Part shown: one piece after another, positions 1-64,000 of the stretch
Numbering within the stretch: the first letter of the stretch is position 1
How the letters are laid out: every line of letters starts with the position of its first letter
Assembly (NCBI RefSeq): GCF_004027225.2
Contig: NW_022651105.1
Location: forward strand, 301,962-365,961
Length of the DNA: 64,000 nt
Direction of reading: 5' to 3'
Origin: Strigops habroptila
Taxonomy: Eukaryota; Chordata; Aves; Psittaciformes; Psittacidae
Notes under the pieces: generated by a model
Told to the model about the DNA's origin: nothing
Seen by the model: the letters and a program-made list of their open reading frames with translations, nothing else
The model's database searches: none
Translations under genes and position numbers: made by a program

Positions 1-545
1 GGTGGTTATGGCACCATAGTGGTGGTTATGGCACCATAGTGGTGGTGGTTACGGCATCAGGGTGGTGGTTACGGCACCGCGGTGGTGGTTATGGCACCGT
101 GATGGTGGTGGTGGTGGTTATGGCACCATAGTGGTGGTGGTTACGGCATCAGGGTGGTGGTTACGGCATCAGGGTGGTGGTTACGGCACCCGGGTGGTGG
201 TTATGGCACCCTGGTGGTGGTGGTGGTGGTTATGGCACCATAGTGGTGGTTATGGCATCAGGGTGGTGGCGGTTATGGCACCGTGGTGGTGGTTATGGCA
301 CCGTGGTGGTGGTGGTGGCGCTTATGGCACCACGGTGGTGGTTATGGCACCATAGTGGTGGTGCTTATGGCACCGTGGTGCTGGTGGTGGTGCTTATGGC
401 ACCACGGTTGTGGTTATGCCACCATAGTGGTGGTGCTTATGGCACCGTAGTGGTGGTTATGGCACCGTAGTGGTGGTGGCTATGGCACCACAGGGGTGGT
501 TATGGCACCGTGGTGGTGGTGGTTATGGCACCGTGGTGGTGGTTA
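1..545. repeat. Minisatellite, GGTGGTTATGGCACC unit
   Basis: Tandem units of about 18-21 bases built on GGTGGTTATGGCACC with variable numbers of GGT triplets and CAT/CGT endings. It lies beyond the donor of CLPTM1 exon 3, so it is probably in CLPTM1 intron 3. The open frames across it have only G, Y, T, V, W-rich repeat composition and are not genes. Confidence 0.9.
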
Positions 546-635
546 CGGCACCAAAGCCAAGGGCAGACCCGCGGCAGACCCAGCTCTAAAGGGTCCTGAG
601 CAGGGCCAGGATGGGCCCAGCTCCTCCCGTGTTAC

Positions 636-3388
636 CATCAAGGTGTCCTTAGGGAAGAGGTTCCTGCTGGGGGCCCGCGGCGTCCCCCCCGTGCTGCTCT
701 GCTCCTGCGGCGCGGGTCCCCTCCGGAACCAGCTGCTGATGGCCCAGATGATGAAGATCCTGCGGGAAGAGCAGGAGAAGCTGCTCCAGCTGTCCCCAAG
801 GAGCACCCCAAGGTGGATCCCACACAAGCTCCTTGCTCCCTTGGGTGGCAGAGCGGGAATTGCCAGCGCTGGGTGGGCACGGCCGGATTCCTGCCCCCAG
901 CAAACCTGTGCTTGCACCAGCTCCGATCCAGCCCCGGGCATGGCGGGAGCAGGGAATGCTGGAGCTGCACTTGGGAATGCTGAGGAGCTCCAGGGTATCC
1001 CAAAGGAGGCTCCTGGGGGGGGGCCATCGCAGCCCTGCTGCAGGACAGGGACACATCCCAAAGGATGGGGGCTTCCAGCTCTGTTTGCCTGCTCCAACAG
1101 CAGCAAAGTATTCCCAGAGCTTCCCAAGGCATGGATCAGGGGGGGATGGGAGAACGGACGGGACTGAGAGCACGGGGTGGGATGGAGCTTGGGATGGGAC
1201 AAAGCTGCCCTCGGAGGGATGAAGGGATGGGAGGGATGGAGGGATGGGAAGGAGGGAGGGATGGAGGGATGGGAAGGATGGAGGGATGAAGGGATGGGAA
1301 GGATGGAGGCATGAAGGGATGGGAAGGATGGAGGGATGAAGGGATGGGAAGGATGGAGGGATGGGAAGGATGGAGGCATGAAGGGATGGGAAGGATGGAG
1401 GGATGAAGGGATGGGAAGGATGGAGGCATGAAGGGATGGGAAGGATGGAGGCATGAAGGGATGGGAAGGATGGAGGCATGAAGGGATGGGAAGGATGGAG
1501 GCATGAAGGGATGGGAAGGATGGAGGCATGAAGGGATGGGAAGGATGGGAAGGATGGAGGGATGGGAAGGATGGAGGCATGAAGGGATGGGAAGGATGGA
1601 GGCATGAAGGGATGGGAAGGATGAAGGGATGGGAAGGATGGAGGCATGAAGGAATGGGAAGGATGGAGGCATGAAGGGATGGGAAGGATGGAGGGATGAA
1701 GGGATGGGAAGGATGAAGGGATGGGAAGGATGGAGGGATGAAGGGATGGGAAGGATGGAGGGATGAAGGGATGGGAAGGATGAAGGGATGGGAAGGGTGG
1801 AGAGATGAAGGGATGGGAAGGATGGAGGGATGAAGGGATGGGAAGGATGGAAGAAGGATGGAGGCATGAAGGGATGGGAAGGGTGGAGAGATGAAGGGAT
1901 GGGAAGGATGGAAGGGTGAAGGGATGGGAAGGATGGAGAGATGAAGGGATGGGAAGGATGAAGGGATGGGAAGGATGGAGGGATGAAGGGATGGGAAGGA
2001 TGAAGGGATGGGAAGGATGGAGGGAAGCAGGACACAGATGTGAAGAACAACCCCAGCTTCCAGGAAGGAATCCCCATCCCATCTGGAAGCACCAGTGTGG
2101 GAGCTCAGCCGGTTCCATACCCCAGCGGGACATTGGGACCAGCACATCCAGGCCCAATTCCCGCTCCAGGAGCACCCCTTCCCTAACACACAGCGCTCAT
2201 TCCCGGCAGCAGGAACTCAGCACCACGCCAGGAGCCCCCTCTATTCCCACACCTCCAAGTGATGGGATAACGGAGTGCTCTTCCCTATGGATGTGGGGCA
2301 GAGGGAGCTTTGGGGGGGGGGGGGGTAGCTCAAATGAGTATCAACCGGACCCACGGCTTCCATGGGAAAACCGGGAATGGGCTCAGGAGCTGGGAAAAGG
2401 TCCATGGGGGGTGGACACCCCTTCAATGGGGGGACGGGCAGCACCGGACCCTGCTGTGGGGCTGGGGCCCCGGTACCGGGTGGAGACGGGCAGGACCGGG
2501 TCCGTGCCCCAGTACCGGGCAGGGCTGCGTCCGTGGCCTTGGTACTGGGTAGAGGCAGGCGGGACTGGGCCCATGGCCCCGGTACCGGGCAGGGCTGGGT
2601 CCGTGCCCCCAGTGTCAGGCAGGGCCGGGCAGGATCGGGTCCAAGGCCCCGGTACCAGACAGGACCGAGTCTGTGCCCTCGGTACCGGGCAAGGCCGGGC
2701 AGAACCGGGCCCGTGGCCCCGGTACCGGGTAGGGGTGGGCAGGACCGGGTCCGGGACCCCGGTTACCGGGTAGGAGCGGGCAGGACCGAGTCTGTGCCCC
2801 CAGTACCAGGTAGACACAGGCGGGACTGGGCCCATGGCCCCGGTACCAGGTAGAGGCGGGCAGGACCGGGTCCGTGCCCCCGGTACCGGGTAGAGGCGGG
2901 CGGGAGCGGGTCTGTGGCCCTGGTGCCAGGCGGGGCCGGGCAGGACCGGGTCCGATGCCTCGGTACCGGGCAGGGCCGGGTCCATGGCCCCGGTACCGGG
3001 CAGGGGCGGGCAGGACCGGGTCTGAGGCCTCGGTACCGGGTAGAGACGGGCAGGACCGTGTCCGTGCCCCCAGTACCAGGCAGGGCCGGGCGGGAGCGGG
3101 TCCGTGGCCGCGGGGAGCCCAGCCCGGCCCGGGCCTCACCTGAACAGCACCCCCTTGATGACCTGCCAGGCGTTGGGCGCCGCTTGCTGCCGCTGCGTCT
3201 CAGCCGCCGCCGCCGCCGCCGCGGCCGCCGCCGCCTCCCCGGCGCTGCCGTTGCTGCTGACCTGGCAGGGGGCACAAGGAGCCGGTCAGAGCGGCGGGGC
3301 CGCCGCGCTCCCCGCTCCCCGCGGCCGCTCCTACCTGCCCCGGGCCCGGCGCTGCCGCCGCCGCCGCCTCCGTGCCCGGCGCCGCCAT
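636..3388 (-). CDS. CLPTM1: CLPTM1, first three coding exons (gene continues left of the window)
   Basis: Multipass membrane protein of the CLPTM1 family (cleft lip and palate transmembrane protein 1), reported to hold GABA-A receptors in the ER. Coding exons on the minus strand are 3335-3388 (start codon 3388-3386), 3140-3261 and 636-759. Exon 1 encodes an Ala-rich start; exon 2 ends in [13 protein letters not shown]; exon 3 gives [18 protein letters not shown] and [11 protein letters not shown], near-identical to the mammalian protein and containing the first hydrophobic segment. Donors and acceptors are GT/AG, and the Arg codon is split AG|G between exons 2 and 3. The poly-Ala stretch in exon 2 is longer than in human. 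The remaining exons, including most membrane segments, lie outside. It shares a promoter head to head with RELB, whereas in human both genes point the same way. Confidence 0.95.
1215..2030. repeat. 25-bp purine-rich minisatellite in CLPTM1 intron 2
   Basis: About 30 units built on GGGATGGGAAGGATGGA followed by GGGATGAA or GGCATGAA. The plus strand is almost pure purine apart from the T of ATG. The unit length is not a multiple of three, yet long minus-strand Pro/Ser/His frames cross it; they are artefacts. Confidence 0.93.
2440..3125. repeat. GC-rich minisatellite in CLPTM1 intron 2 next to exon 2
   Basis: Units of roughly 30-45 bases alternating CCCCGGTACCGGGTAGA and GGCGGGCAGGACCGGGTC blocks. 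The array runs almost into the splice donor of CLPTM1 exon 2 (3139). It resembles the reverse complement of the spacer array at 19205-21050, which may be the same family. Confidence 0.88.
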
Positions 3389-3578
3389 CTTGTTGCGCCG
3401 TTAGCTCCCCCCCTCCCACCCCCAAAACCCAACCCGGTACCGCTGAGCTCTCGCGAGAGGCCGGCCGGGCGGGCACGCCCAATCGGATGCGCGGCGCCGT
3501 GACGTCACGGCGGGCGGCAGCCAATGGCGGCGCGGCCCGCCAGGGGATTTCCAGGTGCGGGGAGCGGACCCCGGGAAC
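3389..3578. promoter_or_regulatory. Bidirectional CpG promoter of CLPTM1 and RELB
   Basis: Only 190 bases separate the two start codons. The interval holds a CTCTCGCGAGAG palindrome (3448-3459), a perfect CRE TGACGTCA (3500-3507), CCAAT-type boxes near 3479 and 3520, and a kappa-B site GGGGATTTCC (3543-3552) on the RELB side. TCTCGCGAGA and CCAAT elements are known to be enriched in bidirectional CpG promoters. No TATA box is seen. Transcription start sites cannot be placed from sequence alone. Confidence 0.85.
3543..3552 (+). promoter_or_regulatory. NF-kB (kappa-B) site before the RELB start codon
   Basis: GGGGATTTCC matches the consensus GGGRNWYYCC at every position and ends 27 bases before the RELB ATG. 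Mammalian RELB is a known NF-kB target with kappa-B sites in its promoter, so conserved autoregulation is a natural reading. Binding itself is inference. Confidence 0.8.
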
Positions 3579-6500
3579 ATGGCGCTGCCGCTCGGTGAGG
3601 GGAGAGCGGCGGGGCCCAGCGGGGCCTGCACCGGGGCCTGCACCGGGGCCTGCACCGGGGCCTGCACCGGGGCCTGCGGTGGGGTTCGTGCCGGGGCCCC
3701 GCACCGGGGCTCCCCGGAGCACCCGCTCGCTCCGTGCCGCGGGGCGGGGGGGACCGGCGCTCCTCGTCCCTGTGCCCTGCTCCTGGGCATCGCCTTGTTT
3801 GTAGCGGGGCGGGGATGGCGGGGACCCCCCGGTGGCGGTTGAGACATGGGGGGATGTTCCGTGTGTTTGTGGGGTGGTGGTCTCTGTGTCTATGGGGTGG
3901 TATTTCCAGTATCTGTGGGGCGGTGTTCTTTATGTCTATGGGGTGTTGTTGCCTGTATCTATGCGGTAGCAGTCGCTATATCTATGGGGGGACTTTGCTA
4001 TGTATGTATGGGGTGGCATTCTCTGTACGTACGAGGCGATGTTGCATTTATATATAGGAGAATGCTCAGTGTATATATGCGGTGGTGCTTGTTGTGTCTG
4101 TGAGAGGACTTTAGTATGTATCTATGGGGTGGTATTCTTATGTGTCCATGGCGTGTCGTTCCCTGTATCTGTGGAGCGACGTTCCCTGTGTCTATGGGGT
4201 GGCATTTCCTATATATATGGAGGGACTTTCCCATGTGTTTATGGGTCCTGTGTATCTGTGGCGTGTCATTCCCTGTATCCATGGGGTGATGTTCTCTGTA
4301 TCTATGGGAGGACATTCCTTGGACCTATGGGGTGTTGTTCCTTGCATCTATGGGGTGCCATTCCTTGTATCTATAGGGGAGCATTTGGTGTAATTATGGA
4401 GCGATATTCCCTGTATTTACAGAGTGGTGTTTCCTAAATCTATGGGGTGTTGTTACCTGTGTCTATAGAGAGGCATTCCCTGTATCTATGGGGTGGCATT
4501 CCCATGTATCTATGGGGTGGTGTTCCCTGTATCAGTGGGGGGACATTCCCATGTATCCATGGGGTGGTGTTCCCTGTATCTGGGGGGGGACATTCCCATG
4601 TATTCATGGGGGGCTATTGTCATTTATGTATGGGGTGACATTCCCACGTATTTATGGGAGGTATTCCTATTTATCTATGGGGTGTCATTCCCATTTATCT
4701 ATGGGGCGTCATTCCCATTTATCCATAGGGTGGCATTCCTATGTATCTATGCAGTAACATTGTGCTGTTCCCATAGGAGCTGCCCTGCAGGATCCCGGCC
4801 TGGCCATGGCACACGCTGCTCCCGTCCCGGGTAAGACCCCCCCTGTCCCAGGGTGACCCCACCTCGGCTCCTCAGGGGCCACCCATGGGTGCGGGTCCCG
4901 CTATGGCCTTCCCTTTGCAGATGATTTAGGTGAGTGATTCCCATCGTGGTCCCGGGGAGTTTTCCCGCGTGTATCGGGGGCTGGAACGAGATCTTGGAGC
5001 TTCAGGTGATGGGATCCCACCTCCTGCATCCATAGACCCGGGGGGACCCCCCCATGGGGTGGGGGGTCAAGGGAAGGGATGGGGCAGCTCATCCCCCCAT
5101 ATAGGGCAGGAAGGAGGTGGGAAAGGGGCACGATCCGGATGAGGGTCAGGACAGGGTCAGAGGAGCCCCCCCCTCCCCATGGTGTCCTCCTGCCCCCCCA
5201 GAGATCATTGAGGAGGTGATGAAGGAGGATGGTTTCCAGCCGGATGCGGCCCTGCTCCAACCCCGACCCCCCCCCCGCGCCTCGGCCAAGCTGGTGGCGC
5301 GCGGCTCCAGCCCCACGGCGAGCGCCCCCCAGCTCACCCAGAGCCTCAGCACCCTGTCGCTGGCACCCAAAGCGGGGCCCCGGGGGGGTAGCACCCGGCA
5401 CCGCTGGGCTCCCGGCTCCGGGAATGCCAAGGAGGAGCTGGAGGAGCTGCTGGAGCCGCCCAAGCTGGTGATCACGGAGCAGCCCAAGCAGCGCGGGATG
5501 AGGTTCCGCTACGAGTGCGAGGGGCGCTCAGCCGGCAGCATCCTGGGCCAGAGCAGCACCGAGGCCAGCAAGACCCTCCCGGCCATCGAGGTGAGGTGGG
5601 GGGCAGCTGGGGCAGGGTGTCGGGGGGGGGTTTGGGGGGGTAAAAGGGTGCCAGGACCCTGTGGGAGCCCCATGGAGGGAGCAGGATGTGGTTGAGGTCG
5701 GTGGGAAGCTGGTGGAGGTCAATGGAGCGCACCCCACGTCGTGGGGCTCAGCCAGGTCTGTGGGGAGGTGGCTCTGGGGTGGGGGGGGGAAGGGGTGGAG
5801 CAGCCCCCCCGGATGAAGGATTTGGAGGGTTGGGGGAGGAGAAGCTCAATGGGAGCCACCAACAGCCCCTTGTGCCCTATGGGAGCTCCCCCTTGTGCCC
5901 CATGGGAGCTCCCCTCTGCGCCCTATGGATGCTCCCCACTGCACCCTATGGATGCTCCCCACTGCACCCTATGGGAGCTCCCCGTTGTGCCCTATGGGAG
6001 CTCCCCGTTGTGCCCTATGGATGCTCCCCGTTGTGCCCTATGGGAGCTTCTCGTTGTGCCCTATGGGAGCTTCTCGTTGTGCCCTATGGATGCTCCACAC
6101 TGTGCCCTATGGGAGCTCCACACTGTGCCCTATGGGAGCTCCCCACTGCGCCCTATGGGAGCTCCTCATTGTGCCCGATGGATGCTCCTCGTTGTGCCCC
6201 ATGGGAGCTCCCCTCTGCGCCCTATGGATGCTCCCCACTGCACCCTATGGATGCTCCCCACTGCATCCTATGGGAGCTCCTCGTTGTGTCCTATGGGAGC
6301 TGCTCACTGTGTCCTATGGGAGCAGCAGGGCCAAGGGGGTTCCCTGCGCCCCTGCTCTGCTCTGGGGACACCCCAGTGCCTGAAGGGGCTCCAGGAGACC
6401 TGGAGCGGGGCCTTGGACATGGGATGGAGGGATGGGATGAGGAGATGATGGAAGAGCTGGATGGGACCTTGGGATGAAGCTCTTCCCCATGAGGGTGCTG

Positions 6501-9500
6501 GGACACTGGGATGGATGGAGAAGGTTTGGCTGCTCCATCCCTGGCAGTGCTCAAGGAGCAGCCTGCCTTATGGAAGCTGTCCCTGGGGGGTCACATCCTT
6601 CCCAAGCCATTCCTTTGCCTCTCCATTGGGTGCTGCAGGCTCGTGGGTGCTTGTGGGTGCTGCCCCCGCCCCGGGGTGCTCCATGGCCCGGTTTGGGTGT
6701 CCCCGCAGCTGCTGAACTGCCACTCGATCCCCGAGGTGAAGGTGACGGCGTGCCTGGTGTGGAAGGATTGGCCCCACCGCGTGCACCCGCATGGGCTGGT
6801 GGGCAAGGACTGCAGCAACGGGCTCTGCGAGGTGGTGCTCAGGCCCCAGAGCAACCCCAGGCACAGGTAGGGCCGCCCGCAGCACCCCAGGGTGCTCCGG
6901 GGCCGCTGGGTGCCTCGAGGGGCCGGCAGCACCGTCAGGGTGCGTTTGGGCAGCAGGGGGGGAAGGGGCAGGATTATGGGCTGGGATGGGTTGGGATGGA
7001 AGGAGCCACCTCCAGGAGGTGGGAAGGGGCAGGATTCCGGGTTGGGATGGGTTGGGATGGAAGGAGCCACCTGCAGGAGGGTGGAAAAGGGCAGGATTTG
7101 GGGTTGGGATGGGTTGGGATGGGTTGGGATGGCAGGAGCCACCTCCAGGAGATGGGAAGGGGCAGGATTCCGGGTTGGGATGGGTTGGGATGAGTTGGGA
7201 TGGGTTGGGATGGAAGGAGCCACCTCCAGGAGGTGGGAAGGGACAGGATTCCGGGTTGGGATGGAAGGAGCCGCCTGCAGGAGTTGGGAAGGGGCAGGAT
7301 TCCGGGTTGAGATGGGTTGGGATGGAAGGAGCCACCTCCAGGAGGTGGAAAGGGACAGGATTCCAGGTTGGGATGGGTTGGGATGGGTTGGGATGGAAGG
7401 AGCCCCCTGCAGCAGGTGGGAAGGGGCAGGATTCCGGGTTGAGATGGGTTGGGATGGAAGGAGCCGCCTCCAGGAGGTGGAAAGGGACAGGATTCCAGGT
7501 TGGGATGGGTTGGGATGGAAGGAGCCACCTCCAGGAGATGGGAAGGGGCAGGATTCCAGGTTGGGATGGATTGGGATGGGTTGGGATGGGTTGGGATGGA
7601 GGGAGCTGTCTCTAGCAGGTGGGAAGGGGCAGGATTCCGGGTTGGGATGGGTTGGGATGGAAGGAGCCACCTGCAGGAGGGTGGAAAAGGGCAGGATTTG
7701 GGGTTGGGATGGGTTGGGATGGCAGGAGCCACCTCCAGGAGGTGGGAAGGGGCAGGATTCCGGGTTGGGATGGGTTGGGATGAGTTGGGATGGGTTGGGA
7801 TGGAAGGAGCCACCTCCAGGAGGTGGGAAGGGGCAGGATTCCGGGTTGGGATGGGTTGGGATGGAAGGAGTCACCTGCAGGAGGGTGGAAAGGGACAGGA
7901 TTCCAGGTTGGGATGGGTTGGGATGGAAGGAGCCACCTCCAGGAGATGGGAAGGGGCAGGATTCCAGGTTGTGATGGATTGGGATGGGTTGGGATGGAAG
8001 GAGTCACCTGCAGAAGGGTGGGAAGGGGCAGGATTCCGGGTTGGGACGAGTTGGGATGGGTTGGGATGGATTGGGATGAGCTGGGATGAGTTGGGATGGG
8101 CTGGGATGGGTTGAGGTGGGCTGGGATGAGTTGGGATGGGCTGGGATGGGCTGGGATGGGTTGAGGTGGGCTGGGATGAGTTGGGATGGGCTGGGATGGG
8201 CTGGGATGGGTTGAGGTGGGCTGGGATGGGCTGGGATGGAGGGAGCCCCCCGCAGCAGGTGGGAAGGGGCAGGATTCCGGGGACGGGTTGGGATGGGGTG
8301 GGACGGATTGGGCTGGGATGGGCTGGGATGGGGTGGGTTGGGATGGGTTGGGATGAGCTGGGATGAGTTGGGATGGGCTGGGATGGGTTGGGATGGGTTG
8401 GAATGAGTTGGGATGGGTTGGGATGGGTTGGGGTGGGCTGGGATGGGTTGGGATGAGCTGGGATGGGTTGGGGTGGGCTGGGATGGAGGGAGCCGTGTCT
8501 AGAAGGGTGGGAAGGGGCAGGATTCTGGGTTGGGATGGGTTGGGATAGAGGGAGCCCCCCGCAGCAGGTGGGAAGGGGCAGGATTCCGGGTTGGGATGGG
8601 TTGGGATAGAGGGAGCCCCCCGCAGCAGGTGGGAAGGGGCAGGATTCCGGGTTGGGACGAGTTGGGATGGGGTGGGATGGATTGGGATGGGTTGGAATGG
8701 ATTGGGATGGGATGGGGTGGGATGGGCTGGGATGGGATGAGTTAGGATGGGTTGGGATGAGTTGGGCTGGGATGGGTTGGGATGAGTTGGGATGGGCTGG
8801 GATGAGTTGGGCTGGGATGGGTTGGGATGGGTTGGGATGGAAGGAGCCACCTCCAGGAGGTGGGAAGGGGCAGGATTCCGGGTTGGGATGGGTTGGGATG
8901 GAAGGAGCCACCTGCAGGAGGGTGGAAAAGGGCAGGATTTGGGGTTGGGATGGGTTGGGATGGGTTGGGATGGCAGGAGCCACCTCCAGGAGATGGGAAG
9001 GGGCAGGATTCCGGGTTGGGATGGGTTGGGATGAGTTGGGATGGGTTGGGATGGAAGGAGCCACCTCCAGGAGGTGGAAAGGGACAGGATTCCAGGTTGG
9101 GATGGGTTGGGATGGAAGGAGCCACCTCCAGGAGGTGGAAAGGGACAGGATTCCAGGTTGGGATGGGTTGGGATGGAAGGAGCCACCTCCAGGAGGTGGG
9201 AAGGGGCAGGATTCCAGATTGGGATGGGTTGGGATGAGTTGGGATGGGTTGGGATGGAAGGAGCCACCTCCAGGAGATGGGAAGGGGCAGGATTCCAGAT
9301 TGGGATGGGTTGGGATGGGTTGGGATGGAGGGAGCTGTCTCTAGCAGGTGGGAAGGGGCAGGATTCCGGGTTGGGATGGGTTGGGATGGGTTGGGATGGA
9401 AGGAGCCACCTCCAGGAGGTGGGAAGGGGCAGGATTCCGGGTTGGGATGGGTTGGGATGGGCTGGGATGAGTTGGGATGGGATGGGGTGGGCTGGGATGG

Positions 9501-12500
9501 GATGGGATGAGTTGGGATGGAGGGAGCCCCCCGCAGCAGGTGGGAAGGGGCAGGATTCCAGGTTGAGTTGGGATGGGATGGGTTGGGATGGGATGAGTTG
9601 GGATGGGCTGGGCTGGGCTGGGTTGGGATGGGTTGGGATGAGTTGGGATGAGTTGGGATGGGCTGGGATGGATCGGGGTTGGTTGGGATGGGCTGGGATG
9701 GAGCTCTGTGCTCCTGCAGCTTCAGCAACCTGGGCATCCAGTGCGTGAAGAAGAAGGAGATCGAGGCGGCCATCGAGAGGAAGCTGCAGTTGGGCATCGA
9801 CCCCTTCAAAGGTAGCTCCGTGCAGCTGCGGCCGCGTCCCGGCGGCGGGAACGGCCCCGGCCCCGCGGGGCCACCAACCCCCCTGTGTCCCCCCCGCAGC
9901 CGGAGCGCTCCGGAACCACCAGGAGGTGGACATGAACGTGGTGCGGATCTGCTTCCAGGCTTCCTACCGGGATGCGGCGGGACACACGCGGCACCTCGGG
10001 CCCGTGCTCTCCGAGCCCATCTTCGACAAGAGTACGTGCGGGGGTCGTCCCGGTGGCATTCCATAGGGATGGGGGGTGATGGTCCCGGTGGCATTCCATG
10101 GGGATGGGGGGGGGATGGTCCCCATGGGAATGATCCCGGTGGCATTCCATAGGGATGGGGGGGGAACAGTCCTGATGGGGACATTCCCGATGGTATTCCA
10201 TGGGGATGGGGGGGGATGGTCCCGATGGGAATGATTCTGATGGCATTCCATGAGGATGGGGGGGGAATGGTCCCGGTGGGAATGATCCCGATGGCATTCC
10301 ATGGGGATGGGGGGGGATGGTCCCGGTTTCATTCCATGGGGATGGGGGGAAAGGGATGGTCCCGATGGGAACATTCCTGATGCCATTCCATGAGGATGGG
10401 TTGGGAAGGGATGATCCTGATGGGAACATTCCCAATCCCATTCCATGGGAATGGGGGGGAAGGGATGGTCCCAATGGGAATGATCCCGGTGGCATTCCAT
10501 AGGGATGGGGGGAGGGATGGTCCCGATGGGCCCGTTCCCGATCCCATTCCATGGGGATGGGTTGGGAAGGGATGATCCCGATGGGCCCGTTCCCGATCCC
10601 ATTCCATGGGGATGGGGGGAAGGGATGATCCCGATGGGAATGTTCCCGATCCCATTCCATGGGGGTGGGTTGGGAAGGGATGATCCCGATGGGAATGTTC
10701 CCGATCCCATTCCATGGGGATGGGTTGGGAAGGGATGATCCCGATGGGCCCGTTCCCGATCCCATTCCATGGGGATGGGTTGGGAAGGGATGATCCCGAT
10801 GGGAATGTTCCCGATCCCATTCCGTGCTGATCCCGTAGAATCCACCAACACGTCGGAGCTGCGGATCTGCCGCATGAACAAGGAGAGCGGCCCCTGCACC
10901 GGGGGGGAGGAGCTTTACCTGCTCTGCGACAAGGTCCAGAAAGGTACCGGGACGCACCGGGATGCACTGGGATATACTGGGATGCACTGGGATATACTGG
11001 GATCGCTTTGGGACACACCGGGATGCACTGGGATATACTGGGATCGCTTCGGGACACACTGGGATACACCGGGATACAGTGGGATACACTGGGGTACACC
11101 AGGATCACTTCAGGACACACTGGGATACAGTGGGATCACTTTGGGACACACCAGGATACACTGGAATACACCAGGATCACTTCGGGACACACTGGGATAC
11201 AGTGGGATCACTTTGGGACACAGCAGGATACACTGGGATACACCAGGATCACTTCGGGACACACTGGGATACAGTGGGATCACTTCGGGACACACTGGGA
11301 TAAACCGGGATCACTTTGGGACACACTGGGATACAGTGGGATCACTTCGGGACACACTGGGATAAAACGGGATCACTTTGGGACACACTGGGATACAGTG
11401 GGATCACTTCGGGACACACTGGGATAAAACGGGATCACTTTGGGACACACTGGGATACAGTGGGATACACCAGGATCACTTCGGGACACACTGGGATGCA
11501 GTGGGATCACTTTGGGACACACTGGGATAAAACGGGATCACTTTGGGACACACTGGGATACAGTGGGATACACCAGGATCACTTCGGGACACACTGGGAT
11601 ACAGTGGGATCACTTTGGGACACACTGGGATAAAACGGGATCACTTTGGGACACACTGGGATACAGTGGGATACACCAGGATCACTTCGGGACACACTGG
11701 GATACAGTGGGATCACTTTGGGACACACTGGGATAAAACGGGATCACTTTGGGACACACCGGGATACAATGGGATCACTTCGGGATACACTGGGATACAG
11801 TGGCATCACTTTGGGATAGACTGGCATCACTTCGGGATACAGTGGGATATACTGGGATACACTGGGATCACTTTGGGACACACTGGGACACACCGGGATA
11901 CACTGGGACACACCGGGATCACTTTGGGACACACCGGGATACACTGGGATACAGTGGGATACACTGGGGCACACCAGGATCACTTCAGGACACACCGGGA
12001 TACACTGGGATACAGTGGGATCACTTTGGGACACACTGGGATACATTGGCATACACTGGGATATACTGGGATCACTTCGGGACGCACCGGGATACACTGG
12101 GATACACTGGGATCAGTTTGGGACACACTGGGATACACTGGGATACACTGGGATCACTTTGGGACACACCGGGATACACTGGGATATACTGGGATCACTT
12201 TGGGACACACCGGGGTACACTGGGATATACTGGGATCACTTTGGGACACACTGGGATACACTGGGATATACTGGGATCACTTTGGGACACACTGGGATAC
12301 ACTGGGATATACTGGGATCACTTTGGGACACACTGGGATACACTGGGATATACTGGGATCACTTTGGGACACACTGGGATACACTGGGGTACACTGGGAT
12401 ATATTGGGATCACTTCGGGACACACCGGGATACACTGGGATACACCGGGATCACTTTGGGACACACCGGGATACACTGGGATCACTTTGGGAGACACCGG

Positions 12501-15500
12501 GATACACTGGGATCACTTCAGGATACACCGAGATCACTTTGGGACACACTGGGATACACCGGGATACACCAGGAGCACAGTGGGACACACCAGGAGCACA
12601 CTGGGACACACTGGGATACACCAGGAGCGCACTGGGACACACCGGGATCACACCGGGATCACACTGGGACACACCGGGAGCGCACCGGGATATGCTGGGA
12701 TCACACCGGGATCACACTGGGACACACCGGGAGCGCACCGGGAGCTCACTGGGATACACCAGGAGCGCACCGGGATACGCTGGGATCACACTGGGATCAC
12801 ACTGGGACACACCGGGAGCGCACCGGGACACACTGGGACACAGTGGGATCACACTGGGACACACTGGGACGCACTGGGATCACACTGGGACACACTGGGA
12901 CGCACGGGGATCGCACTGGGATCACACAGGGACACACTGGGACACACCGGGATCACACTGGGACACACCGGGATCACACTGGGACACACTGGGATACACC
13001 GGGAATGCCGCCATCCCAAAGGCAGCCGGGGGGGGGCGCCTTGTCCCCTGGGAGGCGGGAATGGGGGTGACCAAGTGGGGGATGCTGAAGGGGATGGGAG
13101 GTGCCGCCTCCCCCTGGCTCTGGAGCACCCATGGGTGCCATTGGGGGCACCCCTGGGGGCTCTGTGGGTGCTATTGGGCTCCATTGGGTGCCATAGGGTC
13201 CCGTTGCTCCCCGTGCAGAGGTCGTCGCGGTGGTGTTCCGCACGGCCACGTGGGAGGTGGATGTGTGGGTGCCATTGGGAGTCTGTGGGTGCTATAGGGT
13301 GCCATTGGGCTCCATTGTGGGTGCTTTAGGGTGCCATTGGGCTCCATTGAGCGTGCTTTAGGGTGCTATTGTGGTCTATTGGGGGTGCTATAGGGTGCCA
13401 TTGGGCTCCATTGGCGGTGCTTTAGGGTGCCATTGGGCTCCATTGAGGGTGCTTTAGGGTGCTATTGTGGTCTATTGGGAGTGCTATAGGGTGCCATTGG
13501 GCTCTATTGGGCTCCATTGGGTGCTGTCACCCCATGCAGAAGACATCACAGTGGTATTTTGCATGGTCATGTAGGAGGTGGATGTGCGGGTGCCATTGGG
13601 TGCCGTTGGGTGCCATTGCCATGCAGAGGACATTGCAGTGGTGTTCCGCACAGCCCCGTGGGAGGCGGCTGTGTGGGTGCTGTAGGGTGCCGTTGGGTGC
13701 TATTGGGTGCCGTTGGGTGCTGTTGAGTGCCGTTGGGTGCCCTTGGGTGCCGTTGCCATGCAGAGGACATCGCGGTGGTGTTCCGCACGGCCACGTGGGA
13801 GGCGGCTGTGTGGGTGCCATTGGGTGCTGTAGGGTCCCATTGGGTGCCATTGGGTGCCGTTGCCATGCAGAGGACATTGTGGTGGTGTTCCGCACGGCCA
13901 CGTGGGAGGCGGCTGTGTGGGTGCCATTGGGTGCTGTAGGGTCCCATTGGGTGCCATTGGGTGCCGTTGCCATGCAGAGGACATCGTGGTGGTGTTCCGC
14001 ACGGCCACGTGGGAGGCGGCTGTGTGGGTGCCATTGGGTGCTGTAGGGTCCCATTGGGTGCCGTTGGGTGCCATTGGGTGCCGTTGGGTGCCATTGGGCG
14101 CTGTGCCCCGCAGAGGACATCGCGGTGGTGTTCCGCACGGCCACGTGGGAGGCGGCTGTGTGGGTGCCATTGGGTGCTGTAGGGTCCCATTGGGTGCCAT
14201 TGGGTGCCGTTGCCATGCAGAGGACATCGTGGTGGTGTTCCGCACGGCCACGTGGGAGGTGGCTGTGTGGGTGCCATTGGGTGCTGTAGGGTCCCATTGG
14301 GTGCCGTTGGGTGCCATTGGGTGCCGTTGGGTGCCATTGGGTGCCGTTGCCATGCAGAGGACATCGCGGTGGTGTTCCGCACGGCCCCGTGGGAGGCGGC
14401 TGTGTGGGTGCCATTGGGTGCTGTAGGGTGCCGTTGGGTGCCATTGGGTGCCGTTGGGTGCCATTGGGTGCCGTTGCCATGCAGAGGACATCGCGGTGGT
14501 GTTCCGCACGGCCCCGTGGGAGGTGGCTGTGTGGGTGCCGTTGGGTGCCATTGGGTGCCGTTGGGTGCCATTGGGTGCCGTTGCCATGCAGAGGACATCG
14601 CGGTGGTGTTCCGCACGGCCCCGTGGGAGGCGGCTGTGTGGGTGCCATTGGGTGCCGTTGGGTGTCATTGGGCGCTGTAGGGTGCCATTGGGTGCCGTTG
14701 GGTGCCATTGGGCGCTGTAGGGTGCCGTTGGGTGCCGTTGGGTGCCATTGGGTGCCGTTGCCATGCAGAGGACATCGCGGTGGTGTTCCGCACGGCCACG
14801 TGGGAGGCGCGCGCGGACTTCTCGCAGGCCGACGTGCACCGGCAGGTCGCCATCGTGCTGCGCACGCCCCCGTACCAGCACCTGGAGCTGCAGCGGCCCG
14901 TGGAGGTGGAGGTGGTGCTGCAGCGCCTCACCGACAGCGAGTGCAGCCAGGCCTTCCCCTTCACGTACCTGCCCCGGCACCCCGGTACGGGGGGGGGGGG
15001 GTTGGGGGTGGGGGGTGATGGGGGTGATGGGGATGTGGGGGTGATGGGGTGATGGGGGTAATGGGGATATGGGGGTGATGGGGGTGATGGGGATATGGGG
15101 GTGATGGGGGTGATGGGGATATGGGGGTGATGGGGATGAATGGGGGTAATGGGGATGTGGGGGTGATGGGGGTGATGGGGATGTGGGGGTGATGGGGGTG
15201 ATGGGGGTGAATGGGGGTAATGGGGATGTGGGGGTGATGGGGGTGATGGGGATGTGGGGGTGATGGGGGTGATGGGGATGTGGGGGTGATGGGGGTGATG
15301 GGGATGTGGGGGTGATGGGGATGTGGGGGTGATGGGGGTGATGGGGACATGGGGGTGATGGGGGTGATGGGGATGTGGGGGTGATGGGGGTGAATGGGGG
15401 TAATGGGGATGTGGGGGTGATGGGGGTGATGGGGGTGAATGGGGGTAATGGGGATGTGGGGGTGATGGGGATGTGGGGGTGATGGGGGTAATGGGGATGT

Positions 15501-18500
15501 GGGGGTGATGGGGGTGATGGGGGTGATGGGGGTGATGGGGATGTGAGGGTGATGGGGGTGAATGGGGGTAATGGGGATATGGGGATGTGGGGGTGATGGG
15601 GAGATGGGGGTGATGGGATGATGGGTATATGGGGGTGATGGGGGTGAATGCGGATATGGGGCTGATGGGGATGTGGGGGTGATGGGGATGTGGGGGTAAT
15701 GGGGGATATGGGGGTGATGGGGATATGGGGGTGATGGGGGAGGTGGGGGTGATGGGGACATGGGGGTAATGGGGGATATAGGGGTAATGGGGATATAGGA
15801 GTAATGGGGATGTGGGGGTGATGGAGGATGTGGGGGTGATGGGGACATGGGGTGATGGGGACGTGAGGGTGATGGGGATGTGGGGTGATGTGGGACATGG
15901 GGGTGATGGGGACATGGAGGTGATGGGAATATGGGGGTGATGGAGACATGGGGGTGATGGGGGATGTGGGGGTGATGGGGACGTGGGGGTGATGGGGATG
16001 TGGGGGTGATGGGGACGTGGGGGTGATGGGGATATGGGGGATATGGGGCTGATGGGGATATGGGGGTCATGGGGATGTGGGGTTATGGGGGTGATGGGGA
16101 CATGGGGGTGATGGGGACGTGGGGGTGATGGGGACGTGGGGGTGTGGGGGTGAATGGGGATATGGGGGTGTGGGGGTGATGGGGACATGGGGGTGATGGG
16201 CATATGGGGGTGATGGGGGATATGGGATGATGGGGATGTGGGGGTGATGGGGATATGGGGGTGATGGGGGATATGGGATGATGGGGATGTGGGGGTGATG
16301 GGGATATGGGGGTGATGGGGATATGGGGGTGATGGGGGATATGGGGTGATGGGGACATGGGAGTGATGAGGATGTGGGGGTGATGGGGGATGTTGGGGCA
16401 AATGAGGGTGATGGGGATATGGGGGTGATGGGGATATGGGGGTGATGGGGACATGGGGGTGATGGGGACGTGGGGGTGATGGGGGTGAATGGGGACATGG
16501 GGGTGATGGGGATGTGGGGGTGTGGGGGTGATGGGGATATGGGAGTGTGGGGGTGATGGGGATATGGGGGTGATGGGGACATGGGGGTGATGGAGGATAT
16601 GGGTGTGATGGGGATATGGGGGTGATGGGGGATGTGGGGGTGACGGGGATGATGGGGATATGAGGGTTAATGGGAGTGATGGGGGATATGGGGGTTGTGG
16701 GGGATATGAGGTTATGGGGGTGATGGGGATGTGGGGGTGATGGGGGACATGGGAGTGATGAGGATGTGGGGTGATGGGGACATGGGGTGATGGCGGATAT
16801 GGGGGTGATGGGACATGGAGGTGATGGGGGATATGGGGGTGATGGGGGACGTGGGGTGATGGGGAGATGGGAGTGATGGGGACGTGGGGTGATGCGGAAT
16901 ATGGGGTGATGGGGGGTATGGGGGATATGGGGGTGATGGGGATATGAGGGTGAGGGGGACATGGGGGTGATGGGGATATGGGGTGATGGGGATATGGGGT
17001 GATGGACCACACAGGATGGGGACAGGTCCATCTCCAAGCACGGAGCCAAATCTCACGGGGTGACGGGGGGGTCCCCTTGCTCACGGCCCCCCCTCCCCAC
17101 AGACGTCTATGGGGTGCAGCAGAAGCGGAAGCGGGGCATGCCCGACGTGCTGGAGGAGCTCTCGGGCTCAGGTGGGTTTGGGGGGGCTCATCCCGCCATT
17201 GGGGACTCCCATGGCCGGGGGGGGGGTCACCCTGTGCCAACTGCCCCCCCCCCCCCCCCCCCATAGATCCATACGGGATCGAAGCCAAGAGGAGGAAGAA
17301 GCCCCCCGGGTACATGGAGCACTTCTCCCCACTGCCTGCGGCCGGTGGGTGCCGGGGAGGGGGTCCGGGGGGGGGGACAGTGTTTGGGGTCCCATTGGCA
17401 CCTATGGGGGGAGTGGGGAGAGCTTGGCCTGACCTCGGGGCTGAAAAGCCCCCCCCCCAGGGGTGGGAGAGGGCCCTGGGGACCCCCAGCCCCCCTTTTA
17501 CCCCCCAAAACCCCGTTTTTCCCCCCCCCAACCTCCCATTTTTACCCCCTTCCCCATTTGACCCCCCCAGAAAACCATTTTGCCCCCCAAATCCCCATTT
17601 CCCCCCCTAAAAGCCTCATTTCCCCCCCCAACCCCATTTTTACCCTTTTCCCGTTTGACCCCCCAAAACCCCCATTTCCCCCCAAACCCCATTCCTCCCC
17701 CTCCAAAACTCCATTTCCCCCCCAAACCCCCCTTTCCCCCAAACCCCATTTCAACCCCCAAACCCCATTCCTCTCCCCCCAAACCCCCATTTCCCCCCCA
17801 AAACCCCCCATTTCTCCCCCCAAACCCCTTCCCCCCCAAACCCCATTTTCCCCCCATTACTTTCCCCCCAAACCCCTATTTCCCCCCAGAAAACCATTTC
17901 TCCCCCCAAACCCCCATTTCTCCCCCCAAACCCCCTTTTCCCCCAAAAAAACCCCCATTTCTCCCCCCCAACCCCCCATTTCCCCCCCAAACCCCCCTTC
18001 CCCCAACCCCCTATTTCCCCCCCAAACCCCCCTTCCCCCAACCCCCTATTTCTCCCCCCAAACCCCCTTTCCCCCCCCAAAACCCCATTTCCCCCAAACC
18101 CCTATTTTCCCCCCAAAAAACCCCCATTTCTCCCCCCAAACCCCCCTTTTCCCCCCCAAACCCCATTTCCCCCCCCAAACCCCATTTCTCTCCCCCCAAA
18201 CTCCTATTTTCCCCCCAAAAAACCCCGTTTCTCCCCCCAAACCCCTATTTTCCCCCAAAAAACCCCTTTTCCCCCCCAAACCCCATTTCTCTCCCCAAAA
18301 CCCATTTTCCCCCCATTTTCCCCCAAACCCCCCTTTCCCCCCCAAACCCCATTTCTCTCCCCCCAAACCCCCATTTCCCCCCAAAAAAACCCCCATTTCT
18401 GCCCCCAAACCCCTACTTCCCCCCCCAAACCCCCCTTTCCCCCCCCAAAACCCCCATTTCCACCCCCAAAACCCCCATTTCTCCCCCCAAACTCCCATTC

Positions 18501-19007
18501 CCCCCCCAAAACCCCCTTTCCCCCCCCACCCCTCTTCTCCCTCAGCCCCCCCTTTTCCCCCCCAAACCTCCCTTCCCCCCAAACCCCCATTTCTCCCCCA
18601 AACCCCTATTTCCCCCCAAAACCCCCATTTCTCCCCCCAAACCCCCCTACCCCCCCTAAAACCCCCATTTACCCCCCCAAAGCCCCCTTCCCCCCAAACC
18701 CCCCTTTCCCCTCCAAAACCCCCATTTCTCCCCCCAAACCCCCCTTCCCCCCCCCCCGTTTCCCCCCCAACCCCCTATTTGACAGCCCCCCTCTGTCCCC
18801 CCCCAGACCCCACCTTGCCGGTGGAGCCGGACCCGCTGGACCCCCTGCCCCAGCTCTACGTCCCCTTCGCCCCCCCGGCGCTGCCCCCCCCGTACCCGCT
18901 GCTGGACCTGCCCGAGCTGCTGTCAGAGCCCTTCGCGCCCCCCCCCCGGGGACACCCCCCCCACCGCCACCCTGGTGGGGACCCACATGTTCCCGGGGCA
19001 CGTCTGA
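3579..19007 (+). CDS. RELB: RELB, NF-kB subunit (12 coding exons)
   Basis: RelB, the Rel-homology transcription factor that pairs with p52 or p50 in the noncanonical NF-kB pathway. Exons: 3579-3594, 4777-4830, 4921-4929, 5202-5590, 6709-6866, 9720-9811, 9900-10031, 10839-10943, 14769-14984, 17103-17171, 17267-17344, 18807-19007. All junctions are GT/AG and in phase. The N-terminus reads into [15 protein letters not shown] (human DELEIIDEYIKENGF). The Rel domain runs from about residue 114 ([11 protein letters not shown]) with the DNA-contact loop [13 protein letters not shown] near 126, through the dimerisation domain to about 390. The nuclear localisation signal KRKRGMPD is in exon 10. The Pro-rich tail is shorter than in human: about 505 residues in all against about 580. 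The exons sum to 3n+1 bases; one surplus C at 18938-18947 explains it, since the alternate frame then ends in [14 protein letters not shown] like mammals. Without that correction the frame runs to a stop inside the poly(A) signal. Confidence 0.96.
3606..3676. repeat. 12-bp tandem repeat at start of RELB intron 1
   Basis: About five perfect units of GCCTGCACCGGG just downstream of the RELB exon 1 donor, inside the CpG island. Confidence 0.9.
3845..4770. repeat. 23-bp minisatellite in RELB intron 1 with kappa-B matches
   Basis: About 40 diverged units built on TATGGGGTGGCATTCCCTG. Three units match the kappa-B consensus: GGGACTTTCC at 4222-4231 and GGGACATTCC at 4540-4549 and 4587-4596. The array ends at the acceptor of RELB exon 2. 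Confidence 0.9.
4921..4929 (+). other. RELB: RELB 9-base microexon (coding exon 3)
   Basis: ATGATTTAG lies between a clean acceptor (CCCTTTGCAG) and a consensus donor (GTGAGT). Joined in phase it supplies the bases for Asp-Asp-Leu-Glu, giving DDLEIIEE, which aligns with DELEII of human RelB. Skipping it would remove three residues without a frameshift. It is too short for standard gene finders. Confidence 0.85.
5740..6600 (+). repeat. Composite repeat A: 23-bp minisatellite plus CR1 fragment, RELB intron 4
   Basis: A unique-looking left flank (5740-5870), then about 20 units of a 23-bp repeat (CCCTATGGGAGCTCCCC and variants, 5870-6330), then a right flank leading into a CR1-like segment. The same order occurs inverted at 29010-30030 in CLASRP and, with a different left flank, at 39900-40680 in PPP1R37. 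Confidence 0.88.
6470..6640 (+). mobile_element. CR1 LINE 3' fragment in RELB intron 4
   Basis: Diagnostic CR1 3' text such as GCTGCTCCATCCCTGGCAGT followed by a GTGTCCCTG-like block. CR1 is the dominant LINE of birds and other reptiles. The fragment is old and lacks any reverse-transcriptase frame. Confidence 0.75.
6970..9700. repeat. Higher-order minisatellite filling RELB intron 5
   Basis: About 2.7 kb mixing decamers TTGGGATGGG with a roughly 50-base block containing GGAGCCACCTCCAGGAGGTG and GGGAAGGGGCAGGATTCC. Blocks recur every 60-75 bases, with a stretch near 8040-8470 reduced mainly to decamers. Open frames up to 773 codons cross it on the minus strand; these are repeat artefacts. 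Confidence 0.93.
10045..10830. repeat. Minisatellite in RELB intron 7
   Basis: About 13 units of 55-62 bases containing CCCATTCCATGGGGATGG and GGGATGATCCCGATGGGAA. It fills intron 7 between exons ending at 10031 and starting at 10839. Confidence 0.92.
10948..13010. repeat. Decamer minisatellite in RELB intron 8
   Basis: About 2 kb built from decamers such as ACTGGGATAC, with longer periodic blocks GGGATCACTTTGGGACACAC. Open frames cross it in several phases but have no similarity to proteins. Confidence 0.93.
13210..14808 (+). repeat. RELB: Tandem array of RELB exon 9 splice acceptors and partial exons
   Basis: Twelve copies of an acceptor (CATGCAG or similar) followed by about 40 bases of exon 9. 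Copies begin at 13219, 13540, 13627, 13764, 13871, 13978, 14114, 14221, 14358, 14485, 14592 and 14769; only the last runs into the full exon. Common spacing is 107 bases, and most others differ by multiples of ten (87, 127, 137, 177) because a decamer, GTGCCATTGG or GTGCCGTTGG, expands inside the unit. Copies 1-3 are more diverged (copy 2 has an in-frame stop in the exon-like part); the rest are nearly identical, so the array is recent or still homogenised. Confidence 0.93.
14985..16998. repeat. GGGGATGTGGGGGTGATG minisatellite in RELB intron 9
   Basis: About 2 kb of 15-18-base G-rich units (GGGGATGTGGGGGTGAT and GGGGATATGGGGGTGAT). The plus strand carries dense GGGG runs, so the RNA and non-template strand could form G-quadruplexes. 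Minus-strand Pro/His/Ser frames up to 794 codons are artefacts. Confidence 0.93.
17480..18790. repeat. C-rich minisatellite in RELB intron 11
   Basis: About 1.3 kb of roughly 20-22-base units, mostly CCCCCCAAACCCCCATTTCT, nearly free of G on the plus strand. The minus strand is G-rich with GGGGTTTGGGGGG-type runs. The array ends at the acceptor of the last RELB exon. Confidence 0.93.
18938..18947 (+). other. RELB: Run of ten C causing an apparent RELB frameshift
   Basis: The tract follows SEPFA in the last exon. With ten C the frame continues to a stop at 19187-19189 inside the poly(A) signal. With nine C it reads [14 protein letters not shown] then TGA at 19005-19007, matching the conserved vertebrate RelB C-terminus (human TASLVGSNMFPNHY). 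The exon length sum of 3n+1 points the same way. Confidence 0.8.
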
Positions 19008-19184
19008 GCCCCCCCCCCCCCCCCCCGGCCCCACACAGGACTCGGGTACCCCCATTCCCCCCCCCAGGAGGTGGGGGGGACCCTGCCCCGGGCTGGCTGG
19101 ACCCCCCCGGGGCGGCCACAGCCCAGCCGCGGTTCGGACCCCCCCAGCTCGAGCTGCTTTGCACTATATTTATGGGGGGGGCGG

Positions 19185-19190
19185 AATAAA
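19185..19190 (+). terminator. RELB polyadenylation signal
   Basis: AATAAA about 180 bases after the inferred RELB stop, preceded by an AT-rich TATATTTAT in otherwise GC-rich DNA. Confidence 0.85.
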
Positions 19191-19204
19191 GCCATGGATG
19201 GACT

Positions 19205-21050
19205 CCAGAGCACCCGTAGGGCCCAGTGTGGCCCCGGCACCGGCACCGGGACCGCGCCTGCCCATTAGAGCCCCGGGACCGCTGTGCCCGGTGTAATCCC
19301 GGGACCGGGACCGCTCCGCCCGGTATGGGACCGGGACCGGGACTGGGACTGCTCCTGCCCAGTATAGCTCCGCGACCGGGATCCCTGTGCCCGGTACAAC
19401 CCCGGCACCGGGACCGCTGTGCCCTGTACAGCCCGGGACCGGGACTGCTGTGCCTGGTGTAGCCACGGGACCGCCGTGCCCGGTATAGCCCCGGGACCGG
19501 TGTGCCCATTATAGCCCTGGGACCGCCATGCCCGATATAGCCCCGGGACTGGTCCCGCTGTGCCCGGTGTAGCCCCGGGACCGGGATCTCTGTGCCCGGT
19601 ATAGCCCCTGGACCGGAGCCGCCGTGCCCGGTGTAGCCCCGGGACCGGTGTGCCCATTATAGCCCTGGGACCGCCATGCCCGATATAGCCCCGGGACTGG
19701 TCCCGCTGTGCCCGGTGTAGCCCCGGGACCGGGATCTCTGTGCCCGGTATAGCCCCTGGACCGGAGCCGCCGTGCCCGGTACAGCCCGGGACCGCTGTGC
19801 CCGGTGTAGCCCCGGAACCAGGACGCCTGTGCCCGGTGTAGCCCCGGGACTGGTCCCGCTGTGCCTGGTACAGCTCCGGGACCCCTGTGCCCGGTATGGG
19901 ACCCGACCCCTGTAGCCCCGGGACCGCCGTGCCCGGTATGGGACCGGGACTCGGACCGCCGTGCCCAGTGTAGCCCCGGGACCGGGACCGCTCCTGCCCG
20001 ATACAGCCCCGGGACCTCTGTGCCTGTTATAGCCCCGGGACCGGGATCGCAGTGCCCAGTATGGGACCAGCCCCGGGACCTCTGTGCCCGGTGTAGCCCC
20101 GGGACCGGGACCGCTCCTGCCCGTTGTAGCTCCGGGACCGCTGTGCCCGGTGTAGCCCCGGGACCGCTCCTGCCCGGTATGGGACCGGGACCGCCGTGCC
20201 AGTGTAGCCCCGGGATCGGGACCGCTCCTGCCCATTATAGCCCCGGGACCGGAGCCGCCGTGCCCGGTACAGCCCGGGACCGCTGTGCCCGGTGTAGCCC
20301 CGGAACCAGGACGCCTGTGCCTGGTGTAGCACCGGGACCCAGGTGCCCGGTATAGCCCCGAGACCGGTGTGCCCGGTGTAGCCCCGGGACTGGTCCCGCT
20401 GTGCCCGATACAGCTCCGGGACCGGGACCCCTGTGCCCATTATAGCCCCGGGACCGGAGCCGCTGTGCCCGGTACAGCCCCGGAACCAGGACGCCTGTGC
20501 CCGGTGTAACCCCGGGACCGCTGTGCCCGGTACAGCCCCCGGGCCGCCGTGCCCGGTATGGGACCGGGACCCGGACCGCCGTGCCCAGTGTAGCCCCGGG
20601 ACCGCTCCTGCCCGGTACAGCGCCGGGACCGCTGTGCCCGGTGTAGCCCCGGGACCGGGATCGCTGTGCCCACTATGGGACCAGGACCGGGACCGCTCCT
20701 GCCCGGTGTAGCTCCGGGACTGGGACCGCTCCTGCCCGGTATGGGACCGGGACCGCCGTGCCCAGTGTAGCCCCGGGACCGGGACCCCTGTGCCCATTAT
20801 AGCCCCGGGACCGGGACCGCTCCTGCCCGGTGTAGCCCCGGGACCGGGATCGCCGTGCCCGGTACAGCCCCGGGACCCCTGTGCCCGGTGTAGCCCCAGA
20901 ACCGCGACCGCTCTGCCCAGTGTAGCCCCGAGACCGGGACCGCTCCTGCCCGGTACAGCCGCGGGACCGGGACCCCTGTTCCCATTATAGCCCCGGGACC
21001 GGCACCGGCACCGGGATCCCCGTGCCCGGTGCAGCCGCGGGGCCGGTCGG
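19205..21050. repeat. GC-rich minisatellite between RELB and CLASRP
   Basis: About 1.85 kb of units alternating TGCCCGGTGTAGCCCCGGGA with ACCGGGACCGCTCCTGCC, unit length about 25-40. It is the whole intergenic spacer and runs up to the CLASRP CpG promoter. Confidence 0.92.
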
Positions 21051-21059
21051 ACCACTCTA

Positions 21060-21180
21060 TCCGCGGGACCGCTCCCGTCCCGCCACGCCCCCTTTCCCTC
21101 CGCGCCTCCTCACTTCCGCTTCCGTCTTCCGCTCGGTGCCGCGGGCTCGGTGCAGGTCGGTAATGGCGGCGGCGGCGGTT
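21060..21180 (+). promoter_or_regulatory. CLASRP promoter with ETS-type sites
   Basis: A CpG-rich segment with three CTTCCG motifs in 22 bases (21111-21132), typical of ETS/GABP-driven housekeeping promoters. A probable noncoding first exon ends near 21150. The coding start follows at 21357. No TATA box is seen. Confidence 0.7.
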
Positions 21181-21356
21181 CCGTGTGTGCGCCCCCCCTC
21201 CCCGTTCCCCCCTCACTCCATTACCCCGTGTTTATGGTTCCCCCCCCCTCTCCGGTCCCCCCCCCATCGCCTCGCTCCATCCTCAGGGCGCCGCTGCCGG
21301 GGCCGCGGCCTTCTCCGCTGCCCGGGGCCGGTGCGAGCCCCGCGGGCACCGGCGGG

Positions 21357-24300
21357 ATGTGGCACGAGGCGCGGAAGCACGAGCGGAAGCTGCGCGGGAT
21401 GATGGTGGATTACAAGAAGCGGGCGGAGCGCAGGAGGGAGTACTACGAGAAGATCGTAAGTGAGCGCGGAGCGCCCCGGGGTCCTGCTCCCCTTTTCCTT
21501 ATGGATCCTGCTCCCCTTTTCCCTGGGGCTCCTGCTCCCCTTTTCCTTATGGCTCCTGCTCCCCTTTTCCCTGGGGCTCCTGCTCCCCTTTTCCTTATGG
21601 CTCCTGCTCCCCTTTTCCCTGGGGCTCCTGCTCCCCTTTTCCTTATGGATCGTGCTCCCCTTTTCCCTATGGCTCCTGCTCCCCTTTTCCTTATGGCTCC
21701 TGCTCCCCTTTTCCCTATGGCTCCTGCTCCCCTTTTCCCTGTGGCTCCTGCTCCCCTTTTCCCTGTGGCTCCTGCTCCCCTTTCCCCTATGGCTCCTGCT
21801 CCCCTTTTCCCCATGGCTCCTGCTCCCCTTTTCCCCATGGCTCCTGCTCCCCTTTTCCCTGTGGCTCCTGCTTCCCTTTTCCCTGGGGCTTCTGCTCCCC
21901 TTTTCCCTATGGCTCCAGGCTCCTTTTCCCCTTTTCCCTATGGCTCCAGGCTCTTGCTCCCCTTTTCCCCATGGCTCCTACTCCCCTTTTCCTTATGGCT
22001 CCTGCTCCCCTTTTCCCTGTGGCTCCTGCTCCCATTTTCCCTATGGCTCCTGCTCCCCTTTTCCCTATGGCTCCAGACTCTTGCTCCCCTTTTCCCCATG
22101 GCTCCTGCTCCCATTTTCCCTATGGCTCCTGCTCCCCTTTTCCCTATGGCTCCAGACTCTTGCTCCCCTTTTCCCCATGGCTCCTGCTCCCCTTTTCCCT
22201 ATGGCTCCAGGCTCCTGCTCCCCTTTTCCATATGGCTCAGGGCTCCTGTTCCCCTTTTCCCTGTGGCTCTTGCTCCCCTTTTCCCTGTGGCTCCTGCTCC
22301 CCTTTTCCCTATGGTTCAGGATTCCCCTTTTCCATGTGGTTCGTGCTCTCCTTTTCCCCATGGCTCAAGGCTCCTGCTCCCTTTTTCCCTGTGGCTCCTG
22401 CTCCCTTTTTCTCCATGGTTCCAGGCTCCTGCTCCCTTTTTCCCCATGGCTCAGGAATCCTTGTTCCCTTTTCCCTATGGCTCCGGGCTCCTGCTCCCCT
22501 TTTTTCTGTAGTTTGGGATTCCCCTTTTCCCTATGGCTCCTGCTCCCTTTTTCCCTGGGGCTCCTGCTCCCCTTTTCCCTGTGGCTCCTGCTCCCCTTTT
22601 CCCTATGGCTCAGGGTTCCTGCTCTCCTTTTCCCTATGGCTCCAGGCTCCTTTTCCCCTTTTCCTTATGGCTCCTGCTCCCCTTTTCCCTATGGCTCCAG
22701 GCTCCTGCTCCCGTTTTCCCTATTGCTCAGAGCCTCTCCTCCCCTTTTCCCCATGGCTCTGGACTCCTGCTCCCCTTTTCCGTATGGCTCCAGGCTCCTT
22801 TTCCCCTTTTCCCTGTGGCTTCAGGCTGCTGCTCCCGTTTTCCCCATGGCTCAGGAATCCTTGTTCTCTGTTCCCTATGGCTCCTGCTCCCCTTTTCCCT
22901 ATAGCTCCGGGCTCCTGCTCCCCTTTTCCTTATGGCTCCTGTTCCCCTTTTCCCTGTGACTCTTGCTCCCTTTTCCCTATGGTTTCTGCTCCCGTTTTCC
23001 CCATGGCTCAGGAATCCTTGTCCCCTTTTCTCTATGGCTCTTTCTCCCTTTTTCCCTATGGCTCCGGGCTCCTGCTCCTCTTTTCCTTATGGCTCCTGCT
23101 CCCTTTTTCCCTGTGGCTCCTGTTCCCCTTTTCCCTATGGTTTCTGCTCCCGTTTTCCCCATGGCTCAGGAATCCTTGTCCCCTTTTCTCTATGGCTCTT
23201 TCTCCCTTTTTCCCTATGGCTCCGGGCTCCTGCTCCCCTTTTCCCTGTGGCTCCAGAGTCCTGCTCCCCTTTTCCCTATGGCTCCCGCTCCTCTTTTCCC
23301 TGTGGCTCCAGACTCCTCCTCCCCTTTTCCCTATGGCTCCAGGCTCCTGCTCCCCTTTTCCCTATGGCTCCTGCTCCCCTTTTCCCTATGGCTCCTGCTC
23401 CCCTTTTCTCTCTGGCTCCTGCTCCCCTTTTCCCTTTGGCTCTTCCTGCTCCTCGTTCCCTCACCTTTGAGGGGGGGTTTCCCCCTTTTTTCCTCCTCCA
23501 GAAGAAGGATCCAGCCCAATTCCTGCAGGTCCACGGCCGGGCCTGCAAAATCCACCTGGATTCAGCCGTGGCCTTGGCTGCCGAGAGCCCGGTCAACATG
23601 TGAGTATCCCGCTGCTCCGGGGGCAGCTCCGGTGGGAATGGGGAGAGCTGCCGGTGCCTCGGGTGCCGCTTCCAGCTTTGGGAAGCGGGATCTGGGCTCA
23701 TCGGAGCCAAAGAACACGAGTTATTCCTCCCATTCCCACTCAGGAGGGGAAGGTTTGGGGCTGGGGGGGGGGGGGGGCTGCTCTTCCTAGAGGGAATTCC
23801 CGGCATTCCCACCTCTCTTTTCCCATAGGATGCCCTGGCAGGGAGACACCAACAACATGATCGACCGCTTCGACGTGCGGGCGCATCTGGATTATATCCC
23901 CAGCTACACCCCGGCCCTGCTGAACCCCATGTAAGCTGGGGGGGGATCCCCACTTCCCATGGGAATTGGGGCTCTTCTGATGGAGGTTTGGAATCTGGCG
24001 GGGGGGGGGGGCAGAGCTGTTTTCCAGCCTCGTTGCACTGGGACCAGCGTGGAGCCCCCCCAGTGCCATGGGGATAAGTGGGGGGTGCAGGGGATGGATG
24101 AGGCTGCAGCATTCCCAGTGTGGCTTTTCCAGGCCTGAAACGTTGGGAGAGGATGGAGCTGAGCTCCGGAACACCAGGACACGGCTGGAAAGGCCACATT
24201 AGACCAATTAACCGCTGGGTTAATTAAACCCCAGCACCCAGCAGAGCCGGGGGCTTTCTCCCTTTGGCTGGAGCAGGGAATTCCGAGGCAGAATTCCCCC

Positions 24301-27300
24301 ATGGAGAGCAGCCACATTCCCTTCCTGCCTCTCTCTGCCTGGGAGCAAGCTCTGGAGGGAAGCTGAGCCCTTTCCAAAGGGAATTCCAGGCTGGCCATGA
24401 TGTTTAGTGGCCGACTCCATCCCTGCTTGCTGCACATCCCAGAACAAGGGTTTGATTCCTTCCAGCTCCATTATCCTTTAGGAAATGGGAATCTCACGTG
24501 GAGCCACCTCATGGGGATGGGTTTGGATCCATCCCATGTCCTAGAGCGCTAAAAGGTGTTTCTTGTCCTTTAAATTCCCTTTCCAAAGGGAATTCCAGGC
24601 TGGCCATGATGTTTAGTGGCCGACTCCATCCGTGCTTGCTGCACATCCCAGAACAAGGGTTTGATTCCTTCCAGCTCCATTATCCTTTAGGAAATGGGAA
24701 CCTCACGTGGATCCACCTCATGGGGATGGGTTTGGATCCATCCCATGTCCCAGAGCACTAAAAGCTGCTTTTGGTCCTTTAAATTCCCTTTCCAAAGGGA
24801 ATTCCAGGCTGGCCATGGTGTTTAGTGGCTGATTCCATCCCTGCTTGCTGCACATCCCAGCACAAGGGTTTGATTCCTTCCAGGCTCATTCTCCTTTGGG
24901 AAACAGGAATCTCCCATGGAGCCACCTCATGGGGATGGGTTTGGATCCATCCCATGTTCCCAGACCACTAAAAGCTGCTTCTGGTCCTTTAAATTCCCTT
25001 TCCAAAGGGAATTCCAGGCTGGCCATGATGTTTAGTGGCCGACTCCATCCCTGCTTGCTGCACATCCCAGCACAAGGGTTTGATTCCTTCCAGCTCCATT
25101 ATCCTTTAGGAAACGGGAATCTCCCATGGAGCCATCTCATGGGGATGGGTTTGGATCCATCCCACGTCCCAGAGCACTAAAAGCTGCTTTTGGTCCTTTA
25201 AATTCCCTTTCCAAAGGGAATTCCAGGCTGGCCATGGTGTTTAGTGGCTGACTCCATCCCTGCTTGCTGCACATCCCAGCACAAGGGTTTGATTCCTTCC
25301 AGCTCCATTATCCTTTAGGAAAGGGGAATCTCCCATGGATCCACCTCATGGGGATGGGTTTGGATCCATCCCACGTCCCAGAGCACTAAAAGCTGCTTTT
25401 GGTCCTTTAAATTCCCTTTCCAAAGGGAATTCCAGGCTGGCCATGGTGTTTAGTGGCTGACTCCATCCCTGCTTGCTGCACATCCCAGCATGAGGGTTTG
25501 ATTCCTTCCAGGCTCATTCTCCTTTGGGAAGCAGGAATTTTACATGGAGCCACCTCAGAGGGGATGGATTTGGATCCATCCCGTGTTCCCAGAGCACCAA
25601 AAGCTCCTTTTGATCCATTGCAGTTCCCCGGAGCAGGAATGTGACGAGAGGAAATGCAACTACGAGCGGTACCGCGGCCTCGTGCAGAACGACTTCGCTG
25701 GCAGTGAGTGTCCCTGGGGCTGGGGCTGGGGCTTGGGGACACCCCAAACCCTGCCGGGGGGTGCAAGGGGGGGGACAGGCCCGTGTCCCCCCCCCCATTG
25801 ATCCCTCTGGTGGCTCCAGTCTCGGAGGAGCAGTGTCTCTACCAGATCTACATCGATGAGCTCTACGGGGGGCTCCAGAAGCCCAACGAGGATGAGAAGA
25901 AGAAGTGAGTGTCCCAAGGAAGGGGGGTGGCGGCGTGGCCCTTTGGGGGTGCTCCATGGAGCAGGGTGGGATCGGGAGCATCCTCCCTGAGCAGGGAGGC
26001 AGAGGAAGGGCCCTTCCTGCTCCTTAATAAGGATAAGGAAGGGGAATAGGGATTGAGTATCCATGTGCAGGCTCGCCGAGAAGAAAGCCTCCATTGGCTA
26101 CACGTATGAGGACAGCACCGTGGCCGAGCTGGACAACAACGTGGAGAAGAGAGGGGAGGAGGAGGACTCGGAGGAGGACAGCAACACGGATGAAGATGAA
26201 GTCATCCCTGACATTGGTACTGAGCCCCCCCCGCCGTGCTCCTTGGGGTGCTGAGCCCCTGGTGCTGGCGCTGCCCTCAGCCGCTTCCCCTCATGCTCCC
26301 AGACGTGGAAGTGGACGTGGATGAGCTCAACCAGGAGCAAGTGGCCGACCTCAACAAGCAGGCGACCACCTACGGCATGGCCGAGGGGGACTTCGTCAGG
26401 TAGGGCTTGGATGGAGCCCCCCCCCCCCCCGCTGTGTTCCAGGGGGGAATCCCTATGGATGTGCCCGGCTGTGGGATGGGGGGACCCTGAACCCCTCTTT
26501 CCCTATCTGGGTGCTGGGCTCTTACTGAGGGTTTCTCCCAAGGATGCTGCGGAAGGACAAGGAGGAGGCTGAAGCGATTAAGAACGCCAAGGCTCTGGAG
26601 GAGGAGAAGGCCATGTACTCGGTAGGGGATAGAGCCCGGACAATTCCCTGCTCCCGGGAGCTGCTTCCCCATCGCTGGAGCCATCCCTGAGCTCCAGCTG
26701 CTCCTCCCAGGGCCGACGCTCCCGGCGCCAGAGGAGGGAATTCAGGGAGAAACGCTTGAAAGGGAGGAAGATCAGTCCCCCCAGGTGGGTCCCAGAGCTG
26801 GGATAGAGCATCCAGCCCTGCTCCATCCCATTCCCGGAGCTGGGATACAGCATCCAGCCCTGCTCCATCCCATTCCCGGAGCTGGGATTCAGCATCCAGC
26901 CCTGCTCCATCCCATTCCCGGAGCTGGGATACAGCATCCAGCCCTGCTCCATCCCATTCCCGGAGCTGGGATAGAGCATCCAGCCCTTCTCCATCCCATT
27001 CCCGGAGCTGGGATACAGCATCCAGCCCTGCTCCATCCCATTCCCGGAGCTGGGATTCAGCATCCAGCCCTGCTCCATCCCGTTCCCAGAGCTGGGATAG
27101 AGCATCCGGCCCTTCTCCATCCCATTCCCGGAGCTGGGATTCAGCATCCAGCCCTGCTCCATCCCATTCCCGGAGCTGGGATAGAGCATCCAGCCCTGCT
27201 CCATCCCATTCCCAGCCCCCGGAGCTGGGATACAGCATCCAGCCCTGCTCCATCCCATTCCCAGAGCTTGGATACAGCATCCAGCCCTTCTCCATCCCAT

Positions 27301-30300
27301 TCCCGGAGCTGGGATACAGCATCCAGCCCTGCTCCATCCCATTCCCAGAGCTTGGATACAGCATCCAGCCCTGCTCCATCCCATTCCCAGAGCTTGGATA
27401 CAGCATCCAGCCCTGCTCCATCCCATTCCCAGAGCTGGGATAGAGCATCCAGCCCTGCTCCATCCCATTCCCGGAGCTGGGATTCAGCATCCAGCCCTGC
27501 TCCATCCCATTCCCGGAGCTGGGATACAGCATCCAGCCCTGCTCCATCCCATTCCCAGAGCTGGGATACAGCATCCAGCCCTGCTCCATCCCATTCCCAG
27601 AGCTGGGATACAGCATCCAGCCCTGCTCCATCCCATTCCCAGCCCCCGGAGCTGGGATACAGCATCCAGCCCTGCTCCATCCCATTCCCAGAGCTTGGAT
27701 ACAGCATCCAGCCCTTCTCCATCCCATTCCCAGCCCCTGGAGCTGGGATACAGCATCCAGCCCTGCTCCATCCCATTCCCAGAGCTGGGATGCAGCATCC
27801 AGCCCTTCTCCATCCCATTCCCAGCCCCTGGAGCTGGGATACAGCATCCAGCCCTGCTCCATCCCATTCCCAGAGCTGGGATACAGCCTCCAGCCCTTCT
27901 CCATCCCATTCCCAGCCCCTGGAGCTGGGATACAGCATCCAGCCCTGCTCCATCCCATTCCCAGCTCCCGGAGCTGGGATACACCATCCATCCCTGCTCT
28001 ATCCCATTCCCAACTCCCGGAGCTGGGATACACCATCCATCCCTGCTCCTGCTCCATCCCATTCCGAGCTCCTGGAGCTTGGATCCCGCCCTGCTCTGCT
28101 CCTGCCCATCCCATGCTGATCCGCATTGCCTTCCCTGTTGCTATCCCCCTGTTTCCCTGCTCCCTCCATCGGGAATGTCGTCTCCCCCACAGCTACGCCC
28201 GGCGCGACAGCCCCACCTACGACCCCTACAAACGGTGAGTGCCGCCCGCGCCGCTATTCCCACCCTCGGGAATGCCGTTCCCGCAGCTCCCTGACCCCCT
28301 CCCCACTGCAGCTCCCCCTCGGAATCCAGCTCGGAATCCCGCTCCCGCTCCCGCACTCCGTCTCCCGGCCACGAGGAGAAGATCACCTTCATCACCAGCT
28401 TCGGCGGCAGCGACGAGGAGGCGGCTGCATCCGCGCAGGCCGGCGGCATTCCCGGGAAAGGCCCCGCTCCCGGCAAAGCCCGTTCCGCCGCAGGGCAGCC
28501 GGCAGCAGGTCATAGCGCCTCGTCCCGGTCGGTAACGCTTCCCATCCGGCTGCTTTTCCCAATCCTTGCCCGCACAGAGGGAATGGGGGGGGATAGGGAG
28601 GGAGCTCCAGCCCCACATCCATGGGGTGAGCAGCTTCCTCGTCCTCCCAGCTCAATCCCCGTGGCAGGATCCCTGCCTCATCCCGCCCATCCCGCGATCC
28701 TCCCGCTAACGCCCCGTCTCCCGGCTCTCTTCCAGGCGCCGTTCCTCGTCTTCCTCCACGTCTCCATCGTCCTCATCCTCATCCAGCTCCCGCTCCAGCT
28801 CCCGCTCCTACCGAGGGGGGGGGGTACCACCGCTCCGGCCGCTACTGCCATTCCCACGGCCGCCGCTATTCCCGCTCTCGCTCCCGCTCCCGGCGCTATT
28901 CCGGAGGGGGCTCTCGGGATGGGCGCCGCCGCTCCAGGTCCTATTCCCCGGAGCGGGGCTATCGCTACAGCTCCCGCCGCCGATCCAGGTGGGATTCCGT
29001 GCCTTTGCCAGGGAATCAGGGAATGGCTTGGGTGGGAAAGGAGCTGGAATCATCCGGATCCAACCCCCAGGGACACCTTCCATAGGGCAGGCTGCTCCTT
29101 GAGCACTGCCAGGGATGGAGCAGCCAAACCTTCTCCATCCATCCCAGTGTCCCAGCACCCTCATGGGGAAGAGCTTCATCCCAAGATCCCATCCAGCTCT
29201 TCCATCATCTCCTCATCCCATCCCTCCATCCCGTGCCCAAGGCCCCGCTCCAGGTCTCCTGGGGCCCCTTCAGGCACTGGGGTGTCCCCAGAGCAGAGCA
29301 GGGGCGCAGGGACCCCCCCTTGGCCCTGCTGCTCCCATAGGACACAGTGGGGAGCTCCCATAGGACACAACAAGGAGCTCCCATAGGGCACAACGGGGAG
29401 AATCCATAGGGCACAACGGGGAGCATCCATAGGGCAGAGTGAGGAGCTCCCATAGGACACGGTGGGGAGCTCCCATAGGGCACAACGAGGAGCTGCCATA
29501 GGATACAACAGGGAGCTCCCATAGGACACAAGGAGCTCCCATAGGACACAATGGGGAGCATCCATAGGACACAAGGAACTCCCATAGGACACAATGGGGA
29601 GCTCCCATAGGACACAAGGAACTCCCATAGGACACAGTGGGGAGCTCCCATAGGACACAGTGGGGAGCTCCCATAGGACACAGTGAGGAGCTCCCATAGG
29701 ACACTGGGGAGCTCCCATAGGGCACAGTGGGGAGCATCCATAGGGCACAGTGGGGAGCTCCCATAGGACACAACAAGGAGCTCCCATAGGACACAAGGAG
29801 CTCCCATAGGACACAACGGGGAGCATCCATAGGGCACAGTGGGGAGCTCCCATAGGACACTGGGGAGCTCCCATAGGGCACAACGGGGAGCATCCATAGG
29901 GCACAAGGGGCTGTTGGTGGCTCCCATTGAGCTTCTCCTCTCCCACCACCCCAAATCCTTCATCCGGGGGGGCTGCTCCACCCCTTCCCCCCCCATCCCA
30001 GAGCCATCTCCCCCCCCAGGGGCTCATATCCCTTCCCACTGCCCCCCATCCCATCCTTTCCCTTTGGGCTGCCCCCCACTGCTCCCACTTCCCTCCTGGT
30101 CCCCATACAAAGGGGGGACCCTGCGGCTCCCCATCGGGCTCCCATTGAGCCCGTCGTGTATCCCGCCCCCATTCCCAGGAGCCGGTCCCGCTCCGGGGAG
30201 CGCTCCCGGCGCCGGCACCACTGGAGCAGCAGCCGGAGCAGCCGGAGCCGCAGCGATTCCCGCAGCCCCAGCAGATCCCAGTCTCCGGTGCGGGACAAGC

Positions 30301-33300
30301 CTCCGCGCCCCACAGCATCGCCCGCCGTGGGGGAGAAGCTGAAAAAGTAAGGCCCAAAAAGCAGGAATGGGAATACCGGGAATGGGATAAGGATTCTCCC
30401 CCCTCCTCATGCTTTTCCCCCCCCCTCCCCTGCTCCAGGCCTGACAGTGCTGCTGGTAAAGAGACGGGAGCTGCCAAAGTCAGTAAGAATTGAAGCTCAG
30501 CAGCTTAAGTGGCATCAGCGAGAGCAGCCCCGCGGGGGGGCCACGGTGGGGGACGGGCTTGGGGGGGCCCCCCCATGTCCCCCCGTGTCCCCCTGGCGCT
30601 CATCCCGCTCCCTGCTTGGAGCCTGGGACCTGCCGGGCAGGAGCGGGATAGCCCCAGGGATGGGGGGGCGGTGAGGACCGGGGGCTCCCCCTGGAGCTGC
30701 TGGCAATGGGATCCATGGGGAGCTGGCTGTGGGGCACTGGGACCCACTGGGATCCAGCAATGGGACCCACTGGGAACTGGCCATGGGGCACTGGGAACCA
30801 CTGGGATCCGGTCACTGGGAGCTGGCCAGCACTGGCGTCCACTGGGATCCAGCACTGGGATGTGGCTGGCACTGGGACCCACTGGGATCCAGCAATGGGA
30901 CCCACTGGGAGCTGGCCATGGGGCACTGGGACCCACTGGGATCCAGCAATGGGACCCACTGGGAGCTGGCCATGGGGCACTGGGACCCACTGGGATCCAG
31001 CAATGGGACCCACTGAGAGCTGGCCGTGGGGCACTGGGACCCACTGGGAGCTGGCCGTGGGGCACTGGGACCCACTGGGATCCAGCCTGGGGACCCCCAA
31101 CATCCTCGCCTGTTCCTATGGGCTGTCCCCATGTGCCCCCCCCCCACCATCACCCAGTGCTGCCATTGCTCCCCGCAGCACCCATGGGTGCCACGGGCGG
31201 GTCCCACCACGGACCAGGGCCCCCAGCCCCCCTGCTCAGAGCCCGGGGGGGGGGGGTCCCATGGAGGGGGGGCTGCAGCGTGTCCTCGTGTGCCCCCAAC
31301 CCCCCCCATTGTCACACGGGGCTCCGGGTCCTTCCAGCCCAAACTGACGCCGCAGGAGAAGCTGAAGCTGCGGATGCAGAAGGCGCTCAACAGGCAATGT
31401 GAGAGCGTGGACCCCCCCATGGACCCCCCCGGGCCCCCCATTACACCCCATGACCCCCCCCCATTACACCCCATGAACCCCCCCCATTACACCCCATGAA
31501 CTGCCCCCATTACACCGCATGGACCGCCCCGACCCCCCCCATTACACCCCATGGATGCCCCCGGGCCCCCCCATTACACCCCATGACCCCCCCCCATTAC
31601 ACCCCATGAACCCCCCCCATTACACCCCATGCCCCCCGCCATGGATCCCTCCAGGAGCCCCTATTACACCCCATGGACCCCCCCAGGCCCCCCCATTACA
31701 CCTCATGGACCCCCCATTGCACCCCCCCAGGACCCCCCCATTACACCCCATGGATCCCCTCTGGACCCCCCATGGACTCGGGCCCCCCCATTACACCTCA
31801 TGGACCCTCCTGGGGCCCCCTGTTATACCCCATGGACCCCCCCGGGCCCCCTCATTACACTTCATGGACCCTCCCGGGGCCCCCCATTGCACCCCATGGA
31901 TGCCCTGGGCCCCCCCGTCCCCCCATTACACCCCATGGACCTGCCCGGGCCCCCCCATTACACCCTATGGACTCCCCCCATTACACCCCATGGACCCCCC
32001 CAGGGCCTCCCATTGCACCCCATGGACCCCCCCATGGATCCCTCCAGGAGCCCCCATTACACCCCATGGACCCCCCCGGGGCCCCCCATTACACCCCATG
32101 GACCCCCCTGGGCCCCCCTATTACACCCCATGGACCCCCCCAGGGCCCCCCATTGCACCCCATGCCCCCCCCCATGGATCCCTCCAGGAGCCCCCATTAC
32201 ACCCCATGGACCCCCCCGGGGCCCCCCATTGCACCCCATGCCCCCCCCCCATGGATCCCTCCAGGAGCCCCCATTACACCCCATGGACCCCCCCAGGCCC
32301 CCCCCCCATTACCCCTCATGGACCCCCCATTGCACCCCCCCAGGACCCCCCATTACACCCCATGGATTCCCCCTGGACCCCCCATGGACTCGGGCCCCCC
32401 CATTACACCCCATGTCCCTTTGGACCCCCCCTTGTCCCTATTGCCCTTCCCTTGTCCCTGACCCCCCCCCCTCATTTCCTATAGTTAAAGCTGATAAAAA
32501 GGCAGCCCAGGAGAAGATGCTGCAACAGGAACATGAGAGACAGGTACCGGGGGGGGGCAGAGCCTGGTTATGGGGCTGGGGGGGGCACACACCAGGTTAT
32601 GGGGCTGGGGGGGGGGGCAGAGCCTGGTTATGGGGCTGGGGGGGGGCACACACCCGGTTATGGGGCTGGGGGGTGGGGCAGAGCCTGGTTATGGGGCTGG
32701 GGGGGGGGCACACACCCGGTTATGGGGCTGGGGGGGGCACACACCAAGTTATGGGGCTGGGGGGGGGCACACACCCGGTTATGGGGCTGGGGGGGGGGCA
32801 CACACCCGGTTATGGGGCTGGGGGGGGGCACACACCAAGTTATGGGTCCCTGTTCTCCCATAGGAGCGGGAGGACGAGCTCCGAGCCATGGCCCGGAAGA
32901 TCCGCATGAAGTGAGTGTCCCCCCATCATTCCCAATGGATCCGGGGGGGGGTCCCGGCTGCACTGTGCACCCCCCCCATCATTCCCAATGGATCCGGGGG
33001 GGGGTCCCGGCTGCACTGTGCACCCCCCCGTCATTCCCAATGGATCCGGGGGGGGGGTCCCGGCTGCACTGTGCACCCCCCCGTCATTCCCAATGGATCC
33101 GGGGGGGGGTCCCGGCTGCACTGTGCACCCCCCCATCATTCCCAATGGATGCGGGGGGGGGGTCCCGGCTGCACTGTGCACCCCCCCATCATTCCCAATG
33201 GATCCGGGGGGGGGTCCCGGCTGCACTGTGCACCCCCCCCATCATTCCCAATGGATCCGGGGGGGGGTCCCGGCTGCACTGTGCACCCCCCATCATTCCC

Positions 33301-34247
33301 AATGGATCCGGGGGGGGGTCCCGGCTGCACTGTGCCCCCCCCATCATTCCCAATGGATCCGGGGGGGGGGTCCCGGCTGCACTGTCCCCCCCCCCCATCA
33401 TTCCCAATGGATCCGGGGGGGTCCCGGCTGCACTGTGCACCCCCCCCATCATTCCCAATGGATCCGGGGAGGGGTCCCGGCTGCACTGTGCACCCCCCCA
33501 TCATTCCCAATGGATCCGGGGGGGGTCCCGGCTGCACTGTGCACCCCCCCCATCATTCCCAATGGATCCGGGGAGGGGTCCCGGCTGCACTGTGCACCCC
33601 CCCATCATTCCCAATGGATCCGGGTGGGGGTCCCGGCTGCACTGTGCACCCCCCCCATCATTCCCAATGGATCCGGGGGGCGGTCCCGGCTGCACTGTGC
33701 ACCCCCCCCCATCATTCCCAATGGATCCGGGGGGGGGGTCCCGGCTGCACTGTGCACCCCCCCATCATTCCCAATGGATCCGGGGGGGGGGGTCCCGGCT
33801 GCACTGTGCCCCCCCCCATCACCTTTTCCTTGCCGGCAGGGAGCGGGAACGCCGGGAGAAGGAGCGGGAGGAGTGGGAGCGCCAGTACAGCCGCCAGAGC
33901 CGGTCCCCGTCCCCCCGCTACAGTGAGTGACCGGGGGGGTCCGGGGGGGCACAAGGGACCAGTCAATTCCCAGCCCCATATTGGACACTTGGAAGGGGGG
34001 GGGGGAAAGGAAAAGCTGCTGCATTCCCATGGGAAAAGCGTCATGGTGTCCAAGCGCATCCCTCTGTTTGCAGGTCGGGAATACAGCTCATCCCGCAGGT
34101 AGGTGCCCACATCCTGCCCCACACGTGGGGGTCGCAGCTCACTGAGACCCCCCCCCCCCCCCCCCCCCCCCATTCCCAACACATCCGTGTGTGCGCTTCC
34201 GCAGGCGCTCCCGGTCGCGGTCCCGCAGCCCCCACTACCGGCACTGA
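21357..34247 (+). CDS. CLASRP: CLASRP, CLK4-associating SR-related splicing protein (20 coding exons)
   Basis: SR-related nuclear protein linked to CLK kinases and alternative splicing. Coding exons: 21357-21455, 23502-23599, 23829-23930, 25624-25703, 25820-25904, 26071-26216, 26303-26399, 26543-26621, 26711-26784, 28193-28234, 28312-28527, 28736-28988, 30179-30346, 30439-30478, 31338-31398, 32485-32543, 32864-32910, 33840-33922, 34074-34098, 34205-34247. The start MWHEARKHERKLRGMMVDYK is identical to mammals. The SWAP/DRY-EERY-type N-terminal domain includes NNMIDRFDVRAHLD and CNYERYRGLVQNDF. An acidic stretch (EDEVIPD), DELNQEQVADLNKQ, an RS-rich middle, a conserved LTPQEKLKLRMQKALNRQ helix and a Lys/Glu/Arg coiled coil follow, ending SRSPHYRH. 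About 631 residues against about 674 in human. One surplus G in the run at 28815-28824 breaks the RS frame and is probably an error. The donor after 28527 (GTCGGT) is weak; it was chosen because only that phase fits. Confidence 0.96.
21465..23450. repeat. 24-bp pyrimidine-rich minisatellite in the first coding intron of CLASRP
   Basis: About 2 kb built on CTCCTGCTCCCCTTTTCCCT plus ATGG. The plus strand is mostly pyrimidine. Because the unit is a multiple of three, frames stay open for up to about 500 codons, encoding hydrophobic repeats like LLLPFSLW or APAPLFPM. Confidence 0.94.
24350..25610. repeat. 209-bp tandem repeat, six copies, CLASRP intron
   Basis: GAATTCCAGG recurs at 24381, 24590, 24800, 25010, 25218 and 25427, giving a period of 208-210. 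Each unit carries the inverted repeat TTCCCTTTCCAAAGGGAA and the text GGTTTGATTCCTTCCAG. It is AT-richer than the surrounding DNA. The last copy ends at the acceptor of the exon starting 25624. I do not recognise the family. Confidence 0.93.
26790..28095. repeat. 42-bp minisatellite in CLASRP intron 10
   Basis: About 31 units whose parts are GGAGCTGGGATACAGCATCC and AGCCCTGCTCCATCCCATTC plus CC. Since 42 is a multiple of three, long frames stay open on both strands (534 codons on minus). Some units carry an extra AGCCCC insertion. Confidence 0.95.
28815..28824 (+). other. CLASRP: Run of ten G causing an apparent CLASRP frameshift
   Basis: Within the RS exon 28736-28988. With nine G the frame gives YRGGGYHRSGRY, then an Arg/Ser repeat region like that of mammals and exits the exon in the phase needed by the next exon. 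With ten G the exon reads Pro/Leu-rich nonsense and the phase fails. Confidence 0.8.
29010..30030 (-). repeat. Composite repeat B, inverted copy in CLASRP intron
   Basis: Reverse-complement counterpart of the element at 5740-6600. A CR1-like segment (29010-29180) is followed by a shared flank (29190-29335), about 25 units of the 23-bp repeat (GGGGAGCTCCCATAGGACAC, 29340-29920), then the same flank found at 5765-5870. Both sit in introns of plus-strand genes, 23 kb apart and inverted. Confidence 0.88.
29030..29180 (-). mobile_element. CR1 LINE 3' fragment in CLASRP intron
   Basis: Reverse complement of CR1 3' text: GGGACACCTTCCATAGGGC, then GCCAGGGATGGAGCAGCCAA and CCCAGTGTCCCAGCACCCTC. It is part of composite repeat B. 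Confidence 0.75.
30700..31095. repeat. 54-bp minisatellite in CLASRP intron 15
   Basis: About seven units mixing CACTGGGACCCACTGGGATC and CACTGGGAGCTGGCCATGGG. The 54-base unit keeps frames open but encodes nothing recognisable. Confidence 0.92.
31405..32455. repeat. C-rich minisatellite in CLASRP intron 16
   Basis: Units of about 30 bases, CATTACACCCCATGGACCCC followed by a run of C and G. It occupies nearly all of intron 16. Confidence 0.93.
32545..32855. repeat. G-rich minisatellite in CLASRP intron 17
   Basis: About ten units of roughly 30 bases, GGTTATGGGGCTGGGGGGGG plus CACACACC or CAGAGCCT. Confidence 0.93.
32918..33830. repeat. 52-bp minisatellite in CLASRP intron 18
   Basis: About 17 highly similar units containing CATCATTCCCAATGGATCC, a run of 6-10 G, TCCCGGCTGCACTGTGCAC and a run of C. 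Variation is almost entirely in the homopolymers, so the true copy lengths may be wrong in the assembly. Confidence 0.94.
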
Positions 34248-34273
34248 TGGAACGGAGCCGGTTCCCCACGGCA

Positions 34274-34279
34274 AATAAA
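34274..34279 (+). terminator. CLASRP polyadenylation signal
   Basis: AATAAA only 27 bases after the CLASRP stop codon (34245-34247), giving an unusually short 3' UTR. Confidence 0.85.
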
Positions 34280-34324
34280 GATGGAAAAGCTGGCTCCGTG
34301 TCTGCGACGGGTTGGGAAGGAGCT

Positions 34325-35805
34325 GGGATGAGCCCCCATGGGACACCCTGGGTCTCCCATAGGGCACAATGGGTCTCCCATAGGGCACAATCGATCTCCC
34401 ATAGGACACAATGGGTCTCCCATGGGACACCCTGGATCTCCCATGGGACACCCTGGATCTCCCATAGGGCACAATGGATCTCCCATAGGACACAATGGGT
34501 CTCCCATGGGACACCCTGGATCTCCCATAGGGCACAATGGGTCTCCCATGGGACACCCTGGATCTCCCATAGGACATAATGGATCTCTCATAGGACGCAC
34601 TGGATCTCCCGTAGGACACCCTGTATCTCCCATAGGGCACCCTGTATCTCCCATAGGGCACACTGGATCTCCCATAGGACACAGTGGATCTCCAGTAGGG
34701 CACAATGGATCTCCCATAGGACACACTGGATTTCCCATGGGACACAATGGATCTCCCATAGCACACCCTGTATCTCCCATAGGACACAGTGGATCTCTCA
34801 TAGGACACCCTGTATCTCCTGTAGGGCACAATGGATCTCTCGTAGCACATGCTGTATGTCCCATAGGACACCGTGGATCTCCCATGAGACACAATGGATC
34901 TCCCATGGGACACAACAGATCTCTCATAGGGCACGATGGATCTCCCACACACACCCTGTATCTCCCGTAGGGCACAATGGATCTCCTGTAGGACACAGCA
35001 GATCTCTCGTAGGACACAATGGATGTCTCATAGGGTACAGGGGATCTCCCACAGGACACAATGGATCTCTCATAGGACACAGTGGATCTCCCATAGCACA
35101 CCCTGTATCTCCCATAGGACCCAATGGATCTCCCACAGCACACCCTGTATCTCCGATAGGACACAACAGATCTCTCATAGGACACAATGGATCTCCCATA
35201 GCACACCCTGTATCTCCCATAGGACACAGTGGATCTCCCATAGCACACCCTGTATCTCCCATAGGACCCAATGGATCTCCCACAGCACACCCTGTATCTC
35301 CGATAGGACACAACAGATCTCTCATAGGACACAATGGATCTCCCATATGACACACTGGATCTCCCATGGGACACAATGGATCTCCTGTAACACATCCTGT
35401 ATCTCCCATAGGACGTAATGGATCTCCCACAGCACACCCTGTATCTCCCATAGGACACAATAGATCTCTCATAGGACACACTGGATCTCCCATGGGACAC
35501 AATGGATCTCCTATAACACACCCTGTATCTCCCACAGGACACAATGGATCTCTCATAGGACGCAGTGGATCTCCCACAGCACACCCTGTATCTCCCATAG
35601 GACACAGTGGATCTCTCATAGGACACAACAGATCTCTCATTGGGCACACTGGATGTCTCATAGGGCACAATGGATTCCCACAGCACACCCTGTATCTCCC
35701 CTAGGACACAATAGATCTCTCATAGGACACAGTGGATCTCTCGTAGGACACAATGGATCTCTCATAGGGCACAGGGGATCTCTCGTAGGACACAATGGAT
35801 CCCCC
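34325..35805. repeat. 21-bp minisatellite between CLASRP and GEMIN7
   Basis: About 70 units of ATCTCCCATAGGACACAATGG and variants. It is close to the reverse orientation of the 23-bp repeat in RELB and CLASRP introns (shared CTCCCATAGGACACAAT), differing by a two-base deletion. It fills the gap where human has ZNF296 and abuts the GEMIN7 stop codon. Confidence 0.94.
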
Positions 35806-35817
35806 CGGGGGCGCTGC

Positions 35818-36171
35818 TCACGGCAGCGGGAAGCGGAAGCAGAGCACGTCGGGGCCGCGCAGCAGCGCCGCCTCCTGCAGCCCCAGCGGGGTCCGCAGCG
35901 CCTCCACCAGCAGCGCCGCCGCCTCCCGGTCCGCGGCCCCGAACGTGGCGTCCACGCGGACCCCGGCGCGGAGCCAGAACCGCGCGGGGCGGCCCCGGGC
36001 GGCCGCCAGCGCCCGCAGGAACCGGCGCCGGAGCCGCGCCCGCGCCCGCTGCGCCTCCGCCTCCCCCCGCGCAGGGTGCCGCCGGCGGGACTCGAACCCG
36101 CGGCCGCGGCCGTCCGGGCCCCGCGGCAGCCGCAGCACCGGCACCGGCACCGGCTCCTCCGCCGGGGTCAT
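35818..36171 (-). CDS. GEMIN7: GEMIN7, SMN-complex subunit
   Basis: Gemin7, an Sm-fold subunit of the SMN complex that pairs with Gemin6 during snRNP assembly. A single coding exon gives 117 residues (human 131). The start MTPAEEPVPVPVLRLPRGPD aligns with human MQTPVNIPVPVLRLPRGPDG, fixing the ATG at 36171-36169; a splice acceptor (CTCCCGCAG) lies just upstream, so an upstream in-frame Met at 36204 is intronic. The Sm-like part includes GVRVDATFGAADREAAALLV and TPLGLQEAALLRGPDVLCF, then ends FPLP. The middle is unusually Arg/Ala-rich, reflecting extreme GC content. It is transcribed away from PPP1R37 and shares its promoter. No AATAAA follows on the minus strand before the 21-bp minisatellite. 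Confidence 0.92.
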   Translation of the reverse strand: MTPAEEPVPVPVLRLPRGPDGRGRGFESRRRHPARGEAEAQRARARLRRRFLRALAAARGRPARFWLRAGVRVDATFGAADREAAALLVEALRTPLGLQEAALLRGPDVLCFRFPLP

Positions 36172-36199
36172 GGGTCCTGCGGGAGAGGAGGCAGCGAGA

Positions 36200-36545
36200 G
36201 ACACCCCCTATAGGGCACAGCCCCATAGACACCTATAGACCCCTATAGACCCTTATAGACCCCTATAGGGCAGAGCCCCATAGACACCTACAGACCCTTA
36301 TAGACCCTTATAGACACCTATAGGGCAGAGCCCCATAAACACCTACAGACCCATATAGACCCTTATAGACACCTATAGGGCAGAGCCCCATAAACAGCTA
36401 CAGACCCATATAGGGCAGAGCCCCATAGACACCTATAGACCCCTATAGGGCAGAGCCCCATAGACACCTACAGACACCTATAGACCCCTATAGGTCAGAG
36501 CCCCATAGACACCTATAGACTCCTATAGGGCAGAGCCACCATAGG
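36200..36545. repeat. Minisatellite upstream of GEMIN7 coding exon
   Basis: Units of CCCATAGACACCTATAGACC and CCTATAGGGCAGAG, about 25-60 bases, in the GEMIN7 5' intron. Confidence 0.9.
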
Positions 36546-36589
36546 GGCACTGTGACTCCACCCTATAGAACTGCGACCCCGACAGCCCC

Positions 36590-37010
36590 CTCCTCAACCC
36601 CTTCACTGCCCCATATGGGACCCCCCAACCAACCCCTTCATTGCCCCATACGGGACACACACCCCCCCCAAAAGTTCCTGGTGCCCCCCAACCCCCTTCC
36701 CTGCCCCATATGTGACCCCCCCCAAAGCTCCTGGTGCCCCCAACCCCCTTCCCTGCCCCATATGGGACCCCTTCACTGCCCCATATGTGACCCCCCCCCA
36801 GTTCTTGGCCCCCAGGTGCCCCCGAGGCCCTTCACTGCCCCATATGTGACCCCCCCCCCCCCCAGTTCTTGGCCCCCAAGTGCCCCCGAGGCCCTTCACG
36901 GCCGCACATGGGACCCCCCCATAGTCCCCTTCACTGCCCCACATGGGACCCCCCCATAGTCCCCTTCACTGCCCCACATGGGACCCCCCATAAGCCCACG
37001 GTGCCCCCCA
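36590..37010. repeat. Minisatellite in GEMIN7 5' region
   Basis: Diverged units around CTTCACTGCCCCATATGGGA and runs of C, followed by several short GTGCCCCCCGAGCGCC repeats (to about 37050). Confidence 0.85.
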
Positions 37011-37079
37011 GGTGCCCCCCAAGTGCCCCCCGAGCGCCCCCCGAGCGCCCCCCACGCGCCCTCCCCCCGGTACCGCCGC

Positions 37080-37218
37080 TCCGCTCCCGCAGATTCGCGC
37101 TCCCGCTCGGGTCCCGGTTCCGCTGCCGCAGATTCGCCACCGCGGCCTGCGGGAGCCCGCGGCTCGTGTCGAATCTGCGGCCGCGGCGCTGCGGCGCTGG
37201 GCGCGGAGCGGCTCCGCC
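37080..37218. promoter_or_regulatory. Bidirectional CpG promoter of GEMIN7 and PPP1R37
   Basis: A CpG-dense interval immediately before the PPP1R37 ATG. It has three exact copies of an 11-base motif: CCGCAGATTCG at 37087-37097 and 37126-37136, and its reverse complement at 37170-37180. No TATA box. The first exon of GEMIN7 probably starts here on the minus strand, but cannot be placed exactly. Confidence 0.7.
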
Positions 37219-40200
37219 ATGGAGCAGGCCCCGGGGCAGGCCCCGGAGCCCCGCGGGGCCGAGGCCGAGGACGGGCGGCTCCGGGCGGGGGCCAAGCGGG
37301 TCACGTTCCCCTCGGACGAGGACATCGTGTCCGGAGCGGTGGAGCCCAAGGACCCCTGGAGACACGGTACCGGCGGGGGGGGGCTGCGGCCTGCGGCGGG
37401 GGCAGCGCTGGGAACGGAGCTCCGGTGATGGGAACGGGGCTCCATTGGGGGAACGGGGCTCCATTGTGGGGAACGGGGCTCCATTGGGGGTATCAGGGAT
37501 CCACTGGGGGTATCAGGGCTCCATTGGGGGTATCAGGGATCCACTGGGGGTATCAGGGCTCCATTGGGGGTAATGGGGCTCCATTGATGGTAATGGGGCT
37601 CCACTGGGAGTAATGGGGCTCCACTGAGGATAACGGGGCTCCATTGGGGTAATGGGGCTCCATTAATGGAGATGGAGCTCTGTTGGAGGTAACGGGGCTC
37701 CACTGGGGGTAACGGGGCTCCATTGGGGGGAACGGGGCTCCATTGGGGGGAACGGGGCTCCAATGGGGGTAATGGGGCTCCATTAATGGAGATGGGGCTC
37801 CATTGGGGGTAACAGGGCTCCATTGGGGTAACGGGGCTCCACTGAGGGGAAATGGGGCTCCACTGATGGTAATGGGGCTCCACTGGGGGTAACAGGGATC
37901 CACTGGGGGTATCAGGGCTCCATTGGGGGTAATGGGGCTCCGTTAATGGTGGTGGGGCTCCATGGGGTGAACGGGGCTCCACTGGGGTAATGGAGCTCCA
38001 TTGGGGGTAAAGGGGCTCCATTGAGGGGAACGGGGCTCCAATGGGGGTAACGGGGCTCCACTGGGAGTAACAGGGCTCCATTGAGGAGAACGGGGCTCTA
38101 ATGGGGGGAACGGGGCTCCAGTGATGGGAACGGGGCTTCAATGAGGGGAAATGGGGCTCCATTGGGGGTAATGGGGCTCTATTGGGGGTAACAGGGATCC
38201 ACTGGGGGGAACGGGGCTCCACTGAGGAGAACAGGGCTCTATTGGGGTAACAGGGCTCCATTGGGGTAACGGGGCTCCATTGATGGGAACGGGGCTCCAC
38301 TGAGGAGAACAGGGCTCTATTGGGGTAACAGGGCTCCATTGGGGTAACGGGGCTCCATTGAGGGGAACGGGGCTCCATTGAGGGGAATGGGAATCTATTG
38401 GGGTAACAGGGCTCTATTGGGGTAACGGGGCTTCAGTGATGGGAACGGGGCTCCATTGGGGGTAATGGGGCTCCATTGGGGGTAACGGGGCTCCATTGGG
38501 GGTAATGGGGCTCCATTGGGGGTAACGGGGCTCTATTGGGGTAACGGGGCTCTATTGATGGGAACGGGGCTCCACTGATGGGAATGGGGCTCCATTGATG
38601 GTGACAGGTCTCCATGGATGGGGGATCTGATGCTGGGGGGGCTCATTGATGGGGGATCTGGTGCTGGGGGGGCTCATTGATGGGGGATCTGGTGCTGGGG
38701 GGGGCTCATTGATGTGGGATCTGGTGCTGGGGGGGCTCATTGATGGGGGATCTGGTGCTGGGGGGGCTCATTGATGGGGGATCTGGTGCTGGGGGGGGCT
38801 CATTGATGTGGGATCTGGTGCTGGGGGGGCTCATTGATGGGGGATCTGGTGCTGGGGGGGCTCATTGATGTGGGATCTGGTGCTGGGGGGGGCTCATTGA
38901 TGTGGGATCTGGTGCTGGGGGGGCTCATTGATGGGGGATCTGGTGCTGGGGGGGCTCATTGATGTGGGATCTGGTGCTGGGGGGGGCTCATTGATGTGGG
39001 ATCTGGTGCTGGGGGGGCTCATTGATGTGGGATCTGGTGCTGGGGGGGCTCATTGATGGGGGATCTGGTGCTGGAGAGGGCTCCACCTTCATTCCCTGAA
39101 GGTCCCAACGGTGTCCCTGCAATTCGGGAGGGATCCCCTGTTCCCAGTGTTCTCCAGCGCCCCTTCCCTTTGCCTTCGGGAGGTTTGGCTCCTCCTCACC
39201 ACCACATTCCCACCTCAGGGGCATGGACGAGGCAGTAGAGGAGGCCCAGGGTTTGCTGAGGAGACACCGGGAGCACCGGGAATGCTGTTGGATGGGGAGC
39301 GGGATCCATCTCCTCCCGGTTTCTCACCCCCCGGGGCAGATGCTCCATTGAAACCAGCAGTTCCATCCCATGGAACGCTTTGGGTTGGGAAGCCCTTGAC
39401 ATCATCCAGATCCAATGGGGACCCCTTCCATGGGGCAGGTTGCTCCAACCCCTTGACCACTGCCAGCATCCAACCCTGCTTCGTTCATCCCAGTGTCCCA
39501 TCATCCTCACAGGGAAAGACTTCCCGATATCCAGCTCCTTTGCGTCTTGCTTTGGGGGTTTTGGTGCTATTCCCACCTTTTCCCCCCCCTGGAGCTGTTG
39601 TACCTTTAAGAGCTCAGGGATGAAGTGTTGGGTTCCATCCCTCCTCCTGCCATGAATTATTCCTGCCTCGAATTCCTTATCCCGTCCATCTCCAGGCTCA
39701 GCTCCAGCTCCTGAGCTCCCTCTTGTCTCCTGCCCTTCCCAGTGTTGTGCTGGCGTTAAGCTGGAAGCTCTTCCCGGTCATTCCCAGCTTGTTTTCCAGC
39801 AGTTCCAGTGTTGGTTTAAGGCAAGGGGACGTCTGGGATGGGATGGGGCTGGGAAGTGGGAATCTGTAGGGCCGGGAGCTGCTGCCACCCGTCTCGCCCG
39901 GCTTCCCTGCCCATGGGCTGGGAGTTATCCATGGGGAATGAACTCCCCACTGTGCCCTATGGATGCTCCCCACTGTGCCCTATGGATGCTCCCCATTGTG
40001 TCCTATGGGAGCTCCTTGTGCCCTATGGATGCTCCCCATTGTGCCCTGTGGGAGCTCCCCACTGTGTCCTATGGGAGCTCCTTGTGCCCTATGGATGCTC
40101 CCCACTGTGCCCTATGGATGCTCCCCGCTGTGTCCTATGGGAGCTCCTTGTTGTGTCCTATGGGAGCTCCCCATTGTGTCCTATGGGAGCTCCCCACTGT

Positions 40201-43200
40201 GTCCTATGGGAGCTCCCCACTGTGCCCTATGGATGCTCCCCACTGTGCCCTATGGATGCTCCCCACTGTGTCCTATGGGAGCTCCCCATTGTGCCCTATG
40301 GATGCTCCCCACTGTGCCCTATGGATGCTCCCCACTGTGTCCTATGGGAGCAGCAGGGCCAAGGGGGGGTCCCTGCGCCCCTGCTCTGCTCTGGGGACAC
40401 CCCACGGGGAGCACTGGGGCCAGGTCTGGGGTCCCCAACAGCAGGAGACCTGGAGAGGGCCCTTGGGGGTGGGATGAGGAGGAACTGGAAGAGCTGGATG
40501 GGATCTTGGGATGAAGCTCTTTCCCATGAGGGTGCTGGGACACTGGGATGGATGGAACAGAGAAGGGCCGGATGCTCCATCACCATCAAGGCCAGGTTGG
40601 AGCAACCTGCTCTATGGAAGGTGTCCCTGCAGCAGCTTTGAGGTCTTGCCCAACCCAACCCATTCCATGGTTCTAAGGGCTTTAGGAGCAAATCCAGAGG
40701 ACCTGATCCTGCTTCCTGCTGGAATCCCAGTGATGCCGGTGGGAAGGTGGGACCGGGATGTGCCAGAGCAGCACAAATCCCATCCCACAGCAAAGAGGTG
40801 GTTAAAGCTTCCCCCAGGAGAGGGCACAAGAACACATGGAGATCCTCTCCTTAAGATGTCCTTTGTCTTTAGCCATGGGACTTGCTTGGTCTTGGTGTGT
40901 TTCCCACTTTCAGCTCCCAGGGAATCAACAACGTGCCATATCCCATGTCATGGAATCATGGAATCATGGAATGAACCAGGCTGGAGAAGACCTTTAAGCT
41001 CAAGTCCCAACCTTCACCCAAGGCCACCCTGAACCCATGTCACTGAGGACCTTGTCTCCATGGTTAGGGAGCACTTCTAGGGATGTGATTCCATCATTCC
41101 AGCCTATTCCAATGCTTCTGGAGGGGGAATTGTTCCCAATATCCCCCCTAACCCTCCCCTGGGGCAGCTGAAGGCCGTTCCGTCTTATCCCATCCCTTGG
41201 GAGCAGCCACCTCCTGGCTCCATCCTTTCAGGTCCTCCCTGAGCCTTCTCCATGGAAACCCTCCTAATTCCTCACAGGACTTGTCCTCCAGCCCCTTCCC
41301 CTTCATTCCATCACTTTGGAGGAGCGAATCCCTCCCGTGCAGGGGGATTTTGGGGATGCAGAAGCCCCTTTTGGGGCTCTCACCTGGGAGCAGATGGAAT
41401 CCCGGTGGTTTTCCCTCCGGCGGCGGCGCTCCGGGTTGATGTGGCTCCGGATGGCGCAATCCTCAGGGATGGGAGGAGGGGATGGAGCTGGTTTGTGCTT
41501 GGCCAGCTGAGGTTCCTGGGGAAGCTGGTTCCTCCAGCTCGCCTTCCCACCTGGAATAGCTGCAGCGTTGGTGTGGGGCCAACGGCAGAGGTGGGAATCG
41601 CCTCCCGTGGCCCTGATCCCGCAGCATCCGGAGCATCCAGGAGGCAGGAAAGGTGGGAGCGGTGAGGTGGTGGTGGCCAAAGCTTCCCGATGGGAACGGC
41701 TGCCAGAGGGTGACGTCTCAACCCCTGCCCTCTCCAGAGGGAATGGCTTGAGCTGGCATTCCAGGAGGAAGCTCTTCCCTCCGAGCCTGGTGGGACACTG
41801 CGATGGGTTGAAGGGAGGTTTGGTTGGACAACGCTTGGGGCGACGTGGTCTGTGGACCCTTCACGTGGAAGCAAATGAGCTTTAAGGTCCTTCCCAACCC
41901 ACATCATTCCATGATTCCATGATGCAAGGATAGACGTGGCCTTGCACCAAGAGGAGCGTATCTGACCGTGCTTTGGAGGGGCCACCAAGCAGCCTGCTGG
42001 GGTTTGTTATCCCGTGGCTCTTCCCAAAAGCTTTCCTGCTCCTCCGAGAGCTGCTCTGGTGCCAAAGCACCCCAGGAGGAGCTGGGGTGGCTTCTCCAAG
42101 CCCTTTCCTGCCCAAGCAAGCCGGGACTTGCTCCGGAGCATCAATGTGCTGGAGCAAGGCCTGCCCAGGCTTTGTGTTGGACCAGCCAAATCCCTGTCAT
42201 CTCCTCGCCCGGGTGTAGATCCCGATGGATAACAGGGATTCCAATGGGGGGGATGTCAGATCCTGCGGGAGGCTCATCCTTCCCCCGTGTCCTTCCAGCC
42301 CAGAACGTGACGGTGGATGAAATCATGACTGCCTACAAGCAAGCCTGCCAGAAACTCAACTGCAAGCAGATCCCCAAGCTGCTGAAGCAGATACAGGTAG
42401 ATCTGGGGCTCAACCCCCCCCATTCCCAATGGGAATCCGCTGTGGAGCACCCATGGGGTGAACCCCAACATCTCCTCGTGGGGATGCTCCAAGCTCTTCC
42501 CTTGGCCGTGTGTGCAGGGGTGAGACGTTGCTCTTCCTCCTGCAGGAGTTCAAGGAGCTGGCTCCCAGGATAGACTGCTTGGATCTCAAAGGTGAGGCCT
42601 TGCTGCATCCATCACCATGGACTTGGGTCCTCTTCCAGGGTTCTATTCCCGGCTGGAATTGTGCTCCCACGTGGGGCTCCTGTAGCTTTAATCCCAAAAG
42701 AGTAAGTGCCAGGTTGAGGAATGTTGACGTCCTGGTTGAGGAGCACCAGAACATCCCCTCAAGCACGAATTGTCCCTCCCAGCAGCATCCCCATCCCTGC
42801 TCATCCCAGAACAGCTCCTCTGGGACATGAGGTAGAGCTTTTCCAGCTGGTGTCTGGAAACTCCAATAGGAAAACTGGGAATGTCTCCCAGTTAATCCTC
42901 CTTACTGCAAACCTGGAGCATCTCCTGGAGCTCCAGCGAGGAGAGGAAGAAAGGTGCCCTCCCTTCCCTGCAAGGGCATCCAGAGGGATGGTCTTTGCAG
43001 GGAATAACTTGGGAATGACCCATGGTGGTGGTTGGTTAAAGGTGCCTCCATACAGGGGGGGATCCAGCTTCCCATGTGTCCTCCTGGGGCTCATCCCACT
43101 CTCTTCCCAGGGGAGAAGCTGGATTACAAGGCCTGTGAGGCTCTGGAGGAGATCTTCAAGCGGGTCCAGTTCAAGATCGTGGATCTGGAGCAGACGAGCC

Positions 43201-46200
43201 TGGATGAGGACGTGAGTGGCCTGAGCTCTGCCGGGTCCTGTGGCAGCAGGCACCAACCCCGTGGCTCCTGCGCTCAATCCGATGGGAAGTGGGGAAAACG
43301 GGAATGCTGCCGGGGGAAACCGGCCTCCCAGAGCTTATGGGGCTCTTCCTGCCCGTGCTCAGCTCCGTAGGGACTCACTGTGCAAACAGGGACGTTGTTC
43401 CACTGGTGCCATAGGAGCTCTGGGACCTTTCCCAGGCCCAAACCCTGCTCTAAATCCTGGGATAACACCTTTGGTTTGAAGCCCAGTTGGAATCTCGGAT
43501 GCTTCCTTGGCCTGGGAAGCGGCACTGCCTTGGGCAGGGCTGGATAATCCCACAGGGAGCAAGCAGCCAATGGCCTGGCCTCAGTATCCAAGGAAAATCC
43601 CCTTTTCCTGTATCCATGGAAGCGTTGTCCAAGTGCCTCCATGGCCACAACCTGCTCAGTGCCAAGAGCTTGGCTCCCTTTGCAAGGTGCTACCTTCACC
43701 CATAGGCTTAACCCCATGAGGTGGCTTCACCACGTCCCCCATCCACCCCAGTGGCAGCCCCAGAGCTATTCCTGGTGTTGGGAACACTGGGAATACCCTC
43801 TGTGGGCATCGCTTGGAGGGGACGGGAAGACGCAGGCGCCGTGGTCGGGGTGTTGGGGTGACACATGGGCTTTGATGCCTTGGGAGGAGGTTGTGGAGCA
43901 CCGTGACTGCACACGAGGTGGTGTGAGAGGCATCCGGAGGAGCCAGTTTGGGGCCTGGCTCCTGCTTTTCCCCCTTTCCCAAGGTTTTCCCCCCTCCTTC
44001 TTCCTCCCCGTAGGGAGCCTCGGCGCTCTTCGACATGATCGAGTACTACGAGTCGGCCACGCACCTCAACATCTCCTTCAACAAGCACATCGGCACCCGC
44101 GGCTGGCAGGCGGCTGCGCACATGATGAGGAAGGTCTGTGCGTGGTGCTGAGGGCTCTCAGCACCCATCTGCACCCTCCCTGCGCCCGCATGGGGGGCCC
44201 TAAAGCTCCTCGGTGCTTGCTGAGCCCGTAGGGATGGGTTCGCGCTCCCCTGTGGGTCAGAAGGAGCTGTTGAGCCCATGGGGAAACATCACCTTTGCCG
44301 CATGGGAATGGGTTGGGAAGGAGCTGGAGATCATCAGTGCCACCTTCCATGGGGCAACTTGCTCCAAGCTGGCCAGGGATGGAGCATCCAAACCTCCATC
44401 AAGCCACCACCTTCATGGTGGAGATCTTCCTGCCAATATCCCATCTCAATCTCCCCTCTCTCAGGTTAAAGCCATTCCTCCTTGTCCCAGCTCTTCCATC
44501 CCATGTCTCCTGGAGCCCCTTTAGGCAATGGGGTGTCCCCAGAGCAGAGCAGGGTCCCCTCCTTGGCTCTGCTGGGGATCAGGCCAGGACATGGGCTGGG
44601 CTGTGGGTTGGGAAGGCCTTGGCTGGGGAGTGGAGCACATGGAAGCGCAGATCCCAACCTCCGGAGCTGGGTGCTCATTATCTTCACGCTGGATGAGTAG
44701 TGTTGGGCTTTGCCTCATTGACCTCATTGTTGGGTTGAGCTGGAGCCGAGGAGGAGGAGGAGGCAGCTCCTCGTGTGCTCAGGGTGAGGCACAAAACCAC
44801 CCTCAATCCCCAATTACCCCTCAGCCTGCCCTTGGCACCCAGCTCCGGGAGCAGAACCTGTGGCCGAGGCAGGATGGGGCTGAGCTGGGGACCTGCAGTG
44901 CCCAGCCCATGGTGCTGGGCACCCAAAGGTGCTGCTGGAGCCCATAATGATGCTTTAAAACCACTGGTGGGATGAAGGAGCCACCCTTGGGAGGGCTGCA
45001 GCTATGGGATGGGTTGGAAAGGACCTGAACACCACCCAGACCCAGGGATGCGTAGGGACACCGTGCATAGAGCAGGTAGCTCCAAGCTGGCCGGGGCTGG
45101 AGCATCCAAACCTTCTCCAACAACCCATCCCAGTGTCCCACCACCCTCAGAGTGAAGAACATCCCTAGATCCAGCCTGGACTTCCCTGTTCCAGTTGGAA
45201 CCCATCACCCTTGTCAAGTCCTGTTGAATTTGGGGCTTTTAAGCTCTGGAGGGCTGGAGCAGAGCTGGTTCTCCAGGACATGAGGTGGGATGCTTGGAGC
45301 ATGGAGAGGGCTTCTCCGGGCAGCTCCTCCTGCCCCTTGTGCCCCAGGGGTGCTCGGATGGGTGCGAGTCCATGCAGGAGCGCGGTGCCTGGGATGGGGC
45401 TCGGCCTTAGAGCCGAATGCGAGTGATTCCCACGGCATTCCCGGTGTTCCCTGTTCCCAGACCAACTGCCTGCAGTACCTGGACGCCCGGAACACGCCGC
45501 TGCTGGACCACTCGGCCCCCTTCGTGGCGCGGGCGCTGCGCATCAGCAGCAGCCTCGTGGTGCTGCACCTCGAGAACGCCTCCTTGTCCGGGCGCCCGCT
45601 CCTGCTGCTGGGTGAGTCCGGCGGGACACCGGGAATGGGACACCGGGACACCGGGAGAGACCAGCCCCGTGTCCCGCGTCCCACCGGGAGACTGGGAGAG
45701 TCACATCCCTGTGTCCCACATCCCACCGGGATACAGGAGAGCCCCACCGGGATACTAGGAGAGACCCATCCCTGTGTCCCACATCCCACCGGGATATGGG
45801 AGAGTCCCACCAAGATGCTGGGAGAGACCCATCCCTGTGTCCCACATCCCACCGGGATATGGGAGAGTCCCACCAAGATGCTGGGAGAGACCCATCCCTG
45901 TGTCCTGTATCCCACTGGGATAACAGGAAAGACCCATCCCCGTGTCCCACATCCCACCAGGATACGGGAGAGCCCCACCGGGATACTATAGGAGAGACCC
46001 GTCCCCGTGTCCCACATCCCACCGGGATACTGGGAGAGACCCATCCCCGTGTCCCACATCCCACCGGGATACTGGGAGAGACCCATCCCTGTGTCCTGTA
46101 TCCCACTGGGATAACAGGAGAGACCCAGCCCCATGTCCCACATCCCACCAGGATATGGTATAAGTCCCATCCCTGTGTCCCGTATCCCACCGGGATACAG

Positions 46201-49200
46201 GAGAGTCCGACTGGGATACTGGGAGAGACCCATCCCCGTGTCCCACATCCCACCAGGACAACAGGAAAGACCCAGCCCCGTGTCCCACATCCCACCAGGA
46301 TAACAGGAAAGACCCATCCCCGTGTCCCACATCCCACCGGGACACTGGGAGAGTCCCATCCCCGTGTCCCACATCCCACCGGGACACTGGGAGAGACCCA
46401 TCCCCGTGTCCCACATCCCACCAGGACAACAGGAAAGACCCAGCCCCGTGTCCCACATCCCGTGGGACACTGGGAGAGTCCCATCCCCGTGTCCCACATC
46501 CCACCGGGACACTGGGAGAGACCCATCCCCGTGTCCCACATCCCACCAGGACAACAGGAAAGACCCATCCCCGTGTCCCACATCCCGTGGGACACTGGGA
46601 GAGTCCCATCCCCGTGTCCCACATCCCACCAGGATAACAGGAAAGACCCATCCCCGTGTCCCACATCCCATGGGACACTGGGAGAGTCCCATCCCCGTGT
46701 CCCACATCCCATGGGACACTGGGAGAGTCCCATCCCCGTGTCCCACATCCCATGGGACACTGGGAGAGTCCCATCCCCGTGTCCCACATCCCATGGGACA
46801 CTGGGAGAGTCCCATCCCCGTGTCCCACATCCCACCAGGATAACAGGAAAGACCCATCCCCGTGTCCCACATCCCATGGGATACGGGGTGTCCTGGGGCC
46901 GAGCCAGCGCTGGGCTCCCCGGCAGGAGGGAGGTTGATGTTGTTGTTGTGGGGCCACCCCCTGCCCTGCTCCCACTCCCTGCTCCTGGGTGGAGGGCGGT
47001 TGTTGGCCAATGGATCCGGGATACATCACAGCAGGATGGAGCTAATGGCGGGGTTGGGATAAGAGGGATGAGCTCTGCCAGGGCAGCGCTTTGGCCTTTG
47101 GTTAGCACCTTATTCCCACTGGGAAAAGCTCAGGGAATCGTGGAATCAACCAGGTTGGAACAGACTTTTAAGCTCAAGCCCAACCTTCACCCCAGCACCG
47201 CGAAGGCCACCCCTAACCCATGGCTCTGGGGGCCTCGTCTCCGTGTTTAGGGAACACTTCCAGGGATGGAGAATCCAACAATTCCCTGTTCCGAGGTCCA
47301 AGCACTCTTTGGGGAGGAAATGATTCCCAATATCCACCTTAAACCCCCCCTGGAGCAGCTCGAAGCTGTTTCCCCTTGTCCATGCACAAGAGCTGGCACC
47401 ACTTCCCTCCGCAGCAGCACAGAGGGGCTTTGGTGGGATCCTGCTGCTGGGGAAACACTTGGGAATCCCATCTGGGAATTCCAGCTGTGGGATGGGGCTG
47501 AGGTCCTGGTTTTCCACCTTTCCAGCCACGGCTCTGAAGATGAATATGAACCTACGGGAGCTCTACCTGGCTGACAACAAGCTCAACGGGCTGCAGGACT
47601 CGGCTCAACTGGGCAACCTGCTCAAGTTCAACTGCTACATCCAGATCCTGGACCTGAGGAACAACCACATCCTGGACTCGGGTGAGGGCCCCTCCTCGAT
47701 CCTTCAGGAATCTCATCCCACAGGGTGAGATTGAAGGCTCCGAGGGTGAGGAGCTGCGGGATGAAGAGCTGGAGCTGCCCTTGGGATGGGGAGAAAGGTT
47801 CTCAAGTAGGACGTGGCCACTGGATGGGTCCCACCTTAAGGTCTAAAAGTGGATTTGCCACCTTCCTGCTGCCACATCCCAGCTTTGGGGACAGGAAAGC
47901 TCTGGAATGGGGGGGACACGTTGGGAGGTGCTGCCAGCGCTTGGCATGATGCTTTTCCCCATCATCCTGCCCATGGGATGGGAGGAAGCAGGGAAAGCAC
48001 CGTTGTAGCCAGCAGGATCCATGTGGGAAGCGGAGAGCTCATCCCGGGCTGTTTTCCAGGCTTGGCGTACATCTGTGAGGGGCTGAAGGAGCAGAGGAAG
48101 GGGCTGGTCACTCTGGTTCTATGGAACAACCAACTGACCCACGCTGGCATGGCCTATCTGGGAATGACGCTGGTGAGTGCATCTCAGCACCTTCCTGGGC
48201 ACCACGGTTGGACCATGGTGGCCAAGGTGACACCACCATGTGCCACCAGGGGAGAACCTGCCCCGTGTCCCCCTCCACTGCTCCTGAGCACACATAGGGG
48301 CACAGCCATGAGTTAAACCCTCTTGGGCTTGAGATGGATGCTCCATCCCATCCACCTCGAGCTGTTCCTCCCCTGGGTCCCCACAGCCTCACACCCAGAG
48401 CCTGGAGACCCTCAACTTGGGCCACAATCCCATTGGGAATGAAGGTGTCCGCAACCTGAAGAACGGGCTCATCGGGAACCGCTCCGTGCTCCGCCTGGGC
48501 TTGGCGTCCACCAAGCTGACCTGTGAAGGTGGGTAGAGGCCAGAAGCCACCACCGTGACCACCATGGCCCCACAGAGGTTCCACAGAGCTTCCCTGCCTC
48601 TGGAGCACCTCATGGGGTCCTCGGGAATGTGGCTTGGGGAGGGTGTGGGACATTGGGATGGGTTGGAAGGAGAAGGTTTGGGATGCTCCATCCCTGGCAG
48701 CGCTCAAAGTCGGAGCAACCTCCCCTATGGAAGGTGTCGCTGTGGGTTGGATCTGGATGATCTCAAGCTCCTTCCCAACACAAACCATCCCATGATTCCA
48801 TGACTGGATCCCACCCTGAGGAGCTCTCTTTTGGTGGTGTCATGGCTTGTCCCTCAGCTCCGCATCCCTCGCAGGACGTGACCCCATGATCCCAGCCCCA
48901 GGAGCTCGGTGGGGTCCTGGCGCTGTCACCTCCTGCTCCCTCAGCTCCGTGTCCCTGCAGGGGCCGTGGCCGTGGCCGAGTTCATCGCCGAGAGCCCGCG
49001 GCTGCTGCGCCTGGACCTGCGGGAGAACGACATCAAGACCGGGGGGCTCATGGCCCTGTCGCTCGCGCTCAAGGTCAACCACTCGCTGCTGCGCCTCGAC
49101 CTGGACCGCGAGCCCAAGAAGGAGGCGGTGGGTAGCCCGGATCCCATGGGAATCCCATGGGAATTCCGTGGCAGGGGTGGACTTGGAGCCGAGGGAGGAT

Positions 49201-52200
49201 GGGGAGTGGTGGGTGGATCCTGTTGGGGTGCTCAACGCTGCCCGGGGGGTACTGGGATGCTGAATACTTCCCAGCTGGCATCCCAATCAGCTTCCTGGAC
49301 AACATTGGGGTGCTGAACACTTCCCAGACAGCGTTGGGATGCTGAATGCTTCCCAGACAGCGTTGGGAAGCTGAACGCTTCCCAGCTGACATCCCAGTCA
49401 GCTTCCTGGACAACATTGGGATGCTGAACGCTTCCCAGACAGCGTTGGGATGCTGAATGCTTCCCAGCTGACATCCCAATCAGCTTCCTGGACAACACTG
49501 GGATGCTGAATGCTTCCCAGCTGACATCCCAATCAGCTTCCTGGACAACACTGGGATGCTGAATGCTTCCCAGCTGACATCCCAATCAGCTTCCTGGGCA
49601 ACATTGGGGTGCTGAACGCTTCCCAGGCAGTGTTGGGATGCTGAACGCTTCCCAGCTGGCATTGGGATGCTGAATGCTTCCCAGACAGCATTGGGATGCT
49701 GAGTGCTTCCCAGCTGACATCCCAGTCAGCTTCCTGGACAACACTGGGATGCTGAACGCTTCCCAGCTGGCATTGGGATGCTGAATGCTTCCCAGACAGT
49801 GTTGGGATGCTGAACGCTTCCCAGCTGACATCCCAGTCTGCTTCCTGGACAACATTTGGATGCTGAACGCTTCCCATAGAGCACTGGGATGCTGAATGCT
49901 TCCCAGCTGACATCCCAGTCTGCTTCCTGGACAACATTGGGATGCTGAACGCTTCCCAGACAGCGTTGGGATGCTGAACACTTCCCAGCTGGCATTGGGA
50001 TGCTGAATGCTTCCCAGACAGCGTTGGGATGCTGAATGCTTCCCAGCTGACATCCCAATCACCTTCCTGGACAACACTGGGATGCTGAATGCTTCCCAGA
50101 CAGTGTTGGGATGCTGAACGCTTCCCAGCTGACATCCCAGTCAGCTTTCTGGACAACATTGGGATGCTCAATGCTTCCCAGACAGTGTTGGGATGCTGAA
50201 CGCTTCCCAGCTGACATCCCAGTCAGCTTCCTGGACAACATTGTGATGCTGAACGCTTCCCAGCTGACATCCCAATCAGCTTCCTGGGCAACATTGGGAT
50301 GCTGAATGCTTCCCAGACAGCGTTGGGATGCTGAATGCTTCCCAGCTGACATCCCAGTCAGCTTCCTGGACAACACTGGGATGCTGAACGCTTCCCAGCT
50401 GGCATTGGGATGCTGAATGCTTCCCAGACAGTGTTGGGATGCTGAATGCTTCCCATAGAGCACTGGGATGCTGAATGCTTCCGAGCTGACATCCCAATCA
50501 GCTTCCTGGACAACATTGGGATGCTGAACGCTTCCCAGACAGCGTTGAGATGCTGAACACTTCCCATAGAGCACTGGGATGCTGAATGCTTCCCAGCTGA
50601 CATCCCAGTTAGCTTCCTGGACAACATTGGGATGCTGGACGCTTCCCAGCTGGCATTGGGATGCTGAATGCTTCCCAGCTGACATCCCAATCAGCTTCCT
50701 GGACAACATTGGGATGCTGAACGCTTCCCAGACAGCGTTGAGATGCTGAACGCTTCCCGGAGAGCACTGGGATGCTGAACACTTCCCAGCTGGCATTGGG
50801 ATGCTGAACGCTTCCCGACACCACATCTCATCTCTGGGGCCTCCAATCCAGGCCCGTGCTCCCAGGACCTAGGGACGCAGGGAGCCAGGACCCATCACTT
50901 GGGATGCATTGAGTGCTGAGCATCCCTTGGGATGGGAATCCCGTGATCCCGGTGGTGATTCCTTTGGAAAGAAGCTCTTGAGGAGCTTGTTTCTTGGGCT
51001 CTTGAGTTGTTCTATGGGGATAGACCAGTCCCATCGTTTGGGGTGGAGGAAGACCCAGGCCGTTCCGGTGTCCCTGGCTGGAAAACAGCCATGGATCCCG
51101 TTATTCCCGCTGATTCCTGAATGTTCCCTCGCAGGTGAAGAGCTTCATTGAGACCCAGAAGGCTCTGCTGGGCGAGATCCAGAACGGCTGCAAACGCAAC
51201 TTCATCCTGGCCAAGGAGAAGGAGGAGAAGGAGCAGAAGCTGCAGCAATCGGCCTCCATGCCCGAAATCACCATGTCCGAGCCTCTGGAAGAGGCTCCAG
51301 CCGAGGCCATCCCGGACGGCAGCGCCGGATCCACTCGGGAAGAGGGAGAAGAACCAGAGGAGGAGGCGATGGCCTCGGAGAACGGGGACACGGAGCCAGT
51401 GGAGCGGGATGATGACCAGGACCAGGACAAGGACAATGACAGGGATGAGGTGACGGACTCGGACACGGACACGGATGAGGATGAGGATGATGCTGCTCCC
51501 TTGGAGATGAAGGAGCTCAATGACTCCACCGACGGTGTCCTCGTGTCCCCGGCCCCACCGCCTGCGCCGGGCATCCCTGAGGATGCTCCCGCCGGCACAG
51601 GGAATGCCGCGGCCCCCGCTCCATCCCAGGGACACGAGAGGAGGATTTCGGTCTCCAGCCCTGGCCGAGGCCACAAAGTCTTTGTGGTGACACGAGTGGA
51701 GCCGGTGCCGGAGCGGGATGAGGACGCTGATCCCAGCGGGAAAACCGAGCCCCAGGGCCCTGCTCCCGCCTCCACAGCTCAGCTCCCGGGGCCCTGCGCC
51801 AATGGAGCTGTTCCCGACGCTCCCGCTGGATCCGAGGCGCTTCCCAATGGCCTGAAGGTGGATTTTGCACGAGCGCTTCCGGAGGTGGCCTCGGAAAGCG
51901 ATGGGAAAGTGGGAAGCTGTGGAGCGGAGCATGGTAAGAGCTCCGGAATCCAGCCCCCCATTCCCAAATCCACTGCAGGGCAGCGTGCCGGAGGCTGGGA
52001 TGAGCACGGAGCCAGCACCTTCCTGAGGCTGCCATTCCCTGCTGCTTTCCCAACGGGATGCCCCCAGGGGCAGTAGTTTGTTGCTGGGGAGCGTTTCCCA
52101 AGGGAATTCCAAGGCTGGGATGAGTGGGAAGATTCCCTTTGGGCTCTTTGAAGTGGTTCCTAATTTTCCTCCTGGATGAGCTGCACTTAATGAATCCTTT

Positions 52201-52658
52201 GGGAAGCTCGTGGAGCCTCTTCATTAGCACTTGGGATAATGGGCCACATTCCCTGGAGCACGTTGTACGGGACAAAGGCTGGGAATGTGGGGCTGGGAAG
52301 GCAGGGATGGGACTGCAGGGCTGGGATAAAGGATGGGGAATGCGGGACTGGGAATGTTGGAATGTTGGATTGGGAATACAGGGCTGGGAACGCGGGACTG
52401 GGAATGCAGGGCTGGGACTGCAGGGATGGGAATGCGGGACTGGGAATGTTGGATTGGGAATGTGGGACTGGGAATGTTGGATCGGGAATGCAGGATTGGG
52501 AATGCTGGATTGGGAATGTGGGACTGGGAATGTTGGATTGGGAATGCAGGATCGGGAATGCTGGATTGCTTCCAGAGTTGAGCTGCTCCAAGAACGAGCA
52601 GGAGCTGGAGGAGCTGCTCCTCGAGGCCAGTCAGGACACGGGGCAGGAGCTGCCCTGA
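37219..52658 (+). CDS. PPP1R37: PPP1R37, PP1 regulatory leucine-rich repeat protein (12 coding exons)
   Basis: Protein phosphatase 1 regulatory subunit 37 (LRRC68), a PP1-binding inhibitor. Exons: 37219-37366, 42299-42396, 42546-42591, 43111-43211, 44014-44133, 45461-45611, 47526-47681, 48060-48172, 48387-48528, 48961-49127, 51135-51933, 52576-52658. All phases close, giving 707 residues (human about 690). The PP1 docking motif KRVTF is at residues 26-30, followed by PSDEDIVSGAVEPKDPWRH, identical to mammals. Leucine-rich repeats occupy about residues 80-415 (for example LDLKGEKLDY, LYLADNKLNGLQDSAQLGN, LRLDLRENDIKTGG). Exon 11 encodes a long, low-complexity acidic tail rich in Glu, Asp and Pro. 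The C-terminus (ELSCSKNEQELEELLLEASQ) is conserved. Intron 1 is nearly 5 kb, the longest here, holding two minisatellites and CR1 remnants. Confidence 0.97.
37425..38605. repeat. 20-bp minisatellite in PPP1R37 intron 1
   Basis: About 60 units of AACGGGGCTCCATTGGGGGT with small variants, starting 60 bases after the exon 1 donor. Confidence 0.94.
38606..39090. repeat. 31-bp minisatellite in PPP1R37 intron 1
   Basis: About 15 very uniform units of CTCATTGATGGGGGATCTGG followed by TGCTGGGGGGG; differences are mainly G-run length and GATGGG/GATGTG. Confidence 0.94.
39380..39545 (-). mobile_element. CR1 LINE 3' fragment, PPP1R37 intron 1
   Basis: Reverse complement of CR1 3' text: ATCATCCAGATCCAATGGGG, CTTCCATGGGGCAGGTTGCT, CCCAGTGTCCCATCATCCTC. 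Degenerate and noncoding. Confidence 0.8.
39900..40680 (+). repeat. Composite repeat C: 23-bp minisatellite plus CR1, PPP1R37 intron 1
   Basis: About 17 units of the 23-bp repeat (39945-40350), then the shared flank (GCAGCAGGGCCAAGGGGG, CTGCTCTGCTCTGGGGACAC) and a CR1 fragment (40510-40680). Same order and orientation as composite A in RELB, but a different left flank. Confidence 0.88.
40510..40680 (+). mobile_element. CR1 LINE 3' fragment within composite C
   Basis: Contains GGCCAGGTTGGAGCAACCTG followed by GGAAGGTGTCCCTG and CCCAACCCAACCCATTCCAT, the classic CR1 3' order. Confidence 0.82.
40945..41190 (-). mobile_element. CR1 LINE fragment, PPP1R37 intron 1
   Basis: Begins with the reverse of the CR1 3' terminal octamer repeats (TCATGGAATCATGGAATCAT), then an AGACCTTTAAGCTCAAGTCC block. 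The same subfamily occurs at 47130-47440. Confidence 0.82.
41700..41930 (+). mobile_element. CR1 LINE 3' end, PPP1R37 intron 1
   Basis: Ends in TTTAAGGTCCTTCCCAACCC and the terminal repeats TTCCATGATTCCATGATG, the diagnostic CR1 3' terminus. Confidence 0.85.
41931..42298. other. End of PPP1R37 intron 1, no feature recognised
   Basis: Ordinary-looking intronic sequence without tandem repeats up to the exon 2 acceptor. No conserved coding signal seen. Confidence 0.6.
42592..43110. other. PPP1R37 intron 3, no feature recognised
   Basis: Unique-looking sequence with faint CR1-like wording near 42700-42950 that I cannot place firmly. Short open frames here have no similarity to proteins. Confidence 0.5.
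43212..44013. other. PPP1R37 intron 4, no feature recognised
   Basis: About 800 bases without tandem repeats or clear mobile elements. Several short frames overlap on both strands with no coding character. Confidence 0.6.
44300..44490 (-). mobile_element. CR1 LINE fragment, PPP1R37 intron 5
   Basis: Reverse CR1 wording: GATCATCAGTGCCACCTTCC, then GCCAGGGATGGAGCATCCAA. Degenerate. Confidence 0.72.
45005..45230 (-). mobile_element. CR1 LINE fragment, PPP1R37 intron 5
   Basis: Reverse CR1 wording: GGGATGGGTTGGAAAGGACC, GGCTGGAGCATCCAAACCTT, CCCAGTGTCCCACCACCCTC. It covers most of the last part of intron 5. Confidence 0.8.
45640..46890. repeat. Minisatellite in PPP1R37 intron 6
   Basis: About 30 units of 40-45 bases containing CCGTGTCCCACATCCCACC and GGGACACTGGGAGAG or AGGATAACAGGAAAGACCC. 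Frames stay open across much of it. Confidence 0.93.
47130..47440 (-). mobile_element. CR1 LINE fragment, PPP1R37 intron 6
   Basis: Reverse CR1 text: GGAATCGTGGAATCAACCAG, AGACTTTTAAGCTCAAGCCC, and GGAACACTTCCAGGGATGG. Closely related to the copy at 40945-41190. Confidence 0.82.
47682..48059. other. PPP1R37 intron 7, no feature recognised
   Basis: About 380 bases of unique-looking intron with standard splice sites and no repeat structure visible. Confidence 0.6.
48630..48815 (+). mobile_element. CR1 LINE 3' fragment, PPP1R37 intron 9
   Basis: Contains GATGCTCCATCCCTGGCAGC, then GGAAGGTGTCGCTGTGGGTT and the end CATCCCATGATTCCATGA, a typical CR1 terminus. Confidence 0.83.
49215..50830. repeat. 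Minisatellite in PPP1R37 intron 10
   Basis: About 1.6 kb alternating two modules: GGGATGCTGAATGCTTCCCA with GACAGCGTT, and the same start with GCTGACATCCCAATCAGCTT and CCTGGACAACATT. Module order varies, as in a variant-repeat minisatellite. Confidence 0.94.
52300..52565. repeat. 14-bp minisatellite in PPP1R37 intron 11
   Basis: About 18 units of GGGAATGCTGGATT and GGGAATGTGGGACT ending just before the last coding exon. Confidence 0.92.
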
Positions 52659-53700
52659 GCACCGTGAGTGGGGACCCGGCTGGGAGCATCCCGGTGGGAT
52701 GGGGACACCACTTGGGAGCATCCCGATGGGATGGGGACCCCATTGGGAGCATCCCAATGGAATGGGGACCCTAATGGCTGCTCTCTCCTGCAGGTCCATG
52801 CCATCGAGGGGAGGCTCCGGAGTGGTTTTCTCCTCTTCCCGACGGAGAATCCAGTGTTGGGCTCCAGGACAAAGGGTTCTTTCAAACCAAACTGATGTTT
52901 CCCAAACCCATTCCCAGCCCTCGGCCTCTTCCCCACATTCCCGAGTGGAAAGGCGGGAAGGGAAAGAGGGAAAAGCCCTGGATGGGGACATCCTGATGGA
53001 CACTACGTGGCACCTTCGCCTTCCCTTTTCCCATCTTTCTCTATGGAGGAGATTCCCACACTACAGGGACCGAGGTGGCGGAATCCTGCAGGATTCCTGG
53101 GACAGGCTGTGGCATTCCCAGCCACTGTGCTTATTTATTTGGAATTCCTTCTTTTTTCCCCCCTTCTTTCTCCCTTAGTTTTCGGGATCTATTTATCATC
53201 GGCTGCAACGTTCCTGCCTGGGGATGTAGAGGATGCTCTTAGAATCCAGCAACTCCTTCCATCTCAATTCCTGCTCTTGGGAATACCGGGAAAACCACCC
53301 CTAAACCCCCCACCAAGCAGCATTGGTGGAGCCCCCCCCCCCCCATTATAACCCCCCCCCCCTCGCAGCCAAAGTGGGGAACCCCCCTTTGAGTGGGAAT
53401 AAGGATCCAAAGCGGGGCTGCTTCCAGGTTGGAATTCCCACCGTTGGGAATGCCGTTCCCAAGGGCCGGGCTGGATTTCTCAGGGAGGGGGACGAGGGCT
53501 CGGCGCTTTGTCTTTCTTAAGTGCAATAAATCTATCAGGGAGCTGGGGGGTGGCTTTTTGGGGGGGGGGGGGGTAGCAATGGGGGGGGGGCATTAAGGAG
53601 AGGGGTCCGGGGGGGGCTGTGACCATGGAGCTCGGGGGGGGGGGGGGGGGGGGGGGCATTTGGTGGCATCTCTTTGTTAACACTGTTTTCTATTAAAGGA
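52659..53700 (+). other. PPP1R37: PPP1R37 3' UTR with a possible UTR intron
   Basis: Eight bases after the stop there is a consensus donor (ACC|GTGAGT, 52666) and an acceptor (CTCTCCTGCAG) ending at 52795. The enclosed stretch carries a short repeat of GGGAGCATCCCGATGGGATG. Such a donor is too near the stop to trigger decay of the transcript. The rest is AT-richer UTR with TATTTATTTGG near 53131. Confidence 0.55.
53525..53530 (+). terminator. PPP1R37 polyadenylation signal
   Basis: AATAAA about 870 bases after the stop. A second candidate, ATTAAA, is at 53692-53697, beyond a long poly-G stretch. Confidence 0.75.
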
Positions 53701-53780
53701 GCTGCATTCGGCTGTGGGTGCCCCCGGGGGCACTGGGGGGGGGGGGGGACAGTGGAGGGGGGGGGGTGTGAGAATGGGAC
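53535..53780. repeat. Poly-G tracts downstream of PPP1R37
   Basis: Several long G runs, including more than 20 consecutive G near 53634-53656. Length is unlikely to be reliable in the assembly. Confidence 0.85.
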
Positions 53781-53864
53781 CCCCCCCATAACACAGCCCC
53801 ATTGGGAAGTGCTCTGGCAATGGGGTAATGCTGAGGAGGAGACACAGCCCAAACCCCCCCCCTC

Positions 53865-54300
53865 CCGGTTATTGGCACCCCCCTGCACCCCATTATTGGT
53901 ACCCCCATATTGATACCCCCCTGCACCCCATTATTGGTACCCCCATATTGATACCCCCCCCGTACCCCATTATTGGCGCCCCCCATTTTTGGCCCCCTGC
54001 ATCCTATTGTTGACACCCCCCCACACCCCATTACTGGTACCCCCCCCCGCATCCCATTATTGGCACCTTTGCACCCCATTATTACCCCCCCCCATTATTG
54101 GCGTGCCTCACTATTGCCCCCAGTTATTGGCACCCCCTTGCACCCCATTATTGGGACCCCGCACCCCATTATTGGGACCCCACACCCCATTGTTAACCCA
54201 CCATTATTGTGCCCCCCTGCACCCCATTATCGGCACCCCCCTGCACCCCATTATTGGCCCCCCCATTGTTGCCCCCCCGCACCCCCTTACTGCCCCCCCA
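53865..54300. repeat. Minisatellite between PPP1R37 and NKPD1
   Basis: Units of CACCCCATTATTGGTACCCC and variants, about 20-30 bases, lying between the convergent 3' ends of PPP1R37 and NKPD1. Confidence 0.92.
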
Positions 54301-54343
54301 GAACCACGCATAAGCCAAAGCATAGAGCGGGAGGTTGAACTGG

Positions 54344-54349
54344 TTTATT
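54344..54349 (-). terminator. NKPD1 polyadenylation signal
   Basis: AATAAA on the minus strand, about 270 bases after the NKPD1 stop codon. Confidence 0.8.
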
Positions 54350-54614
54350 ATGGGGGGCTGAGGGGGGCTCCCCCCATATCCCTCCCTTAAGGGAACCACT
54401 CACTGGGGGGGGGGGGGGGGGGTGTGTCCATTGGGTCCCCCTGTGAGTCCCCCAGTCCCCCCCCAGTTCCACCCCCTGGAGGCCTCCTTTTGGGATTGGG
54501 ACCGGAGCCACCCCCATCCCTGTCCCCCAAAGCCACCTCCACGGGTGATGGAGCACCCTGAGGCCACGGAGCGCGGGGACACCCCCGTGCCCCCCGTGTC
54601 CCATCGCACTGGTG

Positions 54615-57600
54615 TCACTCGGGATGGGGACACTGGACGCTGCGGGACACCCGCGGGGCGGCCGCTGCTCTCTGCAGCCGATCGAGCCCGCGCAGGAGCC
54701 CCATCTTGTGCCGGATGGAGTGGTCCAGGTTGACGGTGACGCCGAGCAGGACCCGGGCATCCCGCGCCGTGAAGGGGAAATCCCGCTGCAGGAAGCTCTG
54801 GAAGAGCTCCGGGTCCCCATCCAGGCTGAGGGCGTTGTGCAGCGGCTGCCGCAGGGCGCTCAGCTCCGCCACGTGCTCCGTGAAGATGCTCCATAAGGAT
54901 CTGCCCCCGAAACCCGGCTCCTCTTGGCTCTGCCACGCGTCTTCCATGCACTGCAGCGCCCAGTTGAGCCGGCACGGCCACTGGTCGGCCAACACCACCC
55001 ATGCGGCCGCGGCGCGCGGGACCGGGGCGCCGCAGCCGCCGGCGCGGTGCAGGAGCAGCCGCAGGGTGATGGGGATGGTGTTGACGATGCGGCGGACGTG
55101 GGCGCCGCTGCTGGGGAGGTACCGGGACAAGGGGTCGGAGCTATCGTGGAGGCAATGGAAGGCCTCGTGGATGCAGCGCACGGCCTCGGCGTCGGCGTCG
55201 CGGTGGCCGATGGTGGCGGCGGGGACGTGGGGGCACTTGGCACGGCGGCGGCGCTCCACGTTGCGGGTGATGATGCGGTACATGAGGTCCTCCCGCGTCT
55301 GGATGGCGGCTTCCAGGAACTGGAAGCGGGAGCGGGCGCCCATCTCCGGGATGGAGAAGGGCAGCGACACGGTGCGGTTGAGGTAGAGGTACCCGTTGTC
55401 GGCCAGACCCTTCATGCAGCCCGTCTGCTCCAGGCACGGCACGATGACGCTGGGGTCCACGGCCAGGATGAAGATGAAGGGGGTGTTGGCGTCCGAGAGC
55501 AGCGTGTTCATGGCGTTGAGGACGCCGGCCACCTTCTCCGGGTAGCAGAGGTCCAGGCTGGTGATCTCCAGCACCACGCGCAGCCGCCGGCGCTCGAAGA
55601 TCTCCATGAAAGCCAAGAAGTCCACGAGCGCCTCCACCTCGCTGCGCACCTTGCTCATGAAGCCCAGCTGGGTGGCGAACCTCTCGCTGTTGGTCAAGCG
55701 CTCGATCTTCTGCTTCTCGCTCACCACCAGGTTCTTGAGGATGGAGAACGCGCCCAGCACCAGCCCGGAGCCCGACAGCGACGTGATGGCGCTTCCCACC
55801 ACCTTCAGCGCGTGGTTCTCCTTGATGCCCGGCACCAAGAGGGCCACCAGCAGGACGCTGAGGCCGGCGGCCAGCACGAAGAGCATGGCCCAGAGCTTGA
55901 GGCAGGTGCCCCTCTTGAGCACCCATTCCTTCTGGCTGAAGCCCGAGGCGAAGCGGGGCCGGGTGCCCATGACGTGGTAGACGCTGAGGGGCAGAGCCCC
56001 GAAGTGGTGGCGGATGTTGTCGCACAAGGTGGTGACCAGCCCGGCCCAAAGCTTGTCGCAACCCGCGTATTGCCACGCGCTGAAGCGGATGAAGATGAAC
56101 TCGATGTTCTTCCTCCTCAGGTGGCCCTCGGTGATGATGGGCTTGTAGAAGGCCAAGTACCAAAGGGCCTGGAGCAGCCCCCAGCCCTCGGGGCTCCGCG
56201 GCCGCTGGTGGCTCCGGCGCAGCTCGGCCGCTTCCCGCTGCGCCATCTCCTCCCGCATGAAGCCTGGCGGGGAATGGGGTGAGGGAACGGGAGCGGGGTG
56301 ATGGGGGGCAATGGAGGGGTGTGGGGGGGGGGGCATGGGGAGGGGATCGATGGGGATCAGATGGGATGGGGGTGAATGGGATGGGAGTGGATGGATGAGG
56401 ATCAGGATAGATGAGATGAGATGGGGTGGAATGGGGTGGAACAGGAGGAGATGGGATGGAATAGGGTGAGATGGGATGAGATGGGATGGATTTGGATGGG
56501 ATGGGATGCGATCAGGATAGATGAGATGATGGGATAGGATGGGATGGGATGAACTTGGATGCAATGGACATGGATGGGATGGGATGAGATGGGATGGGAT
56601 GGAATGCGATGAGATGAGATGAGACAAGATGAGATGAGATTATGAGATGAGATGAGATGAGATGAGATGAGATGAGATGAGATGAGATGAGATGAGATGA
56701 GATGAGATGGCATGAGATGGGGTGGGATGGGATTGGGGTGGGATGGGATTAGGATGGGATGGGATGGACATGGATGGATGGGATAAGATCAGGATAGATG
56801 AGATGATGGGATAGGGTGGGGTGGGATGAACTTGGATGGAATGGACATGGATGGGATGGGATGAGATGGGATGGGATGGAATGCGATGAGATGAGATGAG
56901 ACGAGATGAGATGATGAGATGAGATAAGATGAGATGGCATGAGATGGGATTAGGATGGGATGGACATGGATGGATGGGATAAGATCAGGATAGATGAGAT
57001 GATGGGATAGGATGGGATGGGATGGACATGGATGGAATGGACATGGATGGGATGGGATGAGATGGGATGGGATGGAATGCGATGAGATGAGATGAGATGA
57101 GATGAGATGAGATGAGAGGAGATGAGATGAGATGAGATGAGATGAGATGAGATGAGATGAGATGGGGTGGGATGGGATTAGGATGGGATGGACATGGATG
57201 GATGGGATAAGATCAGGATAGATGAGATGATGAGATAGGGTGAGGTGGGATGAACTTGGATGGAATGGACATGGATGGGGTGGAATGAGATGGGATGGGG
57301 TGCGGTGAGATGAGATGACATGACACGGGCTGGGAGGGGATTGGGATGGGATGGGATCTGGCGGGATGCTGGTGCCAGGGGGAATGCGGCCAAGCCTGGA
57401 TGGGTGCCCATGAGGTGCCCCCCCCGCGGTGCCCCCGCACCCACCGGTGACCTTGTCCAGCAGCGAGAAGAGCCGGTGGCCGCAGGGAGCGAAGAAGCCG
57501 ACGGTGACGGGGGTGCCCGTGTGGCACAGGGTGCGGGACAGGCAGCGGCAGTACAGGTCGTCCTCCGACAGCGCCTCTGCGCCGGGACACGGGCCGTGAG

Positions 57601-59560
57601 AGCCGGGGCCGGATGGGACGGGATCAGAGGGGATGGGGTGGGATGGGATGGGATGGATGGGATGGGATGGGATGAGATGGGGTGGGATCAGAGGGGATGG
57701 GATGGGATGGAATGGATGGGATGGGATGAGATGAGATGGAATGGGATGGGATGGGATGGGATGGGATGAGATGAGATGGGATGAGATGGGATGGGGTGGG
57801 ATTGACATTGATTGGACAGGATGGGATGGATGGGATGGGATTGACATTGATTGGTTAGGATGGGATGGGATGAGATGAGATGGAATGGGATGGATGGGAT
57901 GGGATGGGATGGGATGGGACTGACATTGTTTGGACAGGATGGGATGGATGGGGTGAGATGGGATGGGATGGGATGGAAGGGGATGGGGTGGGATGGGATG
58001 GGATTGACATTGTTTGGATAGGATGGGATGGATGGGATGGGATGGGATTAGATGGAATGGGATGGATGGGATGGGATGGGATGGGGTGGGATGGATGGGG
58101 TGGGATGGATGGGGTGAGATGGGATGGGATGGGATGGGATGGGATGGGATGGGATGGGATGGGATGGGATGGGATGGATGGGGTGGGATGGGATGGGATG
58201 GGATTGACATTGATTGGACAGGATGGGATGGATGGGATGGGATGGGACGGACATTGGTTGGATAGGATGGGATGGATGGGATGGGATGTGGTGACCGGAC
58301 AGCCCAAGAGGGCCCATTCCCTGTTCCCGTTTCCGGTTCCCATTCCTGGTACCTTGGTGCTCCCGGGGCTCCAGCTCAGCACTGGGGCTGCCCCCCCCCG
58401 GGGTCAGGCAGGGCAGGTCCTCACAGCACCCCCCCCCCCAGCGAGCAGGGACCCTGTGGGGACATGGGGACACCGTGGGGACACTGGGACAGCCCATGCT
58501 GGGAACACTGGTGTCCGGGGCCCCTCCACCCCAGCACTGCTACACAAGCCACCCCAAGCCCCTCCTTGGGCCTCTTCCTGCCCCATCCCATATCCCCCTA
58601 CCCCATGTCCCATACCCCATATCCCATATCCCATACCCCATATCCCATATCCCATACCCCATATCCCACCTCCCATATCCCATTCCCCATATCCCATCTC
58701 CCATATCCCATTCCCCATATCTCATCTCCCATATCCCATCTCCCATATCCCATTCCTCATATCCCATATCCCATCTCCCATATCCCATATCCCATTCCCC
58801 ATATCCCATCTCCCATATCCCATTCCCCATATCCCATCTCCCATATCCCATACCCCATCTCCCATATCCCATACCCCACACCCCATATCCCATTCCCCAT
58901 ATCCCATCTCCCATATCCCATATCCCATCTCCCATACCCCATACCCCATATCCCATTCCCCATATCCCATCTCCCATATCCCATACCGCATACCCCATAT
59001 CCCATACCCCATCTCCCATATCCCATACCCCATACCCCATATCCCATTCCCCATACCCCATCTCCCATATCCCATATCCCATACCCCATATCCCATTCCC
59101 CATATCCCATATCCCATATCTCATCTCCCATATCCCATCTCCCATACCCCATACCCCATACTCCATACCCCATATCCCATCTTCCACATCCCATCTCCCA
59201 TATCCCATCTGCCATCTCCCATACCCCATACCCCATATCCCATACCCCATACCCCATATCCCATTCCCCATATCCCATCCCCATATCCCATTCCCCATAT
59301 CCCATCTCCCATATCCCATACCCCATACCCCATACCCCATATCCCATTCCCCATATCCCATCCCCATATCCCATTCCCCATATCCCATCTCCCATATCCC
59401 ATTCCCCACACCCCATACCCCATACTCCATACCCCATACCCCATCTCCCATATCCCATACCCCATACCCCATATCCCATTCCCCATATCCCATCTCCCAT
59501 ATCCCATACCCCATGTCCCGTATCCCCATGTCCTACCCCGGGCAGCGCCTCCGGCTCCAT
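54615..59560 (-). CDS. NKPD1: NKPD1, KAP-family P-loop membrane protein
   Basis: NTPase KAP family P-loop domain-containing protein 1. The large exon 54615-56263 and the exon 57445-57576 are certain. They join in phase to give LLDKVTGFMREEMAQREA. Two upstream exons are proposed: 58353-58419 and 59537-59560 (start MEPEALPG), which fit in phase 0 and 1 and give about 623 residues. Features: a KAP-like loop GFFAPCGHR (residues 57-65) in place of a Walker A, RFSAWQYAGCDKLWAGL, and two membrane segments at about 196-218 and 228-250. LEITSLDLCYPEK stands where a Walker B is expected. Both nucleotide motifs lack key residues, so ATP hydrolysis is doubtful. The acceptor of the 58353-58419 exon has a poor pyrimidine tract; that exon is the weakest part. 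Its function is not known. A TATA box lies upstream. Confidence 0.9.
56395..57330. repeat. GATGA-type repeat in NKPD1 intron
   Basis: Pentanucleotide GATGA/GGATG arrays with a higher-order block of roughly 210-280 bases seen four times (blocks with ATGAACTTGGATG or ATGGACATGGATGG near 56545, 56825, 57025, 57250). Confidence 0.92.
57605..58285. repeat. GGGAT-type repeat in NKPD1 intron
   Basis: GGGAT pentamer repeats interspersed with ATTGACATTGATTGGACAGG blocks (five occurrences), including a pure GGGAT stretch near 58120-58175. Confidence 0.92.
58590..59520. repeat. CCCATATCCCATCT minisatellite in NKPD1 first intron
   Basis: About 0.9 kb of 10-11-base units, CCCATATCCCATCTCCCATA and CCCCATACCC, ending 17 bases from the proposed exon 1 donor. 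Confidence 0.93.
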
Positions 59561-59601
59561 CGCAGCCTCGGGCCCTGCTCAGGCGCCGGCTCTGGGCAGG
59601 A

Positions 59602-59682
59602 TTTATACGGATCTGGGAGGAAACAATTACCGTGGATGGGGCAGAAATTCCGGCTGTGCCGGAGGCGGCTTCTCCTGAGTCA
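59602..59682 (-). promoter_or_regulatory. NKPD1 promoter with TATA box and AP-1 site
   Basis: On the minus strand TATAAA (59607-59602) lies 42 bases before the proposed ATG at 59560, leaving room for a very short 5' UTR. An AP-1 site, TGACTCA (59682-59676), is about 70 bases further upstream. It is the only TATA-type promoter seen in the window, consistent with a tissue-restricted gene. Confidence 0.65.
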
Positions 59683-59749
59683 GGGCCCAGCAATTCCCAG
59701 CGGGATCCAGCCCCGGCCCCGGCCTGGGCGTGGGTTGGGATGGGACGGA

Positions 59750-59935
59750 GCTGCTGCGGGAGGGAGGGATACGGGGGGGATACAGGGATATGGGGGCCGG
59801 AGGGGATGTGGATGGAGGGATACATCTGGGATACAGGGACATGGGGGGGACACAGGGACATGGATACAGGGATATGGGGACATCAGGGATACAGGGATGT
59901 GGACCCAGGGACACGGGGACATGGGGGTGGCAGAA
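59750..59935. repeat. Short GGGATACAGGGACATGG repeat
   Basis: About ten irregular units of 17-20 bases between NKPD1 and BLOC1S3. Confidence 0.8.
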
Positions 59936-59991
59936 GCAGGAGCCAGTGGCAGGACCTGGTGCCCTCATCACGATGACATGGGGGGGGGGGG

Positions 59992-60021
59992 TGACATCAT
60001 GGTGACGTCACGGTGACGTCA
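59992..60021. promoter_or_regulatory. Three CRE-type sites at 11-base spacing
   Basis: TGACATCA (59992-59999), TGACGTCA (60003-60010) and TGACGTCA (60014-60021) repeat every 11 bases. The last two are perfect CREB/ATF palindromes. They lie roughly midway between the NKPD1 and BLOC1S3 promoters. Confidence 0.7.
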
Positions 60022-60379
60022 CTGCTTCCTGTGGGCCCTGCCAGAGGAACCCATTGACATCCGGTGGGGGGGGGGCACCCCAGAACCAGCCCCATTGGGG
60101 TTAATGGGGACGGGGCCCCGGCGGGGGGGGGGGGGCAAGGATGGGGGACACGGGGATGGGGGGGGGGGTCGAGGGATAAGGGGGGGCCCTGGTTGTGGGT
60201 CTGGGTCTGGTCCCATGAGGATGGGGATGGGACACGGTGGCTCCGGTGCAGGGCCAGGGCTGGGGATGGGGATGAGGGTGCCCGGGGGGGGAGGGGGTCC
60301 ATGGACATGGGGGGTCAATGGGGGGCGCGGGGGACATCACCTCCCGGCCGCCAGGGGGCAGCACACCCCCCCCCCTCCC

Positions 60380-60492
60380 CGCACCGCAGAGCCCGCCCCG
60401 CCACGCTTAGTGCGGGCGCTTCCGGGTGGCGGCCGCCATTGAACACGTGACTCGGCGCCTGTCATGTGACCTGCGGCGGCGCCGGGCGGGAG
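60380..60492 (+). promoter_or_regulatory. BLOC1S3 CpG promoter and noncoding exon 1
   Basis: CpG-rich segment ending in a donor (GGGAG|GTGAGA at 60492). It has CGCTTCCGG (ETS type), an E-box CACGTG (60444-60449, in AACACGTGAC) and GTCATGTGAC (60461-60470). The last two match MITF/TFE-type M-box and CLEAR motifs, fitting a lysosome-related organelle gene. Confidence 0.7.
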
Positions 60493-60499
60493 GTGAGAC

Positions 60500-61035
60500 C
60501 CTCCCCGTGGGTGCCTATGGGGGGCTGTGGGGGTCTATGGGGCACTTGGGGGGGTCTGCGTGGCACTACGGGGGTCTGTAGGGCACTCTGGGACGTCTGT
60601 GGGTCACTGTGGGGGTCTATGGGCCACTATGGGGCGTCTATGGGTCACTATGGGGTGGTCTATGAGTCACTATGGGGGTCTCTGGGTCGCTATGGCGGTC
60701 TATGGGTCACTATAGGGCGTCTATGGGTCACTACGGGGGTCTATGGGTCACTATAGGGCGTCTATGGGTCACTACGGGGGTCTGTGGGTCACTATGAGGT
60801 GGTCTGTGTATCTCTATGGGTCGCTATGTGTCTATGAGTCACTATGGGGGTCTGTGGGTCACTGTGGGAGTCTATGGGTCACTATGGGGTGGTCTATGGG
60901 TGGCTATGGGGGTCTATGGGTCACTATCGGCATCTATGGGTCACTATGGGGTGGTCTATGGGCCACTATGGGGTGGTCTGTGTGTCTCTATGGGTCGCTA
61001 TGTGTCTCTGTGGGTCACTGTGTGTCTCTGTGGGT
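60500..61035. repeat. 20-bp minisatellite in BLOC1S3 intron 1
   Basis: About 26 units of TCTATGGGTCACTATGGGGG filling the intron between the noncoding exon and the coding exon (acceptor at 61046). In-frame upstream Met codons here are intronic. Confidence 0.92.
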
Positions 61036-61049
61036 CCCTCCTCCAGGCC

Positions 61050-61505
61050 ATGTCGCAGCGCCCCCCCCCGGGGGTGGTTCCGGGCGAAGCCTCCGAGAGC
61101 GACTCGGACCCGGAGCCGCCGCGGGGGGGCGGGACCGGCCTCAAGCTCCCGGGGGAAGCCTCCGAGTCGGACGAGGAAGTGGAAGCGCGGAGGGCACCCC
61201 CTGCCGGCCGGGCGGACCCGTCCCTGCTGCAGCAGCGGCTGCGGGCGGGCGCGCAGCACCTGGGCGGCGCGGTGGTGCACGCGCTGCGGCGCGGGTACGG
61301 GCGGGCGGCGCGGGGCGCGGCGGGGCTGGGCGCGGCGCTGGCGCAGGCGCAGTCGGGCGCGGCCGCCGCTGCCCATTGCCTGCGCGTGGCGCGCGGAGAC
61401 CTGCGCGCGGTGGCGGCCGCCGTGGACATCGTCACCGCCTGCCGCCTCCTGCCCGACGTGCGCGGCGCGGGGCTGCCGCCGGGGGGCGCTGCGGCGCGGA
61501 GCTGA
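61050..61505 (+). CDS. BLOC1S3: BLOC1S3, subunit of the BLOC-1 complex
   Basis: Biogenesis of lysosome-related organelles complex 1 subunit 3; loss causes Hermansky-Pudlak syndrome type 8 in humans. A single coding exon gives 151 residues (human 202). Two copies of a conserved motif, VVPGEASESDSDPEP and KLPGEASESDEEVE, match human VVPGEATETDSE and RVAGEAAETDSE. The helical C-terminal half includes AAAHCLRVARGDLRAV and VDIVTACRLLPDVRG, close to human AAHSVRLARGDL and LDIVAGCRLLPDIRG. The ATG at 61050 is three bases after the acceptor (CCTCCTCCAG). The protein is shortened mainly in the acidic linker and the tail. The helical domain is strongly Ala/Arg-biased, following local GC content. Confidence 0.92.
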   Translation: MSQRPPPGVVPGEASESDSDPEPPRGGGTGLKLPGEASESDEEVEARRAPPAGRADPSLLQQRLRAGAQHLGGAVVHALRRGYGRAARGAAGLGAALAQAQSGAAAAAHCLRVARGDLRAVAAAVDIVTACRLLPDVRGAGLPPGGAAARS

Positions 61506-61685
61506 GCGGGGCTGCACCGCGTGGGGCTGAACTGAGCGGGGCTGCACTGCGCGGGGCTGCCACCGGGAGGCGCTGCGCGGAGCTGAACTGAGCTGCACTG
61601 CGCGGGGCTGCCACTGGAGGGCGCTGCGCGGGGCTGCACTGAGCTGCACTGCGCGGCGCTGCCACCGGGGGGCGCCAGCGGCATC
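61506..61685. repeat. GC-rich repeat at start of BLOC1S3 3' UTR
   Basis: Four to five units containing GCGGGGCTGCCACCGG and GGAGCTGAACTGAGC immediately after the stop codon. Confidence 0.85.
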
Positions 61686-61689
61686 GGGG

Positions 61690-62720
61690 GCACCGGGACC
61701 ATCGTGGTGGCATCAACAGCATCGTGGTGGCACCAACGTCCTCAAGGCATCAGGGTCTTCATGGTGGCACCAACATCCTCGCAGTGGCATTGGAACCATC
61801 GTGGTGGCACCAACATCCTCAAGGCATCAGAGTCTTCATGTTGGCACCAACGTCCTTGTGGTGGCACTGGAACCATTGTGGTGGCACCAATGTCCTCATG
61901 TGTGACCAATGACCTTGGGGTGGCACCGGCACCATGAGAGTGGCACCAACACCTTTGTGGTGGCACCAGAACCACTGTGGCACCAATGTCATCGTGGTGG
62001 CACCAGAACCATCTTGGTGGCACTGGAACCATTGGGTTGGCACCAACATCATTGTGGTGGCATCAATATCATTGTGGCACCGGAACCATTGTGGTGGCAC
62101 CAGTGTCTTCATGTGTGAGCAAAATCCTTGTGGTGGCACAAACGTCCTCGTGTCATCGTGGTGGCACCAGCACCATTGTGGTGGCACCAATGTCTTAATG
62201 TGTGACAAACATCCTAGTGGTGGCACCAGGACCCTCACGACATCAGGGTCTTCATGGTGGCATCGGAACCATTGTGGTGGCACCAATGTCTTCGTGTGTG
62301 ACCAACATCCTTGTGATATGAGGGTCCTCATGGTGTCACCAACGTCTTTCTGGCATTAACACTCTCGTGACAATACCAGGACCCTCATGGTGGCACCAGT
62401 GTCTTCACGGCATCAACATCCAGGACCCTCATGGTGGCACCAACATCTTCTTGGTGTGATCAACAGCATCATGGCATCACCAACATCATCGTGGTGGCAC
62501 CGGAACCATTGTGGTGGCACCAAGATCTTCATGTGCGACCAATGTCCTCGTGGTGGCATCGACATCTTGGCATCAACATCCTCGTGGTGACACCAGGCCC
62601 CTCGTGACATCAGGGTGTTCATGATGGCACCAAAATCATCATGGTGACACCAATATCATTGTGGTGGCGCCAGCACCCTTGTGGCCCCAGTGTCCTCATG
62701 GTGGCGCCAGCACCGAGCAG
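61690..62720. repeat. GTGGTGGCACCAAC minisatellite in BLOC1S3 3' UTR
   Basis: About 1 kb of 22-30-base units such as ATTGTGGTGGCACCAACATC. It makes up most of the predicted 3' UTR. It shares the TGGTGG...GGCACCA core with the array at 1-545. Confidence 0.9.
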
Positions 62721-62834
62721 AGGCTGTGCCACCCGATGCTGTCCCCAAAGCCCCCCCGTGGTGGTGGCATCACTGGTGACATCAACCGGTGGCTTTGGCC
62801 ACTGTTGTCCCCAGAGGCCCCCAGTGTGTGACAC

Positions 62835-62840
62835 AATAAA
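62835..62840 (+). terminator. BLOC1S3 polyadenylation signal
   Basis: AATAAA about 1.33 kb after the stop, the first on the plus strand beyond the minisatellite. The opposing gene's signal is only about 170 bases away. Confidence 0.75.
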
Positions 62841-63007
62841 ACTCCGGTGGTGGCACTACAGGGGTGTCACACTGGGGTATGGTGACATGGAGCCCATCAG
62901 TGTCCCCCCCCCACATGGACTGGGGGGGGGGGTGACAGTGAATGAGGCCGAAGGGACACCCATAGACCCCCTCCCAAGAACAGGACATGCTGTGGGGCCA
63001 CCGAAAG

Positions 63008-63013
63008 TTTATT
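63008..63013 (-). terminator. Polyadenylation signal of the right-hand minus-strand gene
   Basis: AATAAA on the minus strand, about 200 bases after the stop codon at 63210. Confidence 0.75.
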
Positions 63014-63014
63014 G

Positions 63015-63210
63015 GGGGGACACTTGCCCCATGGCCATGTCTTCATGGGGGGGTCCCATTGGTCCCGGGGGGTCACATGTGTGTCCTGGGGGGGGGTCCC
63101 ATTAGCTGCAGGGGGGTACCAGGGGGCTCCCATTGGTCCCGGGGGGGTCCCATTGGCTGCAGGGGGGTCACATGTGGGTCTGCGGGGGGTCCCATTGGCC
63201 GCCGGGGGGT
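63015..63210. repeat. Short GGTCCCATTGG repeat in a 3' UTR
   Basis: About nine irregular units of GGGGGTCCCATTGGTCCCGG and GGGGTCACATGTG between the poly(A) signal and the stop of the minus-strand gene. Confidence 0.8.
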
Positions 63211-63286
63211 CACATCCTGGCCATGACCTCCTGCAGTGCCCGCAGCCGTGCGTCGATCTCAGCCAGTTCAGTCTCGTGGTGGTTCT
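63210..63286 (-). CDS. Last coding exon of an unidentified coiled-coil protein
   Basis: After an acceptor (TCCCCCCCAG) the minus strand reads NHHETELAEIDARL then RALQEVMARM and a stop at 63212-63210; the first two bases AG complete a codon from the previous exon, so Glu or Lys is likely before Asn. The heptad-like spacing of Leu, Ile, Leu, Leu, Val suggests a C-terminal coiled coil. A stop codon, 3' UTR and poly(A) signal follow, which supports a real terminal exon. I cannot name the gene. It does not match TRAPPC6A, whose tail differs. The next exon upstream is outside the window. Confidence 0.6.
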
Positions 63287-63294
63287 CTGGGGGG

Positions 63295-64000
63295 GACACA
63301 GGGACAATGGGCTCCAATGGGCCCCAATGGGCCCCAATGGCTTCAATGGGCCCCAACATCTTCAATGGGCCCCAATGGCTTCAATGGGCCCCAACAGCTT
63401 CAATGGGCCCCAATGGCCCCCATGGCTTCAATGGGCTCCAATGGCTTCAATGGGCCCCAATGGGCCCCAATGGCTTCAATGGGCCCCAATGGCTTCAATG
63501 GGCTTCAATGGGCCCCAATGGGCTTCAGTGGGCCCCAATGGCTCCAATGGGCCCCAATGGGATCCAATGGGCCCCAATGGCTTCAATGGGCTCCAATGGC
63601 TTCAATGGGCCCCAATGGCTTCAATGGGCCCCAACAGCTTCAATGGGCCCCAATGGCCCCCATGGCTTCAATGGGCTCCAATGGCTTCAATGGGCCCCAA
63701 TGGGATCCAATGGGCCCCAATGGCTTCAATGGGCCCCAATGGCTTCAATGGGCTTCAATGGGCCCCAATGGCTCCAATGGGCCCCAATGGGATCCAATGG
63801 GCCCCAATGGCTTCAATGGGCCCCAATGGCTTCAATGGGCTCCAATGGGCCCCAACAGCTTCAGTGGGCCCCAATGGCTCCAATGGGCCCCAATGGCTCC
63901 AATGGGATCCAATGGCTCCAATGGGATCCAATGGGCCCCAATGGCTCCAATGGGATCCAATGGCTTCAATGGGCCCCAATGGGCTTCAATGGGCCCCAAT
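63295..64000. repeat. 9/18-bp minisatellite at right edge
   Basis: GGGCCCCAATGGCTTCAAT and CAATGGGATC units, period 9-10 and 18-20, in the intron of the right-hand minus-strand gene, continuing past the window end. Confidence 0.93.

Follow-up and report, generated by a model that had tools for sequence, protein, structure and literature searches.

A tandem array of splice acceptors and exon edges in RELB of Strigops habroptila, a probable case of exon stuttering

The RELB locus

The window analysed here, a stretch of 64,000 nucleotides of the Strigops habroptila genome, carries RELB on the plus strand with ten exons modelled from 3579 to about 19186. To judge from their peptides, the neighbouring genes are presumably CLASRP and PPP1R37; the name CLASRP is backed by the Pfam family DRY_EERY ('Alternative splicing regulator'). 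RELB exon 7 matches the dimerisation domain RHD_dimer (Pfam-ID: PF16179, E 1.3e-22), and among solved structures RelB chains are its best relatives (102.6–106.8 bits, the best p65 chain reaching 73.5). In the readable gene model the intron and exon of interest are intron 6 and exon 7 of 10, and the numbering as intron 8 and exon 9 in the first-pass annotation could not be confirmed. Up to about 18937 the last RELB exon (18807–19010) follows one frame, and its expected end and stop are found in another; the switch lies at a run of ten C (near 18937–18950), for which either an error of the consensus or a real frameshift may be responsible.

Tandem repeats mask 57 % of the window. Seven of the nine RELB introns are masked to 41–97 %, and the two shortest, 9812–9899 (88 bases) and 17172–17266 (95 bases), are free of repeats. 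Most other long introns in the window are likewise filled with repeat arrays, which hold no copied exons. One array of about six repeats of a 209-base unit with 93 % identity (24368–25616) ends immediately ahead of a CLASRP exon near 25620, which is itself uncopied. Quadruplex motifs cover 85 % of intron 7 (14985–17102) on the sense strand and 79 % of intron 9 (17345–18806) on the antisense strand. Gene content and repeat style suggest that the locus lies on a bird dot-type chromosome. The background on dot chromosomes is supported by the complete chicken genome paper, which does not name RELB in the part covered here (PMC9974502).

Table 1 Features of the array in RELB intron 6 and of the adjoining exons
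Feature	Position	Strand	Remarks
RELB exon 6	10839–10943	+	N-terminal part of RHD_dimer; donor AAG/GTACCG, contested by the acceptors
RELB intron 6	10944–14768	+	3825 bases, of which 92 % are masked as tandem repeat
Intron end, probably where the founding unit starts	13158–13218	+	13158–13191 matches the post-breakpoint consensus
Copy 1, exon part (decoy)	13219–13259	+	Top acceptor score of the array, 8.1 bits
Intronic-only 32-base sub-array between copies 1 and 2	13287–13511	+	
Copy 2, exon part (decoy)	13540–13580	+	11 changes in 41 bases
Copy 3, exon part (decoy)	13627–13667	+	BLASTN match
Copy 4, exon part (decoy)	13764–13804	+	BLASTN match; 41 bases as in the true exon
Copy 5, exon part (decoy)	13871–13911	+	BLASTN match
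Copy 6, exon part (decoy)	13978–14018	+	BLASTN match
Copy 7, exon part (decoy)	14114–14154	+	41 bases as in the true exon; different acceptor, 7.1 bits
Copy 8, exon part (decoy)	14221–14261	+	BLASTN match
Copy 9, exon part (decoy)	14358–14398	+	BLASTN match
Copy 10, exon part (decoy)	14485–14525	+	BLASTN match
Copy 11, exon part (decoy closest to the true exon)	14592–14632	+	BLASTN match
True RELB exon 7	14769–14984	+	Rel homology region, dimerisation part; first 41 bases are copy 12

Structure of the array

The twelve copies of an acceptor joined to the beginning of an exon that had been described from the first reading were all recovered between 13216 and 14809. Eleven of them are decoys and the twelfth is the true exon (Table 1); from the first exon base of copy 1 the array spans 1,591 bases (13219–14809). 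The clean junction that had been claimed for most decoys is borne out as well, since CAG precedes the exon part in 12/12 copies and the exact CAGAGGACAT is found in ten, that is nine decoys and the true exon. Only copy 1 (CAGAGGTCGT) and copy 2 (CAGAAGACAT) deviate. The exon part common to the copies comprises 41 bases (39–41 by BLASTN).

A BLASTN search of exon 7 against the exon-masked window gave ten matches with 57.2–75.2 bits, the cut-off being 41.0 bits, the top score in 20 dinucleotide shuffles; thus 10 of the 11 decoys exceed the shuffle maximum and copy 2 falls below the cut-off. Among 25 queries, consisting of exact RELB exons, 14 coding cores of CLASRP and one of PPP1R37 (the cores not being exact exons), RELB exon 7 is the only one with copies in the window, RELB exon 1 (16 bases) being too short for the cut-off; a 16th peptide that no single frame contained was left out of the queries. 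A search for relatives in viral_contigs gave 0 matches.

The spacings between successive copies are 321, 87, 137, 107, 107, 136, 107, 137, 127, 107 and 177 bases. Nine of the eleven equal 7 modulo 10, which agrees with the ten-base stepping of the unit noted earlier and is what a spacer built from a 10-base intronic repeat would produce. Taken alone, the 10-base motif of the acceptor junction, with one mismatch allowed, occurs 15 times, only mildly above chance (shuffles: mean 7.09, largest 16). The sense strand of the array is rich in G: G3-N1-7 quadruplex motifs cover 613 of 1550 bases there and none on the other strand, while 200 mononucleotide shuffles yielded 46 bases on average and 143 at the most.

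From copy 1 to copy 12 the exon parts differ from the true exon at 3, 11, 4, 0, 2, 1, 0, 2, 1, 2, 1 and 0 bases. Thus, the upstream copies look older, the most changed ones lying farthest from the exon, even if the trend is not unbroken, with the most changes in copy 2 and the fewest in copies 4 and 7. The changes in copy 2 are unlike those of its neighbours: each of the 11 replaces a G or C by an A or T, and six are located at CpG. Counted by codon position, the distinct changes number 4 at the first, 7 at the second and 6 at the third, which gives no sign of coding constraint on the decoys.

Such a pattern also bears on the possibility that an assembler expanded one or a few copies. The frame change at the C-run of the last RELB exon indicates that the assembly may not be base-perfect here. 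However, an artefact would give identical units, whereas the copies differ in substitutions and spacing and diverge outward, and for chicken PHF8 the main text of Hron et al. (2026; PMC12954441) reports that raw nanopore reads confirmed a structure of the same kind. An artificial array is therefore considered very improbable.

Origin and growth of the array

The decoys share a 36-base consensus after the point where they leave the exon sequence. It begins with GGCT(C/G)TGTGGGTGC, a start that is specific within the scan of the upstream intron, and its best alignment there is to 13158–13191 with a score of 33.0, compared to at most 23.0 in 200 shuffles of 13005–13218. The sequence of copy 1 itself aligns at 13155 (score 29.0). 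Both the consensus and 13158–13191 hold the 10-base repeat, so that the match is in part one between common repeats. The start of the repeated unit, previously placed at 13210, has to be moved upstream to near 13158.

Because the consensus matches 13158–13191, a single tandem duplication that spanned the border between intron and exon is the probable source of the array. In the simplest history this local duplication, reaching from about 13158 to exon base 41, would have joined the first 41 bases of exon 7 to intron sequence approximately 60 bases upstream of the acceptor. A unit of roughly 100 bases would then have multiplied, its spacer growing or shrinking by the 10-base intronic repeat (TGGGTGCCAT/GT). 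At the downstream side the true exon would have been left intact, and the copies upstream of it are incomplete exon edges. The order of events given here is a reconstruction. Most decoys share the true acceptor GCCGTTGCCATGCAG (6.2 bits), and copy 1 has a more pyrimidine-rich one, which may be the older form. Quadruplexes have been named as one possible cause of exon stuttering, the repetition of exon edges seen in chicken (Hron et al. 2026; PMC12954441, main text).

Splice sites of the copies

Splice sites were scored with a Shapiro-Senapathy-type matrix. The acceptors of the array reach 5.5–8.1 bits and the other eight RELB acceptors 4.4–10.4 bits; compared with the true site, eight of the eleven decoys are equal and two are higher. 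Since these scores overlap, the local sequence carries no mark of the true acceptor, and the last one is taken as the site in use on the grounds of reading frame and homology. Copies 9–11 are even identical to the true site from 41 bases upstream through 29 bases downstream. The branch-point motif TNAY is absent from bases −60 to −16 in 11 of the 12 copies and present at the edge of that interval in copy 3; as a discriminator it was rejected, four of the eight other RELB acceptors also lacking it. The predicted RNA fold at the true acceptor is unremarkable (z −1.32; 19 of 200 shuffles fold as well).

The donor side is different. The first-pass annotation had proposed a GTAGGG near the decoys as a donor that would complete poison exons of 65 bases. 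This distance from the acceptor holds for copies 4–9 (6/11) and not for the rest: in copy 3 the offset is 55, in copy 11 it is 85 and 125, and copies 1, 2 and 10 have no such site. Moreover, GCT/GTAGGG scores 2.0 bits, the 70.7th percentile of GT sites on the plus strand, and all nine RELB donors lie above it (3.7–10.2 bits). The best cassette donors reach 4.3–4.9 bits in seven of the eleven decoys and about 2.2–2.3 bits in the other four. Better ones are located inside the exon part, CAC/GTGGGA at 31 bases and GAG/GTGG at 38 bases (4.3–4.7 bits), or CAT/GTAGGA in copy 2 (4.9 bits), and would give very short exons.

Reading frames if decoys were used

All 22 cassette exons that were followed shift the frame. 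With the 65-base version the frame would stay open until 198 bases beyond the last exon junction in six of six cases, so that none brings a stop upstream of that junction; with its weak donor, too, the proposed poison exon is not supported by the sequence. Only one of the 22, the 38-base exon of copy 2, has its first stop before the last junction; this count is independent of the frame change in the last exon, which makes the stops there unsure (nine with the first stop 198 bases after the junction, twelve with none up to 19186). Poison exons as the main reading were rejected on donor scores and frames.

If the decoys instead served as alternative acceptors with the true donor, a stop would be met inside the retained array in 11/11 cases, including the three that are otherwise in frame (copies 4, 9 and 11). 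A protein isoform with retained array was rejected on the same count.

Interpretation

Taken together, the sequence makes it very probable that the array is a case of exon stuttering on what is presumably a dot-type chromosome of a bird, a bystander tolerated by exon definition. The donor at 14984 would be paired with the nearest acceptor, giving an exon of 216 bases, and not with a decoy, which would require 393 bases or more. Splicing would then mostly ignore the decoys, and their occasional use would yield unproductive RNA. That exon definition is the reason for the tolerance is likely. In transcriptome-wide data long introns go along with a preference for the sites closest across the exon, and where both introns are long, upstream acceptors are preferred to a significantly smaller extent, as far as the consulted part of that study goes (PMC9225289). 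According to the same part, upstream acceptors are preferred overall, and under exon definition this preference is weakened and not reversed (PMC9225289). Some use of the decoys is therefore plausible.

How much use is the point on which a second reading differs. Decoys might sometimes be spliced and the RNA removed by decay, at small cost and without regulation. It draws on the acceptor scores and on the stops inside the array, is compatible with a tolerated bystander and departs from it in amount only; we regard it as possible, though rather less probable than not.

A regulatory role would go much further. The number of decoys would set the productive splicing of RELB, so that the length of the array tunes RELB protein and the output of noncanonical NF-kB. 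In its favour are the 10 of 11 decoy acceptors at least equal in score to the true one, the three copies indistinguishable from it over 70 bases and the stop that would follow every decoy used as alternative acceptor; moreover, stuttering introns differ in length among chickens, 183 of 192 being variable in the main text of Hron et al. (2026; PMC12954441). Against it stand the weak cassette donors (at best 4.9 bits), the single cassette exon with a stop before the last junction and the lack of coding constraint on the decoys. Furthermore, most other long introns are filled with arrays without copied exons, and hence the RELB array needs no function. Regulation by decoy number is thus judged highly unlikely. 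By analogy with the chicken screen the array is likely polymorphic in length. That it forms a heritable, length-variable expression allele of RELB, with each decoy as a competitor of equal strength, seems very doubtful from the sequence; if it were true, an immune gene, that of a noncanonical NF-kB subunit, would have expression alleles defined by the length of a repeat.

The locus offers a legible example of exon stuttering in the gene of an immune transcription factor, with a probable founding breakpoint that can still be read. What mainly sets its twelve acceptors apart, several of them sharing 70 identical bases, is the presence or absence of an exon body and a donor behind them. The array thereby provides a natural test case for exon definition and for the ways in which genes on chromosomes of this type survive the duplication of splice sites.

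Comparison with known systems

Intronic minisatellites (VNTRs) are likewise built of head-to-tail units and vary in small length steps. Unlike them, the RELB unit holds an acceptor and exon bases, which most other arrays of the window lack. Poison exons, of which conservation is the usual hallmark, resemble the array in providing extra intronic splice sites able to divert splicing, but the RELB decoys have no good donor and their 65-base version no stop before the last junction.

The closest relative is exon stuttering, or sequence stuttering, described for chicken dot chromosomes (Hron et al. 2026, Genome Biol Evol; PMC12954441). According to its main text, exon edges with their donor or acceptor are repeated through the intron, from which alternatively spliced transcripts can potentially arise, and 236 introns of 115 chicken genes are concerned, 190 of these introns on dot chromosomes (PMC12954441). 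RELB is absent from that main text, and the supplementary list of the 115 genes may include it. The term was found in this paper only; literature on RELB together with birds or microchromosomes, judged by title, treats other subjects, and for repeats over intron-exon borders the listed matches held nothing closer. In chicken the source lies within 1 base of the exon border in over 90 % of cases, the exon part measures 20–187 bases (median 36) and is present in 1–44 copies, and the arrays span 112–23,555 bases (PMC12954441, main text). The copied part, copy number and span in RELB all fall within these published ranges, its copies start at exon base 1 behind an invariant CAG, and all but one of the decoys surpass the shuffled controls. 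Both systems repeat in tandem an exon edge with its splice site in the adjacent intron, which is filled with local repeats (PMC12954441, main text). By its sequence the RELB array is a member of this already published phenomenon, including the copying of splice sites.
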